Program-made: the position numbers and the translations under genes
Part shown: piece by piece, positions 1-61,760 of the stretch
How the letters are laid out: each line of letters starts with the position of its first letter
Position numbering within the stretch: the first letter of the stretch is position 1
Assembly (NCBI GenBank): GCA_030647435.1
Contig: JAUSJX010000069.1
Span: forward strand, 1 to 61,760
Reading direction: 5' to 3'
DNA from: Candidatus Rokuibacteriota bacterium
GTDB lineage: Bacteria > Methylomirabilota > Methylomirabilia > Rokubacteriales > CSP1-6
Length of the DNA stretch: 61,760 nt
Notes under the pieces: model-generated
The model's input: only the letters and a program-made list of their open reading frames with translations
What the model was told of the DNA's origin: nothing
Database searches by the model: none

Positions 1-120
1 TGCCCGCCGATCTCTTGCCCGCCGATCTCTTGCCCGCCGATCTCTTGCCCGCCGATCTCTTGCCCGCCGATCTCTTGCCCGCCGATCTCTTGCCCGCCGA
101 TCTCTTGCCCGCCGATCTCT
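1..120. repeat. 15-bp tandem repeat inside moeA, eight exact copies
   Basis: The unit TGCCCGCCGATCTCT is repeated eight times without a mismatch and touches the window edge, so the true copy number is unknown. Because the unit is 15 bp, copy-number change keeps the moeA frame and only adds or removes QEIGG pentapeptides. Confidence 0.97.
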
Positions 121-902
121 TGGAGGACGGCCTTGACGAGATCGTAGTCGCCGACGGAGACACCGCCCGAGGTCAGGACCACGTCGGCGTGTTCGGCCGC
201 GCGGAGCAGGCGGGCGTGGAGCTCGTCGAACTGGTCGGGCACGATGCCGTCGTCCACCGCAATCGCGCCCGCGCCCTCGACGAGGCCGCGAAGCGAGAAA
301 CGGTTGGAGTCGTAGATCTGCCCCGGCTTGCGGACGCTTCCGGGCTCGGCGACCTCGTCTCCCGTGGAGAGGATGGCCACGCGCGGCTTCCGGCGCACGA
401 GGAGCTGGGCCAGGCCGAGGGACGCGGCAACGCCGATCTCCTGCGGGCGGAGCACGCCGCCTGCCGGCAGCACCACGGTGCCCGCCTGCACGTCCTCGCC
501 GCGACGGCGGGTGTTCGCACCGGGCTTGAGAGGCCCGACGTTCACGCGGCTGCCGTTCCGCTCGACGACCTCCTGCGGGTAGACGGTGTCAGCGCCCGCG
601 GGCATGGGCGCGCCCGTCATGATGCGGAGCGCCTGGCCAGGATGGAGCACACCGGCGAAGACGGACCCCGCTGCGATTTCGGCCACGACCTCGAGCACGC
701 GCGTGCCGGCCGCAGGGATATCGGCCGACGCGATGGCATAGCCGTCCACGGCCGAGTTGTCGGTTGGGGGCACGTCCATCTCGGCGCGGACATCCGCCGC
801 CAGGACGCGGCCGAGCGCCGCAGCCAGGGGCAGAAACTCCGGTGGGGCCGGAGCTCTGATGCGATCCAGGATGTGGGTCTGGGCGTCCCGCACCGAGATC
901 AT
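1..902 (-). CDS. moeA: Molybdopterin molybdenumtransferase MoeA (C-terminus cut by window edge)
   Basis: MoeA inserts molybdate into adenylylated molybdopterin in the cytoplasm, the last step of molybdenum cofactor synthesis. The reverse strand is open from an ATG at 902 to the window edge (300 codons). Family motifs are clear: DNSAVDGYA near residue 49, GAPMPAGAD near 97, STGDEV near 179, IYDSN near 196 and SGGVSVGDYD near 245. Straight after the last motif the reading frame enters an exact 15-bp tandem repeat and encodes QEIGG again and again up to the edge. A normal MoeA (about 400 residues) would go on with the rest of its MoCF-binding and C-terminal domains, which lie outside the window. 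Identity is secure; whether the full gene is intact beyond the repeat cannot be seen. Confidence 0.93.
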   Translation of the reverse strand, partial: MISVRDAQTHILDRIRAPAPPEFLPLAAALGRVLAADVRAEMDVPPTDNSAVDGYAIASADIPAAGTRVLEVVAEIAAGSVFAGVLHPGQALRIMTGAPMPAGADTVYPQEVVERNGSRVNVGPLKPGANTRRRGEDVQAGTVVLPAGGVLRPQEIGVAASLGLAQLLVRRKPRVAILSTGDEVAEPGSVRKPGQIYDSNRFSLRGLVEGAGAIAVDDGIVPDQFDELHARLLRAAEHADVVLTSGGVSVGDYDLVKAVLQEIGGQEIGGQEIGGQEIGGQEIGGQEIGGQEIGGQEIGG

Positions 903-968
903 GGACACAGTATAGCGTGCGGCAGGCGGGATGGTGGCTGCCGTCGGTTGTGCTACGATACCGCCGCT

Positions 969-1541
969 ATGGCGGTGACTTGTGGGCGCTGCGGGTGGCA
1001 GAGCGACGAAGCGCGTTACTGCGCGCGATGCGGCGCCGGCCTCGGCGCGCCCCCCGCCGCTCCGCCTACGTCGTTTCCGCAGCCGCCGCTTCGAGCGCCT
1101 GCGCCGGGTTTCGCGCCCGTCTCGGTCGCAACCCGGCCCGCGGGCTTCTGGATCCGCTTCGTCGCGGTCATGATCGACGGCGTCGTCCTTCTCCTGGCCC
1201 AGGGCATTCTCTTCGGCGCGGGCTGGATGCTGTGGGGCGGCGGCATGGACGCCGGAATTCTCATGAGGGGGGCGACGCGCCTCTTCAGCTCGATCATCGG
1301 CGCGGGGTACAGCATCGTCTTTCACTGGATGTGGGGCCAGACGCTTGGCAAGATGGCGCTCCAGATCCGGGTGGTGAGCATGGATGGCGGGCCGCTGTCC
1401 TTCGGCCAGTCTGTCGGACGCTATTTCGCGACCATCCTGTCGTTCCTCATCCTCCTGATCGGCTTCATCATGGCCGGCGTCCGCTCCGACAAGCGGGCGC
1501 TGCACGACCTGCTGGCCGGCACGCGGGTCGAACACCTCTAG
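969..1541 (+). CDS. Zinc-ribbon and RDD-domain membrane protein
   Basis: Protein of 190 residues, probably in the inner membrane. The N-terminus has a small zinc ribbon (CGRC, then CARC about 15 residues on), followed by a Pro/Ala-rich linker. The RDD domain follows: AGFWIRFVAVMIDGVVLL opens the first membrane segment, GKMALQIRVV is the conserved loop, and SDKRALHDLLAGTRV closes the domain. About three membrane segments are expected. RDD proteins are widespread and their substrate is usually unknown (some may transport ions), so none is proposed here. The ATG at 969 is chosen because it starts directly before the zinc ribbon; the upstream open frame only reads antisense to moeA. The next gene starts directly after the stop, which suggests co-transcription. 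Confidence 0.88.
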   Translation: MAVTCGRCGWQSDEARYCARCGAGLGAPPAAPPTSFPQPPLRAPAPGFAPVSVATRPAGFWIRFVAVMIDGVVLLLAQGILFGAGWMLWGGGMDAGILMRGATRLFSSIIGAGYSIVFHWMWGQTLGKMALQIRVVSMDGGPLSFGQSVGRYFATILSFLILLIGFIMAGVRSDKRALHDLLAGTRVEHL

Positions 1542-1565
1542 GTGCCGGCGCCCCGGATCACGCCC

Positions 1566-2225
1566 ATGCCGCTGCCGCTGCCGCTCAGGAATTGCTTGAC
1601 CGGGTTGATCCTGGATGCGCTCCACGACGATGGCGCGCGGCGCGGGCTGGAGGCCCTCGCGGCGGTCTGCGCCGACCCGGGAGCGCTCGAGGGACCGGGC
1701 GTGCTGCCCGAACCGTTCCCGCGGGAGATGTTCGAGCGACGGGACGGCGGCTGGCGGCTCAAGAGTGGCTTCAAAGCCCACGAGAGCGAGTTCGCGGAGC
1801 GCGCCGAGCGGGCCCGGCGGCTGCTGCACCTGCGTCCCTTCGACGCCGAGGACCCGCCGCTGGAAGTCGCGCTGGTCGCCGCGGCGCTGCTCTTCCACGC
1901 GCATCTCTACTTCGAGGTTCACGAGCTCCTCGAGCCCTACTGGCTGCGCGCCGAGGGCGGTGACCGCGAGGCGCTTCAGGGCCTGATACAGGTGGCCGTG
2001 GGCTTCCAGCACTTGGCCAACGGCAATGTCAGCGGCGCGCGCGCCCTGCTGCACGATGGCTGCGGGCGCGTCCTCGAGCGGACGCTCGCGGGCGTGCCGC
2101 TGGATCCGTTCGGGCGGGCGCTCCAGCGCACCTTCGACCGCGTGCTGTCCCTCGGCGAAGACGCGCCGCGTGGTTTCGACTGGAACGACGTGCCCCGTTT
2201 TCCCGTGAGGACCTCCGGTGGCTGA
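1566..2225 (+). CDS. DUF309 domain protein
   Basis: Cytoplasmic protein of 219 residues. The C-terminal half holds the DUF309 signature FEVHELLEPYW followed by EALQGLIQVAVGFQHLANGN, typical of this small helical family, sometimes annotated as putative metal-dependent hydrolase but without a proven reaction. An N-terminal extension of about 80 residues is longer than in minimal DUF309 proteins. The frame also allows a GTG start at 1542, immediately after the stop of the RDD gene; the ATG at 1566 is given as the conservative choice and the GTG could be the translationally coupled start. The stop codon lies in the first unit of an 18-bp tandem repeat. Confidence 0.8.
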   Translation: MPLPLPLRNCLTGLILDALHDDGARRGLEALAAVCADPGALEGPGVLPEPFPREMFERRDGGWRLKSGFKAHESEFAERAERARRLLHLRPFDAEDPPLEVALVAAALLFHAHLYFEVHELLEPYWLRAEGGDREALQGLIQVAVGFQHLANGNVSGARALLHDGCGRVLERTLAGVPLDPFGRALQRTFDRVLSLGEDAPRGFDWNDVPRFPVRTSGG

Positions 2226-2288
2226 GACGCGGGCGGTGGCTGAGACGCGGGCGGTGGCTGAGGCGCGGGCGGCGGCTGAGGCGCGGGC
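2217..2288. repeat. 18-bp tandem repeat, four copies, over a gene end
   Basis: Four consecutive copies of GGTGGCTGAGACGCGGGC; copies 3 and 4 differ by one or two bases. The first copy contains the TGA stop of the DUF309 gene. The array fills the gap before the next gene. Confidence 0.9.
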
Positions 2289-2321
2289 CGGCACGCGTCG
2301 CCCAGGGTCCCGGAGGTAGCC

Positions 2322-2867
2322 ATGGGGAGGCTCTACCTGGTCGCCGACGGCGGGGAGATCGCGAGGCGGCGGCCGCTCGTGGCAGCGGGGCGCCTGGTCG
2401 AGGCCTGGCCCGATCTGCACACGAAGGGCGAGTTCTGGATGGGAGAGGGCGCAAAGACGCTCCTGGACGCGACGGGCGAGCCGCTGCAGGCGAAGCTCGA
2501 GCTCGATCCCGCGTCCGTGCCCGTGTATTACGGCCCGCGGCTCTGTGATGTCGCGTCGCTGCCCGCGGAGGAATCGCTGCAGGCACGCGCGCTGTCCGCA
2601 CGCGGCATCGCGGTGGCGTGGATCACGATGGACCGCTTCGGGGAGCGGACGCAGTACGAGCCCAAGTCGCCGGTGGACCCCGTGTTCTACCTGAGACGGC
2701 CCGGCGGCAAGGCCGCCCACGTCTGGCGTCTCTTTCAGTCGAGGGCGGAGGCGGTAGTCTACATGGCCGAGTACTTCGGCAATGACCCGGAGGGTCAGCA
2801 GTGGGCCGATGGGCTCGCCGCGGCCACCTGGGAGGAGATGATCGAGCGCTATGCGACTCATCAGTAG
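2322..2867 (+). CDS. Hypothetical protein, 181 aa
   Basis: Not recognised. Soluble-looking protein with no signal peptide and no membrane segment. It begins MGRLYLVADGGEIARRRP, has a central part rich in acidic and aromatic residues, and ends TWEEMIERYATHQ. An AGG-rich site just before the ATG (GGAGGTAGCC) supports the start. It sits between the DUF309 gene and an SDR gene on the same strand with short gaps, so it is probably part of the same transcription unit, but nothing in the sequence suggests a function. Base composition and codon use resemble the neighbours. Confidence 0.7.
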   Translation: MGRLYLVADGGEIARRRPLVAAGRLVEAWPDLHTKGEFWMGEGAKTLLDATGEPLQAKLELDPASVPVYYGPRLCDVASLPAEESLQARALSARGIAVAWITMDRFGERTQYEPKSPVDPVFYLRRPGGKAAHVWRLFQSRAEAVVYMAEYFGNDPEGQQWADGLAAATWEEMIERYATHQ

Positions 2868-2894
2868 CAAGACACCGGAGGCGATCGAATAGCC

Positions 2895-3689
2895 ATGGAA
2901 CTCGGCCTCAAGGGCAAGACCGTTCTCGTTACCGGAGGCAGCAAGGGCATAGGCCGCGCGACGGCGCGCGCGATGGCGGCAGAAGGCGCCCGCGTCATGA
3001 TCTGCTCGCGGAGCGCGCCCGCTCTCGAGGAGGCTGCCGGCGCCATCCGGCGCGAGACCGGGCAGGCCGTCGAGATCGTCGCCGCCGATCTGAGCCGGCT
3101 CGAAGGCGTCGAGAGCGCCGCCGCGGCGGCCATCCAGCGTCTCGGACGCCTCGACGTCCTCGTCAACAACGCGGGCGCGATCAAGGGCGGCGATTTCCTC
3201 GCCATCCCCGACGAGGAATGGATGACGGGCTGGAGTCTCAAGCTCCTGGGCTATATCCGCATGGCGCGGACGGTCCTTCCGCAGATGCGGACCCAGGGCG
3301 GGGGACGTATCGTCAACGTGGTCGGCATGGCGGCGCGCAACCCCGCGACGACCTACATGGTGGGCGGCGCCGCCAACGCCGCGCTCATCAACTTCACCAA
3401 GGCCCTGGCCGATCTCGGCGCGCCGTCCAACATCCTCGTGACGGCGGTTTCGCCGGGCCCCGTTAAAACGGACCGGTGGGACAGCCTCCAGCGCCAGCAG
3501 GCCGCCGCCGCCGGCAAGGACCTCGAGACCTTCGTGAAGGAGCAGAACCAGAACTTCCCGCTCGGGCGCATCGCGCTGCCCGAAGAGGTCGCGGACCTAG
3601 TGTGCTTCCTGGCCTCGGACCGCGCGTCCTTCCTCACGGGCATCGCCATCACGGTCGACGGCGGGATGAGCCGGGGGGTCTACCTCTAG
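2895..3689 (+). CDS. SDR family oxidoreductase with an atypical active site
   Basis: Short-chain dehydrogenase/reductase of 264 residues, a normal length. The NAD(P)-binding Rossmann start TGGSKGIGRATARAMA and the NNAG structural motif are present, and the C-terminus FLTGIAITVDGGMSRG is typical. The catalytic YxxxK is not in its usual place: the corresponding stretch reads YMVGGAANAALINFTKALA, and aligned on the conserved LINFTKALA helix the Tyr and Lys positions hold Gly and Asn. Either it belongs to a divergent SDR subfamily using other residues or it no longer works as a dehydrogenase. The substrate is unknown. It follows the hypothetical gene closely and ends before a clear intergenic region. 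Confidence 0.85.
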   Translation: MELGLKGKTVLVTGGSKGIGRATARAMAAEGARVMICSRSAPALEEAAGAIRRETGQAVEIVAADLSRLEGVESAAAAAIQRLGRLDVLVNNAGAIKGGDFLAIPDEEWMTGWSLKLLGYIRMARTVLPQMRTQGGGRIVNVVGMAARNPATTYMVGGAANAALINFTKALADLGAPSNILVTAVSPGPVKTDRWDSLQRQQAAAAGKDLETFVKEQNQNFPLGRIALPEEVADLVCFLASDRASFLTGIAITVDGGMSRGVYL

Positions 3690-3786
3690 GCCGAAGGCCG
3701 CCAATCCCGCCGGATTTGCGCGATCCAACCGGAAAAGGCCTCGTGAAACTGAGAACATCCCCCTGTTCGACTATGCGAACTTGTTC

Positions 3787-3815
3787 TTGACACCCGGTAG
3801 GCGCGTCAGTACGGT
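3787..3815 (+). promoter_or_regulatory. Putative sigma-70 promoter for the RRM gene
   Basis: A perfect -35 box TTGACA (3787-3792), a 17-bp spacer and the weak -10 box TACGGT (3810-3815) lie about 130 bp upstream of the RNA-binding protein gene. The long leader that follows could hold post-transcriptional control. Assigned from consensus only. Confidence 0.5.
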
Positions 3816-3946
3816 ATGCCCACGCAAAATGGGCTTGGGTCGTCGGTCCATGGTTGCGGACGCGTTTTACGGGGAGTGATCCCCATGCGCCGCCGGTGAG
3901 CCGGGGAGAGTGCCCCTTCGGTCCTGATCGCGGCAGGAGGCCAGCG

Positions 3947-4288
3947 ATGCCCGCAAAGCTGTTTATTGGGAACCTCTCCTTCCAGGCCACGGAAGAGGAC
4001 CTCCGCGAGCTCTTCCAGCAGGCCGGCACGGTCGAATCGGTGCGCATCGTCACCGATCAGTTCACCGGGCGTCCGCGAGGCTTCGGATTCGTCGAGATGG
4101 CGACCAAGGAGGAAGCCGCCAAGGCGGTCGAGATGCTCAATGGCCGGCTCTTCCGCGATCGCAACCTCGTCGTGGACGAGGCGCGGCCCCAGCCCCAGCG
4201 CGGGGCGGGTGGAGGTGGCCCGCGCGGCGGCGGCGGTGGGCCGCGTGGCAGTGGGCCGGGAGGCGGCGGGGGTAACTGGCGCCGGTAA
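3947..4288 (+). CDS. RRM-type RNA-binding protein with glycine-rich tail
   Basis: Small single-stranded RNA-binding protein of 113 residues. One RNA recognition motif fills residues 1-80 with RNP2 LFIGNL near residue 5 and RNP1 RGFGFVEM near 43. The C-terminal 35 residues are Gly/Arg-rich with repeated RGGGGGPRG blocks. Bacterial proteins of this layout are often cold-induced or abundant RNA chaperones; that role is inferred from family. The start is chosen at ATG 3947 because AGGAGG lies at the right distance (3936-3941) and the RRM begins directly there. The gene stands alone, with a promoter upstream and a strong intrinsic terminator downstream. Confidence 0.93.
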   Translation: MPAKLFIGNLSFQATEEDLRELFQQAGTVESVRIVTDQFTGRPRGFGFVEMATKEEAAKAVEMLNGRLFRDRNLVVDEARPQPQRGAGGGGPRGGGGGPRGSGPGGGGGNWRR

Positions 4289-4297
4289 AGAAGACCA

Positions 4298-4327
4298 GGC
4301 CCCGGGGCGAGAGTCCCGGGGCCTTTT
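4298..4327 (+). terminator. Intrinsic terminator after the RRM gene
   Basis: A perfect 9-bp stem, GGCCCCGGG paired with CCCGGGGCC, with an 8-nt loop and a TTTT tract, sits 10 bp after the stop codon. Confidence 0.9.
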
Positions 4328-4361
4328 CCAGGCGATGTGATACTCATCATATGGTGAGGTT

Positions 4362-5342
4362 ATGAACAGGCCAGGAGTACCCGCACCGGGGTTCATCAAG
4401 CGGATCGGCCCTGTTATCGACGAGCGGCGGACCGTGGAATTTCGGCCGCTTGAGAGCTCGGAGCTCGTAAACCGTTTGAGCGACCCACGGCTGCCCTTTG
4501 GGTGGACCGTCAATCCGTTCCGCGGCTGCGAGTTCGGCTGTCGATACTGCTATGCGAGACCGACGCACGGCTATCTGGGTCACGCCGACCCTGCCGAGTT
4601 CGAGAGGCGGATATACGTGAAGCAGGCCGACGAGGCGAAGCTCCGCTCGCGCTTGAAGCGCGCGCGGGAGAGCGGCGAGGAGGTAGCCATAGGAGCGGCA
4701 ACGGACCCCTACCAGCCGGCCGAATCGCGCTTCCGGGTTACGCGGCGGGTGCTCGAGAGCGTCCTACGCGTGCCCGGCCTGCGAGTTGGCATCACCACGA
4801 AGTCTCCGGCGATCACGCGCGACATGGATCTGCTCCGCCGGATCGCGGCGGCGGGAGAGCTCGTGGTCAATATCTCGCTCACCTCGCTCGACGCCGCCCT
4901 CCTCCGCCGCATCGAGCCCCGCGCCCCACGCCCCGACCTCCGTCTCGGGGCCATGGCGGAGCTGACGGCGGCAGGCGTCCCGGCCCGGCTCTTCGCCATG
5001 CCGGTGCTGCCGTTCCTGACTGACCGCGAGGTCGCGCTGCGGGCGCTCTTCGCCGCGGCGCGCGCTGCCGGAGCGCGAGAGGCCATTTGGAACGTCCTCT
5101 TCCTCCGCGGCGAGACCCACGGGTTCTTCCTCGACTTCATCGCCCGCGAGTTTCCCCGGCTCCTGCCGCGCTACCGTGCTCTCTACGCAGGCGGGGCCAC
5201 GGCGGAGGCCAGCTACCGTGAGCGCGTGGAGGGGATGGCGGCGCGCGTGGCCCTCGAGGCGGGCTTCCCGGGACGAAGCCGGGCGGACCGGATCGCCGCC
5301 GAGCGACCCGCCCGGCCGCGTCAGCTGCTACTCGAGTGGTAG
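4362..5342 (+). CDS. Radical SAM protein (PA0069/SplB-like group)
   Basis: Radical SAM enzyme of 326 residues. The iron-sulfur binding motif is in NPFRGCEFGCRYCYARP near residue 48, giving C-x3-C-x2-C, with the CYAR context of the PA0069-like group related to spore photoproduct lyase. A TDPYQPAE segment follows around residue 112, also typical. The substrate of this group is not established. The ATG at 4362 lies close after the preceding terminator, so the gene has its own promoter or depends on read-through. Its end overlaps the end of the convergent DNA polymerase gene by 15 bp. Confidence 0.85.
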   Translation: MNRPGVPAPGFIKRIGPVIDERRTVEFRPLESSELVNRLSDPRLPFGWTVNPFRGCEFGCRYCYARPTHGYLGHADPAEFERRIYVKQADEAKLRSRLKRARESGEEVAIGAATDPYQPAESRFRVTRRVLESVLRVPGLRVGITTKSPAITRDMDLLRRIAAAGELVVNISLTSLDAALLRRIEPRAPRPDLRLGAMAELTAAGVPARLFAMPVLPFLTDREVALRALFAAARAAGAREAIWNVLFLRGETHGFFLDFIAREFPRLLPRYRALYAGGATAEASYRERVEGMAARVALEAGFPGRSRADRIAAERPARPRQLLLEW

Positions 5343-7703
5343 CTGGGCCGGGACCTCGGGCTCGCCGTCGCTCGCGGGGGCGAGGCCATCCTGCTCGATG
5401 AGCGGGCGGAATTTCTCGTAGAGGTCGTGGAGCTTGGCGAGGTAGTAGGCGGTGTTCTCGTCCGGAGCGGCGGGATTCCATTCGGCGGCGAGCTTGGCCG
5501 CCTCGTTGACCTTCACGCGCTTACCCTCGCCGGCGACGTAGTAAGAGACCTGGTCACCCGCCTGGTATGGCCGCTCCGAGCGAAGCGCCAGCTCGTAGGC
5601 GGCCGAGACGTTGCGCTTTCTGTCGCGGAGCTTGTCCTGGTAGCCGGCGGGTGACTCCTGGAGCGTCTCCGTCTTCATGAACTGCTTGACCGGCACGCGG
5701 TGGGCCTCGAAGTCCTCCTGCCAGCGCTTGACGAGAGCGGGGATCTCCTCGCGCCGTCCCGTCAGCAGCAGCCGGAACATCTCCTCCAGCCACAGGCGCT
5801 GGAACAGCTCGATGCCGCGTGAGCGAAGCCCCGACCCCTTGACCAGGAGCTTGCCGCGATGGTCGAGCAGGACGTAGTTCTTCATCTTGTAGGAGAGCAT
5901 CGCCTCGTAGCGGCCGCCGAGCTCGAGCTGGATGCCGGGCGGCAGCACGCGCTCGAGCTCGGCCATGAGGGTCTCCTCGTCTTCATTCAGCCCTCGCCTC
6001 GCCGCTGATCCACTCAGCTCTCGCCTCAGGGCTTCGCCCTTCAGCTCGAACCGCCTCTCCTCCGGCTCGTCGGCAGCGTCTCGGCTCGAAGGGCGCCCTT
6101 CGGGAGGGACGAAGTAGAGGCCGTCGGTGTCCACCTCTATGACCGACGCGCCCAGTTCGCCCAGACGCTCCACGAGCGACATGACCAGCGCGCGCCCTTC
6201 CCCGGTGACGCGGTTGGCGGCGTCGTAGTCATTCCAGTGCCCCTGCGAGAAGGCGAGGTAGCCGTAGAAGGAGTTGATCAGGATCTTGAAGGTCTGCTGG
6301 AGGGCGCCGAGGAGCGTCCGGTCGGCCTCGACCGGCGCCTCACTCGCGAGCCGTTTGGCCGCCAGCCGGAACTCGCGGAGATCGCCGAGCAGCTTCGGGA
6401 AGACGCCCAGAGTGTCGCTGGCGGGTGCGATCTTCCGCGTCAGCATGAGCGACGGGTAGAGCGAAGTGACGTCGGCGTGGAGTACCGGCCGGGCCACGCC
6501 CGTGAGGAGCACCGTCGTGTAGCCTCCGGCCACGGCCTTGCCCGCCGACGGCGCGGGCACGGCGCGACGCTGGTGCAGGTACTCGCGCATCAGGAGCCCG
6601 TCGATCTTGGTCGCGTTGCCGCGGAGCACCACTGATTCGTAGGACAGCGGCAGCGCCTGGGCCTGGACGAAGTACGGCGGCGAGAGCAGCCCCGAGAGCG
6701 CCAGCGTCTCGACCACGTCGTCTCGCGCATAGGCCATCAGCCGTTCGGGTTCTTCCCGGAAGATGCGGGGGATGTCTTCGGGCGGCAGGTAGGTGCGCTC
6801 CGGCGCCGCGATGCCGAAGTGGCGCGCGACGTCCTTGAGGCCGTAGGACTCGAGGTCGCGGGCGGCGACGTCGTAGAGCTGGACGAGGATCCACGTGTCC
6901 ACGATGTGACGGCCGGCGACCGCGTAGCGACGGTAGGCGATGGTCCGGTCGGCCACTTGCATGCGAGAAGGCCGGCCGGTCAGCGTCGAGCCGTCGCGCC
7001 CCCAGGCGAGCGGCACCTTGTGCCGCCGGGCGCGCGCCTCGATGTACTCGAGGTCGAAGCGGAAGATGTTGTGGCCCTCGAGCACGTCGGGGTCGCGCTC
7101 CTGGATCAGGCGGCCGCACTCCGCCAGCAGCTCGGCCTCGCTCATCTCGGCGCCGGAGAGCACCGTGGTGAAGCCCGCCGAATCGGCGATCGCGATGGCG
7201 ATGATGCGGTCGGACTCCCGGGCGGCGTTGGGGAACTCGAAGCCGGGCGCTGTCGTGACTTCGATGTCCACGGCCATGCGGCGCACGTCCTCGAAGGCCA
7301 TTCCGAGGAAGGACGTCCGGCCCGTGCGGAGCAGGAACTGGTGCACGGGGTCCGAGAGGAATTGATAGGGCGCGTCCGGGACTCCCGCGGTGCGACCGGA
7401 GACGCGCTGGGCGTAATCGCGGGCCCTGAGGCAGTGGCTCCAGGACGGGAACTCGGCCAGCCAGCGGTACGCCGCATCGCCGTCGAGGGGCACGATGGTC
7501 GCATCGCCTTTGAAGCCCCTGAGCCGGTCCGGGTCCGCGAGGAGCAGGAAGGGCCGGAAGGGCTCCTCGGTGACGCGCGGGACGCCGTCGCGCGACCAGA
7601 TCCGCACGGCCTCCTCGCCGGCCTCGAAGGCGACCTGCCCGGGAGTCCCCGCGCGGCCAAAGAGCAGACGGTTGTCGTAGAAGGGCAGGGGCAGGCGCGT
7701 CAA
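5328..7703 (-). CDS. Family B DNA polymerase (Pol II-like)
   Basis: DNA-dependent DNA polymerase with proofreading exonuclease, 791 residues, close to E. coli Pol II (783). Exonuclease motifs: DIE near residue 146, GHNIFRFDLEY near 210, YARDDV near 325. Polymerase motifs: A DVTSLYPS near 411, B KILINSFYGYLAF near 473, C EVDTDGLYF near 523, and KMKNY near 606. All catalytic Asp/Glu residues are present, so it should be active, probably in repair or translesion synthesis. The likely start is TTG at 7703, which overlaps the stop of the upstream TPR gene (TTGA), indicating translational coupling. Between motif C and KMKNY there is a charged insertion of about 45 residues encoded partly by a repeat element also found at 8.2-8.4 kb. 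Confidence 0.93.
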   Translation of the reverse strand: MTRLPLPFYDNRLLFGRAGTPGQVAFEAGEEAVRIWSRDGVPRVTEEPFRPFLLLADPDRLRGFKGDATIVPLDGDAAYRWLAEFPSWSHCLRARDYAQRVSGRTAGVPDAPYQFLSDPVHQFLLRTGRTSFLGMAFEDVRRMAVDIEVTTAPGFEFPNAARESDRIIAIAIADSAGFTTVLSGAEMSEAELLAECGRLIQERDPDVLEGHNIFRFDLEYIEARARRHKVPLAWGRDGSTLTGRPSRMQVADRTIAYRRYAVAGRHIVDTWILVQLYDVAARDLESYGLKDVARHFGIAAPERTYLPPEDIPRIFREEPERLMAYARDDVVETLALSGLLSPPYFVQAQALPLSYESVVLRGNATKIDGLLMREYLHQRRAVPAPSAGKAVAGGYTTVLLTGVARPVLHADVTSLYPSLMLTRKIAPASDTLGVFPKLLGDLREFRLAAKRLASEAPVEADRTLLGALQQTFKILINSFYGYLAFSQGHWNDYDAANRVTGEGRALVMSLVERLGELGASVIEVDTDGLYFVPPEGRPSSRDAADEPEERRFELKGEALRRELSGSAARRGLNEDEETLMAELERVLPPGIQLELGGRYEAMLSYKMKNYVLLDHRGKLLVKGSGLRSRGIELFQRLWLEEMFRLLLTGRREEIPALVKRWQEDFEAHRVPVKQFMKTETLQESPAGYQDKLRDRKRNVSAAYELALRSERPYQAGDQVSYYVAGEGKRVKVNEAAKLAAEWNPAAPDENTAYYLAKLHDLYEKFRPLIEQDGLAPASDGEPEVPAQLPLE
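6014..6052 (+). repeat. Palindromic-repeat segment inside the polymerase gene
   Basis: Reading TCAGCTCTCGCCTC, a GGGCTTCGCCC hairpin, then TCAGCTCGAACC, this segment matches the inverted copy at 8259-8296 at about 33 of 38 positions. It is read in frame and encodes part of FELKGEALRRELSG. A second short match, GCGAGGCGAGGGCTGA on the reverse strand, lies directly beside it. Confidence 0.75.
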
Positions 7704-8185
7704 TTCAGGAGCCCGATGAGGCGATGGAGCTCCCTGCGCGCCGCCGTGTAACGCGGTTCGATGGCGATGGCGCCCTCGAGCTCGCGAATGGCCTCGCGGA
7801 CCTTGTGCCGCCGCACATAGATGCGCGCGAGGTTGAAGTAGGGGAAGTGGCGGGGCTCGTAGCGAGGCGCGACCTTGGCGCGCTCGAGCCACGGCACCGC
7901 TTCGTCTTCACGGCCGAGCTCGATCAAGTACGCGCCGATGTCGTTGTACGGGTTGCCGAACGTCGGGTCCACGGCGATGGCGGTCCGGCACTCCGCGATG
8001 GCGTCCTCGTGCCGGCCTTGGTGGGAAAGCGCCCAGCCGAGGAAGGTGTGGGCTTCGGCGGTCGCCTGTATCGCGATCGAACGGCGGTAGCACTCGATCG
8101 CCGCGTCGATCCGGCCGGCCATCTGCTCCTCGTAGCCGCGCTCGAAGTGCTCGCGCGCCTCACCCGCCCACTCGCGCTCGGCCAT
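7700..8185 (-). CDS. TPR-repeat protein
   Basis: Cytoplasmic protein of 161 residues made of about four tetratricopeptide repeats (for example GRIDAAIECYRRSIAIQ, GRHEDAIAECRTAIAVDP, GREDEAVPWLERAKVAP, HKVREAIRELEGAIAIEP). TPRs give a helical scaffold for protein binding; the partner is unknown. It lies upstream of, and overlaps by 3 bp, the family B polymerase gene, so the two are co-expressed and may act together. The ATG at 8185 is chosen because everything upstream in the frame lies within a palindromic mobile repeat (8199-8419), which cannot be native coding sequence. Confidence 0.85.
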   Translation of the reverse strand: MAEREWAGEAREHFERGYEEQMAGRIDAAIECYRRSIAIQATAEAHTFLGWALSHQGRHEDAIAECRTAIAVDPTFGNPYNDIGAYLIELGREDEAVPWLERAKVAPRYEPRHFPYFNLARIYVRRHKVREAIRELEGAIAIEPRYTAARRELHRLIGLLN

Positions 8186-8198
8186 GTCGCGCCCGCTA

Positions 8199-8419
8199 GC
8201 AGGCCGCTGAAAAAGGCCCATCTGCTTCGTTGGCGCCCTCGGCCGCACGCTCGTGGTCGTTCGAGCTGAGGGGCGGAGCCACGAGGCGAGGGCTGAGATG
8301 ATGGTTTGTACGCCTCGCGTGCGGAATCAACTCAGCCCTCGTCTCGCGACGGCATAGGCCGTCGCTCAACTCGAACAGCGGGGCGCCGCCTCGCATCTGG
8401 GCCTTTTTGAGCGGCCTGC
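8199..8419. repeat. 221-bp MITE-like palindromic element
   Basis: The ends are near-perfect inverted repeats of 22 bp: GCAGGCCGCT then S-AAAAAGGCCCA at 8199-8220, and its complement at 8398-8419. Inside, two inverted copies of a TCAGCCCTCGCCTCG...CTCGAAC hairpin unit lie at 8259-8296 and 8332-8376. No coding capacity. It fills the gap between the TPR gene and the DsbA-family gene. Confidence 0.85.
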
Positions 8420-8437
8420 GGGTTCTTCAGCATCCCG

Positions 8438-9040
8438 CTAGGCGTCTTCGATCGCCTTGCGGTACGTGGGAAGGTCCACGAGGCCGGTCAGGCGCCTGCC
8501 GCCCTCCACGATGATGGTGGGGATGGCGCGCACCTGGTCGCGGGTCACCGCTTCCTCGTAGTCACGCGTCACGGCGTCGCGCGCCGCGCCGCCCTCCCAG
8601 TCGTGGAGAAAGCGCGTCATGTCCGCGCCGGCTTCCTTGACGACGCCCATCAGCTCGTCCGGCTTGGCGATATTGATGCTCCGGGAGAAGAAGGCCTCGT
8701 AGAGGAGCAGGTGGAGGCGGTCGAACGCCTGAGCACCCTGGAGCTCCACGCACTTGGCCGCCTCCAGCGCCGGCAGGGACCAGTTCGGGTAGTCATCGCG
8801 CGGCCACGGCGTGTACGTAATGCCGTCGCTCGCCGCCATGGCGCCGCAACGGCGCCACCCCTCTTCACGGTGGGTGCCCTTGAAGGCGACCGACGGGTCG
8901 GGCTCAGGGCGAAGCGGGAAGGCCTTCCACTGGATGACGAGGTCGTCGCCCATCTCATCCTTGAGTCTCCGGAGGCGCACGGCCGCCGGGTAGCACCACG
9001 GTCAGAGGTAATCGGCGTATTCCACGATGTGCACGGGCAT
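8438..9040 (-). CDS. DsbA/FrnE-family thiol oxidoreductase, probable selenoprotein (Sec-Pro-Trp-Cys)
   Basis: Thioredoxin-fold oxidoreductase of the DsbA/FrnE/2-hydroxychromene-2-carboxylate isomerase superfamily, 200 residues counting Sec. From ATG 9040 the frame reads MPVHIVEYADYL, then TGA (9004-9002), then PWCYPAAVRLRRLKDE. In relatives this motif is CPWC, so the TGA replaces exactly the N-terminal active-site Cys. The rest is intact to TAG 8438, with the cis-Pro loop AIPT near the end and a typical helical insert. GGGAGG lies 5 nt before the ATG. Downstream of the TGA, after 14 nt, GGCG-GCCGTG-CGCC can form a small stem-loop with G in its loop, placed like a bacterial SECIS. No signal peptide, so cytoplasmic. 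The alternative is a nonsense mutation in a pseudogene or a start at 8980. Confidence 0.8.
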
Positions 9041-9133
9041 GCTCGCCTCCCGGAGTTATTGTACCGGGTGTGATTGTACCGCAAGGGGCGCTCACGGGGC
9101 GGACCGCGTGACGGTTGCGATATACTTGGGCAC

Positions 9134-9991
9134 ATGACGCTGCGAGTTTTCGTTGGAATCGTCTTGTGCGCCGCTCTCGGGGGCGGCTGCGCCGGCCCCA
9201 TTTCCTTCGAGAACGCGACGCCGAAGGCGCCGGCGCGCGTCGAGGGGCGTCTCGTCAAGCCGGGCGGGCCCGGGCCTTTTCCCGCGCTCGTCCTTCTTCA
9301 CGGCTGCCACGGCGTCTCCTCGCAGGTCTACACCTGGGCGCGCTGGCTCGCCGACCGGGGATACGTCGCCTTCGTCGTGGACAGCTTTGGGCCGCGCAAG
9401 GAGCCGGCGGACTGCAAGGACGACCCGAGCCCCGGCGCCATGCCCAACACCGCGCGCTTCGACGATGCGATCGGCGCCCTGCGGACTCTGCAGTCGCGGC
9501 CGTTCGTCATTTCGGATCGGGTCGCGTCGTTCGGCTGGTCGCAGGGGGGCCAGTACGCCATGTCGGTCATCAACGGGCCGACCCTCGAGCGCGCCCGCGC
9601 GCGCGGGGTCGCGCTGCCGCCGGTGGGGTTCGCCGCGGCGATCGCCATGTACCCGGGCGGATGCCGCGACTATGCCAAGGAGCTGGTCGTGCGACCCCTG
9701 CTCCTTCTGATCGGCGGCTCCGACGACTGGACGCCGCCCCAGTACTGCCGCGAGATGGCGGCGAACGTGAGGGCGCGCGGCGCCGACGTGACGCTCGTCG
9801 AGTACAAGGGCGCCTACCACTACTTCGACGTGGTCGGCCAGCAGAAGGAAGTGCTCAAGGACATCGAACAGCCGTTCACGCGGGGCAGCTACGGCGTGAC
9901 CGTCGCGTACGATCCCGAAGCGGCGGTCGACGCCCAGCGGCAAGTCGAGGCCTTCCTGGCGCGGGTCCTCAAGGGCGCGCCGCCGCGCTGA
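9134..9991 (+). CDS. Dienelactone hydrolase-like alpha/beta hydrolase lipoprotein
   Basis: Alpha/beta hydrolase of 285 residues. It starts with a lipoprotein signal: MTLRVFVGIVLCAALGGGC, lipobox Cys at residue 19. The fold begins LVLLHGCHGVS; the nucleophile elbow is GWSQGG (Ser near residue 136), the acid is likely in GGSDDWTP and the His in GAYHYFD. That order and spacing suit the dienelactone hydrolase family, but the substrate is unknown. The start ATG 9134 is chosen because it gives the signal sequence. TATACT at 9121-9126 could be a -10 box but would leave almost no leader. It is divergent from the DsbA-family gene; the adjacent HtrA-like gene follows 60 bp later on the same strand. Confidence 0.87.
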   Translation: MTLRVFVGIVLCAALGGGCAGPISFENATPKAPARVEGRLVKPGGPGPFPALVLLHGCHGVSSQVYTWARWLADRGYVAFVVDSFGPRKEPADCKDDPSPGAMPNTARFDDAIGALRTLQSRPFVISDRVASFGWSQGGQYAMSVINGPTLERARARGVALPPVGFAAAIAMYPGGCRDYAKELVVRPLLLLIGGSDDWTPPQYCREMAANVRARGADVTLVEYKGAYHYFDVVGQQKEVLKDIEQPFTRGSYGVTVAYDPEAAVDAQRQVEAFLARVLKGAPPR

Positions 9992-10050
9992 CGCCGCGTC
10001 TGCCGTTGCCCTCTCACGGCGCGGCGTGCTAGCGTGGGCGACTGATATTC

Positions 10051-10959
10051 ATGGACGCGTCGGTCGAGCTCGTCAAGCGGCTCCTGGCCTCGGTGGTGCA
10101 CATCCACGCCGAGGTGCCTGCGGCCCATCCCTCCGCGCGGATACTCGGCGACGAGCGCATGGGTACCGGCATCATCGTGGATCCCTCGGGGCTGATCCTC
10201 ACCGTCAACTATGTGGTCATGGGCGGCGAGACCATCCAGGTGAGCTTCGGCAAGGGACGCTCCCAGCGGGCGGAGATCGTGGCCCAGGACTTCGAGCTCG
10301 GGCTTGCCCTGTTGAAGGTCAAGCGGACGAACCTGCCGGCGGTGCCTGTCGCGTCCTCGGCTGACCTGGACCGCGGTGAGCCCGTCTTCGCGCTCGGCGC
10401 CACGGGTCCCAGGGAACGGCGCGTGTCGGGCGGGCTCTTGACCTACCTCGGCGAGTTCGAGGCGTACTGGGAATATCTCCTCGATCGGAGCCTGGTGTCG
10501 AGCGCGGCGAATCCCGGCTTCGGCGGCGGCCCGCTGTTCACGATTACGGGGCGGATGATCGGCGTCGTCTCGCTCAACCTGGGCGAGATCATGCGCGTGT
10601 CGCTGGCCATCCCCGGCGAGTGCTACCTGGCGAATCGCGAGGAGTACCTGCGCCACGGGCGCGCGGTCAGCCGACCGCTGCGGGCGTGGCTGGGCGTCTT
10701 CGCCCATCCGCTCGACGAGGGCGTGGTGGTGGCGGGGCTGGTGCCCAACGGGCCCGGCGCGCGCTCGGGCATCCGCGAGGGCGACGTGATCCTCTCGCTC
10801 GACGCCCACCAGGTGCCGACGCGGAAGGACCTGTACCTGTCCCTCTGGCGGCGAGGGCCGGGAGAGCGGATCGCGCTCGAGGTGATGCGCGACAACGAGC
10901 TCAAGCGGCTCGACGTGACTGGCGGCGACCGCGCGGACTTCTACAAGCAGATCTCCTGA
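10051..10959 (+). CDS. HtrA/DegP-like protein with PDZ domain, catalytically dead
   Basis: Protein of 302 residues with the trypsin-like fold of HtrA proteases (residues about 10-185) and a C-terminal PDZ domain (about 205-295; GLVPNGPGARSGIREGDVIL). All three catalytic positions are changed: the usual VNHV is VNYV (Tyr54), the usual D in DLALLK is Gly84 (ELGLALLK), and GNSGG is GFGGG (Gly158). It should therefore bind peptides but not cleave them. No signal peptide is visible, unlike periplasmic HtrA. The ATG at 10051 is supported by a downstream VVHIHAEV strand typical of the domain start. An SDR gene follows 13 bp after the stop, so the two are probably co-transcribed. Confidence 0.87.
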   Translation: MDASVELVKRLLASVVHIHAEVPAAHPSARILGDERMGTGIIVDPSGLILTVNYVVMGGETIQVSFGKGRSQRAEIVAQDFELGLALLKVKRTNLPAVPVASSADLDRGEPVFALGATGPRERRVSGGLLTYLGEFEAYWEYLLDRSLVSSAANPGFGGGPLFTITGRMIGVVSLNLGEIMRVSLAIPGECYLANREEYLRHGRAVSRPLRAWLGVFAHPLDEGVVVAGLVPNGPGARSGIREGDVILSLDAHQVPTRKDLYLSLWRRGPGERIALEVMRDNELKRLDVTGGDRADFYKQIS

Positions 10960-10972
10960 CCGGAGGGTAACC

Positions 10973-11767
10973 GTGGACCTGGGTCTCAAGGGCAAGGTGG
11001 CGTTGGTGGTGGCGGCGAGCAAGGGCATGGGCAAGGCGTCGGCCATGGGCTTCGGCGCAGAAGGCGCGCGCGTGGCCATGTGCGCGCGGGGAGAGGCCGA
11101 CCTGCGCGCGGCTGCCGACGAGGTCAGCAAGCAGACCGGCGCGGAGGTGCTGGCGGTGCCGGCCGACGCCAACAAGCCGGAGGACATCGAGCGCGTCGTG
11201 GCCAAGACGCGGGAGAAGTGGGGCGGCGTGGACGTGCTCGTGGCCAACGTCGGCGGGCCCCCGCCCGGACCCTTCGAGCAGATGACCGACGAGCAGTGGA
11301 AGGCGGCCTTCGAGCAGGTCCACCTCTCGACCGTGCGCTTCATTCGGGCGGTGCTGCCCGACATGAAGAGGAAGAAGTGGGGGCGCATCCTCGCCATCCA
11401 GTCCAGCTCGGTCAAGCAGCCCGTCGAAGGATTGATCCTCTCGAACGGAATCCGCCCAGGCATCGCCGGGATGTTCAAGACGCTCGCCAACGAGCTCGGA
11501 CGGGAGGGCATCACGGTCAACATGGTCCTGCCGGGACGGATCCGGACCGACCGCTTCATCGGGCACCAGAAGGATTTGGCCGCCCGGGCTGGGAAGAGCC
11601 TGGAGGAGTGGATCGCCACGCGGTCCACGGCGGACATTCCCATGGGGCGCATCGGCACACCCGAGGAGTTCGCCAACATGGTCATCTTCCTCGCCTCGGA
11701 GCGGGCCTCGTACATGACCGGCTGCGTGGTGCAGGTGGACGGCGGCCTGATCAAGAGCGTGGTGTAG
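10973..11767 (+). CDS. SDR family oxidoreductase, divergent SNxxR type
   Basis: Short-chain dehydrogenase of 264 residues starting at GTG 10973 (GGAGGG upstream). The cofactor region KVALVVAASKGMGKASAMGF replaces the usual TGxxxGIG by AASKGMG. The catalytic Ser region IQSSSVKQP is kept, but YxxxK is replaced by LSNGIRPG, so Asn and Arg stand near the Tyr and Lys positions. This substitution defines a recurrent bacterial SDR subgroup often annotated as 3-oxoacyl-ACP reductase without proof. The end GCVVQVDGGLIKSV is typical. It lies between the HtrA-like gene and YihY with almost no gaps. Confidence 0.85.
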   Translation: MDLGLKGKVALVVAASKGMGKASAMGFGAEGARVAMCARGEADLRAAADEVSKQTGAEVLAVPADANKPEDIERVVAKTREKWGGVDVLVANVGGPPPGPFEQMTDEQWKAAFEQVHLSTVRFIRAVLPDMKRKKWGRILAIQSSSVKQPVEGLILSNGIRPGIAGMFKTLANELGREGITVNMVLPGRIRTDRFIGHQKDLAARAGKSLEEWIATRSTADIPMGRIGTPEEFANMVIFLASERASYMTGCVVQVDGGLIKSVV

Positions 11768-11775
11768 ACGATGTC

Positions 11776-12579
11776 ATGAGGACGCTCCGCACCGCCATCA
11801 GGAACTTCCGGGCGCACCGGGGATTCTTCCACGCCTCGGGACTGGCGTTCAGCTTCCTGACGTGTCTCGTGCCAATCCTCTTCTTCATCGTCTCGCTGGC
11901 CGGCTTCGTCCTGAGCCGGAAAGCGGCGTCGGAGGTGGTGCTCAAGCAGCTGTCGGAGCTGATCCCGGTTTACAAGGAGGAGCTCCACGCATCCCTCGCC
12001 GAGGTCATCCGGCGGCGCAGGCTCTCGGGCCTCCTCGGCACGGGGGTGCTGCTGCTCTTTGCCAGCCAGCTGTTCGCCTCGCTGAGGCTCGTGCTCAACG
12101 ACATCTTCGGGTTCAGCCGGGGGCCGGGACTGCTGCGCGAGATCGGCAAGGACCTCGCCCTCCTCTTCTTGATGGGCGTCTTCTTCCTCGGCAGCATCAT
12201 GGTTTTCGACCTCTTCGGATGGGTCCGGTTCCTGCTGCTCACGCCGGCCCAAATGCCGGCCGAGTGGATCCGCTCGCTCTTCATGGCGTTAGCCGTGGGA
12301 TTCAGCACGATGCTGTTCTTCGTCATGTACCGGTACTTCCCGCATCAGAGGGTCCCAACGGGCCCGGCGCTGGCGGGGGCGCTGTTGGCCGCGATGCTGT
12401 GGGAGGCGGCGAAGCAGGGGTTCCGCTGGTACATCCTGCGGGTCGGGGTGTACGACGCCATCTACGGCCCGCTGGGCGCGCTGGTGGCGCTCGGCATGTT
12501 CGCGTACTACTCCGGCATCGTGTTCATCCTGGGCGCCGAATTCACTGAGGCGCTTAGATCGCGGAAGGACCGCGGGTAG
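11776..12579 (+). CDS. YihY/BrkB family inner-membrane protein
   Basis: Integral membrane protein of 267 residues with about six hydrophobic segments. The family pattern is clear: N-terminal HASGLAFSFLTCLVPILFF, the central GLLGTGVLLLFASQLFASLRLVLNDIF, and C-terminal VYDAIYGPLGALVALGMFAYYSGIVFILGAEFTEA. The family was once called ribonuclease BN by mistake; its function is unsettled (possible transporter). The start ATG 11776 lies 8 bp after the SDR stop; an ATG five bases earlier is followed directly by a stop. Likely one operon with the flanking SDR and CoA-transferase genes. Confidence 0.9.
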   Translation: MRTLRTAIRNFRAHRGFFHASGLAFSFLTCLVPILFFIVSLAGFVLSRKAASEVVLKQLSELIPVYKEELHASLAEVIRRRRLSGLLGTGVLLLFASQLFASLRLVLNDIFGFSRGPGLLREIGKDLALLFLMGVFFLGSIMVFDLFGWVRFLLLTPAQMPAEWIRSLFMALAVGFSTMLFFVMYRYFPHQRVPTGPALAGALLAAMLWEAAKQGFRWYILRVGVYDAIYGPLGALVALGMFAYYSGIVFILGAEFTEALRSRKDRG

Positions 12580-12626
12580 CAGCGTTGCGTGCCGGGGCCG
12601 TGGGGCTGTGGTAGGTTGTGGCGGCC

Positions 12627-13826
12627 ATGACTGACCCGCCCGTCCAAGCGCTCGAGGGTGTGCGCGTCCTCGAGCTGGCCCATCTGATCGCCGGCCCGAC
12701 CTGCGGCATGTACTTAGCAGACATGGGCGCCGACGTCATCAAGGTCGAGTCGCGCGAGTCGCCTGATGCCTCCAGGACGGTGTACGGGATCGCGCGGGCT
12801 GGTGAAGGCATCCTGCATCTCACGGTGAACCGCAACAAGCGCGCCCTCTGTCTCGACCTGGGGAAGCCCCTGGGGCGCGAGGCCTTCTACCGGGTCGTCA
12901 AGACGGCGGACGTCGTCCTCGAGGGCTACCGCAACGGGGTGGCGGAGAAGCTCGGCATCGACTACACCACGCTCCGGCCGATGAACCCGCGCCTCATCTA
13001 TTGCTCCGTGTCTGCCTTCGGGCCCGAGGGGCCGTGGCGGAACAAGCCGGGTCTCGACGCGCTGGCGCAGGCGGTCGGCGGGCTCATGGCGGTGACGGGC
13101 GAGACGGACGGCGGCCCGGCGCTGGTCGGGGCTCCGGTGGTGGACACGATCGGAGGCCTGCTGGCGGTGCAGGGCATCCTCACGGCGTTGATCGCCCGGG
13201 GGCGAACGGGCGAGGGACAGCGGGTGGACGTCTCGCTGCTCGACGGGGTCCTGCTCTCGCACTTAGCAAGGCTGTCGGTCTTCCACGAAACGGGCGTGCC
13301 GATCGGCCGCTACGGCAGCGGACATCCGAACCTCGTGCCGTACCAGGCCTTCCGCGCGCGCGACGGGTGGATCTTCCTGGCGGTCTGGAAGGACGTCACG
13401 TGGCGGCCATTCTGCGATGTGGCCGGCCGGCCCGCGCTCGCCGACGACCCGCGCTTCGCGACCCGCGCGGACCGGCTCGCGAACCGCAAGGAGCTGACGG
13501 CGCTGCTCGAGATCGCCATCGCCGAGCGCACGATCGAGGAGTGGATGGCGGCGCTCGAGCCTATCGACGTGCTCTGCGCGCCGATCAACGACTACGCGCA
13601 GCTGGTGCGGCACCCGGCGGTGCGGGCGACGGGGATGATCGTCGAGCAGGAGCACCCGCGGGCCGGGCGCTTCACGACCATGGCCCCGGCGGTCAAGCTC
13701 GAGAAGACCCCGGGCACGATACGGACCGGGGCGCCGGCCCTGGGCGAGCACTCACGCGAGATCCTGGGAGAAGCGGGCCTGGCGCCGGCCGAGCTGGACG
13801 CGCTGGCCGCCCAGGGCATCATCTGA
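12627..13826 (+). CDS. CaiB/BaiF family III CoA-transferase
   Basis: CoA-transferase of 399 residues, normal for family III. It moves CoA between acyl groups through a covalent aspartyl-CoA intermediate. Family features: LEGVRVLELAHLIAGPTCGMYLADMGADVIKVE at the N-terminus, NRNKRALCLDL, KPGLDALAQAVGGLMAVTG around residue 150 and the GRGRTGEGQRVDVSLLD segment. The catalytic Asp should be in the KPGLDALAQ stretch or nearby. Substrate unknown; the flanking SDR genes suggest acyl-CoA metabolism. A GTG at 12618 in the same frame is an alternative start adding three residues. The end of the gene is partly duplicated just downstream. Confidence 0.92.
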   Translation: MTDPPVQALEGVRVLELAHLIAGPTCGMYLADMGADVIKVESRESPDASRTVYGIARAGEGILHLTVNRNKRALCLDLGKPLGREAFYRVVKTADVVLEGYRNGVAEKLGIDYTTLRPMNPRLIYCSVSAFGPEGPWRNKPGLDALAQAVGGLMAVTGETDGGPALVGAPVVDTIGGLLAVQGILTALIARGRTGEGQRVDVSLLDGVLLSHLARLSVFHETGVPIGRYGSGHPNLVPYQAFRARDGWIFLAVWKDVTWRPFCDVAGRPALADDPRFATRADRLANRKELTALLEIAIAERTIEEWMAALEPIDVLCAPINDYAQLVRHPAVRATGMIVEQEHPRAGRFTTMAPAVKLEKTPGTIRTGAPALGEHSREILGEAGLAPAELDALAAQGII

Positions 13827-13857
13827 CACGTTCCCCCAAGGCATCATCTGACACGTT
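13815..13857. repeat. 18-bp direct duplication of the CoA-transferase gene end
   Basis: GGCATCATCTGACACGTT occurs at 13815-13832 and again at 13840-13857, so the last codons and the stop of the CoA-transferase appear twice, 25 bp apart. Confidence 0.9.
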
Positions 13858-13878
13858 TCCAACGAGGAGAGGGCTCCG

Positions 13879-14802
13879 ATGGCGATGACTCCGATGCTCA
13901 AGGACAAGGTCGCGGTGGTGACGGGCGCGGCCCGCGGGATCGGGCGTGAGATCGCGATCCTCATGGCCCAGTACGGCGCCAAGGTGGTCGTGAACGACTA
14001 CGGCGGGAGCGCCGACGGCAAAGGCGGCGAGCACGGTCCGGCCGACGAGGTGGTCAAGGAGATCACGGCCAAGGGCGGCCAGGCCGCGGCCAACTACGAG
14101 TCGGTGTCGACCATGGCGGGCGGCCAGGCCATCATCCAGACCGCGCTCGACCGGTTCGGGGGCATCGACATCGTCGTCAACAATGCCGGCATCCTCCGGG
14201 ACCGCATGATCTTCAACATGACGGAGGAGGAGTGGGACGGCGTCATCAACACGCACCTCAAGGGCACGTTTGCCGTGACGCGGGCCGCCGTCCCGCACAT
14301 GAGGGAGAAGAAGTGGGGGCGCTTGGTCAACATGACCTCCACCTCGGGGCTCGTGGGCAACGTCGGGCAGGCCAACTACGCAGCCGCCAAGCTCGGCATC
14401 GTGGGGCTGACCAAGGTGACGGCGCTCGACATGGCCCGCTACAACGTCACGGCCAATTGCATCTCGCCCTTCGCGTGGACGCGGATGATCGGGACCATCC
14501 CGACGGAGACTGAGGCGCAGAAGGCGCGCGTCGAGAAGATCAAGAAGATGGGGCCGGAGCACATCGCCCCGGTGGCGGTCTTCCTCGCGAGCGACGCCGC
14601 CAAGGAGATCTCGGGGCAGGTCTTCGGCGTGCGCGGCAAGGAGATCATGCTCTTCAACCACATGCGGCCGATCCGGAACATGCACCACGACCAGGGCTGG
14701 ACACCGGAGCGTCTGGCCGAGATGTTCCCTGGCACGCTCAAGCACCATCTGGTTCCGCTGGAGACCTCCGGACAGTACTTCAACTACGACCCGCTCGTCT
14801 GA
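13879..14802 (+). CDS. SDR dehydrogenase, (3R)-hydroxyacyl-CoA dehydrogenase-like
   Basis: Classical-type SDR of 307 residues. The cofactor motif is VVTGAARGIGREIA, followed by VVVNDYGGSADG, a combination seen in the dehydrogenase part of peroxisomal multifunctional enzyme 2 and bacterial relatives. The catalytic set is complete: NNAG, Ser in NMTSTSGLVG, and YAAAK. The C-terminus extends about 50 residues beyond a minimal SDR. By family and by its CoA-transferase neighbour it probably oxidises a hydroxyacyl-CoA; this is inference. The ATG 13879 follows a GAGGAGAGGG ribosome binding site. Confidence 0.88.
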   Translation: MAMTPMLKDKVAVVTGAARGIGREIAILMAQYGAKVVVNDYGGSADGKGGEHGPADEVVKEITAKGGQAAANYESVSTMAGGQAIIQTALDRFGGIDIVVNNAGILRDRMIFNMTEEEWDGVINTHLKGTFAVTRAAVPHMREKKWGRLVNMTSTSGLVGNVGQANYAAAKLGIVGLTKVTALDMARYNVTANCISPFAWTRMIGTIPTETEAQKARVEKIKKMGPEHIAPVAVFLASDAAKEISGQVFGVRGKEIMLFNHMRPIRNMHHDQGWTPERLAEMFPGTLKHHLVPLETSGQYFNYDPLV

Positions 14803-14860
14803 CGGGCCCTGTCGTGAGCGCTGTCCTCGGCGTCCTCGTGGCGTGTCCCGAGAGCGTGCG

Positions 14861-16210
14861 ATGAGACTCCGTGTGCTGGCCGCCGCCGCCCTCGGCGTGT
14901 GGGCGGCCGCGGCCGGCGCCGATGCGCCCGGGCTGTTGCTCACGGTGGGTGAGGTCAGCGATCGCGGCGCGGTGGTCTGGATCCGGGGCACGAGTGCCTC
15001 GCCGGTCTCGATCACCTATGCGCCTGCCGGCGGCGGCGAAGAGCGGCAGGCGCAGGTGGCGCTTTCCTTGGCAGCCGACCGCACCGGCAAGGCCTCGCTC
15101 TCGGGTCTCCTGCCCGGCATACGGTATCGCTACGAGGCGACCCAGGGCGGGGCGAACGCGGAGGGCGAGTTCGTGACGGCGCCCGCGCCGGATTCGGAGA
15201 CGCCGGTCAGGTTCGCCTGGAGCGGGGACCTGGGCTCGCCAGGCTACTGCCGGCGGGTGACCGACGGCTATCCGATCTTCCGCGCGATGGCGCGCGTTCC
15301 GGTGGATTTCTTTCTCTTCGTTGGCGACACCATCTACGGCGACCACGTCTGCGACGGGCCCGAGTTCGTGCCGGGCAGCGGTTTCGTCGCGAAGACCCTG
15401 GCGCAGTACCACGCCAAGCACCGGTACAACCGCGCAGACGCGGCGGTGCAGGCGTACTTCCGGCGGACGTCTGTCTTCGCGATCTGGGACGACCACGAGG
15501 TGGTCAACGACTTCTCCGGCAGCGTCGAGGCGCGCATGCCCACCGGCCGGCAGGCCTTCATCGACTACTTCCCGATCGTGCCACCACGCGAGGAGCCCGG
15601 CCGGCTCTACCGGCGCTTCCGCTGGGGCAGGCTTCTCGAGGTGTTCATCCTCGACACGCGCCAGTACAGGAGCGCCAACCGCGATCCGGACGGGCCGGGC
15701 AAGACGATGCTGGGCCGCGCGCAGCGCCGATGGCTCGTCGAGGGCGTGTCGGGTTCGTCCGCGCTCTGGAAGGTCGTGGTGACGAGCGTGTCGCTGTCCG
15801 TGTCGACGGGGCGCAAGGCTCGCGACTCCTGGAGCAACGCCAACATCTTGGGCTTTCCCGAGGAAGCCGGCACCGGTTTCGCCACGGAGCGCGACGCGAT
15901 CCTGCGCGACCTGCGCATCGGCGGGGTCAAAAACTTGGTCTTCCTGGCCGCCGACGTCCACCACGCCGAGCTGATCCGCCACCACCCGACGACGGAGTGG
16001 TCTTTCCACGAGTTCATCGCGGGACCGCTGTCGGCATCCATGGGGCGGCCTCGCCCGCTCGACGACGCCCTCAACCCGCGCTCGCTCTGGGCGCTGGGCG
16101 GCGTCCTGAACTTCGGGGACATCGCCGTGGATGCCGCGTCGCTGACGGTGCGCATCATCGACGCCGATGGCCACGTGCGCCACACCCACACCGTCGGCGC
16201 TTCGCCTTAG
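14861..16210 (+). CDS. PhoD-like alkaline phosphatase/phosphodiesterase, exported
   Basis: Metallophosphoesterase of the PhoD family, 449 residues. An N-terminal signal peptide, MRLRVLAAAALGVWAAAAGADA, sends it across the inner membrane. A fibronectin-like N-terminal domain (residues about 25-110) carries LLPGIRYRYEATQGG. Metal-binding and active-site motifs follow: FVGDTIYGD near 150, AIWDDHEVVND near 207, DTRQYRSANRDPD near 265, and FLAADVHHAELIR near 365. These match PhoD-like phosphatases that hydrolyse phosphomono- or diesters outside the cytoplasm. The ATG 14861 is chosen since it begins the signal peptide; an upstream ATG at 14843 would only add six charged residues. Confidence 0.88.
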   Translation: MRLRVLAAAALGVWAAAAGADAPGLLLTVGEVSDRGAVVWIRGTSASPVSITYAPAGGGEERQAQVALSLAADRTGKASLSGLLPGIRYRYEATQGGANAEGEFVTAPAPDSETPVRFAWSGDLGSPGYCRRVTDGYPIFRAMARVPVDFFLFVGDTIYGDHVCDGPEFVPGSGFVAKTLAQYHAKHRYNRADAAVQAYFRRTSVFAIWDDHEVVNDFSGSVEARMPTGRQAFIDYFPIVPPREEPGRLYRRFRWGRLLEVFILDTRQYRSANRDPDGPGKTMLGRAQRRWLVEGVSGSSALWKVVVTSVSLSVSTGRKARDSWSNANILGFPEEAGTGFATERDAILRDLRIGGVKNLVFLAADVHHAELIRHHPTTEWSFHEFIAGPLSASMGRPRPLDDALNPRSLWALGGVLNFGDIAVDAASLTVRIIDADGHVRHTHTVGASP

Positions 16211-16216
16211 CGGACC

Positions 16217-16951
16217 TCAGCTCTCGGCTGCGGGGGCGGGACCGCGGGGTGGCTTGTGGACCAGCTCCTCCATCAGGTCGGTCTGGATTTGCTGGATCTG
16301 GAGCAGCTTTTGCCACTGGTGGGTCAGGAGCTGGTCGAGCTTCCAGTGGAGCTGGCGGATCTCGAGCTCTGCCTTGAGATTGACCTGGTAGTCGTGCTCC
16401 GCGTGGAGGCGGTCCTTCGCCTCCTGCCGGTTCTGGCTCATCATAATGACGGGCGCCTGGATGGCGGCCAGGCACGAGAGGACGAGGTTGAGGAGGATGT
16501 AGGGGTAGGGGTCGAAGGGGTGCCTGAGGAGCGCCACCGTGTTGATCGTGATCCACGCGACGAGGATGACGCCGAAGCCGATGATGAAGCCCCAGCTGCC
16601 GCCGAACTCGGCGACCCTGTCGGCCAGCCGCTCTCCGTAGGTCAGCTGGCTGTCGAACCGCTCGTTGACGTCGATCGCGAGCGCCTCCTGCTCCCGCAAG
16701 CTCCGAAGGGTCTCGGCGTCGATCTGGGAGAGATCTCCACGCTGCTCCTCGAGGACGCGCGCGACGTACTCGGTCCGCGAGCGGCTCATGCAGGAAAAGC
16801 AAATGGGCTGCTCCGGACCCCACTCGGGCCGGGTCTTGCGGATCAGCTCGACAACGAGGGGCCGAACGGTGTCGCCCCGCAGGATGTCCTGAGGATAGTG
16901 GAGCTCGCGACAGATCGGGCAGCGGACCGTTGGACGGGGCTCGGATGCCAT
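16217..16951 (-). CDS. DUF1003 membrane protein with zinc-binding N-terminus
   Basis: Protein of 244 residues. The N-terminus has two Cys pairs (CPIC and CFSC, about 35 residues apart) likely to bind zinc. The DUF1003 core starts FGGSWGFIIGFGVILVAWITINTV (first membrane segment), then FDPYPYILLNLVLSCLAAIQAPVIMMSQNRQ (second), followed by DRLHAEHDYQVNLKAELEI, the standard family tail, and a helical C-terminal extension. The function of DUF1003 is unknown. It is convergent with the PhoD-like gene, separated by 6 bp, and lies just downstream of the large membrane protein gene on the same strand. Confidence 0.9.
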   Translation of the reverse strand: MASEPRPTVRCPICRELHYPQDILRGDTVRPLVVELIRKTRPEWGPEQPICFSCMSRSRTEYVARVLEEQRGDLSQIDAETLRSLREQEALAIDVNERFDSQLTYGERLADRVAEFGGSWGFIIGFGVILVAWITINTVALLRHPFDPYPYILLNLVLSCLAAIQAPVIMMSQNRQEAKDRLHAEHDYQVNLKAELEIRQLHWKLDQLLTHQWQKLLQIQQIQTDLMEELVHKPPRGPAPAAES

Positions 16952-16964
16952 GGCGCCTCCGCGG

Positions 16965-18923
16965 CTAGTCTATCGCGTGGAGCGGTCCACGAGGAATACG
17001 GCTGCCGCGCCCCCTGACGAGCCCGACCGCGAGCAGGAGGGCCGAGGCGATGGTGAGTGTACCGCCGATCTTCTCCGCCGCGCCGGCGCGGTGATAGAGC
17101 GTGATCTCTCCAGATCCGCCGGGCGCCTCGACCTCGAGCATGCCGGTGGCGTCCCGTCGTGTCGGCACTGGCCTGCCGCCCGCCTCGGCGCGCCAGAGCG
17201 GCGAGTAGGCGAACCCGGCAAGGATCCAGCCGCCGCCGGCCTGCGTGTGCGCGAGTCTCCAGGCCTGCGGGCCCGCGGGCTCGGGAAGGGGGCGGGCGGT
17301 GCGGGCGAGATAGAGGCGGAAGGGCCCGATCGGCCGGGGCGGTGCCCAGTCGGGGTTGGAGTCGAGAAAGGGTAACCGCCCCTGGTCCTCGTCGGTTGCC
17401 ACGACGGCGGAGACACCGAGATGCTCCGCCCACCCCGAAAACTCGGCCGGGCTCAGGGCATCGAGCCGGCGCCCGAAGAGCGTCGCGCCGTCGCGCTGCT
17501 CGACGAGAGTGGTGACGGGCCCGGAGGCCGCCCCACCCGTGTAGAGAAGGGCCGCGATGGGCGACGGATGCGTGAAGGTGCCGTTCAGGATCGGACGTCC
17601 TGAGAAGAGCGGCGTGAGTCCCGTGATGTGGCTGTGCGGCCGCCACCACTCCGGACGATAGTCGAGCGCGACGGCCGAGCGGAGGAAGAGGACGCGCCCG
17701 GGCGGCGCGGCCTCGAGCGCCTGCCACAGGGCATCGATCCGCGTGCCGCGAACAACCTCCTCGTACGTCGGCCACTGCCCGCGCGACGGCCACAAGGTGA
17801 GTGAGGGCTCGGGCGAGCCGCCCGAGAGCACGAGGAAGGCGAAGAGGCAGGCGGCCCCCGCGCCCGCAGGACCTAGCCGGGGGAGACGCTCGGCAAGCAG
17901 CCGCGTGGCCGGGGCGGCGCCGAGGACAAGCGCGAGGAGGAGGCCGTCGGCGAGCCTGTCGGCCGGGAGCCACAGGACGCCGAGAGGCGCCGCGAGGAGG
18001 GCGTCAAGCGCCACCACCAGCCCCATCGCCGGCGTGAAAGCGTGAAGCCAGCGCGCCGCTGGTGGCATTGGGCGTACAGACCGTATCGAAAGCCAGCATC
18101 CCAGCTGGGTCAGGGCGAGGACGACTATCAGGGGACGGGTCGCGAGCTGCCGAAGGATCCCGAGGGCGGAGGCGTCGCCCCATGCCAGCGGCAGCGCCAT
18201 GCCGAGGTGGGCGAGCAGCGGGAGGAGCCAGATCCCACAGAGGCCGAGCGCGAGCGCGGCGACGAGGGCGGCCTGCCCGAGTCGCCGCGCCGAATCGGCG
18301 GCGCCGAAGCACGCGCCCAGAGCGATCAGGAGGAACGCGGCCGGCGCGTGGGCGGGGTGCAGGAGGATGACCGCGGCCACGAGTGGCGCGGCCAAAAGCG
18401 GAGCGCGCCGGCCGCCCTCGACCCAGTTCACGAGTGAGAGCGCGACCAGAGGCAGCAGCCCCCAGCCGAGGCGCGCGGCGACGAGCCCCCAGCGCAGGCC
18501 CTCCTCGACACCGCTCCGCGATTCGGCGGAGAGCGTCAGTGCTACGAAGGCGCCGGGCAGGGCGAGCCACCCGCTGCCGAGGAGCCGCGTCAACAGGGCG
18601 AAGGTGGCCATACCTGGCAGGACCCACGCGATCCAGAGCACCGCCTGATACGCCGCGGGAACGCCGACGGAGCCCATCGAGGCCTGGTGAATCGCCGCGC
18701 CCAGCCAGGCGGCGCCGGGCGGGTAGTATTGGAGCTCGGCATAGCCCGCCCACCACCCGGGGTTCAGGCGCCACGGCGCCCAGCCGACGGTGACCGCGTG
18801 GTAGAGACGGTAGAGCTGCCCCGGGTGATCGTCAAAGGCGAGGAGGCCGCCGCCGAGTGCCGCCCGGCCGAAGGCAATGCCGTATGCCAGGAGCAGGAGA
18901 GCGGGCGGTAGCGCGCGACTCAC
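16965..18923 (-). CDS. Large polytopic membrane protein, possible GT-C glycosyltransferase
   Basis: Integral membrane protein of 652 residues. The N-terminal two thirds contain about ten hydrophobic segments; the C-terminal 200 residues look extracytoplasmic (LTPLFSGRPILNGTFTHPSP) and end in one last membrane helix followed by VRGRGSRIPRG. The first loop LLAFDDHPGQLYRLYHAV has a paired acidic motif that resembles the first-loop catalytic Asp of GT-C enzymes or YfhO-like proteins, so a lipid-linked sugar transfer role is possible but not shown. The ATG at 18923 begins directly before the first membrane segment. It diverges from the threonine synthase gene. Confidence 0.72.
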   Translation of the reverse strand: MSRALPPALLLLAYGIAFGRAALGGGLLAFDDHPGQLYRLYHAVTVGWAPWRLNPGWWAGYAELQYYPPGAAWLGAAIHQASMGSVGVPAAYQAVLWIAWVLPGMATFALLTRLLGSGWLALPGAFVALTLSAESRSGVEEGLRWGLVAARLGWGLLPLVALSLVNWVEGGRRAPLLAAPLVAAVILLHPAHAPAAFLLIALGACFGAADSARRLGQAALVAALALGLCGIWLLPLLAHLGMALPLAWGDASALGILRQLATRPLIVVLALTQLGCWLSIRSVRPMPPAARWLHAFTPAMGLVVALDALLAAPLGVLWLPADRLADGLLLALVLGAAPATRLLAERLPRLGPAGAGAACLFAFLVLSGGSPEPSLTLWPSRGQWPTYEEVVRGTRIDALWQALEAAPPGRVLFLRSAVALDYRPEWWRPHSHITGLTPLFSGRPILNGTFTHPSPIAALLYTGGAASGPVTTLVEQRDGATLFGRRLDALSPAEFSGWAEHLGVSAVVATDEDQGRLPFLDSNPDWAPPRPIGPFRLYLARTARPLPEPAGPQAWRLAHTQAGGGWILAGFAYSPLWRAEAGGRPVPTRRDATGMLEVEAPGGSGEITLYHRAGAAEKIGGTLTIASALLLAVGLVRGRGSRIPRGPLHAID

Positions 18924-18968
18924 GACTGCCGATCATACGGTATGGGGCCACTTTTCCCCGAAGTTCCG

Positions 18969-18997
18969 TTGACATTCTCGCGGATCGCGTGTTTAGT
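18969..18997 (+). promoter_or_regulatory. Putative sigma-70 promoter for the thrC cluster
   Basis: A perfect -35 TTGACA (18969-18974), a 17-bp spacer and -10 TTTAGT (18992-18997, four of six) lie about 95 bp upstream of the threonine synthase gene and face it. Confidence 0.6.
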
Positions 18998-19092
18998 AGG
19001 AGAAATTGCTGGCTCGGTCGGTGATCCGGGAGCGGGCGACCCGGATCGTGCGGTTCATTCCGGGGCTCAAATCCCCTACCGATGGAGAGGCC

Positions 19093-20349
19093 ATGGAAAG
19101 ATTGAAGGGTCTCAAGTGCCGCGAGTGCGGCCGCTACTACCCCTCGACGCCGGTCCACGTCTGCGAGTTCTGCTTCGGTCCGCTCGAGGTCGACTACGAC
19201 TACGACGTGATCCGCAAGCTGGTCAGCCGCAAGCGGATCGAGTCGGGCCCGCCCAGCATCTGGCGGTACGCCGACCTGCTGCCGCTCGACCTGCCCGAAG
19301 GTGAAGCGCACGTGGGCCAATCGGTCGGCTTCACGCCGCTGGTCCGCGCGAGGAACCTGGCCGAGGAGCTCGGCGTCAAGGAGCTCTGGGTCAAGAACGA
19401 CTCGGTCTGTCACCCAACGTGGTCCTTCAAGGACCGCGTGGTCGCCGTCGCCATCGGCAAGGCCAAGGAGTTCGGCTTTGACACCGTCGCGTGCGCCTCC
19501 ACCGGCAACCTCGCCAACTCGGTCGCCGCGCATTGCGCCGAGGCCAGGCTCAAGTCCTACATCTTCATCCCGGCGGACCTCGAGCGCGGCAAGGTCATCA
19601 CCACGCTCGTCTACGGGCCGACGCTCGTGGCGGTCGAGGGCACGTACGACGAGGTCAACCGGCTCTGCGCCGAGATCGGCGACAAGTACCGCTGGGCTTT
19701 CGTGAACATCAACATCCGGCCCTACTACGCGGAAGGCTCCAAGACCTACGGCTACGAGATCGCCGAGCAGCTCGGCTGGCGCGCCCCGGCCCACGTGGTC
19801 GTGCCCTGCGCAGGCGGCTCCCTCATCACCAAGATCGCCAAGGCCTTCAAGGAGCTGCGCATGCTGGGGCTGATCGCGGAGGGCAAGACCAGCATGTACG
19901 CCGCGCAGGCGCTCGGCTGCGGGCCCATCGTGACCATGATCAAGAAAGACTCGGACGTGCTCGTGCCGGTGCGGCCCAATACCATCGCCAAGTCGCTGGC
20001 CATCGGTAATCCCGCCGACGGCTACTACGCGTACCGCGTGGTGAAGGACTCCGGCGGCCACGGCGAGCACGCGACCGACGAGGAGATCATCGAAGGGATG
20101 CAGCTTCTCGCGCGGACCGAGGGCATCTTCACGGAGACCGCGGGCGGGGTGACCGTCGCGGCGGCGAAGAAGCTCATCGAGGCGGGACGTATCCCGCGCG
20201 ACGAGCCGATCGTCATCTGCATCACGGGCAACGGGCTCAAGACGCCCGACGTGCTCTACGACAGGCTCTCGGTGGACGTGACCATCCGGCCCTCCCTGGC
20301 GGTCTTCGACCAGGCGCTGGCCGATCTGAAATCCAAGACCGGCGCCTGA
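19093..20349 (+). CDS. thrC: Threonine synthase-like PLP enzyme
   Basis: Fold-type II PLP enzyme of 418 residues. It begins with a zinc-ribbon-like segment ([12 protein letters not shown], then CEFCFGPLE) seen in the long threonine synthases. The PLP lysine lies in WSFKDR near residue 114, followed by [16 protein letters not shown] and the phosphate-binding [10 protein letters not shown]. Threonine synthase turns O-phosphohomoserine into threonine. The next two genes encode a sulfur-carrier protein and a NIL-domain protein, so a cysteine- or homocysteine-forming activity that uses carrier thiocarboxylate is a real alternative. The ATG 19093 is chosen because it follows GGAGAGG and begins just before the zinc ribbon. 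Confidence 0.87.
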
Positions 20350-20371
20350 GCCGGAAGCAAGGAGACTGCCG

Positions 20372-20650
20372 ATGGCCGTGATCGTACGCATTCCCACGCC
20401 GCTCCGCTCGCTGACCAAGGGGCAGGCCGAGGTGCAGGCCGCCGCCGACACCGTGACCGGGCTCATCGAGGACCTCGAGAAGCAGTACCCGGGGCTCAAG
20501 GAACGCCTGGTGGACGCGGGCGGCGAGGTGCGCCGCTTCATCAACTTCTACGTCAACGAGGAGGATATCCGCTTCCTGCAGGGCGCCAAGACGGCGCTCA
20601 AGACCGGCGACCAGGTATCCATAGTCCCCGCCATCGCGGGAGGATCTTGA
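20372..20650 (+). CDS. MoaD/ThiS-family sulfur carrier protein
   Basis: Ubiquitin-like protein of 92 residues (beta-grasp fold). It begins [21 protein letters not shown] and ends [11 protein letters not shown]. Members carry sulfur as a C-terminal Gly-Gly thiocarboxylate. Here one Ser follows the Gly-Gly, so either it must be trimmed by a protease before activation, as is known for some carrier proteins, or the carrier works differently. It lies 22 bp after thrC and 30 bp before the NIL gene, so these three genes are surely one transcript. By context it is likely to serve sulfur amino acid synthesis rather than molybdopterin. Confidence 0.88.
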
Positions 20651-20680
20651 GCAGGGGCCTGGGCCTCCGGAGCTGACCCG

Positions 20681-20923
20681 ATGCCGCGGATGCGCGTGAG
20701 GCTGACCTATCCCACCGAGCTGATCCAGCAGCCGATCGTCTACCACCTGGTCAAGGACTTCGCCCTCGTGCCGAACATCCGCCGGGCGGACGTGCGCGCC
20801 GACCACGGCTGGATGGTGTTGGAGCTCGAGGGACCACAAGATAAGCTCGAGCTCGGTGTCGCTTGGCTCCGCAAGCAGGGCATCACGGTCGACCCCATCG
20901 AGCGGGACGTCGTCCTGCCGTGA
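20681..20923 (+). CDS. NIL-domain protein
   Basis: Small protein of 80 residues with the NIL domain fold (ferredoxin-like, as at the C-terminus of methionine ABC ATPases): MRVRLTYPTELIQQPIVYHL, central VRADHGWMVLELEG, and C-terminal ITVDPIERDVVLP. NIL domains bind amino acids or occur in proteins of homocysteine synthesis in anaerobes. There are no Cys residues, so no iron-sulfur cluster. Its place between a sulfur carrier and an aminotransferase points to a role in sulfur amino acid synthesis. The aminotransferase start overlaps its stop (GTGA). Confidence 0.85.
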   Translation: MPRMRVRLTYPTELIQQPIVYHLVKDFALVPNIRRADVRADHGWMVLELEGPQDKLELGVAWLRKQGITVDPIERDVVLP

Positions 20924-22083
20924 TCTCAAAGCGCGTCCAGGGCTTCACCGAGTCCGTCATCCGCGAGATGACCCGCATCAACAACCAGCACAACGGGATC
21001 AATCTCGCCCAGGGGATGCCGAACTTCCCGCCGCCCAAGGAGATCATCGAAGCCGCCCACCGGGCCATCGACGGCGACTTCCACCAGTACGCGATTACCT
21101 GGGGCACGCCCAGGCTGAGGCAGGCCATCGCGGACAAGTACCGCAGGTTCTACGGCATGGAGGTCCACCCGGACCGCAACGTGACCGTGTGCTGCGGATC
21201 CACCGAGGCAATGCTGGCCACGCTGATGGCAGTGCTCAACCCGGGTGACGAGGTGATCATCTTCGAGCCCTTCTATGAGAACTACGGGCCGGGCTGCATC
21301 ATGTCGCAGGCCGAGCCCGTCTACGTGCCGCTCGAGCCGCCCGACTTCTCGTTCGATGCCGACAGGCTGCGGAAGGCCGTGTCACCGCGCACGCGCGCGA
21401 TCATCTTCAACAGCCCCAACAACCCCTCGGGCAAGGTCTTTTCCCGGGCCGAGCTCCAGCTCATCGCCGACGTGTGCCTCGAGCACGACCTCCTCGCCAT
21501 CACCGACGAGATCTACGAACACATCCTCTACGACGGGGAGACGCACATCCCCATCGCGACGCTGCCGGGCATGGCCGACCGGACCATTACAATCTCGGGG
21601 ATCTCGAAGTCGTACTCCGTCACCGGCTGGCGTATCGGCTACGCCGTCGCCAACGCGGAGCTGTCCGTGGGCATCCGCCGTGCGCACGACTTCATCACCG
21701 TGGGAGCGCCCCACCCGCTGCAGGAAGCCGCCGTCACGGCGCTCAACCTCCCCGATTCCTACTACGTGTACCTGCGCGAGAGCTACCAGGCGCGACGCGA
21801 TCTGCTCTTCGGCAAGGTGGAGGAAGCGGGCTTCAAGGCGTACAACCCCAAGGGCGCTTACTACATCCTGACCGACGTCGCCCACTGGCTGCCCGAGTAC
21901 GGGTGCGCCGACGACCACGAGTTCGCCATGTTCCTCGTCAAGGAGATCGGCGTCGCGACCGTGCCGGGCTCGTCTTTCTACTCGACCAAGGACCTCGGGC
22001 GCACCAAGATCCGCTTCTGCTTCCCCAAGACCGACGACATGCTCATCGAGGCGGGCCGGCGGCTCCAAAAGCTTCGCCGTTGA
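20920..22083 (+). CDS. Class I/II PLP-dependent aminotransferase
   Basis: Fold-type I aminotransferase of 387 residues, full length for the family. It begins with INLAQGMPNFPPPKEI, has FNSPNNPSGKVF near residue 162, ITDEIYEH near 191, the PLP lysine in SGISKSYSVTGWRIGY near 225, and ends KIRFCFPKTDDMLIEAGRRL. The closest named types by pattern are methionine/aromatic or glutamine-pyruvate-like aminotransferases; the amino donor cannot be fixed from sequence. The GTG at 20920 overlaps the NIL stop, giving translational coupling, and its own stop overlaps the next start. Confidence 0.9.
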   Translation: MISKRVQGFTESVIREMTRINNQHNGINLAQGMPNFPPPKEIIEAAHRAIDGDFHQYAITWGTPRLRQAIADKYRRFYGMEVHPDRNVTVCCGSTEAMLATLMAVLNPGDEVIIFEPFYENYGPGCIMSQAEPVYVPLEPPDFSFDADRLRKAVSPRTRAIIFNSPNNPSGKVFSRAELQLIADVCLEHDLLAITDEIYEHILYDGETHIPIATLPGMADRTITISGISKSYSVTGWRIGYAVANAELSVGIRRAHDFITVGAPHPLQEAAVTALNLPDSYYVYLRESYQARRDLLFGKVEEAGFKAYNPKGAYYILTDVAHWLPEYGCADDHEFAMFLVKEIGVATVPGSSFYSTKDLGRTKIRFCFPKTDDMLIEAGRRLQKLRR

Positions 22084-23381
22084 CCCTCAGGGAGTCCGCC
22101 CGCTCCATCTTCGACGCCGCCCTCGCCGCCGGAGACGTGCGCCCCCTCGTCTCGCGGGCCCTTGCCGACATCGCGCCTCCCGACCGCGGACGAGTTCTCG
22201 TCGTCGGAGCCGGGAAGGCCTCGGGCGCTATGGCCGCGGCTGTCGAGGAGGCTTGGGGTGACCGGATCACGGACGGTCTCGTCGCGGTGAAGGACGGCTA
22301 CACGGCGCCGACCCGCCGCGTCCGGCTGGTCGAGGCAGGGCATCCGGTGCCCGACGAGCGGGGGGCTCAGGCGGCGCGTGAGATCCGCGCCCTCGTGGAA
22401 TCCGCCGTGGGTGACGACCTTGTGCTGGCCCTCGTTTCGGGCGGCGGTTCCGCGCTGACGCCGGCGCCGGCGCCTCCGATCACGCTCGCCGACAAGCAGG
22501 CGGTGACACGCCTCCTCCTGGCAGCGGGCGCCACCATCAACCAGCTCAACGCCGTCCGGAAGCACTGCTCGCTGCTCAAGGGCGGCCAGCTGGCCCGCGC
22601 GGCGGCGCCGGCCCGCGTTGAGGCGCTGCTCCTCTCCGACGTGGTCGGCGACCCCCTCGACGTCATTGCTTCGGGTCCGACGACGCCTGATGACTCCACG
22701 TTCGCCGAAGCACTTGCCATCCTGGACGGCTTCGGCCTTCGCGACCGCGCGCCCGCCGCCGTGATCCTGAGACTGGAGCGGGGAGCGCGCGGGGAGATCC
22801 CCGAGACGCCCAAGCGGGGCGACCCGCTCTTCGCGCGCGTCAGGAACACGGTGATCGGCAACAACGCCCTGGTCGTGGACGCCGCGGCGGCGCGGGCGCG
22901 GGCGCTCGGCCTTACGCCTTATGTGCTCACGCGGGCCTTCGAGGGCGAGGCGCGGGAGGCCGCGAGGGGCTTCGTCGAGCTGGCGCAGGCGATCCGAGCG
23001 GGCACCGGGCCCGTCGCGCCGCCCGCCTGCGTGATCGCGGGAGGCGAGACAACGGTGTCGGTGCAGGGGCGGGGCAGCGGCGGTCGCTGTCAGGAGTTCG
23101 CGTTGGCTGCGGCGCTCGCGATCGAAGGCATGAAGGACTCGGTCCTCCTGGCCGCCGGCACCGACGGCACCGACGGGCCGACCGATGCGGCCGGCGCCAT
23201 CGCCGACGGTGAGAGCGCGGCGCGCGCCCGCGCGCAAGGCGTTGACCCGGCGGCCCGGCTCGCGGACAACGACTCGAACCCGGTCTTCGCCCGTCTCGGC
23301 GACCTCGTGGTCACCGGGCCGACCAACACCAATCTCCTCGACCTCTACCTGCTTCTACTGGGGAGCGGCTCAGGGAAATGA
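22080..23381 (+). CDS. Glycerate 2-kinase (GckA/TtuD, DUF4147-MOFRL type)
   Basis: Kinase of 433 residues that phosphorylates glycerate to 2-phosphoglycerate. The N-terminal part matches DUF4147: VLVVGAGKASGAMAAAVE, VSGGGSALTPAPAPPITLADK, and NAVRKHCSLLKGGQLAR. The C-terminal MOFRL part contains ETTVSVQGRGSGGRCQEFAL and AAGTDGTDGPTDAAGA. The likely start is TTG at 22080, overlapping the aminotransferase stop (TTGA); no ATG fits the conserved N-terminus. The kinase may be linked with the aminotransferase in serine or glyoxylate metabolism. It ends the cluster. Confidence 0.9.
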   Translation: MTLRESARSIFDAALAAGDVRPLVSRALADIAPPDRGRVLVVGAGKASGAMAAAVEEAWGDRITDGLVAVKDGYTAPTRRVRLVEAGHPVPDERGAQAAREIRALVESAVGDDLVLALVSGGGSALTPAPAPPITLADKQAVTRLLLAAGATINQLNAVRKHCSLLKGGQLARAAAPARVEALLLSDVVGDPLDVIASGPTTPDDSTFAEALAILDGFGLRDRAPAAVILRLERGARGEIPETPKRGDPLFARVRNTVIGNNALVVDAAAARARALGLTPYVLTRAFEGEAREAARGFVELAQAIRAGTGPVAPPACVIAGGETTVSVQGRGSGGRCQEFALAAALAIEGMKDSVLLAAGTDGTDGPTDAAGAIADGESAARARAQGVDPAARLADNDSNPVFARLGDLVVTGPTNTNLLDLYLLLLGSGSGK

Positions 23382-23924
23382 GGGTGAACTGGACACGGAG
23401 GCGGGCGTGTCAGGAGCAGGACGGCCGGGACCGTTATTGCTGCGGGGCGCGTGTGGCGCTACGCTGTGGATACCAAGGGACCGAGGGTGGAGATCACTCA
23501 TTTGCCGGTGGTGTCGCTCGGTGGCGAGCCGATTCCGAGTACTCCCTTTTACCTCCCAGCTCCCAGGACATCCCCCCTTGTCGGAATTCTTGCAAATTTG
23601 AACGTCTCGGTTTTGATCTCCTGAGCGATAGCAAAAACAGCAGGGACATGACGAGCTGCTGGGCAAACGGCGCAGAAAAATGAGCCAAAGCACCTGGAGG
23701 AAGCATCACGAGTCCTCGGGGGGAAGCCCCTCTCAGTTTCAACTCCGGACGGTCTTGGCGAATTCCCTGACAGACGGCCCTGATTCTGTAAGAAAACTTT
23801 ACAATTTCAAGAGAGTCGAATTTTGAAAGCTGGAATCAGAGAGCGCAAGAGGCCTCCCGACGAGGCAGGAATGTCACACGATATCGAGGAGTTAGAGTAA
23901 AGAGAAAAGAAGGGAAGAGAAAGC
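23382..23924. other. Intergenic stretch without a recognised gene
   Basis: About 540 bp of visibly lower GC than the flanks, with AG-rich tracts near 23890-23920. No convincing coding frame, terminator or RNA fold was recognised. It ends at a sigma-54-type promoter that faces the PEP-CTERM gene. Confidence 0.5.
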
Positions 23925-23940
23925 TGGCATCACTTCTGCA
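23925..23940 (+). promoter_or_regulatory. Sigma-54-type promoter before PEP-CTERM gene 1
   Basis: TGGCATCACTTCTGCA has GG at -24 and GC at -12 with the required 10-bp step. It lies 94 bp before the start codon. Confidence 0.6.
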
Positions 23941-24034
23941 GTCCACGGCAGGTTAGAATGCCGGAGGCTTGAGAAAAGGGGAAAGGGCCTTTATGTTTCC
24001 ACGCATACGTCATATTAAAAGGAGCAGCAACCAA

Positions 24035-24664
24035 ATGATACGACTAAAAAGCATAACGTTGGCACTCCTCATGGGTGTCATGGGCGTGTTCTCGGTGCTG
24101 CTAGGCGCTGGATCGGCTAGTGCGGTGGTGATCGATTTCGACCTTCTGGCTGATGGCGCGGTCGTCACTAACCAGTTCCCGGAAGCGACCTTCTCCTCCA
24201 CCGCGGGCTTCGTGAACCGAATCACAGCCCAGAGTCTTGGATCATCGCTGCCGAACTTTATCTGCACGGGGGCGACCGGCGGCGGCATCGATTGCGTGCA
24301 CGAGACGATCGTGGATTTCACAAATCCGGTTAGCAGTCTCACGTTCCTCGAGGTTGGCGACAATAATTCTGGCGTCAACGCCCTGGTGGACGTCTTCGTG
24401 AGCGGTGTGTTCACGTCCACCGTAGGCGCCGTCGGCGACGGGAACTCTTCTCTTCCCAACCCGGTGGACTTGAGCGCCTTCAATAACATCACCCGCATCC
24501 GCATCCACTCGATCACGGACGCAGCCGGGTTGGGCTGGGACGACTTCAGCTTCACGGTTGGTGGAGGTGGGGGGACAGGGGTTCCCGAGCCTAGCACGCT
24601 GCTCCTGCTCGGCTCTGGTTTGGTTGGACTAGTAGCGGTATTGCGTCGGCGCTACAAAGCGTAG
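24035..24664 (+). CDS. PEP-CTERM sorting domain protein 1 (VPEPST)
   Basis: Exported protein of 209 residues. The N-terminal signal is MIRLKSITLALLMGVMGVF with cleavage expected after ASA. The mature part is Ser/Thr/Gly-rich and beta-like. The C-terminus has the complete tripartite signal: VPEPSTLLLLGSGLVGLVAVL followed by RRRYKA, so an exosortase should cut or anchor it during export. The role may be in extracellular matrix or floc formation, inferred from the class. The start is set at ATG 24035 behind AAAAGGAGC. A sigma-54-type promoter and a strong terminator enclose it, so it is a single-gene unit. Confidence 0.9.
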   Translation: MIRLKSITLALLMGVMGVFSVLLGAGSASAVVIDFDLLADGAVVTNQFPEATFSSTAGFVNRITAQSLGSSLPNFICTGATGGGIDCVHETIVDFTNPVSSLTFLEVGDNNSGVNALVDVFVSGVFTSTVGAVGDGNSSLPNPVDLSAFNNITRIRIHSITDAAGLGWDDFSFTVGGGGGTGVPEPSTLLLLGSGLVGLVAVLRRRYKA

Positions 24665-24689
24665 TTTATCTTCTTTCCGCCGAGTTAGA

Positions 24690-24728
24690 AGCGCCCATCC
24701 TGAATTCCAGGGTGGGCGCTTTTTTTTT
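24690..24728 (+). terminator. Intrinsic terminator after PEP-CTERM gene 1
   Basis: AGCGCCCA pairs with TGGGCGCT around an inner CCTG/CAGG stem, followed by nine T residues. Confidence 0.95.
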
Positions 24729-25058
24729 CCCGGGACAATGACTGAGTTAGGAAGAGCGGGCGCGTGGACGTGAGCGTCAACGGGGAACTGATTCCGGGGA
24801 GCTGCCCGGCGCCGCTGGCGCCAGCGAACCCGTAAACGCCTAACTTGATCGCCCCGGCATGGTGCCCGCGCGCACCATCCCTGCTCGATGCAGTGTTCAC
24901 GCTGCCGTCTGCCTCCATGCGCTCGGCCAAGAGCCGGCGGAAGCACGGGAGTAGATGATTGGGATCTCGGGCGGGCGCTGTGCTAGCCTCTGCCCATCGG
25001 ACCGCCGAAGGTGGACGTCCACGGGATTGCTCACGCGCCTGTTCCTGACCGCCGACCG
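24729..25058. other. Intergenic stretch, possible coding remnant
   Basis: About 330 bp. A reverse-strand frame over 24746-24930 reads GVYGFAGASGAGQLPG and similar, which looks protein-like but matches no family I recognise. No promoter or RNA was recognised. Confidence 0.4.
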
Positions 25059-25649
25059 ATGCGCGGCATTCGACTCCTCGGCCTCGTCGGCCTGCTCCTG
25101 TTCGCCGTCGCGGCCTTCACGCCTCTCGCCAACCGTCTCAACATCTGGATGGCCGGCCTGGCGATGTTGGAGCCCGCGGACGCCATCGTCGTCCTGGGCC
25201 GCGGCGGCGCCGACACCGATGGCGTTTTGACCAACCGATCGCTCCGGCGGACGCTCTACGGAATTCGCCTCTACGGCGACGGCCTCGCCCCGGTCCTGGT
25301 GTTCTGCGGCTCGGCGGAGGAAACGCACGCGCGGGCGCGCCTCGCGCAGGGGCTCGGGGTGCCCTCCGGGGCGATCCTGCGCGTCGCTTCGACGAACACC
25401 ACCAAGGGAGAGGCCGAGCAGCTCCGCAGGCTCCTGCTCCCGCTCGGCCGCCGGCGCATCCTCCTCGTCGCGGATCCAATCGACATGCCCCGGGCGCGGG
25501 CCGTGATGGAGCGAGCCGGCTTCACCGTGCTGCCCGCGCCCACGGCCGCGACCGGCCCGTCGGATCCCGAGTCACGGCTCGGCCTCCTGCGCGACATCCT
25601 CAGCGAGCTGGCCGCCTGGATGTACTACCGGCTCGCTGGCGCCCTCTGA
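25059..25649 (+). CDS. YdcF-like DUF218 protein
   Basis: Membrane-anchored protein of 196 residues. One N-terminal membrane segment (RLLGLVGLLLFAVAAF) precedes the DUF218 domain: ADAIVVLGRGG near residue 41, NRSLRRTLYGIRLY, VLVFCGSAEE near 84, and STNTTKGEAEQLRRLL near 109. The family includes SanA and YdcF, linked to envelope integrity; the enzymatic role is uncertain. ATG 25059 is chosen because it begins the membrane segment. A small membrane protein gene follows 12 bp later, probably in one operon. Confidence 0.85.
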   Translation: MRGIRLLGLVGLLLFAVAAFTPLANRLNIWMAGLAMLEPADAIVVLGRGGADTDGVLTNRSLRRTLYGIRLYGDGLAPVLVFCGSAEETHARARLAQGLGVPSGAILRVASTNTTKGEAEQLRRLLLPLGRRRILLVADPIDMPRARAVMERAGFTVLPAPTAATGPSDPESRLGLLRDILSELAAWMYYRLAGAL

Positions 25650-25661
25650 GGTCAGACCGCT

Positions 25662-25967
25662 ATGTCCTCCATCAGCCTCGTGCTCATCGTCGGCCTGACC
25701 TCGCTGGGCGCATATCTCGCTGCCACGCGGTTCGCCGGCCTGCGCCGAGGCGACCTGCGGGGGGCGGTCACGGAGACGCTGGAGTGCCTCGGGCTCGTCG
25801 TGATCTTCTTCCTGGCCAACTTCGCCGTCGGTACGGCGCTGATCCTCGCCCTCCGCGCCCTCACCGGGCGGTTCATCTCAGTCTATATCGTCAACGATGC
25901 GACCCTCGCGATCCTGTCTCTTCTTCAAGCACTTGTCTTTCATCGGTGGCGAGCGCGATCGAAGTGA
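25662..25967 (+). CDS. Small hypothetical membrane protein
   Basis: Protein of 101 residues with two to three hydrophobic segments (ISLVLIVGLTSLGAYLA, ECLGLVVIFFLANFAVGTALIL, and a weaker C-terminal one) and a basic end HRWRARSK. Not assigned to a family. It follows the YdcF-like gene closely on the same strand; after it comes an IS3-type remnant, so the operon end may have been disturbed. Confidence 0.65.
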   Translation: MSSISLVLIVGLTSLGAYLAATRFAGLRRGDLRGAVTETLECLGLVVIFFLANFAVGTALILALRALTGRFISVYIVNDATLAILSLLQALVFHRWRARSK

Positions 25968-26096
25968 CTCGGCACACCGGACATCTCGCGACCGGTGCGG
26001 GAGCGCGGAGGACCCCTGGCGTGGACGTATCCTGGTCCCCTCGAAGTTGAGTCCACTCACACGCCGTGAGTCGATCACGGTAGGAGGTGGACAGCG

Positions 26097-26423
26097 ATGG
26101 CCAACGCCGCTCCCGAAGAGGTCCAGCGCTGGACGGCCAAGCGGTGGGTGGCCCTGGTCGTGAGCATTCTGAACGGGGGAGACCTCCGTGCCGCAGGCAG
26201 CCCGCACGCACGGGCTCACCGGGATAGGTCCAAGGACTGGCAGGAGCGCGTTCTGCTGGCCGCGGAGAACGGGCTGCGGGCCCGCCCGAAGGACGAGGAG
26301 GCGCTCAAGGACGAGCACATCGAGAAGCTGAAGCAGAAGATCGGTGAACTTGTTCTCGACCTCGACATCCTGAAGGAGGCCGCGAAGCACCGCCCTTTCC
26401 CCGGGGAGCTCTCGGAGAGTTGA
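26097..26423 (+). pseudogene. IS3-family OrfA, part of a decayed IS
   Basis: Open frame of 108 residues resembling IS3-type OrfA: an N-terminal RWTAKRWVALVVSIL helix-turn-helix part and a coiled-coil tail KDEHIEKLKQKIGELVLDLDILKEAAK. AGGAGGTGG lies before the ATG. The central segment SPHARAHRDRSKDW looks altered. It overlaps the OrfB frame in the usual IS3 manner. Its partner is badly damaged, so the element cannot move by itself. Confidence 0.75.
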
Positions 26424-26850
26424 AAGCGGCCTACCCCCGCGTCTCGGAACGCCGGCTCTGGGCCCTGCTCCGCTTTCGGCAGGGACAGCGGATCACGCCA
26501 AAGACGGTGTCTCGGATCCAAAAGCTCCAACGGTGGTTCGTGCATCAACGGCCGGCGACCCCCCGGCCCCGGGTGCAGGGGCGCCAGAGCCGGGCGGCCT
26601 GTCGCGACGATCGGCTGCGGCAGGAGTGCATCACGCCGAACACGCCGGAGCAGAACGGCATGATCGAGCGCTTCTTCCGCAGCCTCAAAGAGGCATGCGG
26701 CTGGCAGCCCCTGTTCCCGAGCGTCGCGGCGGCGTGCCGCGCGATCGCCGCGTGGATCCGCTGGACAACGAAGCGCGCCCGCACCAGGCGCTGGGCTATC
26801 GGAGCCCGCGCGAACATCGGGCGCAAGAGGGTCAACTGGTGGCTTGATTT
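26420..26850 (+). pseudogene. IS3-family OrfB, internally deleted and frameshifted
   Basis: Begins like a normal OrfB (LKAAYPRVSERRLWALLR), goes through the WFVHQRPATPRPRVQG linker, then jumps to QSRAACRDDRLRQE, so about 95 residues with the first two catalytic Asp are missing. The third-acid region TPEQNGMIERFFRSLKEACG is present. A 2-base deletion after AAWIRW shifts the end; ARPHQALGYRSPREHRAQ continues in another frame. A clear transposase fossil. Confidence 0.85.
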
Positions 26851-27029
26851 CGGGGGAGCACTACATCCGCTCCCTCCTCCACATAGGAACAGCCCTCGAA
26901 TACATCTGCACACCGCAGATCGCTGGTCATCTCGGTCGTCCGAGAGAGCAAGACCCGAGCCACGGGTGATTGGTCAGCGAAATCGGTCAGACGTGACAGA
27001 CGGCAATCATCCGTGTGCTGAAACTTGTC

Positions 27030-27071
27030 CACGCGCCAAAACTTTCACACGCGCCAAAACTTTCACACGCG
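27030..27071. repeat. 18-bp tandem repeat, 2.3 copies
   Basis: CACGCGCCAAAACTTTCA occurs at 27030-27047 and 27048-27065, followed by CACGCG. It lies between the IS remnant and the M48 pseudogene. Confidence 0.9.
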
Positions 27072-27115
27072 GTGGATCAGGGCTGTCCGTCAGGCTTGCG
27101 GGTATGCTGGCCCGT

Positions 27116-27604
27116 ATGCGACGAGCATCGGTCTTTCTGCTGGGGCTCTTGTGGTTTCTGGGCTCGGAGTGCGCGGCGAACATGCCCCAGCGCGCGCCGG
27201 CCCGCAGATGGCTGTGCGGTCGCCCTGGGCATCCTACCTGTCCGTGCGATCAACCTCGGAGTGGCGCCGCACCCGCAGTACAGGTTCGCCCTGGTCGTCA
27301 CGGAAGAAGCGCTCACGGCGATGCCCCCCGAGGAGCTCCAGGCGGCGCTGGCTCACGAGATCGGGCACGTGCAGCTCGGACACTTCACGGCGCGCCGGGA
27401 ATTGCGCACCGCCGAGCGGCGGATCGGTTCGCCCTCGACCTGCTCGAGCGGGTGGCCGGCGGCGCCGGCGGATGCCGGGCCACGATGGCGCTTCTCGATC
27501 GGCTGGCGCGGGAGAGGTCGGCGAGGCTCTGGTCGGCCTGGCTCAGGACCCACCCGAGGCCATCCGACCGGCTGAAGGCGCCCAGAGGACTCTGCCCGGC
27601 TTGA
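27116..27604 (+). pseudogene. Decayed M48-type metallopeptidase lipoprotein
   Basis: Damaged relative of the intact gene at 44206. The start MRRASVFLLGLLWFLGSEC is a lipoprotein-like signal, then the frame shifts to give INLGVAPHPQYRFALVVTEEAL and the zinc motif in LAHEIGHVQLGHF, then shifts back to give DRFALDLLERVAGGAGGCRATMALLDRL. At least two frameshifts and a deletion (the stretch between the HEIGH helix and DRFALDLL is shortened) separate it from the 239-residue paralogue. It lies next to a PEP-CTERM gene, as does the intact copy. Confidence 0.82.
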
Positions 27605-27654
27605 GCAAGGGCGGGGCACGGGCGTGCTTGGGCGCATCGCACCGGCCGCAGGAA

Positions 27655-27695
27655 ACACCGCGGGCGCCAGGATGTCCTCCCGGCGCCCGCGGTGT
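27655..27695 (-). terminator. Terminator-type hairpin after PEP-CTERM gene 2
   Basis: A perfect 14-bp inverted repeat, ACACCGCGGGCGCC and its complement, with a 13-nt loop, lies 22 bp beyond the stop of the reverse-strand gene. There is no long T tract. Confidence 0.7.
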
Positions 27696-27716
27696 CGATC
27701 TCGACCGTCGAGCCGG

Positions 27717-28604
27717 TTACTTCTGGCTGCGCTTGCGCGCCCGTCCGATCCCCGCGAGGGCGAGCAGGCCCGTCGCGATCAGCGCGAAGCCGCCGGGGGA
27801 GGGCACTCCCGTCGAGCAGGGTGGCGTGGTCGGAGTACCGCAGAAGCCGCCGTCGTCGATCCGTACATCGCCGGCGAGGGTCGTCGCTTGGCTGCCCGTG
27901 TCTCGGTCCAGCGGCGTGAGCCCCCCGATGAGCCCGAACGAGTTGTGGGTCGGGTCGTTGACGTCGGTGTTGACCAGGCCGAACGGGGCCGCCGCTCCTT
28001 CGGGAGTGACCGTGAAGGGGGGGGACGGCGCGATGGAAGACACATCGACTGGCAGGAAGCCGAAGAGGTCCGGCGGCGTTGAGCCGGTAAGGAGATTCGC
28101 TCCACAGGGGAAGCACTCGGACAGGGCCAGGAGCCCTCTGCCGGCATTGATGAAGTTCTTGATGTCGGTGGACCGGGCGATGAGCGCGTCGAGCTCTGCG
28201 CGCGTCAGCAGGCCGCCGAAGGACGAGGCGATCGCGATCGCGGTGTAGCCGGAGAGACTCGCAGTCGCGAACTCGGCGGCATTGACGCGGTCGTAGTTCG
28301 TCCCGAGCGCCAGCCCGAGCGCGACGAGGCCATTCTCGCCAATGAGATGGCCGCCCGGTGTCGCGATGCGGGACTCGACCCAGAGGAACTTGGTCGCGAC
28401 GCCGTCGTCGAATGTACCTCCGGTGACGAAGCTAAGGCCGGAGCGGAGCAGGTTCGCCGCGCCCGCCGAGCCCGGGGCGTGGAAGTCGGGATCGTGGCCG
28501 GTGAGAAAGATGGGGCCGGCCGTTGATATCGGGGCGGCGGCCAGAAGCAGGGCGGCGATGGTGCCCGCCCAAATGCGTGACTTCCTCCAGATGCGTGGCC
28601 TCAT
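27717..28604 (-). CDS. PEP-CTERM-like protein 2 (VPSP variant), TGHDxDFH family
   Basis: Exported protein of 295 residues. The signal peptide is RKSRIWAGTIAALLLAAAPISTAG. The mature part starts PIFLTGHDPDFHAPGS, shared with the gene at 31551, and keeps matching it in NAGRGLLAL and DPTHNSFGLIGG. The C-terminus GVPSPGGFALIATGLLALAGIGRARKRSQK has the membrane helix and basic tail of a sorting signal, but the PEP triplet is PSP. The region between has a Cys pair (CFPC) that may form a disulfide. A sigma-54-type promoter lies 69 bp upstream and a hairpin downstream. Confidence 0.82.
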   Translation of the reverse strand: MRPRIWRKSRIWAGTIAALLLAAAPISTAGPIFLTGHDPDFHAPGSAGAANLLRSGLSFVTGGTFDDGVATKFLWVESRIATPGGHLIGENGLVALGLALGTNYDRVNAAEFATASLSGYTAIAIASSFGGLLTRAELDALIARSTDIKNFINAGRGLLALSECFPCGANLLTGSTPPDLFGFLPVDVSSIAPSPPFTVTPEGAAAPFGLVNTDVNDPTHNSFGLIGGLTPLDRDTGSQATTLAGDVRIDDGGFCGTPTTPPCSTGVPSPGGFALIATGLLALAGIGRARKRSQK

Positions 28605-28672
28605 AGTATTGGAATTCCTCTCTAGGCGCCAGGAGCCCCAGCGCCTTCAGACATCAATTGGCCTTCAGTCTG

Positions 28673-28688
28673 AGCAAGGAAAGGGCCA
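28673..28688 (-). promoter_or_regulatory. Sigma-54-type promoter before PEP-CTERM gene 2
   Basis: On the reverse strand TGGCCCTTTCCTTGCT fits TGGCAC-N5-TTGCW well: GG and TTGCT are at the right spacing. Confidence 0.65.
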
Positions 28689-28790
28689 ACTGGAGAAAGA
28701 TCATGTATCCGCAAAGTTGAAGCGGCGGGGCGCCGACCCGGGCTCGATTGTGGAAATTCCGTCGACACCTTGCTGGCCCACGGGCCCACA

Positions 28791-28870
28791 GGGTCAGGTC
28801 TTGAAATCCGACATTGCGACCGAACCAAGTCCTGATACCCACTCGCAGGTGATAGTTCAAGACTTGACCC
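28791..28870 (+). repeat. Palindromic repeat family A, copy 1
   Basis: GGGTCAGGTCTTGAA at the left pairs with TTCAAGACTTGACCC at the right; the middle carries the family core ATCCGACATTGCGACCGAAC and CCTGATACCCACTCGCA. Confidence 0.9.
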
Positions 28871-28910
28871 CTGTCTGGACTTCCGCTCATCGCCTCCAGG
28901 ACCCGGTTCC

Positions 28911-29185
28911 CGCGACAGGACCGTCCATACCGCCGGCACGAGCCCGGGCCGGCCAGCCGGACCTATGCGAGCCTCGACAAGTTCGCGCAGCTCGAGGCGG
29001 CCCGTCGCCACCCGGAAGGCTTCGTGCGCGTGGACGGGCCGCTCACCGTGAACGAGGCGCAGCGGTGCGCGGAGCTGCTGACGGCGCCCAAGCGCGATGT
29101 GGACCGCGACCGGCGTCCGGGTTGGTTCCTGCTCTCCGGGTCGGCGAACCTCGCGCAGCTCCGGGGCGCCACGGAGAGCCGGGGG
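28911..29185 (+). pseudogene. Fragment of an AAA ATPase (DUF4143 type)
   Basis: A short coding remnant reading TYASLDKFAQLEAARRHPEG, VDGPLTVNEAQRCAELL, KRDVDRDRRP and FLLSGSANLAQLRGATES, characteristic of the middle of DUF4143-type ATPases. The P-loop region and the C-terminal half are missing. It is flanked on both sides by family A repeats (copies 1 and 2), so repeat insertion or recombination probably truncated it. Confidence 0.75.
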
Positions 29186-29190
29186 GGGGG

Positions 29191-29270
29191 GGGTCAGACC
29201 TTCAGCTATCACATGCGGGCGGATATCAGGGCTTGCTTCGGTCGCGATGTCGGATTTCAAGACCTGACCC
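29191..29270 (-). repeat. Palindromic repeat family A, copy 2
   Basis: Opposite orientation to copy 1; the right end GACCTGACCC and core GATGTCGGATTTCAAGACCTG are well kept, the left end is diverged. A run of 13 G (29181-29193) abuts and overlaps its left end. Confidence 0.88.
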
Positions 29271-29405
29271 CAGACCGACCCCTGACCTCGGGCGCACCCA
29301 GAGGAGCTCGAAGCCGAGCGCCCCGCGCCCGAGAGCACAGAGGCCAGGCGGAGGAGCCAGTGCGAGCGGGTGGATCCCGAGCCGGCGGCTGGCGGCGGGC
29401 AATGG

Positions 29406-30449
29406 TCAGGCAGCGCGCGCCGCGTCCGCCAGGGTCCGCGCGTTGCCGGCGCTCCGCGAGCGCCAGATGTACCGATCGACCACGAAGTGGTGCACGTTGA
29501 TCGTGGCCACCACCATCAGCATGCTCTCCGCGAGGCCGGCGCCGGCCCACACGAAGGCCCAGGGCCAGCAGTAGAAGAGCCCATAGCCGAGGACCAGGCA
29601 GGTCCCGTAGAAGGCTGCCGAGTGGATGAGCCAGCCGTGGCGGTTGCCGGGCTCGCGGACGCGGTCGCGCACGTGGTAGACGAGGACGATCGCGAGGTAC
29701 TGCAGGCCGTGCGCGATCGTCGCCAGCACGAAGGCGCCGAGCGCGTCCAGCGCGGTCCACCACAGGCCGTTCGACACCATCAGAAGCACCACGGTCAGGG
29801 GCAGCACCTGGCGGCCGCCCCGGTAGACGCGGAGCGCGAGGACCAACGGCAAGACGAACGTCAGTACGAGGAGCAGGAGCGTGAGGGCTTCCAGCGCCTG
29901 CGGCACCAGGGGCAGGCCGGCGATCCACTCGCGGGGGACGAACCAGCCGAGCCCGGAGCCGGTGGCGCCGAGGAAGGACCGGGTGAACGGCGCCATGCAT
30001 GCGAGCCAGAGCAGCCACCGGTTCCTCGCCGACAGGCGCACTTCGGAGATGTGGCAGTACATGGCGGCGAGCCCGTAGGTCTGCGCCGCATAATGGAAGG
30101 GCGACCAGGTGAGATAGAGGGCCTGCAAGTGCCGCCCCAGCAGCTCGGGATAGGCCACGCTCGCGGTCAGCCCCAGCAGCGCGACCAGGGGGAAGGTCAT
30201 GGTCAGGAACGGCAGCTCGCGCAGGGCCCCCGGACGGCTGTAGAGCCTGACCGTCGAGGCGGCGAAGTGGCTGCTGTTGACGATCAGGATGAGGGAGGCC
30301 AGGACGGCCGGATCCAGCCGGGTGGTCAGTGACGGGCGGTAGAGGAGGACCGCCGTCGCCAGCACGCTCCAGCCGCCGCCGATGATCGCGTAGTCCACCG
30401 CCGGGTGGATGAAGGCCCGGCCCAGCAGCGCGCGCGCCGTCGCGCTCAT
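29406..30449 (-). CDS. Polytopic membrane protein, unknown function
   Basis: Integral membrane protein of 347 residues with about nine hydrophobic segments. Recognisable features are several His-containing membrane-edge motifs (NSSHFAAST, SPFHYAAQTYG, TIAHGLQYLAIVLVYHVRD, NVHHFVVDRYIW), which might bind a metal or haem, but no family is assigned. It begins with ATG 30449 overlapping the stop of the upstream TPR gene (ATGA), so the two are translationally coupled. Codon use is like that of the neighbours. It could be a desaturase-like or carotenoid-type membrane enzyme, but that is a guess from the His pattern alone. Confidence 0.7.
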   Translation of the reverse strand: MSATARALLGRAFIHPAVDYAIIGGGWSVLATAVLLYRPSLTTRLDPAVLASLILIVNSSHFAASTVRLYSRPGALRELPFLTMTFPLVALLGLTASVAYPELLGRHLQALYLTWSPFHYAAQTYGLAAMYCHISEVRLSARNRWLLWLACMAPFTRSFLGATGSGLGWFVPREWIAGLPLVPQALEALTLLLLVLTFVLPLVLALRVYRGGRQVLPLTVVLLMVSNGLWWTALDALGAFVLATIAHGLQYLAIVLVYHVRDRVREPGNRHGWLIHSAAFYGTCLVLGYGLFYCWPWAFVWAGAGLAESMLMVVATINVHHFVVDRYIWRSRSAGNARTLADAARAA

Positions 30450-31063
30450 CGCCGCTCCGCCTCCTGGCCCAGGGCCGCGATCTCGCTGCGGGCGCGCTCG
30501 TGGTAGGGGTCGATTCGAAGGGCCTGGCGGAGGTGCTGGATCGCCGCATCGCGGTTCCCGCGCCGCGCCTCCACGGCGCCGAGCAGCGCGTGGCTGTCGG
30601 CCAGGTCCGGCCTGAGTCGCCGGGCCGCGGCGGCGTGCCGGGCGGCTCGCTCCAGATCGCCCTGTTCGAGATAGGCGGCGCCCAGCATGAAGTGGGCCGG
30701 CGCGTGCCGTGGGTTCAGCCGCAGCACTCGCTCGAAGGCATCGACGGACTGGCGGCTGTCCCCCAGCCGCCGCGCGGCCATGCCGAGACGGAACAGGGCC
30801 TGGTCATCGTCCGGCGCCAGCGCCGCCGCCCGGCGGTACACGCGGGCGGCGGCGCTGGCGTCTCCAGCCAGAGCATACCGGTCGCCTTCCGCGAGGTAGT
30901 CAAGGCCGATGCCCGGCAGGGCTCCCGACGTGTGGAGCCTGTAGGCGAGGCCCGTGACGAGACCGCCGCCGAAGAGGAGGACGGACAGTCCGAAGGCGAT
31001 CAGATGCCCCCAGCGGGCCGGGGCGGTCCAGAGCGGAGAGCCGGTCGGGATGAGCCTGTCCAT
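30446..31063 (-). CDS. Membrane-anchored TPR protein
   Basis: Protein of 205 residues with one N-terminal membrane segment (HLIAFGLSVLLFGGGLVTGLAY) and about four TPR units (GDASAAARVYRRAAALAPDD, GDSRQSVDAFERVLRLNPRH, GDLERAARHAAAARRLRPDL, GNRDAAIQHLRQALRIDPYH). The TPR part should face the outside of the inner membrane. It is coupled by a 4-bp overlap to the downstream membrane protein, so the pair likely form a complex. The ligand is unknown. Confidence 0.83.
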   Translation of the reverse strand: MDRLIPTGSPLWTAPARWGHLIAFGLSVLLFGGGLVTGLAYRLHTSGALPGIGLDYLAEGDRYALAGDASAAARVYRRAAALAPDDDQALFRLGMAARRLGDSRQSVDAFERVLRLNPRHAPAHFMLGAAYLEQGDLERAARHAAAARRLRPDLADSHALLGAVEARRGNRDAAIQHLRQALRIDPYHERARSEIAALGQEAERR

Positions 31064-31477
31064 GGGGACTACCTACAGGAGTACAGTCTCGACTCCGCCC
31101 CGGGCAAGCCCTTTCAGATGCCCGGGGAGTCGGGGAGCCGGGGAGCCGTCGGCCTCGTTTACACCTTCCCGGCGGTTGATGTGGAGTTGCCCAACAGTTG
31201 GACGGGTGAGGACGGAGATGACGGTGGGATTGTACCGCACGGTCGCGCTCGAACATCTCGTGCGAAATCAGCCCCATAGGGGGCGCCCTGCCGGGCCCAC
31301 CGTCGCGCGCCTGCCCGTCCCACCATGGGCCCTGGCCGCTGGTACCGGGCCGCGGCACGAGGCGGAATGGCTGATCCGACCCCCTGCCGGGGGCCCACCG
31401 TCGACAGACTTGACATTCCCAATATACGGACCCTCCAGGCGCGCAGTAATTGCTTGATTCTGCTACACCATAATGCT
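31064..31477. other. Intergenic stretch without a recognised gene
   Basis: About 410 bp between the divergent TPR gene and the promoter of PEP-CTERM gene 3. It has GC-rich short repeats near 31117-31150 (CGGGGAGCCGGGGAGCC) but no convincing gene. Composition falls from GC-rich to balanced toward 31440. Confidence 0.5.
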
Positions 31478-31493
31478 TGGCACAACGCGTGCA
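31478..31493 (+). promoter_or_regulatory. Sigma-54-type promoter before PEP-CTERM gene 3
   Basis: TGGCACAACGCGTGCA has a perfect -24 half TGGCAC and TGCA at -12 with correct spacing, 58 bp before the start codon. The best match of the six such sites. Confidence 0.72.
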
Positions 31494-31550
31494 CGATGTG
31501 CGCATGCCAACGGCAGTTGAGAAACAAGCCACCCTAGAGGAGGGGCCATA

Positions 31551-32417
31551 GTGGGGATCAGAATATTCGGCAAAGTGCTCGGAGTAGCGGCGCTGACCCT
31601 GGCGCTGGTGGGCCAGGGCGTATTCGCGGGAAGTGCGGAGGCAGGTAACGTCTATCTGACCGGGCACGACGTGGACTTTCACAGCGGCCAGAATGGCTAC
31701 GAATCGCTCATTCTCGATTTTCTAAGAGGTGGGGCTACGCCGATTGCTGCAGCCGACTACGACATTCTTCTGCTTAGAACAACCGGTGTCGGCAGTACCT
31801 TGTCGCCCGCGGGCTTTGGTACGGTCACTATTGCCGATCCGATCAGCTTTGCGGACGGGGCAGCCTTCGCCGCGGCATTGCTTGGGAAAGATGCGCTTTT
31901 TATTGCCTCGCACGTAAACTGTGGCGGATGCGCGCTCACGACCGCAGGGTCGAATGCCATTAACGGCTTCTCGGCCCAGATTGCGTCTTTCTTCAACGCA
32001 GGCGGCGACATTTACGCCAATACTGGAGCAGACCTCGCGACGTATTATGACTTCTTGCCGCCCGGGGCAGTTGCCAGCGGAGCGCCAATTTCGGGCTCTT
32101 CGGGTTTTGACGCAACCAACGCCGGTGATGCGATCGGTATTACGAACGCAATGATTAACGGGTTCCCGACGCATAACCGTTTTACTTCATTCGTCCCGGC
32201 GTTTACGGTGTTCGAGACTCGCCCCGCCGCAGGTGTCGACTGTAACGCCGCCCCATTCGCGACCGGATGTGAAATTATCTCTCTCGGCATCCTCGATGCC
32301 AGGATCACGGACGGAGGTATCGTGACGGACGGTGGGACTGTCCCGGCGCCTGCGGCGCTGGTGCTCCTGGGTGCGGGTCTCCTCGGTGCCGGCCTGCTGC
32401 GGAGGTTCCGGAGCTAA
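31551..32417 (+). CDS. PEP-CTERM-like protein 3 (VPAP variant), TGHDxDFH family
   Basis: Exported protein of 288 residues, start GTG 31551 behind AGAGGAGGGG. Signal peptide KVLGVAALTLALVGQGVFAGSAEA. The mature part begins NVYLTGHDVDFHSGQNGYE, homologous to gene 2 at 27717, and shares a FFNAGGDIYANTG and PTHNRFTSF pattern with it. Cys pairs (CGGC, later CNAA and CEII) may form disulfides. The C-terminal signal VPAPAALVLLGAGLLGAGLLRRFRS has PAP in place of PEP. Its GC is visibly lower than that of its neighbours, which may mean a different origin. It has its own promoter and terminator. Confidence 0.85.
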   Translation: MGIRIFGKVLGVAALTLALVGQGVFAGSAEAGNVYLTGHDVDFHSGQNGYESLILDFLRGGATPIAAADYDILLLRTTGVGSTLSPAGFGTVTIADPISFADGAAFAAALLGKDALFIASHVNCGGCALTTAGSNAINGFSAQIASFFNAGGDIYANTGADLATYYDFLPPGAVASGAPISGSSGFDATNAGDAIGITNAMINGFPTHNRFTSFVPAFTVFETRPAAGVDCNAAPFATGCEIISLGILDARITDGGIVTDGGTVPAPAALVLLGAGLLGAGLLRRFRS

Positions 32418-32451
32418 GGTTCCAGAGCCGGAATCGTAAGGCGTAACCATC

Positions 32452-32492
32452 GAGCGCCGAGGGACGGCCCCCCCCTCGGCGCTCTCTTTTTC
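32452..32492 (+). terminator. Intrinsic terminator after PEP-CTERM gene 3
   Basis: GAGCGCCGAGGG pairs perfectly with CCCTCGGCGCTC (12 bp), then TCTTTTTCT. Confidence 0.93.
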
Positions 32493-32501
32493 TCTCCGCG
32501 G

Positions 32502-34226
32502 CTACGGGGCTGCCCCCAGGAGCCGGAGGGCCAGCCACTGCGCCGGGCGGGCGAGACCCGGCATTCGCGACAGGGGACGGAGCCACGAGAGGCCCGGGAG
32601 CACGCTCGCGAGGGAACCCACCGCCGCCTTCCCCGTCAGCCGGCCGCCGGCCCCATGGACCTCCACGTCGAGCACCTCCGGCGCAAGGGCGGGATCGGCC
32701 GCGAAGCGCAGGCGCTGTGCGGAGTCCCAGAGGCGCAGCGTGGCGGCCTGGTGAATGCCGCGCCGGTCTGGGCGGTAGCGAACGATGGCGGTGGGGCCGG
32801 CGGCGCGGAAGCGCAGCCGGTCCGGGGGCGCGAGGAGCCAGCGCACCAACCCGGCGCGCACCGGCCTCCCGCCCTCGCCTGGACGGCAGGGGCCGGAGAG
32901 CAGGAAGCGCCGGACGGCCGCCAGTTCGGACGCGGTGAGCCAGGCGAGGTAGACGGCGAGCATGACCTCGGCGAAGGTGCCGACGTTCACGCCCGCGTTG
33001 ATACCCAGGTGAAGCGCCACGCCGAAGCCCAGCCAGAGGCCCGTGCCGAGCAGCCAGCGCAGGACCGCCTGGAATGCGCGGGGCCAGCGGCGGCGCGCGA
33101 GCGCGCCGAGGAGGCCGGCGAGCGCAGGCGTCACGGCGATGCCGCCGGTGACGACCCAGCGGGTTGGGCCGGGGCGCCCGCTCCACGCGAGGCCGAGCGC
33201 GTAGGCGGTGAGGCACCAGGCCGCCGTGACGGCCACCCAGGAGAGCGCCTGTCGCCAGCGGGGCGGCGCGATCCAGCGGCCGGCCCGGCGATCGGCCTCG
33301 TAGCCGCGTACCGCCACGCCGACCACGGCCAGCGGGAAGAGTACCTCCCACCCGCGCGTGAGCCAGGTGAGCAGCGGCAGGACCCCGAGGAGCTGGAGCC
33401 AGGTCACCAGGCCCTGGGCCGGCACACGGTAGAAGTGGTCCAAGTTGAGCGCGTAGTAGAGCGCCGTTCCCTCGCGCCAGGTCGGTCCGCTCTTGAGCAG
33501 ACCCGTGGCGCAGTAGATGATCGCGAGCTGCAGCATCATCAGCCGCAGCGGCCACGCCGGGATGGGGCGCGGAGCGGGCAGCGCGGAGGTGTGGCCCTCG
33601 GCAACTGCGCGCCGGCGCCGCCGCAGGCTGTCGATCGAGTAGGCCTCGCCCCAGCGGCAGAACATCCCGAGGAAGAGGAAGACCTGCACCACGAAATCGC
33701 CCCCGTTGTAGAAGATGGTGCTGTACCCGTAGAGCTGAAGCAGGAGCAGCCAGCTCGCGACCGTGCTGAGCCGCGTCCACACGCCGAGGACCATCAGGGC
33801 GAGGCTCAGAAGGGCGGCCGCGTACAGCGCCGTGACGAACGGGGGATCGCTGCGGAGGTGCAGGACCGAGAAGGCGCCGAGCAGGGCCTCGAAGAGTTTC
33901 CACCAGTGCTCGAACCCGTGCTCCGGATCCCAGGCGTAGCCAAGCGGCCCGCCGAAGCGCTGCCGAGCCTGCTCCGTGAGCCACAGTCCCTCGTCGGTGA
34001 AGAGCAGGCGCAGGTGCGGGCCGAGGCCGAGCCAGGTCCACAGGACGACCAGCCCGAAGGCGATGCGCAGCAGGCCGGCCGGCCGGGGGTCCACGCGGGT
34101 CAAGAAGACCCGCGCCCAGATCTCGTGGCGGACCAGGAAGAACAGCACGACGAGCGCCAGGGCGACCAGCAGCGCGTCCGCCGCCAGGTTGGCCGTCGCG
34201 GTGGACAGGCCGGCTCCCTCTGTCAT
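32502..34226 (-). CDS. HTTM-domain membrane protein
   Basis: Membrane protein of 574 residues with the HTTM domain (related to vitamin K-dependent gamma-carboxylase). Key parts: DPRPAGLLRIAFGLVVLWTW near the N-terminus, FGGPLGYAWDPEHG, GYSTIFYNGGDFVVQVFLFLGMF, and MMLQLAIIYCATGLLKSGPTWREGTALYYAL with the family's KSGPxWREGTA motif. About ten membrane segments are followed by a soluble C-terminal part of about 120 residues. The reaction of bacterial HTTM proteins is unknown. ATG 34226 overlaps the stop of the upstream gene (ATGA), so the two are coupled. Confidence 0.85.
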   Translation of the reverse strand: MTEGAGLSTATANLAADALLVALALVVLFFLVRHEIWARVFLTRVDPRPAGLLRIAFGLVVLWTWLGLGPHLRLLFTDEGLWLTEQARQRFGGPLGYAWDPEHGFEHWWKLFEALLGAFSVLHLRSDPPFVTALYAAALLSLALMVLGVWTRLSTVASWLLLLQLYGYSTIFYNGGDFVVQVFLFLGMFCRWGEAYSIDSLRRRRRAVAEGHTSALPAPRPIPAWPLRLMMLQLAIIYCATGLLKSGPTWREGTALYYALNLDHFYRVPAQGLVTWLQLLGVLPLLTWLTRGWEVLFPLAVVGVAVRGYEADRRAGRWIAPPRWRQALSWVAVTAAWCLTAYALGLAWSGRPGPTRWVVTGGIAVTPALAGLLGALARRRWPRAFQAVLRWLLGTGLWLGFGVALHLGINAGVNVGTFAEVMLAVYLAWLTASELAAVRRFLLSGPCRPGEGGRPVRAGLVRWLLAPPDRLRFRAAGPTAIVRYRPDRRGIHQAATLRLWDSAQRLRFAADPALAPEVLDVEVHGAGGRLTGKAAVGSLASVLPGLSWLRPLSRMPGLARPAQWLALRLLGAAP

Positions 34227-35077
34227 TCGATCCGCCCTTCGGCTTGGGGAGCCCGTTCGGGTGCCGTCGCCGGCCCGAGCCCCGGGCCGCCGAGCCTCTG
34301 CTTGTCCGTCCACCATGTGCGCTGTCCGGCGCGAAGGATGGTGTCCGGCGCCGCGGGAGGCAGTCCGTGGCGCTGTCTGATCCCGTCGGGGAGCTGTCCA
34401 TAGGCCAGGGCCTGGCACTCGAAGGTGAAGCCCTGCCCGATGAGGAGCGGCAGGCGCTCTGGATCGTAGCCCATCTCATGAAAGGCGACCTCGGGCGGCG
34501 GGATGCGGGTCGCGGTCTCGAGCAGGCGGACGGCACGCGCGGGCTGCCCACCCCGCGCGCGCTCCCAGTCGCGGCATACCCAGGCGGCGTACGGCTCCAG
34601 ATACCGCGAGTCCTCTACCAGGCGGCGGTTGATCTTGGCGAGCCGGTCGTAGAAGAGGTAGGGATGGCGCCGGCGCCCGTAGATGTCGTACGCGAGGTCG
34701 CGGACCTCGCCCGCGCCGTCCTGGAGGAACACCCTCACGAAGGTGTTCACGCGTGCCGGATCCGGCGCGAACAGCGCCCAGCTCTGCACGTTGCCCGTCG
34801 CCGCCATGTATGACCGCATCTGCAGGTAGCGGTCGAAGGTGTAGTGCAGGCCGCGGGTCAGTCCCGTGGCCGGCGTGTTGTAGACGAGCAGGAGCAGGGC
34901 GTGATACGCGATGAAAAAGGTCACAAGCCACCGCACCGGCCGCGAGAAAGCGCCGGGCGTGGTCGGCGGGTCCTCCTCTAGCATGGGCCCGTGCAAGAGA
35001 GCCTGGGCCAACCGCTCGATCTCGACCGATTCGTCCGTGTCTCGACACACCTCGGTCACGCCGGCGTCTCTCCGCAT
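34223..35077 (-). CDS. HTTM-associated single-pass membrane protein
   Basis: Protein of 284 residues. One membrane segment (WLVTFFIAYHALLLLVYNTP) near residue 50 is followed by a soluble part with QMRSYMAATGNVQSWALFAPDP, a pattern typical of the small companion proteins often encoded before HTTM genes, and DLAYDIYGRRRHPYLFYDRLAKINRRL. The C-terminus is Pro/Gly-rich. It is translationally coupled to the HTTM gene and probably forms a complex with it. The start at ATG 35077 is uncertain because no strong ribosome site is seen; a family A repeat lies about 110 bp upstream. Confidence 0.7.
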   Translation of the reverse strand: MRRDAGVTEVCRDTDESVEIERLAQALLHGPMLEEDPPTTPGAFSRPVRWLVTFFIAYHALLLLVYNTPATGLTRGLHYTFDRYLQMRSYMAATGNVQSWALFAPDPARVNTFVRVFLQDGAGEVRDLAYDIYGRRRHPYLFYDRLAKINRRLVEDSRYLEPYAAWVCRDWERARGGQPARAVRLLETATRIPPPEVAFHEMGYDPERLPLLIGQGFTFECQALAYGQLPDGIRQRHGLPPAAPDTILRAGQRTWWTDKQRLGGPGLGPATAPERAPQAEGRIE

Positions 35078-35186
35078 GGGTTGGCGGCTCGGGGCGCCCA
35101 GATTCGCACGGGCGAAGGATAACAGCCCGCCGGCGGGGCAGGCACATATTTCGCGCGGTTTAGCGAACGCAGCTCAAGAGCGGACG

Positions 35187-35268
35187 GGGGTCAGACCCCG
35201 AGCTATCACATGCGGGCCGGTATCAGGGTTTGCTTCGGTCGCGATGTCGGATTTCAAGGCCTGAGCCC
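35187..35268 (-). repeat. Palindromic repeat family A, copy 3
   Basis: Begins GGGGTCAGACCCCGAGC and ends ATTTCAAGGCCTGAGCCC, with the core GGTATCAGGGTTTGCTTCGG and GCGATGTCGG in reverse orientation relative to copy 1. Confidence 0.88.
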
Positions 35269-35277
35269 GTGGTCAAA

Positions 35278-35423
35278 GGCCGGAGGGCTATCGCGGGTGC
35301 CACCGCTCGTCTTCTCCCCGACGCTGCTGGCGTTCGCGGGTGCCAGGCCAGGGTTCGCGGGCGGACCGGATGTCCGTCGCTGCCCGTTGCCCCGCGGAGA
35401 TGAGGTTAATGCTTCCTATGCGC
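35278..35423. repeat. 146-bp direct repeat, copy 1
   Basis: GGCCGGAGGGCTATCGCGGG through GGTTAATGCTTCCTATGCGC; matches 37297-37430 plus 38784-38796 with few differences. Its right end contains the last codons (AHRKH and stop, reverse strand) of the PEP-CTERM gene at 38779. Confidence 0.88.
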
Positions 35424-35730
35424 TTGCGCTATAGAGTCTGTAGCCATCGAGTCTCCTCTCATTCGTGCGTCGAAGTGACCAGCACCGGCTTCTATAGCAC
35501 GCTGGCGAGACTCGGTGGCTCTTTTGTCTCATCGCTCGTGAATTATCCGGGCTAGAGGAGCACAGGGAGTCGGCGGGTATGATTTCCGCGCAAGCACGCC
35601 CGATGCAAGTTGGTCGAGGAAAGCTCCTGGCACTCTTCGCCTCGCAAACATCGCCGGGACCTCAAGGGGTCGGTTCTGGCCCGGCGGGACTGACTAGGCC
35701 CAAGGCGGCGTCTGGTACCACGCAGCCCGG
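35424..35730. other. Intergenic stretch without a recognised gene
   Basis: About 300 bp between the direct repeat and the terminator of PEP-CTERM gene 4. A GAGGAAAGCTCC string near 35610 recalls RNase P RNA but the rest does not fit. Nothing else was seen. Confidence 0.45.
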
Positions 35731-35768
35731 AAAAACAGCGTGGGCGCCGGAGCATGCTGGCGCCCACG
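35731..35768 (-). terminator. Intrinsic terminator after PEP-CTERM gene 4
   Basis: CGTGGGCGCC pairs with GGCGCCCACG (10 bp); on the reverse strand it is followed by CTGTTTTT. Confidence 0.88.
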
Positions 35769-35782
35769 AGACGTGCAGGGAA

Positions 35783-36568
35783 CTACGATTGGCTGGAGTC
35801 GCGCGGACTCCGCAGGTTTCGTGTCGCCACGGCCAGCCCGACGACACCGAGGCAGAGAAGCCACAGGGTAGCCGGTGCGGGCACCCCGGACGGCGGGGGC
35901 TCCGTGATGCTTGCGTTCGTCTGCACCGCGACATTGTCCAGCCCCCAGCTCTCGTCATTAAGATCTTGTAGGCCGCCATATGAGAAGACGAGCGCAAGGC
36001 TGGCGGCCGAGTGTGGGAAGGTCAGTGTGAGGTCGTAATAGGTGTCGCCCACAGCGCAGCAGTTGAGCGGAGTGAAGCCCAAGGCCGCCACCACGGGACC
36101 CACCGTCCCGGCCGGCGCGATGACGGCCTTGATGTTGGTGCAGCCGGCGCTCACATTGTCCGTACACGTGCTGGTGCCGAGATTGCTGAACAGGGCGTCT
36201 GGATTGATGAGATCCGTGCCGTCCCCGCTAACGCTGAAGGGCTCATCACCGTCCATTGAACGGATCACGTAGAGCCGGAACAGGGCCGTCGCGCTCGTGT
36301 GGGCCGCAGCTGTTGGCACGGTGAGGGTCACGGAACCGTTCGTCAATCCGAAGTTGGAACTGTCACCGCCAATCCCCAGGAAGTTCTGGCCGCTGGGCGT
36401 CGTATCGACGCCGAGCGTGAAGCTCCCCGACGACCAGTTGCTCAGCACTCCACCATTGAAATTGTCCACCCCGAAGACGACGCCCGCCGCGGCAGGGCCC
36501 GTCAAGGCCATAATAACGACCATCACCACCATGGGCCATCCGAGAACACCAGCCAACGGAACTCTCAT
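35783..36568 (-). CDS. PEP-CTERM-like protein 4 (VPAP variant)
   Basis: Exported protein of 261 residues. Signal peptide VPLAGVLGWPMVVMVVIMALTGPAAAG. The mature part, beginning VVFGVDNFNGGVLSNWSSGS, is rich in Ser/Thr/Gly and aromatic residues; ESWGLDNVAVQT near the end is typical of choice-of-anchor, lectin-like jelly-roll proteins. The sorting signal is VPAPATLWLLCLGVVGLAV followed by ATRNLRSPRDSSQS, a longer tail than usual. ATG 36568 has GAGG 8 nt before it; a GTG at 36577 is the alternative start. It has its own sigma-54-type promoter and terminator. Confidence 0.82.
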   Translation of the reverse strand: MRVPLAGVLGWPMVVMVVIMALTGPAAAGVVFGVDNFNGGVLSNWSSGSFTLGVDTTPSGQNFLGIGGDSSNFGLTNGSVTLTVPTAAAHTSATALFRLYVIRSMDGDEPFSVSGDGTDLINPDALFSNLGTSTCTDNVSAGCTNIKAVIAPAGTVGPVVAALGFTPLNCCAVGDTYYDLTLTFPHSAASLALVFSYGGLQDLNDESWGLDNVAVQTNASITEPPPSGVPAPATLWLLCLGVVGLAVATRNLRSPRDSSQS

Positions 36569-36634
36569 GTATTGCACCTCGTATCCGAGACGGGTTGACC
36601 CTCGATCGGTTAGTCAGCGCACGTCGAAAGTGTC

Positions 36635-36650
36635 TGCAATTTTTACGCCC
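36635..36650 (-). promoter_or_regulatory. Sigma-54-type promoter before PEP-CTERM gene 4
   Basis: Reverse strand GGGCGTAAAAATTGCA: GGC at -24 and a full TTGCA at -12 at correct spacing, 67 bp before the ATG. Confidence 0.62.
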
Positions 36651-36954
36651 TCCTTCGAGGCCTCATCCTTATTAGGTACTTGGCGTTAGGACACACTCCG
36701 GGAATGTCGGAACCGTAATGTTTTCCGTCACAGTCAGAAACGTCCGAGTATGTGAGGCTCCACTCCGAAGCGCTAGATATGTTGAACACTTCCATGTGTA
36801 GGACAGGTCGAGGCGAGCAAGGAGTTGTCCCACATGCTGTTGAACTTTGCTGAGCGCGGCGGCGCCGCATTATAGCTCCGCTCGCTGCGACCGCTCAGCG
36901 TGAGCGCCGAATGGCCGCAGCTGGGGGGGGATACCGACAGAGCGGCCCCCCTCC
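36651..36954. other. Intergenic stretch without a recognised gene
   Basis: About 300 bp of mixed composition with a G run at 36922-36929. No coding frame or RNA recognised. Confidence 0.45.
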
Positions 36955-37296
36955 TCAAGATCGTTCCTGAGCCTTCCTCGGCCCTTGCCGTCGCACCGGA
37001 TCCATGGTGAGCGCCGACACGGGAAACACGCGCGCGGCGATCGCGGCCTCGATGCCTTGTAGGGTGAGGATCGACACCTGGTAGAAGTGCAGCGTGGTCA
37101 CCAGCATCGAGACCGCGAGCCAGCCCGCGGTGAGCAGGTAAAAGGTCGGCGTGCGCAGCGCCGCGCGCAGCGCCAGGCCGTCGAGGGCGCTCAGGCCCTG
37201 CGGCTGCGCGGGCGCCGCGTCGCCGTCGGGCCGCAGGCCCGTGTCTTCGGGCGTGTTGTACACCAGCAGCAGCACCGGCGGCAGCAGGATGAGCCG
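36955..37296 (-). pseudogene. Fragment of an MFS transporter
   Basis: A stretch of about 110 codons reading LLVYNTPEDTGLRPDGD, then LDGLALRAALRTPTFYLLTAGWL and HFYQVSILTLQGIEAAIAA, matching the loop and following helices in the middle of oxalate/formate-type MFS antiporters. Both ends are missing: the N-terminal side is cut by the 146-bp direct repeat at 37297 and the C-terminal side ends in unrelated sequence. Not functional. Confidence 0.75.
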
Positions 37297-37430
37297 AGGC
37301 CGGAGGGCTATTGTGGGTGCTACCGCTCGCCTTCTCCCCGACGCTGCTAGTGTGCCCGGGTGCCAGGCTAGGGTTCGCGGTCGGACCGGATGTCCGTCGC
37401 TGCCCGGTGCCCCGCAGAGATGACGTTAAT
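37297..37430. repeat. 146-bp direct repeat, copy 2 (split by the IS)
   Basis: GGCCGGAGGGCTATTGTGGG to GATGACGTTAAT. The IS at 37431 interrupts it; the remaining bases GCTTCCTATGCGC follow at 38784 after the target duplication. Confidence 0.88.
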
Positions 37431-38776
37431 GGCCAGGTGTCAGCATTCGCAGGTCACTTGAGTGTCAGCATTCGCGGGTCGGTATAGTGCTGAGAAAACG
37501 GTAGAGGAGGAGGACGGCATGAGACAAGAAGCTCGCGAGGGGCGCGACGCCCGGGAATGGTAGCGGCGGTACGTGGCGGGGCATCGATGCGTGCGGTCGC
37601 TCAGCAGTGCGACGTGAGCCTGGCGACCGTGCAGCTGCGGGTCGGCCGCGCTGCGGGCGAGCGCCTGGATCGGGTGGACTGGGAGGATCATCCGACTGGC
37701 TGCCGGCCCGCAGCCAACCGCCTGCCGGTCGAGACCGAGGATCTCGTGCTGCACCTGCGCCGCGAACTGAAAGCGACCAGTGACCTTGGCGAGTACGGGG
37801 CCGTGGCCATTCGCCGCGAGCTGCTGAACCAGGAACCGCGTGTGCTTCCCTCGGTCCGGAGCATTGGTCGGGTGCTGGAGCGCCGGGGCGCATTGGATGG
37901 GCATCGGCGGACGCGGCGGCCGGCCCCGCCGCCCGGGTGGTATCTGCCGGCAGTGGCCCGGCGTGAGACGGAACTCGACAGCTTCGACATCGTGGCCGGA
38001 TTGGTCATCCGGGGCGGGACGGATGTCGAAGTGCTCAACGCGATGTCGCTGCATGGCGGCCTGGCCGCTTCCTGGCCGCGCAGCGAAATCACCGCGAAAA
38101 CAGCGGTCGAATCTTTGCTGGAGCATTGGCGCAGCGTCGGGTTGCCCGCCTACGCGCAGTTCGCAACGACACCCGCTTTCAGGGCACGCACACGCATCCC
38201 AACAGCATCGGCCGGGTGGTCCGGATCTGCCTGAGCCTGGCGGTCGTGCCGGTGTTCGCTCCGCCTCGGGAGACCGGCTTCCAAGCCGCGATTGAGAACT
38301 TCAACGGCCGCTGGCACGCCAAGGTCTGGGCCCGCTTCGAACATGTCTCGCTCGCGGCCCTGCAGACCCAATCGGCCAAGTTCATCGCGGCCCTGCGGCG
38401 CCGGTCCGCTCCCCGCCTCGAGGCGGCTCCGCCCCGGCGCCTGTTTCCGGCAGACTGGACTCTCGATCTCCAGCGCCCCCTGCAGGGCCGCATAATCTTT
38501 CTCCGCCGCACCAACGACCGCGGCGACGTTCAGCTGCTGGGCCACACCTATCCCGTCGCCCCGACTTGGGTCCATCGCCTGGTCCGTGCAGAGATGCACC
38601 TGGCCGCGGAGCGCATCGACTTCTACACGTTGCGACGGCGGGACCCCTCCGACCAGCCTCTCCTGGGCACCGCCCCCTACGCGGTACCCCGAAAGCGTTT
38701 TGTGGAGTGACCCGCGAATGCTGTCACGTGTCATTGATCGTCATCCCAGTTGACCTGCGAATGCTGGCACCTGGCC
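37431..38776. mobile_element. Complete 1346-bp insertion sequence, IS481-like
   Basis: Terminal inverted repeats of 26 bp with one mismatch start GGCCAGGTG and go on with CAGCATTCGCAGGTCA. A second copy of the CAGCATTCGCGGGTC box lies inside each end (37462-37481 and 38708-38727). It carries one frameshifted transposase gene. Family named from the integrase-type core; not certain. Confidence 0.85.
37557..38710 (+). pseudogene. Frameshifted transposase of the IS
   Basis: First frame (37557 on): MVAAVRGGASMRAVAQQCDV is an HTH region, then a linker to LPAYAQF. The frame breaks near 38160: restoring one base would give QFDNDTRFQGTHTHP, the DNG-type catalytic Asp region of integrase-core transposases. 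The second frame then runs IGRVVRICLSLAVVPVFAPP, FQAAIENFNGRWHAKVW (the Glu region) and a C-terminal domain to TGA 38710. One missing base therefore inactivates an otherwise complete enzyme of about 385 residues, unless frameshifting is programmed. Confidence 0.82.
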
Positions 38777-38778
38777 CG

Positions 38779-40047
38779 TTAATGCTTCCTATGCGCCCGC
38801 CGCCAGGCGAGGCCGCCCAGCCCGATCACGCCGACCGAGACAAGGAAGAGACTGGCGGGCCCGGGCACCTCCGCGGTGATCGGCGTCATGGTCCCCGTGA
38901 ACCGTCCGTCCTCCGTGAAGGTGAGCCCGGTGATGAAGGCGGTGGCGTCCAGGGGATCGAGCCCCGCGCCCGCCTCGATGCCGAGGATCCGGAAGCGGTC
39001 CACTCCGCTCGCGTCGAAGTCGTGGACGACCCCGGCGCTCAGCACCTCGTCGGACACCCAGCCCGCGCCGTCCCAGAGGTAGAGGTCATAGAGCCCGTCG
39101 CCGGCACTCGGGAGCAGCACCGAGGCGAAGCCCGGGTCGCCGGGCCCGATGGCGTAGTCGTACCCGATGGCCACCAGCGGATCGATGAAGACCGTGGTCC
39201 CCGCCACCACATCGGTGTCGAAGGTGTAGACGCCGGTCAGGCCGAGTGTCGGGAGCACCACGCTGGGAGGAGCCCCCGCCTCTAGCAGCGTGAAGTCGAA
39301 GAACGCCCGCGACTGACGGAGGAAGGTGGTGACGCTCGCCGCAGGCACGTGGCCCCTCGTCTCGGCCAGGCCGATCTCGATCGAGTAGCGGCGGCCCGGC
39401 ACCAGAGGGATGCCGGCGGACGTCAGTGCGGGAGCCGTGAAGCTCGTGTCGCTGGGCAGGAGGCTCTGGAAGTGGATGGTATCGTGGAGTCCGAGTCCCC
39501 CGACCCCTGCGGGTGCTCCGCGCTTGGGACTCTCCAGGTCGTAAATCCTGATGACGACGCCGTCGGGGGCGAAGCCCGCGGGGACCGCCCACGAGAACGT
39601 CGGACGGCTGCCACTGCCCGAGATGGTCACGCTCCTGACGAAGGGAGCGGCGTCGACAGGCCCGACCGTCGGGGTGGCCACGACGGTGGTATCCGGACCG
39701 TTCGTGAAGGTCAGGGTCCAGGACCCGGTGAGCGCGGGATCGTAGAAGGCGCTGCGCGAAAACAGATTGGGAGCCACGGATGTCGGAATGAACGCAAGCG
39801 GAACCACCGCCGTCCCCTGCGTCGCCACGCCCGCCGTTCCCCCAGCTCCGTTCGGTACGGCGCTGACCGCGCCGAAGTTCACGAAATCGCCGGGGACCAG
39901 ACCGGTGATGTTGTCGCTCCTGGTGTCGCGGTGGTGGAACACGCCCGACACGGTGATCGGCGTGGGCCACGCGGTGGCCGGGATGAGCGCGATGAGTGCG
40001 ACGACGAGCACCCGGAGAGCGGCCGGAGCGCCGAGGGACGGGACCAT
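38779..40047 (-). CDS. PEP-CTERM-like protein 5 (VPGP variant)
   Basis: Exported protein of 422 residues. Signal peptide PAALRVLVVALIALIPATAWP. The N-terminal domain ITVSGVFHHRDTRSDNITGL...PGDFVNFGAV is repeated as the separate small gene just upstream. The middle (RPTFSWAVPAGFAPDGVVIRIYD) looks like an immunoglobulin-type beta domain; near the C-terminus GFASVLLPSAGDGLYDLYLW is another beta region. The sorting signal is EVPGPASLFLVSVGVIGLGGLA followed by WRRAHRKH, PGP instead of PEP. The stop codon lies in the target duplication of the IS, so the IS removed the native terminator. It is in an operon with the small gene, and GGAGGATC precedes its ATG. Confidence 0.85.
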   Translation of the reverse strand: MVPSLGAPAALRVLVVALIALIPATAWPTPITVSGVFHHRDTRSDNITGLVPGDFVNFGAVSAVPNGAGGTAGVATQGTAVVPLAFIPTSVAPNLFSRSAFYDPALTGSWTLTFTNGPDTTVVATPTVGPVDAAPFVRSVTISGSGSRPTFSWAVPAGFAPDGVVIRIYDLESPKRGAPAGVGGLGLHDTIHFQSLLPSDTSFTAPALTSAGIPLVPGRRYSIEIGLAETRGHVPAASVTTFLRQSRAFFDFTLLEAGAPPSVVLPTLGLTGVYTFDTDVVAGTTVFIDPLVAIGYDYAIGPGDPGFASVLLPSAGDGLYDLYLWDGAGWVSDEVLSAGVVHDFDASGVDRFRILGIEAGAGLDPLDATAFITGLTFTEDGRFTGTMTPITAEVPGPASLFLVSVGVIGLGGLAWRRAHRKH

Positions 40048-40060
40048 GGTTGATCCTCCT

Positions 40061-40333
40061 TTACCACAGGGTCGAAAACAGGGTCGTAGACGGGAAGAAG
40101 GGGAGGAGCCGGGTCACGGCGCCCTGGGTCGCCTCGGCCGCCGTCCCGTCCCCGGACGGAGTGATGGTGTTCGCCCCGACCACGTGTTGGTCCCCGGGGG
40201 TGAAGCCCAGGGTGTTGGGCCCCCTGTTCTCACGGAATTGGAACTGGTTGGTGATCGTCAACGCTAGCGCTGGCGCGGGGCCAACGCCGAGCAATGCCAG
40301 CAGGCTCATCCCAGCCGCGAACGATCGCTCCAT
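40061..40333 (-). CDS. Small exported protein, truncated paralogue of the following gene
   Basis: Protein of 90 residues with signal peptide MERSFAAGMSLLALLGVGPAPALA. The mature part, LTITNQFQFRENRGPNTLGF...PGDQHVVGANTI...ATQGAVTRLLPFFPSTTLFS, aligns with the N-terminal domain of the next gene (VSGVFHHRDTRSDNITGLVPGD...ATQGTAVVPLAFIPT). It stops at LW without a sorting signal. It could be a degenerate duplicate or a free-standing version of the domain. Upstream is a sigma-54-type promoter that should drive both genes. Confidence 0.72.
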   Translation of the reverse strand: MERSFAAGMSLLALLGVGPAPALALTITNQFQFRENRGPNTLGFTPGDQHVVGANTITPSGDGTAAEATQGAVTRLLPFFPSTTLFSTLW

Positions 40334-40383
40334 CTCCGCGTCCTCCCGTCTCCCGAGGCTTCCGCGTCCTGTCCGGCTCTCCC

Positions 40384-40399
40384 GGCGTAGAAAGTGCCA
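40384..40399 (-). promoter_or_regulatory. Sigma-54-type promoter before PEP-CTERM operon 5
   Basis: Reverse strand TGGCACTTTCTACGCC: perfect TGGCAC and GC at -12, 51 bp before the small gene. Confidence 0.6.
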
Positions 40400-40879
40400 A
40401 GGATGATGCTCTTCGGGCTCCCCCAAATTTAATCAGAGGCATGAATTGCGCCAATGAGAAAAAGCCAAGTCGCAGCAGGGACATAGGCTGGAGTGGCTCT
40501 ACCGTTCTTGCGGCCATCGTAAGCTTTTCCGACTCCGAGGCGCGGGAAAGGTCTCTCCTCCGTAGGCCGGACGATGGAGGGTTCTGGGCAATAGCTCCCA
40601 GGCGTGTCGGACCTCTTTACGGCGGCTTACGACACCCCGGCCACGCGGGAGCGGGACCAGCCATGCGGAGCTCCGCAGAGGCCGGACGAGGCCGTGCGGC
40701 TCCCAGCGGCGCCGAGCTTCGCGAGGCGGTGGCGCTGGCGCCGAATCTCCCCCAGCGGGCCGAGATCGACCAGCTGCCGGACGAGCTGCCCCGCTGAGCC
40801 GGGGCCGACGACCCACAGCGGTTTGCCCCGACCTCCCAAGCCCCTTGATGCTGGAGTGCCATGGGATAATTCACCCGCG
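40400..40879. other. Intergenic stretch without a recognised gene
   Basis: About 480 bp between divergent units. A forward frame that ends DQLPDELPR at 40797 looks partly protein-like but has no recognised family. No promoter for the following TPR gene was clear. Confidence 0.45.
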
Positions 40880-42859
40880 ATGAGGTTCATCCTCGTGTTG
40901 CTCGGCCTCCTCCTGGTTCCGCTGGTCTCCGCGTCGGCCGCGCCGGTCGGCCCCCTCGAGCTGTCAAAGCCGGAACAGGTGCCCCCGAAGCTCGCCGAGG
41001 CGGTTGCAGCCCTCAACCGGAAGGAGCCTGACAAGGCACGCGCCCTGGCCCGCGAGTTTCTCAAGGAGCAACCCAATTCAGCCTACGGCCACGAGGTGCT
41101 CGGTGTGGCCGAGCTCGTGAGCGGGCAATGGAAGGACGCCGAGAGGGCCCTGCTGGGCGCTCTCAAGATCGATCCGAACCGTTTGGGCGCCCGGCTGCTC
41201 CTCGGTCAGCTTTATCTTCAAACGGGTGAGCCGAAGAAGGCGGAGCCGCAGCTGCGCGAAGCGATCCGGATCTCCCCGAACACGGCGGTAGTCCGGCGCA
41301 CCCTCGCTGAGGCGCTCCTCCGCCTGGGACGTCCGCGGGAGGCCCTCAGCGAAGCCCAGGAGAGCCTCAGGCTCAACAAGGCCCCTGACCTCGAGAGCCA
41401 GTTTCTCCTCGCGAGCATTCTGAACGAGCTGGGCCGGGTCGGTGAAGCCGAGCTGCAGCTGACGGACGTGCTCAAGGCTCAGCCCGACTATACGGAAGCG
41501 CTCCTCCTCCAGGGCCTCGTCAAGCTCGAGCTGCGCAAGCTCGATGAGGCCGAGGTCCTGCTGAAGCGGGTTACGAAGAAGGAGCCGCAGTCTCAGTGGG
41601 GTCGCCTCGGGTTGGGCGTGCTCCGACGCCTCAGGGCTCAGCTCGCGCAGTCACGAGCCGAGTTGGAGAAGCTTGCGAAGGACAAGCCGGACTGGGCTCT
41701 CGCCCAGTTCGAGCTTGGCAGGACGCTTCTCGCCCTGGGGGATCTGGACGCGGCGCTCAAGGCTTTCGAGCGCACCGAGCAAACGAGTTCCGACCCGAAC
41801 GTCGCGAAGGTGCGCGTCGGCGAGGCTCTGTTGGCCTCCGGCGATACTGAACGGGCATTGGCGCGGGCACGATCAGCCGCGAGCTCGCCAACCGCCGGCG
41901 CCCTGGCCCGTCAGCTCCTGATCAAGGCGTATGCCGCCCAGGGTCGGCCCGAGCAGGCCGAAGCCGACCTGAAGGCGGCCGCGGCGAAGGCCTCGGATCT
42001 CTCCGCCGCGCTCGACCTCGGGAACTTCTACCTGAGGATCCGGCGCCCGAAGGAGGCGGTCGAGGCTTTCGAGGGGGTCACCCGTGTCCGGCCGGATGCC
42101 GAGGAGCGATTCGTGGGGCTTGCGCTCGCCTACGCAGCCCTTGGAGACAAGGCGGAGGCGCTGGCCGCGGCCAACCGGGTCGTCAAAGCCCAGAACGGCT
42201 CGGCCGACTCTCAGGCCTTCCTGGGCTCCATTCACGAGCGCCTCGGCCAGCGGCGGGAGGCAGAAGCCATTTACCGCGCGATCCTCGGCCGGGACCCTGC
42301 AAACCTCGAGGCCGGGCGCGCCCTGGCCGCCCTTCACGCCCGCGACCGGCGGTACGCCGAAGCGACCCGTCTGCTGGAGGATCTCGCGAAGTCGCATCCG
42401 AGATCTCCGGCGCCTGTCTTCGATCTGGCCGGGGTCTATCTCCAGTCCGGGAAGTCGAGCCAGGCGATCACCGCCTACCGCGAGGCGCTGGTGCGGGGCG
42501 GCGATGACCCGGCAGTGCTGAACAACCTCGCCTACCTGCTCGGCAAGGACGCGGGCACTCGCGCCGAGGCTGTCCGGTACGCCGAGCGCGCCCACCGGAT
42601 GGCTCCCGCGAGCCCGAGCGCGGCGGACACGCTCGGGTGGCTCTTGTTCCTCCAGGGCGACGTCTCCCGATCAGAGAAGCTGGTCGCCGCCGCGGCCAAG
42701 ACCGATGCTAAAAACCCCGAGATCCACTACCACCTGGGTGCGGTGCTGGCGAAGCTCGGCAAACGGGCAGAGGCGCGTAAGGAGCTCGAGCTGGCCCTTC
42801 GGGCCCCCGGCTTTCCCGAGGCCGCGGAAGCCAGGCGAATCCTGGACTCTCTTCGCTAG
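40880..42859 (+). CDS. Exported multi-TPR protein
   Basis: Periplasmic protein of 659 residues with signal peptide MRFILVLLGLLLVPLVSASA and about 15 TPR units covering nearly all the mature chain (for example GEPKKAEPQLREAIRISPNT, GQRREAEAIYRAILGRDPAN). The N-terminal PPKLAEAVAALNRKEPDKARALAREFLKEQPNSAYGHEVLGVAEL is shared with the TPR gene at 46553. The end, NPEIHYHLGAVLAKLGKRAEARKELELAL and EAARRIL..., also matches it. Such proteins accompany PEP-CTERM systems; a role in export or assembly is inferred. ATG 40880 starts the signal peptide. Confidence 0.88.
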   Translation: MRFILVLLGLLLVPLVSASAAPVGPLELSKPEQVPPKLAEAVAALNRKEPDKARALAREFLKEQPNSAYGHEVLGVAELVSGQWKDAERALLGALKIDPNRLGARLLLGQLYLQTGEPKKAEPQLREAIRISPNTAVVRRTLAEALLRLGRPREALSEAQESLRLNKAPDLESQFLLASILNELGRVGEAELQLTDVLKAQPDYTEALLLQGLVKLELRKLDEAEVLLKRVTKKEPQSQWGRLGLGVLRRLRAQLAQSRAELEKLAKDKPDWALAQFELGRTLLALGDLDAALKAFERTEQTSSDPNVAKVRVGEALLASGDTERALARARSAASSPTAGALARQLLIKAYAAQGRPEQAEADLKAAAAKASDLSAALDLGNFYLRIRRPKEAVEAFEGVTRVRPDAEERFVGLALAYAALGDKAEALAAANRVVKAQNGSADSQAFLGSIHERLGQRREAEAIYRAILGRDPANLEAGRALAALHARDRRYAEATRLLEDLAKSHPRSPAPVFDLAGVYLQSGKSSQAITAYREALVRGGDDPAVLNNLAYLLGKDAGTRAEAVRYAERAHRMAPASPSAADTLGWLLFLQGDVSRSEKLVAAAAKTDAKNPEIHYHLGAVLAKLGKRAEARKELELALRAPGFPEAAEARRILDSLR

Positions 42860-42995
42860 GGCCCGGAGGCCGGGCTGTCGGACGGAGACCTTCTGACACC
42901 GCGCTGACCCCGCAGCCTCGGGTTCTGTGTCGGAAGCTTTGACAGTCGTCGAGCGGTAGCGAACAAGAGTCACACAAAATCACCACTTTAGACGC

Positions 42996-43011
42996 TGGCA
43001 TGGCGCCTGCA
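42996..43011 (+). promoter_or_regulatory. Sigma-54-type promoter before PEP-CTERM gene 6
   Basis: TGGCATGGCGCCTGCA: GG at -24 and TGCA at -12 with correct spacing, 63 bp before the ATG. Confidence 0.65.
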
Positions 43012-43073
43012 GTGGCTGTGTGCAAGGCGGAACTTAGGCTTATGCCCTGTAATTACTTCGCGAGGAGCCGCAC

Positions 43074-44096
43074 ATGAGAGCAGCGTTCAGAGGGTTGTTC
43101 GTGGCAGTCATCGGGGTTGCGCTGGGCTTGGCGGCGCTGGCAGGCCCGGCCTCGGCGACCCTGAACCCCTTCAAGACCTTCCAGAACGCCGCGCTCTCGA
43201 TCGACGGCGCCACGGACGTGGAGGCCATCAACGCCCTCCAGTCGAACACCCCCGCGGGCGCGACGATTCTCGCGGCCTACCTCTATGTCGCCGACGTGGC
43301 CGGCAGTGGCGTGGCCGGCGATGTCACGCTGAATGGAGCGTTCCTCCCCGTGGCGGGCGGGACCCTGCTCGGCCCTGACGCGAACTTTGCCAATACCCGG
43401 CGGTTCGACGTCACGAAGAACGTGGCCGCTGCAATCACGCTCGCGGGTGTTGGGCTCGTCACCCACAGGTACTCGGAGGCCGGCTTCACGGACGGGGCCG
43501 TCCTCGTCGTGGCGTGGCAGAATGCGAGCACGACGGGCGGCACCGCGATCATCCTCGACGGCGAGCTGGCCATTGCCGGAGACTCGACCACCTTCGTCTT
43601 CGGGGGGCCCTACGCTGGGGGCGACCTCCTCATGTCCCTGGCGAGCAGCTTCAGCTTCGGGCTCTCTCAGTTTACGATAGTCGATGTGACGACGACCTCT
43701 AACCCGTTGCGCCGTCTGACCCAATGCGCGGGAGGCAACGAGGACGGGAATTTCGTTGGCCTCGACGGGGCCTTGATGACGGTGGGCGGCATCGGCGACA
43801 GTCCGACGAACCCCGTGCCGTCTTGCAATGGAAATGCTGCCGACGACGAGCTCTACAACCTCGCGCTCGGGGACAGCGTAAACCCCCTGCCGTTCATCCA
43901 GATCGGGGACACGTTCATCCGGTTCAACACCGTGAACCCGAGCCACGACGACAACGTCTTCGCGCTGTTCTTCTCCTCGGCGTTCCGTGTCGAGCAGCCG
44001 GGGCCGGGGCCGGTGCCCGAGCCCGCGTCGCTCGTGCTCCTCGGGGCGGGCTTGGCCGGACTGGCGTTCTACTTCCGCCGCGGCCGTCGTCGCTAG
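43074..44096 (+). CDS. PEP-CTERM sorting domain protein 6 (VPEPAS)
   Basis: Exported protein of 340 residues. Signal peptide RGLFVAVIGVALGLAALAGPASA. The mature part begins TLNPFKTFQNAALSIDGATDVEA and contains AAYLYVADVAGSGVAGDVTLNG and YTFDTD-like beta segments; DDNVFALFFSSAFRVEQPGPGP leads to the sorting signal VPEPASLVLLGAGLAGLAFYF and RRGRRR, a textbook tripartite end. A sigma-54-type promoter precedes it and a strong hairpin follows, so it is a single-gene unit. The role is unknown; extracellular adhesion or matrix is usual for the class. Confidence 0.9.
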   Translation: MRAAFRGLFVAVIGVALGLAALAGPASATLNPFKTFQNAALSIDGATDVEAINALQSNTPAGATILAAYLYVADVAGSGVAGDVTLNGAFLPVAGGTLLGPDANFANTRRFDVTKNVAAAITLAGVGLVTHRYSEAGFTDGAVLVVAWQNASTTGGTAIILDGELAIAGDSTTFVFGGPYAGGDLLMSLASSFSFGLSQFTIVDVTTTSNPLRRLTQCAGGNEDGNFVGLDGALMTVGGIGDSPTNPVPSCNGNAADDELYNLALGDSVNPLPFIQIGDTFIRFNTVNPSHDDNVFALFFSSAFRVEQPGPGPVPEPASLVLLGAGLAGLAFYFRRGRRR

Positions 44097-44122
44097 AAGA
44101 CGGCTCGATCGGCTGGTTCCTA

Positions 44123-44156
44123 CCACGGGCGCCGAGGCCTCCCTCGGCGCCCGTGG
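44123..44156 (+). terminator. Terminator-type hairpin after PEP-CTERM gene 6
   Basis: A perfect 15-bp stem, CCACGGGCGCCGAGG with CCTCGGCGCCCGTGG, and a 4-nt loop lie 27 bp after the stop. The T tract is weak (TGCGTTCATT). Confidence 0.8.
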
Positions 44157-44205
44157 TGCGTTCATTGACCCCTTGCAAGGGCCATGAGACGCTGGCCGCG
44201 ACGTG

Positions 44206-44925
44206 ATGCTGAGGCGCCTGATCCTCTGCAGCCTCCTGGCGGTGCTCGCGAGCGCGTGCGCCACGACGCCCACCAAGCGCGCCCCGCTGCGCGCGGCGAC
44301 GGACGACGAGAGGCGCATGGTGGGGCAGGCCATCTCGCCGCTCCTCACGACCTCGGGGCTCTGGCGAGGTGCCAGCGACGGCTGCGCCATCGCCCTCGCC
44401 GTTCAGGCGGTTCCCGCCATCAACCTCGGCGTGGCGCCCCACCGGCAGTGCCGCTTCGCCCTGGTGGTCACCGAGGGCGCGCTCAAGACGCTGCCGCCCG
44501 CCGAGCTGCGGGCCGGGCTGGCGCACGAGATCGGGCATGTGGAATCCGGGCACTTCGCCGCGCGCGCCCAGCGGCGCGCCGCCGAGAAACAGACCCGGAA
44601 GGAGATCGATGAGAAAAGCCCGACGCGCAACCCAGCGACCGCCATCCCCGTGATCGGCCCGCTGATCGCGATCGGGATCGTCGCCTTTCAAGGCGTCGCC
44701 GAGGCCAAGGCGGATGCCGAGTACCGGAGCTACGACCGCGAGGAGGAGTACGCGGCCGACCGCTACGCCCTCGACTTGCTCGCGCGGCTGCCGGGGAATC
44801 CGCCGGCCTGCGTGGGGTTGGTTACGCTGCTCGACCGGCTACAGGAGCAGGGCGGGAGCCGCGTCAAGGACCACCCACTCCCAGCCGAACGTGCCAAAGC
44901 GGCTCGGGAGCGCTGCCCCGGGTAG
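44206..44925 (+). CDS. M48-family metallopeptidase lipoprotein
   Basis: Zinc peptidase of 239 residues. The signal MLRRLILCSLLAVLASAC ends in a lipobox, so it is a lipoprotein. The zinc motif is in LAHEIGHVESGHF near residue 107; the third ligand is probably Glu in REEEYAADRYALDLL near 182. A small membrane-like stretch, AIPVIGPLIAIGIVAFQG, lies between. It may act in envelope protein quality control, inferred. The start ATG 44206 is chosen; GTG 44203 is directly upstream. A decayed copy lies at 27116-27604, also next to a PEP-CTERM gene. Confidence 0.87.
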   Translation: MLRRLILCSLLAVLASACATTPTKRAPLRAATDDERRMVGQAISPLLTTSGLWRGASDGCAIALAVQAVPAINLGVAPHRQCRFALVVTEGALKTLPPAELRAGLAHEIGHVESGHFAARAQRRAAEKQTRKEIDEKSPTRNPATAIPVIGPLIAIGIVAFQGVAEAKADAEYRSYDREEEYAADRYALDLLARLPGNPPACVGLVTLLDRLQEQGGSRVKDHPLPAERAKAARERCPG

Positions 44926-44951
44926 GCCCCGGTCGAGCACCGGCGGACTTC

Positions 44952-45326
44952 TCAGCGGCAGCTCATCGAGATGGCTTCGATCACGTTCGCGAGCGTCTGG
45001 CCGCCCGAGGACTGCGTCGTCAGGAAGCGCCCGTTCACGGTGACCGGAGAGCCGGGGGAACAGGGCGGCGGCGTCAGCGAGAGCACGCGGACGAAGGCGC
45101 CGCGCTCCATGACGTCGAAGACCGCCCCCGGCCCTCCCATTGGGCCGCGGGGCAGGAGATTGGTGAGCGTGCCGCGCACGGTCACCATCCGGCCGGCGAA
45201 GCGGGTCGGGTTGAGCATGATCTCGAGCGGGGTGATCTCCTCCGCGCGAACCGGCGCCGCCGTGCCGACGAGGGCCAGCAGGAGAAGCGCGGTGGTGAGC
45301 CCGCGCAGCCTGAGGGCGTCACTCAT
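44952..45326 (-). CDS. Small exported protein of the TPR-permease operon
   Basis: Protein of 124 residues with signal peptide LRGLTTALLLLALVGTAAPVRA. The mature part, LEIMLNPTRFAGRMVTVRGTLTNLLPRGPMGG and PVTVNGRFLTT, resembles an OB-fold beta barrel, with two Cys that could form a disulfide. Family unknown. ATG 45326 overlaps the end of the permease gene by 8 bp, so it is the third gene of a reverse-strand operon (TPR, permease, this). It may be a periplasmic partner of the permease. Confidence 0.72.
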   Translation of the reverse strand: MSDALRLRGLTTALLLLALVGTAAPVRAEEITPLEIMLNPTRFAGRMVTVRGTLTNLLPRGPMGGPGAVFDVMERGAFVRVLSLTPPPCSPGSPVTVNGRFLTTQSSGGQTLANVIEAISMSCR

Positions 45327-46551
45327 GGCTCAGCGCTTCGATGGGGCTCACCCGCGCCGCCCGATCGGCCGGATAGAAGCCGGAGGTGAGTCCGAGGGCC
45401 CCCGTGAGCGCCGCCGCCAACAGCGCCGCCTCAGGCGCCACCAGGGTCGGCCATCCCAGGAGGCGCGTGAGCAGATGGGCCGACACCGCTCCGAGGGCGA
45501 TGCCCGAAGCTCCGCCGGCGAGCGCCAGCGTGGCCGCCTCGACGAGGAACTGGAAGCGGATGTCGCGCCCGCGGGCGCCCACCGCCAGGCGGAGCCCGAT
45601 CTCCCTTGTGCGTTCGGTGACGGAGACCAGCATCACGTTGGTCACGCCCACCCCGCCGACCAGCAGCGAGACACAGGCAATGGCCGCCAGGAGCCGCCCC
45701 ATGGTGCGCGAGGCCTCCTCTTGCGCGGCGAGGGCGCCGGGCATGTTGCTGATCCAGAAATCGTCCGGCGAGTCAGGCTGAAGCCCATGGCGCTGGCGAA
45801 GCAGCGCGCGCAGCTGGGCCTCGGCCTCGGCGGTGTCCTCGCCCGGGCGGATCTTGACCGAGATGGCGGTGACCGATCGAGCATTGACCGGTCCCGCGCC
45901 CAGGATCCGCGTCCGCGCCGTCCGGAGAGGGACCAGCACGATGTCGTCCCAGTCTTGGCCAGCGCCGTCATGCCCCTTGGGACCGAGCACGCCGACCACG
46001 GTCACGGGCACTCTCCCGATGCGGATGGTCTCGCCGATCGGATCGGCGTCGCCGAAGAGCTCGTGGGCCACGACCTGCCCGATCAGGACGACCTTGGCCG
46101 CGCCGTCCACGTCGTCGGGCGTGATGGCGCGCCCGACCGCCAGCGTCCAGTCCCGGGCCTCGAGGAACTCGGCCGTCACACCCAGTATGTAGGTGGACCA
46201 GTTGAGGTTGCCGTAGACGGCCTGGACATTGCCGCGCAGCGAGGGGGCCGCGACTTGGACAGCGTGGATTTCCCGCTCGATGGCGGCGGCGTCGTCCTGG
46301 GTGATGGTGAGTCCGGAGCCCAGGCCCAGGCGGAGGCCACCCGAGGTGGCGCCACCCGAGAGGATGATGAGGAGATCGGAGCCCAGGGCCTGGAATTGCT
46401 CCGCGATCACGGCCCGCGCCCCGGCGCCGAGGGCCAGCATCGTGATCAAGGCGCCCGTCCCGATCGCGATCCCGAGGAGCGCCAAGCCGCTCCGGAGGCC
46501 GTGGACACCGAGGGCGCGCCAGCCCGTGTGGAGATTCTCGACGAGCCTCAT
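45319..46551 (-). CDS. MacB/FtsX-type ABC transporter permease
   Basis: Permease of 410 residues with the MacB layout: one N-terminal membrane helix (LRSGLALLGIAIGTGALITMLALG), a large periplasmic domain (about residues 45-270), and three C-terminal helices with VGGVGVTNVMLVSVTERTREIGLRLAVGARG, the standard FtsX motif. It ends RAARVSPIEALSHE. Such permeases need an ATPase, but none is seen in the window, so it is an orphan here. The ATG 46551 lies 1 bp past the TPR gene end, giving tight coupling. A shrunken copy of this gene lies at 55408-55695. Confidence 0.9.
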   Translation of the reverse strand: MRLVENLHTGWRALGVHGLRSGLALLGIAIGTGALITMLALGAGARAVIAEQFQALGSDLLIILSGGATSGGLRLGLGSGLTITQDDAAAIEREIHAVQVAAPSLRGNVQAVYGNLNWSTYILGVTAEFLEARDWTLAVGRAITPDDVDGAAKVVLIGQVVAHELFGDADPIGETIRIGRVPVTVVGVLGPKGHDGAGQDWDDIVLVPLRTARTRILGAGPVNARSVTAISVKIRPGEDTAEAEAQLRALLRQRHGLQPDSPDDFWISNMPGALAAQEEASRTMGRLLAAIACVSLLVGGVGVTNVMLVSVTERTREIGLRLAVGARGRDIRFQFLVEAATLALAGGASGIALGAVSAHLLTRLLGWPTLVAPEAALLAAALTGALGLTSGFYPADRAARVSPIEALSHE

Positions 46552-46552
46552 C

Positions 46553-48565
46553 CTATCGAATCGACTCGAGCGTCCGCCGCGCCTCATCGGCCGCGGGGAA
46601 GCCCGGTGACTGGAGCGCCCGCTCGAGCTCCCGGCGCGCCTCCTCCTTCTTGCCCTGCTTGGCCAGGACCATGCCCAAGTGATAGTGGACTTCGGGATCA
46701 TTGGGCACGCCGCCCGCCGCCTGGCCGAGCAGTGCCTCGGCGCGATCGAGGACGCCGCCTTTCTGGTACAGGAGCCAGCCCAAGGTGTCGGCGATGGCGG
46801 GGCTCCGCGGCGCCGCCCGATAGGCGCGCTCGGCGAACTCCAGCGCTTCGTCCAACCTAGCCGGGTCTTTGCCGAGGGAGTAGGCGAGGTTGTTGAACGC
46901 GACGGTGTTGTTAGGGTCACGGGCGAGAACCTGGCGATAGGCGGCGATCGAGGCGGCGTCATTTCCGGCCTTCTGGTAGATCAGGGCCAAGTCCAACGCC
47001 GGCAGCGCCGAGGTGGGATTGGCGTTGGCGGCATCCTCGAGGAGCTTGACGGCGTCTCCGGCGCGCCCGGTGCGGTTGTAGAGGCCTGCCAGGGCCAGGC
47101 TCGCGCCGAGGTGAGCGGGCTGGCGCTCCAGCACCTTCTGGTAGGCCTGCGCGGCGCCGGGGCTCTGGCCCACGCGATCGTAGACCGAGCCCAGGAAGAG
47201 GTAGGCCTCGGCCGACTCGTTGTGGACCTGGAGGGCGGCCTGGGCGGCCTTGACGGCATCTGCTGGCTGGTTGAGCGCCAGATAGGCTTGGGCTTGGCCC
47301 GCCAGCGCGTCAGGGGCGCGGGGCGAGAGCTTGGCCGCGCTCTCGAATTGGACGAGGGCTTCCCGGGCGTTGCCGCGGCTCAGGTGGAGTCGGCCCAACT
47401 GGAGCGGCCATATCGGATCCTGAGGCCACTCGGCCGCAGCGGCCTCCAGCTCGCGCTGGGCCAGATCAGGTTGGCGCTTGGCGAAGTAGGCCTGGGCGAG
47501 AAAGCCGCGGGCAAGCGGAGCAAGCGGAGTGCCGAGCGAGGCCTGAGCCTTGGCGATGCTTCGATCGATATCGCCCTGGGAGAGGAAGAATTTGGCGATG
47601 CGCAGCCGCGTCAGGGCGGCGTTGGGGCTCGTCTTCTCGGCCTGGTCGAAGGCGCGAATCGCGGCCTCGCGCTTGGCTTCGAGCCAGAGCGTCTGGCCGA
47701 GCTGAAGGTGGGCGAGGGCCCAGTCCGGCTGGTCCTTGACGATTCCTTCGAGCTCGGCTCGCGACTGGTCCAATTGGCCGCGAACGCGCTTGACCACGGC
47801 CAGCCCGAGCCGGGCCCAGAGCGAGCGAGGCGCCCGATCGCTCGCCTTCTGAAGGAGCACCGCCGCTTCATCGACCTTGCCCAGCTCGAGCTTGACGATG
47901 CCTTGGAGCAAGAGAGCGGGCTGTAGGTCGGGCTTGCCGGCCAGCACTTCGGCCAGGAGCGGCTCGGCCTCGGCCGGCCGCCCGGTCTCGTGGTACACCG
48001 TGGCCAGGAGATACTTGGCATCCGGATCTTGGCCGCGGGACTGCTCCACGCCCTCCCGCGCCTCGGTGACGGCCTGCTCAACGCGCCCTTGGCGGAGGAG
48101 CGAGATTGCCAGTCCCCGTCGCGCCTCGGCCAAGCCGGGCGCCTGGGCCAGCGCCTTGCGGAACCAGTCCTCGGCTCGCTTGGGGTCTTTCCGCTCGATG
48201 GCCACCAGCCCCAGCCGCATCATGGCGGTGGACCGACTCGGGTCGAGTTTGAGAGCCTCTTCAAGCTCGCGCTCCGCCTCGGGGTAGCTCCGCTTGATCG
48301 CCAAGGCGGCTCCAAGCACCTCGTGCCCCACGGCGTCCTTGGGCTGATCCACAATGAAGCGGCGGGCAATCCGTATGGCGGTGTCGGCATCGCCTTTTCG
48401 GAGAGCTTCGATGGCCTTTCCGATCGGCGCGGGGGCCGAGGGCTCATCAGGGATGGACGGGGGCGTGCTCGGAGACGAGGAGAGGGGGGCGGCCGCTCCC
48501 GGCGCGGCCCAGAGAGCGAGGAGGGTCAGGGCGAGAACGAGACGTCTCATCAGCGGTTGGTCCAT
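46553..48565 (-). CDS. Exported multi-TPR protein of the permease operon
   Basis: Periplasmic protein of about 670 residues. Signal peptide MRRLVLALTLLALWAAPGAAA (in-frame ATG at 48550; an upstream ATG at 48565 adds five residues). The mature chain begins PLSSSPSTPPSIPDEPSAPAP and then holds about 15 TPR units. It ends GFPAADEARRTLESIR. It is paralogous to the protein at 40880 over its whole length. Tight linkage with the permease suggests a complex at the membrane. A degenerate copy with the middle deleted lies at 55696-56040. Confidence 0.88.
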   Translation of the reverse strand: MDQPLMRRLVLALTLLALWAAPGAAAPLSSSPSTPPSIPDEPSAPAPIGKAIEALRKGDADTAIRIARRFIVDQPKDAVGHEVLGAALAIKRSYPEAERELEEALKLDPSRSTAMMRLGLVAIERKDPKRAEDWFRKALAQAPGLAEARRGLAISLLRQGRVEQAVTEAREGVEQSRGQDPDAKYLLATVYHETGRPAEAEPLLAEVLAGKPDLQPALLLQGIVKLELGKVDEAAVLLQKASDRAPRSLWARLGLAVVKRVRGQLDQSRAELEGIVKDQPDWALAHLQLGQTLWLEAKREAAIRAFDQAEKTSPNAALTRLRIAKFFLSQGDIDRSIAKAQASLGTPLAPLARGFLAQAYFAKRQPDLAQRELEAAAAEWPQDPIWPLQLGRLHLSRGNAREALVQFESAAKLSPRAPDALAGQAQAYLALNQPADAVKAAQAALQVHNESAEAYLFLGSVYDRVGQSPGAAQAYQKVLERQPAHLGASLALAGLYNRTGRAGDAVKLLEDAANANPTSALPALDLALIYQKAGNDAASIAAYRQVLARDPNNTVAFNNLAYSLGKDPARLDEALEFAERAYRAAPRSPAIADTLGWLLYQKGGVLDRAEALLGQAAGGVPNDPEVHYHLGMVLAKQGKKEEARRELERALQSPGFPAADEARRTLESIR

Positions 48566-48753
48566 CTCCGGTTCCGAGAGTCTACCACGGTGGGGCAGGG
48601 AGGACGAGTGGCGTGAACCCCAATTGGGGCAGGCATTTATGGTAAAGTCGAATTCCTTCAGCCGTAGCGGGTCCGGGGGTCAATAGAAGGGCACTCATTA
48701 GAAGGCCACTCATTCCGGAGGAGCGGGGCTCCTCCTCCAGTCAGGGGCGCGCG

Positions 48754-51700
48754 GTGACCACATCGGGCAAGGCGGTGCGAGGAATCCAGGTTCTGGTCTT
48801 GATTGCGTTGGCGCTCCTTCTGGGGGTCGGCTGCTCCGAGGCGCCCTCGGTCAAGAAGCAGAAGGCCCTTGAGCGCGGGGAGCGCTACCTCGCCGAGGGG
48901 AAGCCCAGCGAGGCCATCATCGAGTTGATGAATGCCCTGCAGGTGGACTCGAACTTCATCCCGGCGGTCCACGCCCTGGGCCGCGCGTATGCGGCCAAGG
49001 CTTGGTACGCGGATGCGCTCCGTGAGCTGGAGCGGGCCCAGAAGCTGTCTCCAGACTCCCCTCCCTTGGCCATCGACATCGGCCGGATTTATCTTGAGAT
49101 GGGCGCTCCCTCGGAGGCCTTGGCAGCAGCCGATAAGGTCTTGGGGCGGGATCCCCAGAACTCCCAAGCGCTCACCATCAAGGCCGCGGCGCTCCTGAGT
49201 CAGGGCAAGACCAGCGAGGCGCTGGCCATCGTGGAGAGCGCTCCGGCCGGCGCCATCGCCGAGGCCGACCAGGTCCGCGCCGGCGTGCTCCAGCGGCTCG
49301 GCAAGGTCGACGAAGCCGAGGCAGGCTACCGCGCCGTGCTCACGAAGCAGCCCAAGGATTTCCAGAGCCTTCTCGGGCTGGGCAGCATCCAGCTCGGCCG
49401 GAAGAAGTACGACGAGGCCGCCAAGCTCTATGACCAGGCGGGGCAGCTGAAGCCGCTCGACCCGCGCCCTCGGCTGGGAGTGGCGGCCGTCAAGGCGAGG
49501 ACCGGGCAGGTCGCCGAGGCCATCAAAGAGCTCGAGGGGGTAGATGCGCGTGCCCGCTCGGGTAACGTGGTGATGGGGCTGGCGACCTACTACCTCCAGG
49601 CGAACCGCCCCGGTGATTCCCAGCGGCTCCTCGAGCCGATCGTGGGGCGCTTCCCCAAAGTCGTGCAGGCGCGCTATCTCCTCGGCGCGGCGTACATGAT
49701 CAACGGCAAGTTCGATCTCGCCGCGGCCCAGTTCGAGGAGCTGGCCCGACAGGTTCCCAACGAGGTCATGGTGCGGCTGCAGCTGGCCGCGGCCTACTCG
49801 CGGATCGGCAAGCCGAAGGAGGCGCTGGTCGAGCTCGACCGCGTGGCCAAGGAGGCCGACAAGATCCCCACCTACCAGGACGAGCGCGGGCGCGCGCTGA
49901 TGCTGCTGGGGAAGATGGACGAGGCGCTGAAGGCCGCGCAAGCCGCGCAACGCCTTGCCCCCGAAAGCGGGCAGCCCTATCTCCTGATGGGCCAGATCTA
50001 CACCCGGCGCGGAGACACCAAGGCGGCGCGCGAGATGTTCGCCCGCGCGTCCGCGCTGAGTACGACCGACGCCTCACCGCACCTGGCCCTGGGCCGCCTG
50101 GCGCAGTTGGACAAAAATCCGGACGCGGCGCTGAAGGAGTTCGACGCGGCCGTTCAGGCCGATCCCAAGTCGCTCCGCGCCGTCCGGGCCAAGGCCGGCC
50201 TGCTCTTGCAGCAGAAGAAGCCCAAGGAAGCGATCCAGTTCGTCGAAGGGCTCGTCGCGCGCGAGCCGAAGAATACCGAGTTCCAGACGCTCCTCGGCGG
50301 TCTCTACGGGCGGGACCAGCAGCGGGACAAGTCGGCGGCCGCGTACCGGAAGGCCGTGGAGCTGGACCCGAAGGCCTCCGAGCCGCGCTTGGGCCTGGCC
50401 AGGATCGCCCTCTCCCAGGGCAAGGACGAGGAAGCCCTCACGCAGCTTCAGGCGGCGGTCAAGGAGCAGCCGGGCCATCCGCTTGCGGTCCTCCTGATCG
50501 CCGGCCTCTACGACCGTCTCGCGCGCTACGACCAGGCGATCGCGGTCCTCGAGGCGGCGGCCAAGGCCGACCCGCGCCAGACTCTCTTCGCGCTCGGGCT
50601 GGCCGAGATGTACCTGAAGAAGGGGCGGTACGACGACGCCATCTCCCGCGCTGGCGAGCAACTCGCCGCCAACCCCGACCTGGCCGGCGCCCGGCTGATC
50701 CGGGGGCAGGCGCTCTTGGCCAAGGGCGATCCGACCGCTCTCAAGGACTTCGTCGAGGTCGCGCGGGCCAATCCGAAATCGGCGTTCGCCCAGTACCTGC
50801 TCGCTCGAGCGTACGTGCAGTCGGGGCGGGTGCCCGAGGCCCAGTCCGCGTACAAGGAGGCCATCAAGATCGACCCGCAGTTGAGTCAGGCCAAGGCCGA
50901 ACTGGCCCTCCTCTCGGGTCAGAAGCCCGACAAAGGCGAACAGCTCAAGGAGATCGAGCAGCTCCGTGCGGTAGTCAAGGCCAATCCGAAAAACATCGTG
51001 GCCCGCGAGCGGCTGGCGCGCCAGCTCCTGGCCATCGGGCAGGCAAAGCAGGCGGAGGCTGAGCTCAAGGCGGTCCTTGAGCTGGCACCCGCGCATCCCG
51101 ACGCCAATCTCCTGATGGCGGGCATCGCCGCCCAGCAGGGCCGGCGGGACGAAGCGGCGAACTACGCGCGAGCCGTGCTCCGTAGCAACCCCTCGCACGT
51201 GGACGCCAACCTGTTCATGGCCGGGTACCTGCTCCAGAGCGGGCGCTCCGAGGAGGCCACCAAGCACCTCGAGACCGCGCTCCAGGTCAATCCCAACCGC
51301 TCGGACGTGAAGCTCCGGTTGGGGGCGGCCTACGCGCAGCAGGGGCGGCTGCCCGATGCCCTGCGCCTCGCCCGTGAGCTCCAGAAGAGCGAGCCCAAGA
51401 GCCCCGCGCCGCTGCTCCTGATGGGCATGGCGCTCATCGCCCAGCAGAAGCCCCAGGAGGCTCTCGAGGCGTTCAACTCGGCGCTCAAGCTCAAGAGTGA
51501 CTTGCTCGACGCCCATCGCGGCCTCGGCCAGGCGTACCAGGTGCTGAACCAGCCTGACCGCGCGGCCGAGAGCTACCAGCGCGCCCTGACGGTCAATGGC
51601 AAGGACGTGGCATCGCTCAACAACCTGGCTTGGCTCCTGTCCGAGGTGCGGAAGAAGCCCGACGAGGCCCTGCCGCTGGCCACCAAGGCCGAGCAGCTCG

Positions 51701-51963
51701 CGCCCATGTCTGCCGAGGTGCTGGACACCCTGGGCTGGGTGCATTACCGCCGCGGAGCCTTCGCCGAGGCGGAGAAGGCGCTGCTCCGCGCGGTGGAGCG
51801 CGCGCCAAACAACGGCACCATCCGGTACCACCTGGGGATGACCTACGCGCGCCTGGGCAAGAAGCAGGACGCCGTGTCAGCGTTGAGGCGCGCGGCTCAG
51901 CTCGATCCCAAGCTGGGCGACAGCGAGCGAATCGACAGCGTGATCAAGGAGCTGGGCGGCTAG
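48754..51963 (+). CDS. PrsT-like TPR lipoprotein of PEP-CTERM systems
   Basis: Lipoprotein of 1069 residues starting at GTG 48754: the signal IQVLVLIALALLLGVGC carries a lipobox at residue 27. The mature part begins EAPSVKKQKALERGERYLAEGKPSEAIIELMNALQVD and is made of more than 20 TPR units. This N-terminus and length agree with PrsT, the TPR lipoprotein encoded in exosortase/PEP-CTERM loci. In such loci it lies near xrtA and prsK/prsR, none of which are visible here. Likely role: outer-membrane or periplasmic scaffold for PEP-CTERM protein export. The start codon is not certain. Confidence 0.82.
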   Translation: MTTSGKAVRGIQVLVLIALALLLGVGCSEAPSVKKQKALERGERYLAEGKPSEAIIELMNALQVDSNFIPAVHALGRAYAAKAWYADALRELERAQKLSPDSPPLAIDIGRIYLEMGAPSEALAAADKVLGRDPQNSQALTIKAAALLSQGKTSEALAIVESAPAGAIAEADQVRAGVLQRLGKVDEAEAGYRAVLTKQPKDFQSLLGLGSIQLGRKKYDEAAKLYDQAGQLKPLDPRPRLGVAAVKARTGQVAEAIKELEGVDARARSGNVVMGLATYYLQANRPGDSQRLLEPIVGRFPKVVQARYLLGAAYMINGKFDLAAAQFEELARQVPNEVMVRLQLAAAYSRIGKPKEALVELDRVAKEADKIPTYQDERGRALMLLGKMDEALKAAQAAQRLAPESGQPYLLMGQIYTRRGDTKAAREMFARASALSTTDASPHLALGRLAQLDKNPDAALKEFDAAVQADPKSLRAVRAKAGLLLQQKKPKEAIQFVEGLVAREPKNTEFQTLLGGLYGRDQQRDKSAAAYRKAVELDPKASEPRLGLARIALSQGKDEEALTQLQAAVKEQPGHPLAVLLIAGLYDRLARYDQAIAVLEAAAKADPRQTLFALGLAEMYLKKGRYDDAISRAGEQLAANPDLAGARLIRGQALLAKGDPTALKDFVEVARANPKSAFAQYLLARAYVQSGRVPEAQSAYKEAIKIDPQLSQAKAELALLSGQKPDKGEQLKEIEQLRAVVKANPKNIVARERLARQLLAIGQAKQAEAELKAVLELAPAHPDANLLMAGIAAQQGRRDEAANYARAVLRSNPSHVDANLFMAGYLLQSGRSEEATKHLETALQVNPNRSDVKLRLGAAYAQQGRLPDALRLARELQKSEPKSPAPLLLMGMALIAQQKPQEALEAFNSALKLKSDLLDAHRGLGQAYQVLNQPDRAAESYQRALTVNGKDVASLNNLAWLLSEVRKKPDEALPLATKAEQLAPMSAEVLDTLGWVHYRRGAFAEAEKALLRAVERAPNNGTIRYHLGMTYARLGKKQDAVSALRRAAQLDPKLGDSERIDSVIKELGG

Positions 51964-51977
51964 GTGGAATCGCCAGC

Positions 51978-52059
51978 GGGGTCAGGTCTTGCAATCCGAC
52001 ATCGCGACCGAACCCAGTCCTGACACCCGCTCGCATGTGATAATGCAAGACCTGACCCC
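51978..52059 (+). repeat. Palindromic repeat family A, copy 4
   Basis: The clearest copy: GGGGTCAGGTCTTGCAATCC at one end and TGCAAGACCTGACCCC at the other, enclosing CGACATCGCGACCGAACCC and AGTCCTGACACCCGCTCGCA. It lies 15 bp after the stop of the TPR lipoprotein. Confidence 0.93.
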
Positions 52060-52138
52060 ATCTCCCCTCGCGCACCGCCCGACCGAGAAGATGCTCCATA
52101 GCCTGCTCTGTTCCCGAACGCGTGTTCCGCGTCCTATG

Positions 52139-52293
52139 CGCCCCCTCACCCTGTCCCTCTCCCCGGGGGCGAGGGGATCGACACGGCTCCCTCCTCCGGG
52201 GGCGAGGGGATCGACACGGCTCCCTCCTCCGGGGGATGAGGGGATCGACACGGCTCCCTCTCCCTCGGAGAGGGAGAGGGCCGGGGTGAGGGT
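52139..52293. repeat. Palindrome with three internal 33-bp tandem repeats
   Basis: The outer arms CACCCTGTCCCTCTCC and GGAGAGGGAGAGGGCCGGGG are complementary. Between them the unit CCGGGGGCGAGGGGATCGAC plus ACGGCTCCCTCCT occurs three times (52163, 52196, 52229), the last with one extra base. Confidence 0.85.
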
Positions 52294-52317
52294 GGCGCAT
52301 GCGTTCACGCATAATCC

Positions 52318-52392
52318 GGGTCAGGCCCTGGCGGCCATTGCCCAACCGAGACAAGACCGGTACGGAAATGCGCGAATTCAAGACGTGATCCC
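52318..52392 (+). repeat. Palindromic repeat family B copy
   Basis: Starts GGGTCAGGCCCTGGCGGCC and ends GAATTCAAGACGTGATCCC. The ends are like family A but the middle (CCATTGCCCAACCGAGACAAG, GGTACGGAAATGCG) is different and returns in the copy at 54018. Confidence 0.75.
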
Positions 52393-52419
52393 ATCTCCCG
52401 CCCGAGAGGATCGACGCGA

Positions 52420-52644
52420 CTACAGGAGAGCCACGAACTCCTCGACGCTGAGACCAGCTTCCCGGATCAAGTTGCGCAGGGTGCCTCTGGCGAGTTCCTT
52501 GTGGTCAGGGACAGTCAGGCGGCGGTTCGGCGGATCCTGGCGGCGGAGGATGATGTGGCTACCGGTCTGACGATCTTCGCGGTAGCCGATCTTGGCGAAT
52601 GCTCTCACCGCCTCTCGGCCGGAGACGGCCGGGAGACGCGTCAC
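52420..52644 (-). CDS. hicA: HicA-family toxin
   Basis: Toxin of 74 residues of the HicA (YcfA) family, an mRNA interferase with a double-stranded RNA-binding fold. VTRLPAVSGREAVRAFAKIGY, then RQTGSHIILRR with the active-site His, then LTVPDHKELARGTLRNLIREAGLSVEEFVALL, follow the family closely. It starts at GTG 52644, overlapping the HicB stop (ATGTGA), so antitoxin is made first and the two are coupled. Part of a type II toxin-antitoxin module in a repeat-rich region. Confidence 0.92.
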   Translation of the reverse strand: MTRLPAVSGREAVRAFAKIGYREDRQTGSHIILRRQDPPNRRLTVPDHKELARGTLRNLIREAGLSVEEFVALL

Positions 52645-52853
52645 ATTGCGATCTCCACCATCTCCTCGTTGATCGGGGGCGGGATGGGCTCGTTGTGCTT
52701 CTTCAGGCTCTCGAGATAGCCCTGGATGGCGTCGCGGATGTTGGCAAGCGCCTCGCTTCGGGTCGGGCCCTGCGAGATGCAGCCGGGCAGTGAGGGACAC
52801 TGAGCGATGAAGACCCCGTCCTCGTCCTGCTCGATGACGACTCTGAATTTCAT
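52641..52853 (-). CDS. hicB: HicB-family antitoxin
   Basis: Antitoxin of 70 residues: MKFRVVIEQDEDGVFIAQCPSLPGCISQGPTRSEALANIRDAIQGYLESL is a standard short HicB with the partial RNase H fold. It has no C-terminal DNA-binding domain, so autoregulation may be weak or need other factors. It precedes hicA in the operon with a 4-bp overlap. Confidence 0.92.
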   Translation of the reverse strand: MKFRVVIEQDEDGVFIAQCPSLPGCISQGPTRSEALANIRDAIQGYLESLKKHNEPIPPPINEEMVEIAM

Positions 52854-52888
52854 GGGCCAGATCGTATCACACCCACTGGGGAGGCCAC

Positions 52889-52970
52889 GGGGTCATGTCT
52901 TGAGATGCGGCATGGCGACCGAACCCACGCCCGATAGCCGCTCGCATGTGATAGTGCAAGACCTGACCCC
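52889..52970 (+). repeat. Palindromic repeat family A, copy 5
   Basis: GGGGTCATGTCTTGAGATGC and GTGCAAGACCTGACCCC ends, with ATGGCGACCGAACCCACGCC and GATAGCCGCTCGCATGTGAT inside. Lies upstream of hicB. Confidence 0.88.
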
Positions 52971-53197
52971 CTTCCCCCTCCGCAAGGTCGCTGACCCGAA
53001 GAAGGCGGTCAACGAACTCCGCGTGTGGCAGAACGAACTGAACTTCTGGCAGTCTTCGGCAAGGTGCACGGTGTATGCGGCCTACACGACCCTGGAGGCC
53101 GGCCAACCCGCCGAGGAGCCGGATGAAACCCGCCGTGATTCTCTAAGCGATCGTCGGAGGGGCAGGCACCGTCGGCGCCGAGCGGGCGGTGGGCTAC

Positions 53198-53278
53198 GGG
53201 GCAGGTCTTGCAATCCGACATCACGGTCGAACCCAGTCCCGATACCCACTCGCAGATGATCGTTCAAGGCCTGACTCC
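53198..53278 (+). repeat. Palindromic repeat family A, copy 6
   Basis: GGGGCAGGTCTTGCAATCC (one base missing in the end) and CGTTCAAGGCCTGACTCC; middle ATCACGGTCGAACCCAGTCC. Lies just before the second toxin-antitoxin module. Confidence 0.88.
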
Positions 53279-53310
53279 TTTGCACTCGCGGATGTGCTAC
53301 GTTGTGCTAC

Positions 53311-53598
53311 ATGCGATATGGGACAGGGGTTGTCGGCGTGCGGGAGCTGAGGCAGAATCTGAGCGTCTACCTGAGGCAAGTCAAGGCGGGCCAGACCTTA
53401 GAGGTGAAGGAACGGGGGCATCGCGTCGCCGTGCTGGCTCCGGCCGGCGCGAAGGCGACGGCACTCGACCGTCTCATCGCCGCGGGTCGAGCCACAGCGG
53501 CAGCCGGGGATCTCCTCGAGCTCGGCCCCCCGCGGGGCAAGCGGCCATCGCGTCGGGCCAGTCGGGCGCTCGCCAAGGGCAGAGAAGAGCGCGCGTGA
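53311..53598 (+). CDS. Phd/YefM-family antitoxin
   Basis: Antitoxin of 95 residues. The N-terminal part VVGVRELRQNLSVYLRQVKAGQTLEVKERGHRVAVLAP is the typical Phd/YefM dimerisation and DNA-binding domain. The C-terminus is basic and Ala-rich (GKRPSRRASRALAKGREERA) and should wrap the toxin. ATG 53311 fits the domain start; a TTG at 53302 is possible. Its stop overlaps the toxin start (GTGA). Confidence 0.88.
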   Translation: MRYGTGVVGVRELRQNLSVYLRQVKAGQTLEVKERGHRVAVLAPAGAKATALDRLIAAGRATAAAGDLLELGPPRGKRPSRRASRALAKGREERA

Positions 53599-53993
53599 GC
53601 CTCGTGTATCTCGACTCGTCAGCGCTGGTGAAACTCATCGTCCGAGAGCCGGAATCGGCGGCGCTCGCCGAGTTTCTCCGGGGGCACTCCGAGCGCGTGG
53701 CGAGCGCGCTCTCCCTCACCGAAGTGCCGCGAGCCCTGGGCCGCGCCGGGTTTGGGGCGGCGGAGCGCCGACGGGCCCGCGAGATCCTCACCCGCGTCGC
53801 GCTGGTGGATGTGGACCGTCGGACCCTGGCGGCGGCGGCCGCACTGGACCCCCCGGCGTTGAGAACCCTGGACGCGATCCATCTCGCCACCGCACTGACC
53901 CTTCGCGAAGACCTCGCGGCCCTGGTGACCTACGATCGCCGGCTCGCCGCCGCCGCCAAACGAGCGGATATCGAGGCGCTGGCCCCCGCCTGA
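53595..53993 (+). CDS. vapC: VapC-family PIN-domain toxin
   Basis: Ribonuclease toxin of 132 residues with a PIN domain: YLDSSALVKLIVREPES carries the first Asp, SALSLTEVPRAL the Glu, TLDAIHLATAL the central Asp, and VTYDRRLAAAA the last. All metal-binding acids are present, so it should be active on RNA. The GTG start 53595 overlaps the antitoxin stop, ensuring coupled synthesis. Confidence 0.92.
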   Translation: MSLVYLDSSALVKLIVREPESAALAEFLRGHSERVASALSLTEVPRALGRAGFGAAERRRAREILTRVALVDVDRRTLAAAAALDPPALRTLDAIHLATALTLREDLAALVTYDRRLAAAAKRADIEALAPA

Positions 53994-54017
53994 GCGAGCC
54001 CTGTTCCTCTGGAGAGC

Positions 54018-54110
54018 GGGGTCAGGTCTTGCAATCCGACATGCCGCCCTGGCAGCCGTTGCCCAACCGAGACAAGACCGGTAGGGAAATGCGTGAATTC
54101 AAGACCTGAT
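54018..54110 (+). repeat. Hybrid palindromic repeat (family A left, family B right)
   Basis: The first 25 bp, GGGGTCAGGTCTTGCAATCC and GACAT, are family A. The rest, from CCGCCCTGGCAGCCGTTGCC to GAATTCAAGACCTGAT, is family B as at 52318. On the reverse strand it supplies the last codons and TGA stop of the glycosyltransferase gene. Confidence 0.85.
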
Positions 54111-55268
54111 GACGCCATCTCCCCCGGTGGCCTCCCCGAGCACCGCGAGCATCTCGTTGCCGTAGCGCTCCAGGTTGAAGGTCTGGGTCGCCCACTCACG
54201 CGCCTGCTGACCCAGCCGCCTCGCGGCCTGAGGGTCCTCGCACAAGACCTGGATCTTGTCGGCCAGCCCCTTCCAGTCTCCGGACGTGTACAGGAGGCCG
54301 TTGAAACCGTCGCGGATCAGCTCGGGGGTCCCGCCGCTGCGGGCTCCGATCACGGGCGTGCCCATCTTCATGGCTTCCAGGACCACCCGCCCGAAGGCTT
54401 CCATGCGCGAACACATCAGCGCGACATCCGCTTTCCTGAAAAACGGGTACGGGTCACAAGTGTAATCCACCATGTCCACGTGCGGGGCGAGCTCGAGCGA
54501 GTCGATCAATCGCCGCAGGTACTCCACATAGGGCGCGGATCCGTGGCCCACGATCGTGAGCCTCACCGGCAGGCCGCGGCGGACGACTTCGTGAACCGCC
54601 CGCAACGCTTGCTCGTGCCCCTTGGACTCGGCGACCGTACCGACCAGCACGCAGAGGAACGGGGCGGCGGCTCCCTGACGGGCCGGCTTACCCTGCTCCG
54701 TTGCCGGCACCGGCGGCACGGGCACGGCGTTGTAGACGACGCGCGCGCGGTCCGGAGGCACCTGTCGCTCGTAGTGCCGGGCCACCGCCTTGGAGTTGAA
54801 GACCACCAGCTTCGAGAGCGCGCTGAGGATCCGCATGGACAGCCGAGCGCCGAACTCGAAGTGCAAACCGTGGTCGAGATCGCCGAACTCCCTGACGTGG
54901 GTGACATGAGGGATGCCCAGCAGCCGCGCGCCCAGGGCCCCTTCGCAGCAGGTCAGCGTGTTCGTCACCACCACGTCGCACTTCCAGCCCCGGATCATGC
55001 GGGCCAGCAGCGCGCCGCGCAGGCTATGGACCAGCGGCTTCTTCAGCAGGCGGTCCCACAGCGGGAGCGGAAAGCGCCTGGTCCACGGCCAGAAGGACCA
55101 CACGGCATAGGGAATACGGCGTGCCTCGAGGGCCTGCGCCACGTAGTCGCGCGTGGGGACCACCACCCGGCACTCGACGCCCCGGGCCGTGAGGACGTCG
55201 ATGAGATCGATCATCGACCGCTCGCTCCCGCCGTCCCCCCAGGTGGGTGACACAAAGCAGACCCGCAT
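54099..55268 (-). CDS. GT4-family glycosyltransferase
   Basis: Cytoplasmic GT-B glycosyltransferase of 389 residues. The N-terminal domain starts MRVCFVSPTWGDGGSERSMIDL, typical of GT4. The donor-binding domain contains FLCVLVGTVAESKGHEQALRAV near residue 210, VDYTCDPYPFFRKADVALMCSRMEAFGRVVLEAMKMG with the EAFGRVVLEA motif near 290, and GGTPELIRDGFNGLLY. It should add a sugar to a polysaccharide or lipid carrier; donor and acceptor unknown. Its last few residues (DGVIRS) and stop come from a mobile repeat, so the native C-terminus may have been trimmed. Confidence 0.9.
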   Translation of the reverse strand: MRVCFVSPTWGDGGSERSMIDLIDVLTARGVECRVVVPTRDYVAQALEARRIPYAVWSFWPWTRRFPLPLWDRLLKKPLVHSLRGALLARMIRGWKCDVVVTNTLTCCEGALGARLLGIPHVTHVREFGDLDHGLHFEFGARLSMRILSALSKLVVFNSKAVARHYERQVPPDRARVVYNAVPVPPVPATEQGKPARQGAAAPFLCVLVGTVAESKGHEQALRAVHEVVRRGLPVRLTIVGHGSAPYVEYLRRLIDSLELAPHVDMVDYTCDPYPFFRKADVALMCSRMEAFGRVVLEAMKMGTPVIGARSGGTPELIRDGFNGLLYTSGDWKGLADKIQVLCEDPQAARRLGQQAREWATQTFNLERYGNEMLAVLGEATGGDGVIRS

Positions 55269-55296
55269 TCACACCCCCAGGATTGAGGCGGGCCCC

Positions 55297-55378
55297 GGGG
55301 TCAGGTCTTGCAATCCGACATCGCGGCCGACCCAGGTCCTGATACCCGCTCGCATGCGATAGTTCCAGACCTGACCCC
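55297..55378 (+). repeat. Palindromic repeat family A, copy 7
   Basis: GGGGTCAGGTCTTGCAATCC and GTTCCAGACCTGACCCC ends, with ATCGCGGCCGACCCAGGTCC and GATACCCGCTCGCATGCGAT inside. Lies between the glycosyltransferase start and the permease remnant. Confidence 0.92.
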
Positions 55379-55407
55379 ATTCCGCATTCCGGCGCGGATT
55401 CGGGGTG

Positions 55408-55695
55408 TTATTCATGGTTCAGCGCCTCGATGGGGCTCACGGATGCGGCCCGGCTGGCCGGATAGAACCCGAACAGGATCCCGACCGCAGCCGTGAGAGC
55501 CGCCGCCAGGAGCGCCGCTTCCGGGGCCACCACAATGGGCCAGCCCCCGAAGCGGGCGAGGGCGTGGGCCCCGAGCGCTCCCAGCGCGATACCCAGGACG
55601 CCGCCCGCCAGCCCGGGCGGCGCGAGAGCGCTCCGCACACGGTGTGTGCCTCGAGCGCGCGGCAGGGGGTGCGGAGGCTCTGGGGGAGCATCATC
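55408..55695 (-). pseudogene. Permease remnant, internally deleted copy of the gene at 45319
   Basis: The upstream part, MMLPQSLRTPCRALEAHTV, recalls the permease N-terminus MRLVENLHTGWRALGVHGL. The downstream frame, GLAGGVLGIALGALGAHALARFGGWPIVVAPEAALLAAAL then FGFYPASRAASVSPIEALNHE, matches its last 70 residues closely. About 300 residues between are missing and the frames differ, so it is not functional. Confidence 0.85.
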
Positions 55696-56040
55696 CTAGC
55701 GGAAGGCCTCCAGGACGCGCCACGCCTCGTCGGCGCCGGCGAAATTCCGCGTGAGCGCCACGGCCGCACCCAGTACCTCGTGCCCCAGGTCGTTCCCGGG
55801 CTGCGCCGTAACGAACTGGCGGGCCACTCGCTCGGCCGTGCCGGCATCGCCTTTTCGCAGGGCCTCGATGGCCGTCCGAATCTGGGCAGGGGTCGACAGA
55901 TCGTCCGGGACGGGCGGGGGCGTGCTCGGAGACGAGGGCAGCGAGGAGGCCGTCCCCGGGATGGCTGGGAGGAAGACCAGAGCGACAACGACAACGACAG
56001 CGACCATCGTCATCGCGCGGGCGGTCTTGAATCGGGTCAT
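55696..56040 (-). pseudogene. TPR protein remnant, internally deleted copy of the gene at 46553
   Basis: The open frame of 114 codons has a signal peptide (MVAVVVVVALVFLPAIPGTA), then SLPSSPSTPPPVPDDLSTPA, AIEALRKGDAGTAERVARQF and LGHEVLGAAVALTRN, all matching the start of the 670-residue TPR protein, and then jumps straight to ADEAWRVLEAFR, matching its last 12 residues. The deletion is in frame, so a short protein could still be made, but it lacks almost all TPR units. Confidence 0.85.
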
Positions 56041-56293
56041 AGAGCCCTTTCATCGTTCCGCGAGTCTAGCACGGAGAGGAGAAGACGAAGGGCGAGAACC
56101 CCAATCAGGGCACTGTATCGCCCCAGGCGCACTACTTCTGGCTGTCTGACGCTTGCGGGTTTCGCTATGAGGCGATCTTCGGGATGCCAACGGGGAAGGG
56201 GAGTTTGAGTCTGTCTTCCACGTCGACGCAACGACATTGGACGTGAAGATTAGGGAAATGTTGGAGTAGAACGCGCGATCCGCCTCGCGGCGA

Positions 56294-57253
56294 TCACGGC
56301 CCTCCAGCGTCCATAAAATAGGTGGCCACGAGTCCCGGGCGGGCAAAAAGAAGATTGGTCTGCTCCCGTTCCATGACCGCAGCGAGAGTTGAGCGGCGAA
56401 GCCGTTCTTCGATCACCGATTCCATCTCCCAGGGCTCGAGGCCGAATTCACGGAGATGGTTCAGCAGTGAGGCGACACCCGAGGCACCCCCGATCCACGC
56501 GGGTGTCACCTCGACGACCACCGCGGCGGTGCTGGCGAGAAGGTTGGTCATCCCGTGGATGACGGCAGGCTCGTGCCCTTCCACGTCGATCTTGACGATG
56601 ATCTTTCCGCCGGTTGTTGGGGAGAGGGGGAGATCATCCGCATTGACAACCTCGACCTCGTATTCCTCCACAAAGGTCCCGGTCCGGCTATCCTTGTTCG
56701 GGTCCGGCCGTATGGTGCTTCCACCAAGCCAGTCTGGATTGACGCGTAAGGTTGTGACGCCAGAGTGGTCGCTCAGCGCCTTCTGCCAAACCTGGATCCG
56801 CCCGACGCGGGGCTGTTTGGCGGCGTGGTCGCGAAGCAGTTGTGCAAGCAGAGGGTGAGGCTCGAAGGCGTGGACGGTCCCATGCGGCTGAACGAGCGCG
56901 GCCGAGAGCATGGTTATGTGCCCGAAGTTCGCGCCGGCGTCGATTACGGTGTCGCCAGGGCGAAGCACACGACGCAGGAGCGCGTCCAGCGGCCGCTCGA
57001 AGAGGACGCCGAACCAGTATGGCACCCGGTGCATCGGGTTGTGCGGATTGCAGAGGATGGCCACTGGTAGTCCGCGCAGGCGGCGCGGTTGAGGGGCGGA
57101 CGGGAGGACGCCGGGGTACAGGAGTCTCGGAACGACACGCTTCATAAGGTAGGGGATCCAGCGGTCCAAGAGACCAGTACGCCCGACCGTTGCCATCATC
57201 TCGGACGCGACCCGCTTCAGCTGTTGCCTCCAGGTCGGGCGCGGATTAGGCAT
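56294..57253 (-). CDS. FkbM-family methyltransferase
   Basis: SAM-dependent methyltransferase of 319 residues. SAM-binding motif I is VIDAGANFGHITMLSAAL near residue 105, followed by VHAFEPHP near 128; KIIVKIDVEGHEPAVIHGM near 218 is the FkbM signature. FkbM enzymes O-methylate sugars or secondary metabolites; with the nearby glycosyltransferase, methylation of a surface polysaccharide is likely (inference). ATG 57253 is preferred over TTG 57256. It lies alone between the TPR remnant and the IS256 fragment, 240 bp of unassigned sequence separating it from the latter. Confidence 0.88.
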   Translation of the reverse strand: MPNPRPTWRQQLKRVASEMMATVGRTGLLDRWIPYLMKRVVPRLLYPGVLPSAPQPRRLRGLPVAILCNPHNPMHRVPYWFGVLFERPLDALLRRVLRPGDTVIDAGANFGHITMLSAALVQPHGTVHAFEPHPLLAQLLRDHAAKQPRVGRIQVWQKALSDHSGVTTLRVNPDWLGGSTIRPDPNKDSRTGTFVEEYEVEVVNADDLPLSPTTGGKIIVKIDVEGHEPAVIHGMTNLLASTAAVVVEVTPAWIGGASGVASLLNHLREFGLEPWEMESVIEERLRRSTLAAVMEREQTNLLFARPGLVATYFMDAGGP

Positions 57254-57498
57254 CAACGAGGGCGCTATCCAATAAGAGCTGAGCAGGTCGTCTGCGACAA
57301 GGGCGATCTGGGCTTACCGCTTGAGGCCTTTGACGACCCGCGGCGGCGGTGCCCCGCTTGATGTGGAAAAGGTGATGGGCGTTCTTCCGGCTCTTCGTGA
57401 GGTTCACGGTAGCACGCGCTGAAAACGGAGCCCCGCATTTGGCTCAGGAGCTACGATCGTGGTCCGGCCCATACCGTAGTATGCCCCCAATCGGGTGC

Positions 57499-57933
57499 TC
57501 ATGCCGCTAGCTGCATTCGCCTGCTGATGACCGCCGCGATCCTCGTGTAGCCGTCGATCTTGCGGGGCGTGATCTGCCCGATCGCGACGAGGCCGAAGAG
57601 CAGGATCAGCGCCGCGTCCTCGGTCGGCGGGGAGCCTTGCGCCTTCACGCGCCGGCGGAACTTTTCGTTGAGCCGCTCGATGACGTTGGTAGTGCGCAGC
57701 GTCGTCCACTGCGCCGTGGGGGAGCGGAAGAAGGTGAGCAGCTCGTCGTTCCCCTCCTGGAGACTGCGCACGACGCCCGGGCAGCGGTTGGCCCACGTGC
57801 GTTCAAACATCGTGTAGGCGGCCCGCGCCGCGTCGCCGTTCGCCGCGTACACGATGCGATGAAAGTCCCCTCGGAGGTCATCGAACGCGCGGTTCGGCGC
57901 CTTCCGCTCGAGGTTGCGCAGCGTGTGCAACTT
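57499..57933 (-). pseudogene. IS256-family transposase, C-terminal part
   Basis: Reads KLHTLRNLERKAPNRAFDDL, then the catalytic Glu region TTNVIERLNEKFRRRVKAQG and QITPRKIDGYTRIAAVISRR to the stop at 57499. This is the last 140 residues or so of a mutator-type (IS256) transposase. Its N-terminal part lies at 61304-61760 on the same strand; the two are separated by the inserted recombinase element. Joining the two pieces restores RCQLH-KLHTLRN, as expected for the family. Confidence 0.9.
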
Positions 57934-57949
57934 ATGCCGATATCGGCAT
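57934..57949. repeat. Perfect 16-bp palindrome at the element edge
   Basis: ATGCCGATATCGGCAT reads the same on both strands. It joins two head-to-head copies of the ATGCCGA box that recurs within the terminal repeats, followed by a 7-bp GATGTGC spacer. Confidence 0.9.
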
Positions 57950-57956
57950 GATGTGC

Positions 57957-58041
57957 ATTATGCCGAGCAGCGGATTATGCCGAGTTGGCGGCCACACGCC
58001 GTGTGGGACAAGGGCGTGGTGCTGAGGGAGTCGGCATAATC
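57957..58041 (+). repeat. Left 85-bp terminal inverted repeat of the RIT element
   Basis: ATTATGCCGAGCAGCGGATT...GAGTCGGCATAATC; the box TTATGCCGA occurs twice directly and once inverted, likely recombinase binding sites. Confidence 0.93.
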
Positions 58042-58104
58042 CTGGAACTCTGATCGAGCGTAGCCTTCTCTCCGACATCAATCCGATGAGGAGAGGAGAC
58101 CACG

Positions 58105-59313
58105 ATGGGCAGACCGTCTCGTGTTCGGGTCACTGGACCGTTGGAGCGGTACGCAGGCGGGTTCCGAAGGGAGCTCGCCCGACAGGGCTACACGCTGCAC
58201 TCGGCCAGCAACCAGCTCCAGCTCATGGCGCATGCGAACCGCTGGCTCGCGAGCCGCGGGCTGGTGGTCGGCGAGCTGACACCGGTTCGGGTCGAGGAGT
58301 TCCTCGCGGCGCGCCGCGCCGCGGGCTACACGCGGTGGCTGTCGACCAAGGCGATGGTGCCGGTCCTTGAGTACCTGCGAGGCCTCGACGTGGTCCCGAC
58401 GCCGAGCCCGGATGTCCCAGCCACACCGGTCGAGAAACTGGTGGAGCACTACCGGACCTACCTGGTGCGCGAACGGGGGCTGGCGGTGGGCACCGTGGTG
58501 AGCTACCTGCATGTGGCCGGATTGTTCTTCTCCACCCGCTCCCCCGAGGGCGCGCTCGACCCGGAGCGCCTCACCGCCGCTGAGGTGACCGACTTCGTGC
58601 TCGCCGAGTGCGCCGCACGCAAGGTCGGCTCGGCCAAGTACGTCGTGTGCGGGCTGCGGTCGCTGCTGCGCTTCCTCTACGTGGCGGGCCACACGCAGCG
58701 CCAGCTCGCGGCGGCGGTGCCCACGGTGGCGGGCTGGCGCCTGGCTGGTCTGCCCACGGCGTTCGGCCGCCAGGAGGTCGCCCGCTTGTTGGCGAGCTGC
58801 GACCGGCGTCGCACCTTCGGCCGGCGCGCCGTCGCGGTGCTGGGCCTGCTGACACGCCTGGGGCTGCGTGCCGGGGAGGTGGCGGCGCTGGAGCTGCCCG
58901 ACATCGACTGGCGCCGCGGCGAGGTCGTCATCCGCGGCAAGGGCCGCCGCCAGGAACGGCTACCGCTGCCCGTCGACGTCGGAGAAGCAATGGTCGGCTG
59001 GCTACGCAAGGGTCGACCACACTGCGAGTGCACCACGGTCTTCACCCGGGTTCGGGCACCGCACCGGGGCCTGACCAGCGGCGGCGTGTCAGCGATCGTG
59101 CGGGCCGCATGCGCGAGAGCCGGCCTGCCGGAGGTGAACGCTCACCGTCTCCGGCACACCGCGGCGACCGAGATGCTGCGCGCCGGCGCGGGACTGGCTG
59201 AGGTCGGCCAAGTCCTGCGCCACGCCAGCGTGTTGACCACGAGCATCTACGCCAAGGTCGACCGGACGGCGTTGCGTTCGTTGGCCCAGCCGTGGCCGGG
59301 GAGCGCGGCATGA
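58105..59313 (+). CDS. Tyrosine recombinase 1 of the trio (RitA-type)
   Basis: Site-specific recombinase of 402 residues. The N-terminal two thirds contain SAM-like DNA-binding helices (VEKLVEHYRTYLVRERGLAVGTVVSYLHV). The catalytic domain has Arg in LGLRAGEVAALELPDIDW near residue 254, HRLRHTAATEML near 349, the second His in VLRHASVLTTSIY with the nucleophile Tyr near 384. All catalytic residues are present, so it should be active. GGAGAGGAG lies before the ATG. It heads a three-gene operon; its stop overlaps the next start (ATGA). Confidence 0.92.
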   Translation: MGRPSRVRVTGPLERYAGGFRRELARQGYTLHSASNQLQLMAHANRWLASRGLVVGELTPVRVEEFLAARRAAGYTRWLSTKAMVPVLEYLRGLDVVPTPSPDVPATPVEKLVEHYRTYLVRERGLAVGTVVSYLHVAGLFFSTRSPEGALDPERLTAAEVTDFVLAECAARKVGSAKYVVCGLRSLLRFLYVAGHTQRQLAAAVPTVAGWRLAGLPTAFGRQEVARLLASCDRRRTFGRRAVAVLGLLTRLGLRAGEVAALELPDIDWRRGEVVIRGKGRRQERLPLPVDVGEAMVGWLRKGRPHCECTTVFTRVRAPHRGLTSGGVSAIVRAACARAGLPEVNAHRLRHTAATEMLRAGAGLAEVGQVLRHASVLTTSIYAKVDRTALRSLAQPWPGSAA

Positions 59314-60236
59314 GCGCGCTCCGTCGGGATCTGGACGACTACCTCGTGATCCGCCGGGCGCTTGGTTTCAAGCTCGCGCGCGCCGGGCTCCTGCTTGCCG
59401 ACTTCGTCGCCCATCTGGAGGCGAACGAGGCCGACACGATCACCACCGACGCGGCGCTCGCGTGGGCGACCCGTCCCCCCAACGGCGCGTCGAACTGGTG
59501 GGCGCAGCGGCTGGCGGTGGTGCGGAGCTTCGCCCGTCACCTCCACGCCATCGACCCCACCCACGAGGTGCCCCCGCCCGGCCTGCTGCCGGGCCGGAGC
59601 CATCGGGCCACACCCTACCTGTACTCCGACCGCGACATCGCCGCGCTGATGGCCGCCGCCCGGGGGTTGCGCGCACCGCTACGGGCGGCCACCTTCGAGA
59701 CCCTGGTGGGGCTACTGGCGGTGACTGGTCTTCGCATCGGCGAGGCCCTTCGGCTCGACCGCGATGACGTCGACCTCGTCGACGGTGTCCTGGTGATCCG
59801 CCTCTCCAAGTTCGGCAAGTCGCGCGAGGTCCCCCTGCATCCGAGCACCGTCGACGCGCTCGCCGCCTACACCCGCGAACGTGATCGGCTCTGTCGCCGC
59901 CCAGTCGACCGGGCGTTCTTCGTGTCCACCGCCGGCACCCGGCTCCTCTACTGCAACGCGCACCTCGCCTGGCTCGACCTGGTCCGCCGAGCCGGACTCC
60001 AGCCACGCTCGGCGACGTGCCGACCCCGGCCGCACGATCTGCGCCACAGCTTCGCGGTGCGCACCCTGCTCGGCTGGTATCCAGACGGCGCCGACGTGCA
60101 CGCCCGCATGCCGCTGCTGTCCACCTACCTCGGCCACGTCCACCCCGGCAACACGTACTGGTATCTCTCCGCCGCCCCCGAGTTGCTCACCCTCGTCGTG
60201 GCTCGCCTCGACGCCACCGTCGGAGCACCGGCATGA
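59310..60236 (+). CDS. Tyrosine recombinase 2 of the trio (RitB-type)
   Basis: Recombinase of 308 residues. The N-terminal core-binding part reads LDDYLVIRRALGFKLARAGLLLADFVAHLE. Catalytic residues: Arg in VTGLRIGEALRLDRDDVDL near residue 149, HDLRHSFAVRTLLGWY near 246, and YLGHVHPGNTYWYL with the Tyr near 294. It follows recombinase 1 with a 4-bp ATGA overlap and overlaps recombinase 3 the same way, so the three proteins are made in fixed ratio and presumably act together. Confidence 0.92.
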   Translation: MSALRRDLDDYLVIRRALGFKLARAGLLLADFVAHLEANEADTITTDAALAWATRPPNGASNWWAQRLAVVRSFARHLHAIDPTHEVPPPGLLPGRSHRATPYLYSDRDIAALMAAARGLRAPLRAATFETLVGLLAVTGLRIGEALRLDRDDVDLVDGVLVIRLSKFGKSREVPLHPSTVDALAAYTRERDRLCRRPVDRAFFVSTAGTRLLYCNAHLAWLDLVRRAGLQPRSATCRPRPHDLRHSFAVRTLLGWYPDGADVHARMPLLSTYLGHVHPGNTYWYLSAAPELLTLVVARLDATVGAPA

Positions 60237-61222
60237 GCGCCCTCGCCCCCACCCTGCAGAGCTTCTTCACCGAGCGCATGCTGACCCAACGTCGGGCCAG
60301 TCCCAACACGGTGGCCTCCTACCGCGACACCCTCCGACTGCTGTTGGGCTTCGCCCAGCGCCGCACCGGCACGACGCCGTCCAAGCTGCAACTGGAAGAC
60401 CTCGACGCGGTGCTGATCGGCGCCTTCCTCGAGCATCTGGAACGTGAGCGCCACAACAGCGTGCGCACTCGCAACACCCGACTGGCCGCGGTGCACTCGC
60501 TGTTCGCCTACGCGGCCCTGCGCCACCCCGAGCACGCCGCGCTGATCCAGCGGGTGCTGGCCATCCCGGCCAAACGCACAGACCGACCGCTCGTGTCGTT
60601 CCTCACCCACGACGAGGTCGACGCGGTGCTGTCGGCGCCCGACCGCGATACCTGGGTCGGCCGCCGGGACCATGCGCTGCTCCTCGTCGCCGTCCAGACC
60701 GGCCTTCGCGTCACCGAGCTCACCTCCCTCACGTGCGCAGACGTGGACCTCGGCACCGGCGCCCACCTGCGCTGCCACGGCAAAGGCCGCAAAGAGAGGA
60801 TCACGCCCCTCACCACCCAGGCGTGTGGCGTCCTTCGCGTCTGGCTGGCAGAGCGTCGGGGAGAACCATGCGACCCGCTCTTCCCCAGCCGCCGACGCGG
60901 GCCCCTCAGCCGTGACGGCGTCGCCCTACTCGTCGCCAAGCATGCAGGCGCTGCCACGCAGCGCTGCCCATCACTGGGCGGCAAGACCGTGTCGCCACAC
61001 GTCCTGCGGCACACGTGCGCCATGTCTCTGCTCGCGGTCGGAGTCGACATCTCCGTGATCGCGCTCTGGCTCGGTCACGAAGGCGTCGAGACCACCCAGA
61101 TCTACCTGCACGCCGACCTCGCCATCAAAGAACGAGCCCTCGCCCGAACCGCCCCCGCCGGCACCACGCCCGGCCGCTACCGCGCCCCCGACTCGCTCGT
61201 CGCCTTCCTCGAAGCCCTGTGA
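60233..61222 (+). CDS. Tyrosine recombinase 3 of the trio (RitC-type)
   Basis: Recombinase of 329 residues. N-terminal SAM-like domain: LQSFFTERMLTQRRASPNTVASYRDTLRLLL. Catalytic residues: Arg in QTGLRVTELTSLTCADVDL near residue 161, HVLRHTCAMSLL near 257, WLGHEGVETTQIYLH with the Tyr near 289. The extended C-terminal tail RTAPAGTTPGRYRAPDSLVAFLEAL is a feature of this type. Its TGA stop overlaps the first bases of the right terminal repeat, so the element is fully packed. Confidence 0.92.
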   Translation: MSALAPTLQSFFTERMLTQRRASPNTVASYRDTLRLLLGFAQRRTGTTPSKLQLEDLDAVLIGAFLEHLERERHNSVRTRNTRLAAVHSLFAYAALRHPEHAALIQRVLAIPAKRTDRPLVSFLTHDEVDAVLSAPDRDTWVGRRDHALLLVAVQTGLRVTELTSLTCADVDLGTGAHLRCHGKGRKERITPLTTQACGVLRVWLAERRGEPCDPLFPSRRRGPLSRDGVALLVAKHAGAATQRCPSLGGKTVSPHVLRHTCAMSLLAVGVDISVIALWLGHEGVETTQIYLHADLAIKERALARTAPAGTTPGRYRAPDSLVAFLEAL

Positions 61223-61305
61223 TTATGCCGACTCCCTCAGCACCAAGTCCTTGTCCCACACGGCATGTGGCCGCCAACTCGGCATAATCCGCTGCTCGGC
61301 ATAAT
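61221..61305 (-). repeat. Right 85-bp terminal inverted repeat of the RIT element
   Basis: Complement of the left repeat with three differences. Ends at the host junction. Confidence 0.93.
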
Positions 61306-61760
61306 GGAGCTGGCAGCGTTGGATCACCGCGGCGTCGCCGAGGACATCGCCGAGGGCCTTGCGCAGCCCCTTGCCCCCGTCGATCACGCACAGCACCCGC
61401 CCGTCGAGCGTGAGCCCACGGGCCAGCAGGTCTTGCAGCAACTCGGTGCACACCACGGCGTTCTCCGTCGAGCCCAGGCGCAGCCCCAGCGGCTCCTTGG
61501 TCCCGTCGCGCGTGATCCCCAGGGCGACGATCACCGTCTGCTGCGCCACCACGACGCCGTCCATGAACAGGGCCACCACCTCGAGCCCCTCCAGGCGCCG
61601 CGTGAGCTGCTCCTGTAGCCGCTGCCGGGTCCGCCGCACCACGGTCCGGCTGACGGCGCTCTTGCTACTGCCGCGGGTGCGCCACCCGCTCGGTCGCGCC
61701 TCGAGACTGGCCTCGTACTGGCGCGTCGACACCCCGGCGAGGAGTTGCTGCATCATCCGC
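61304..61760 (-). pseudogene. IS256-family transposase, N-terminal part (cut by window edge)
   Basis: Reverse-strand frame MMQQLLAGVSTRQYEASLEA at the edge, then LEGLEVVALFMDGVVVAQQT with the first catalytic Asp and GRVLCVIDGGKGLRKALGDVLGDAAVIQRCQLH with the second, where the RIT element interrupts it. The start codon lies outside the window, since mutator-type transposases have about 100 more residues before this point. Together with 57499-57933 it would form a complete catalytic DDE set. Past the junction the frame continues 27 codons into the terminal repeat before a stop at 61223. Confidence 0.9.

Follow-up and report, generated by a model that had tools for sequence, protein, structure and literature searches.

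DsbA-like selenoproteins with a UxxC motif were reported from a Sargasso Sea survey in 2005, as nine sequences of COG2761 (PMC1088965), and members are known from Anaeromyxobacter, Desulfovibrio and Desulfotomaculum (PMC1794560). A 2026 review catalogues a 'DsbA-like protein form 1' (PF01323, UxxC), with NIP15863.1 as its representative, and mentions a MAG from Methylomirabilota in which 63 selenoprotein genes were predicted (PMC13188914). The gene studied here occupies positions 8438–9040 on the reverse strand of the window, by which we mean the whole stretch of DNA analyzed (61,760 nt, contig C69), from a genome of 5.8 Mb that is 98% complete. The host, a Candidatus Rokuibacteriota species, is a bacterium of soil and groundwater, and its named relatives put the lineage within Candidatus Rokubacteria/Methylomirabilota. 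From the sequence evidence, we conclude that this gene very probably encodes a cytosolic DsbA-superfamily (FrnE/YjbH/DsbM-like) oxidoreductase with a UPWC active site, in which Sec13, incorporated under the direction of a SECIS element, would act as the nucleophile together with Cys16.

Reading frame and the active-site TGA

Read from 9040 to 8438, the gene translates to MPVHIVEYADYL-U-PWCYPAAV...EDA*, a protein of 200 residues whose frame ends with TAG and whose sole internal stop is the TGA at codon 13 (9002–9004, reverse strand). Judging from the frame and its homologues, we read this codon as selenocysteine; it occupies the place of the leading CPWC residue of Cys homologues. The initial annotation had proposed an intact, family-like frame on either side of one TGA, preceded by a good ribosome site, and both features were recovered: the frame runs through 200 codons with that single TGA, and a ribosome binding site recognizable by sequence, GGGAGG (9046–9051, reverse strand), lies 5 nt upstream of the ATG. 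It had also foreseen that automatic gene calling would begin too late, at 8980, and lose the active site, and the longest table-11 ORF indeed starts at GTG 8980, 3' of the TGA. That the natural product starts at this GTG, as a protein of 180 residues devoid of the active-site motif and with the upstream part untranslated, is what table-11 gene calling would have us believe, but such a start would deprive the thioredoxin fold of its first strand and of its active site, the upstream codons (EYxDYL) are conserved and the ribosome site is well placed, so that we consider it most improbable. A scan of the window for further frames that are split by TGA and bear redox motifs yielded three more; on inspection, none shows a convincing Cys/Sec motif.

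Of 60 genomes searched within the order, most have an orthologue, and every orthologue spanning the active site carries exactly one TGA. In this group (clade A), TGA stands at codon 13 in 35/35 readable orthologues, which come from many species and assemblies, share 55–95% identity and have no other stop in their frames. The scattered stop codons in close homologues that were to speak against a selenoprotein are thus absent from all 35. Faulty assembly or sequencing would leave a wrong base, and a nonsense mutation of recent date turning TGC into TGA would leave a dead gene, and it is true that the TGA is one base away from TGC and that distant homologues use a Cys codon; however, the same TGA is kept in independent genomes within frames that are otherwise open, and since this excludes sequencing error and gene decay, we regard the chance of either as negligible. 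One relative has two clade A copies (G047:C187 and G047:C189), reflecting either a duplication or a mixed assembly.

More distant copies carry TGA or a Cys codon at the same site. Clade C paralogues, 27–32% identical to the query, have TGA in 21/21 copies, including one on contig C50 of this genome, and two intermediate copies also have TGA at the active-site codon. At the C50 locus (L002, G000:C50:9963-10496), the genome has another selenoprotein gene of the DsbA family with UPWC, which carries a strong SECIS hairpin of its own (z −4.95). Clade B paralogues (37–43% identity) are split evenly, five copies having TGA and five TGC; these copies, from closely related genomes (L054-L062 and L065), form a natural Sec/Cys switch at one and the same active-site codon. 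Beyond the phylum, 55 homologues from Myxococcota, Chloroflexota, Binatota, Spirochaetota and others in a named genome collection have TGC or TGT, and three Anaerolineaceae homologues in the same collection have TGA, in a UVWC motif. The latter belong to a separate Anaerolineaceae DsbA-like group, in which L152, L156 and L164 carry TGA and L151 is a Cys copy (TGT). Altogether, among the 125 rows compared, 65 have Sec and 60 have Cys at the aligned position. No third residue was found there, and the Cys codons of the homologues confirm that the TGA falls where the family has the first Cys of CPWC. In a tree of the 125 sequences, Sec and Cys copies form clusters, and of the seven changes on the tree several fall within clade B and Anaerolineaceae; since the deep branches are long, we draw no conclusion on the direction of change.

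Selenocysteine machinery and the SECIS hairpin

The initial annotation called for a search for selA, selB, selD and a tRNA-Sec, and all four were found in the genome. The tRNA-Sec (71 bits) has anticodon UCA, and selA (584 bits, cut-off 268) and selB (381 bits, cut-off 242) lie within a few kb of it on the same contig. The selD gene, located elsewhere, also scored above its cut-off and has a TGA in its own motif, CAGUASK; SelD (L020, G000:C98:94090-95046) is thus a selenoprotein itself. Across the order, tRNA-Sec was detected in 49/60 genomes; at the cut-off used, none was obtained from the other 11, some of which have a TGA copy, and this may reflect incomplete assemblies or filter losses.

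Several genes neighboring the Sec gene terminate with TGA. As TGA is an ordinary stop, the TGA at codon 13 must be distinguished by a signal. Insertion of Trp, near-cognate suppression or read-through of a general kind would fit the frame equally, which stays open whichever residue is inserted; yet TGA terminates those neighboring genes, the Sec machinery is complete, homologues align Cys at the TGA and a covarying bSECIS follows it, all of which makes a residue other than selenocysteine highly unlikely.

The predicted signal is a hairpin, CCGG-C-GGC-CGUGC-GCC-U-CCGG (8969–8989, reverse strand), located within the coding sequence and composed of seven pairs plus one mismatch around the 5-nt apical loop CGUGC (8977–8981, reverse strand). 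Its base lies 12 nt and its loop starts 20 nt 3' of the TGA. The GC stem with a G-containing loop that had been noted earlier is therefore present, but it starts at 12 nt and not at 14 nt as then given. The published bSECIS model describes a loop of 3–9 nt with a G in its first two positions, a stem of 4–16 bp and a UGA-to-loop distance of 16–37 nt, its fourth criterion concerning free energy (PMC13188914). In loop, stem and distance, the three of the four criteria that we compared, the hairpin agrees with the model, and, as described below, it covaries. Considered by itself, the folding energy does not stand out (z −1.73 for the hairpin, +0.41 for 50 nt), so it is the comparative data that carry the SECIS claim. 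An Rfam search of the window gave no match.

The loop keeps its GU in all 58 Sec copies, and the flanking pair covaries, being C-G in 38, G-C in 15 and G-U in 5. Consistent with these counts, codon 7 of the clade A SECIS region is split between GCC (17 copies) and GCG (18 copies), and codon 8 between GTG (17) and GTC or GTT (18). The clade C stem is made of almost entirely different letters (CUCAGUAC...GUAUUGAG) in the same pairing register. Over 32 distinct sequences, 87.8% of cells were paired, compared to 38.9–56.3% in controls with slid partners, and an unaided search recovered the same hairpin core. In the DNA alignment of these 32 sequences, six of the nine pairs have changes on both sides; covariation was counted per sequence and not per independent event, and the both-side changes mostly amount to one clade-level split, while the loop-closing pair varies inside clade A. 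Synonymous codon choice in the stem is also frozen: CCG, GCG and CGC are used in 35/35 clade A copies, and AGT, CGT and ATT in 21/21 clade C copies, although elsewhere in the gene the latter three make up only 2–3% of the codons for their amino acid. Taken together, the machinery, the homologues and the covarying hairpin support the reading of this gene as a probable selenoprotein. SelB carrying Sec-tRNA(Sec) would bind the loop of the hairpin 12 nt downstream and insert Sec at the UGA of codon 13 in place of termination.

Fold, location and neighborhood

The read-through protein matches PF01323 (DSBA) over residues 5–197 with an E-value of 9.3e-22 and a score of 78.2 bits, against a gathering threshold of 25.6, whereas no NCBIfam model reaches its cut-off. 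The structure model (mean pLDDT 91.7) has a strand at residues 3–9 and a helix at 16–33, which places Sec13 and Cys16 at the start of helix 1 in a thioredoxin-like manner, and the model, with its active site opening helix 1, has the thioredoxin fold of the DSBA domain, helical insert included. Besides Sec13, Cys occurs only at positions 16, 65 and 97. In an alignment of nine proteins, from which L044 was left out, Cys97 and P174 are invariant, and P174 probably represents the conserved cis-Pro near the C-terminus. A signal peptide, a trait of periplasmic DsbA, was not found: an in-frame stop 17 codons 5' of the TGA leaves at most five residues before Met1. Since the first strand begins at residue 3, there is no room for such a peptide, which suggests that the enzyme resides in the cytosol.

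The top PDB fold matches are YjbH, FrnE, a putative disulfide isomerase, DsbA-like proteins and HCCA isomerase, at 14–22% identity. HCCA isomerases and GST kappa are among the fold matches, and 3fz5 was also matched by sequence, so a selenoprotein of the same fold that belongs to the HCCA isomerase/GST-kappa branch and acts as isomerase or glutathione transferase has to be weighed. At that site, these branches typically carry one Ser or one Cys, and every homologue examined, Sec or Cys, keeps the UxxC/CxxC dithiol motif, which makes this reading unlikely. For the oxidoreductase favored here, thiol-disulfide redox activity would follow from family knowledge, and Sec insertion from sequence evidence. 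The Sec13 selenol would attack a disulfide or thiol of a protein or small-molecule substrate, after which a selenenylsulfide between Sec13 and Cys16 would be formed and resolved, with Cys16 as the resolving residue.

The gene neighborhood is conserved across Rokubacteria, with an SDR, a trypsin/PDZ protease and a dienelactone hydrolase on one side and a TPR protein, a family B DNA polymerase and a radical SAM protein on the other; no neighboring gene points to a substrate for the Sec enzyme. The polymerase (5328–7892), a bacterial member of family B, lies next to the Sec gene, a position it retains across Rokubacteria. Just after the Sec gene lies a 227-bp MITE-like element (8196–8422) with 27-nt imperfect terminal inverted repeats, which has 62 matching stretches in the genome.

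Comparison with described relatives

YjbH (UPF0413, 6ghb) is the best PDB match in both sequence and fold. Identity is 22%, however, and the YjbH structure is that of an adaptor in complex with Spx, a role of which the window protein shows no sign. FrnE of Deinococcus radiodurans (5cnw, 5co3 and 5xwh) superimposes with a TM-score on the query of about 0.8 and has CPWC in the same place, but it has Cys instead of Sec and shares only about 20% identity. FrnE also has a second redox Cys motif towards its C-terminus. The FrnE structure series names a Cys239 mutant, whereas the window protein is 200 residues long with no Cys past 97, so that the second motif of FrnE in the strict sense is missing. 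The 'FrnE-type' label of the initial annotation therefore holds at the level of the fold and fails on identity and on the Cys-free C-terminal half, and on these two grounds we prefer the more cautious name 'DsbA/FrnE-like'. The Rcas_1661 family thioredoxin-like (seleno)lipoprotein (NF041057) gave a partial match to the C-terminal half (42.8 bits, cut-off 190); that family consists of lipoproteins, in contrast to the window protein, which cannot accommodate a signal peptide.

This family is missed by curated models and shortened by standard gene calling, and our results add a well-supported selenoenzyme to the phylum of the MAG with 63 predicted selenoprotein genes. The Sec and Cys copies of clade B, found in close relatives, provide natural pairs for asking why a lineage retains Sec in a disulfide enzyme.

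When set beside its published description, DsbA-like protein form 1 resembles the window protein in belonging to PF01323, in having Sec first in UxxC and in a bSECIS right after the UGA, and differs in that Sec has become fixed in the window clade throughout Rokubacteria/Methylomirabilota. Because the DsbA-like UxxC family has already been catalogued, the window gene is an addition to a known family. It could instead represent an uncatalogued subfamily of its own among cytosolic DsbA/FrnE-like selenoproteins, one that is ancestral in Rokubacteriales, fixed there and held in one conserved neighborhood, a tentative proposal that we consider somewhat doubtful; on this view, its sister clades switch between Sec and Cys, so that matched natural Sec/Cys pairs would allow an enzymatic comparison.
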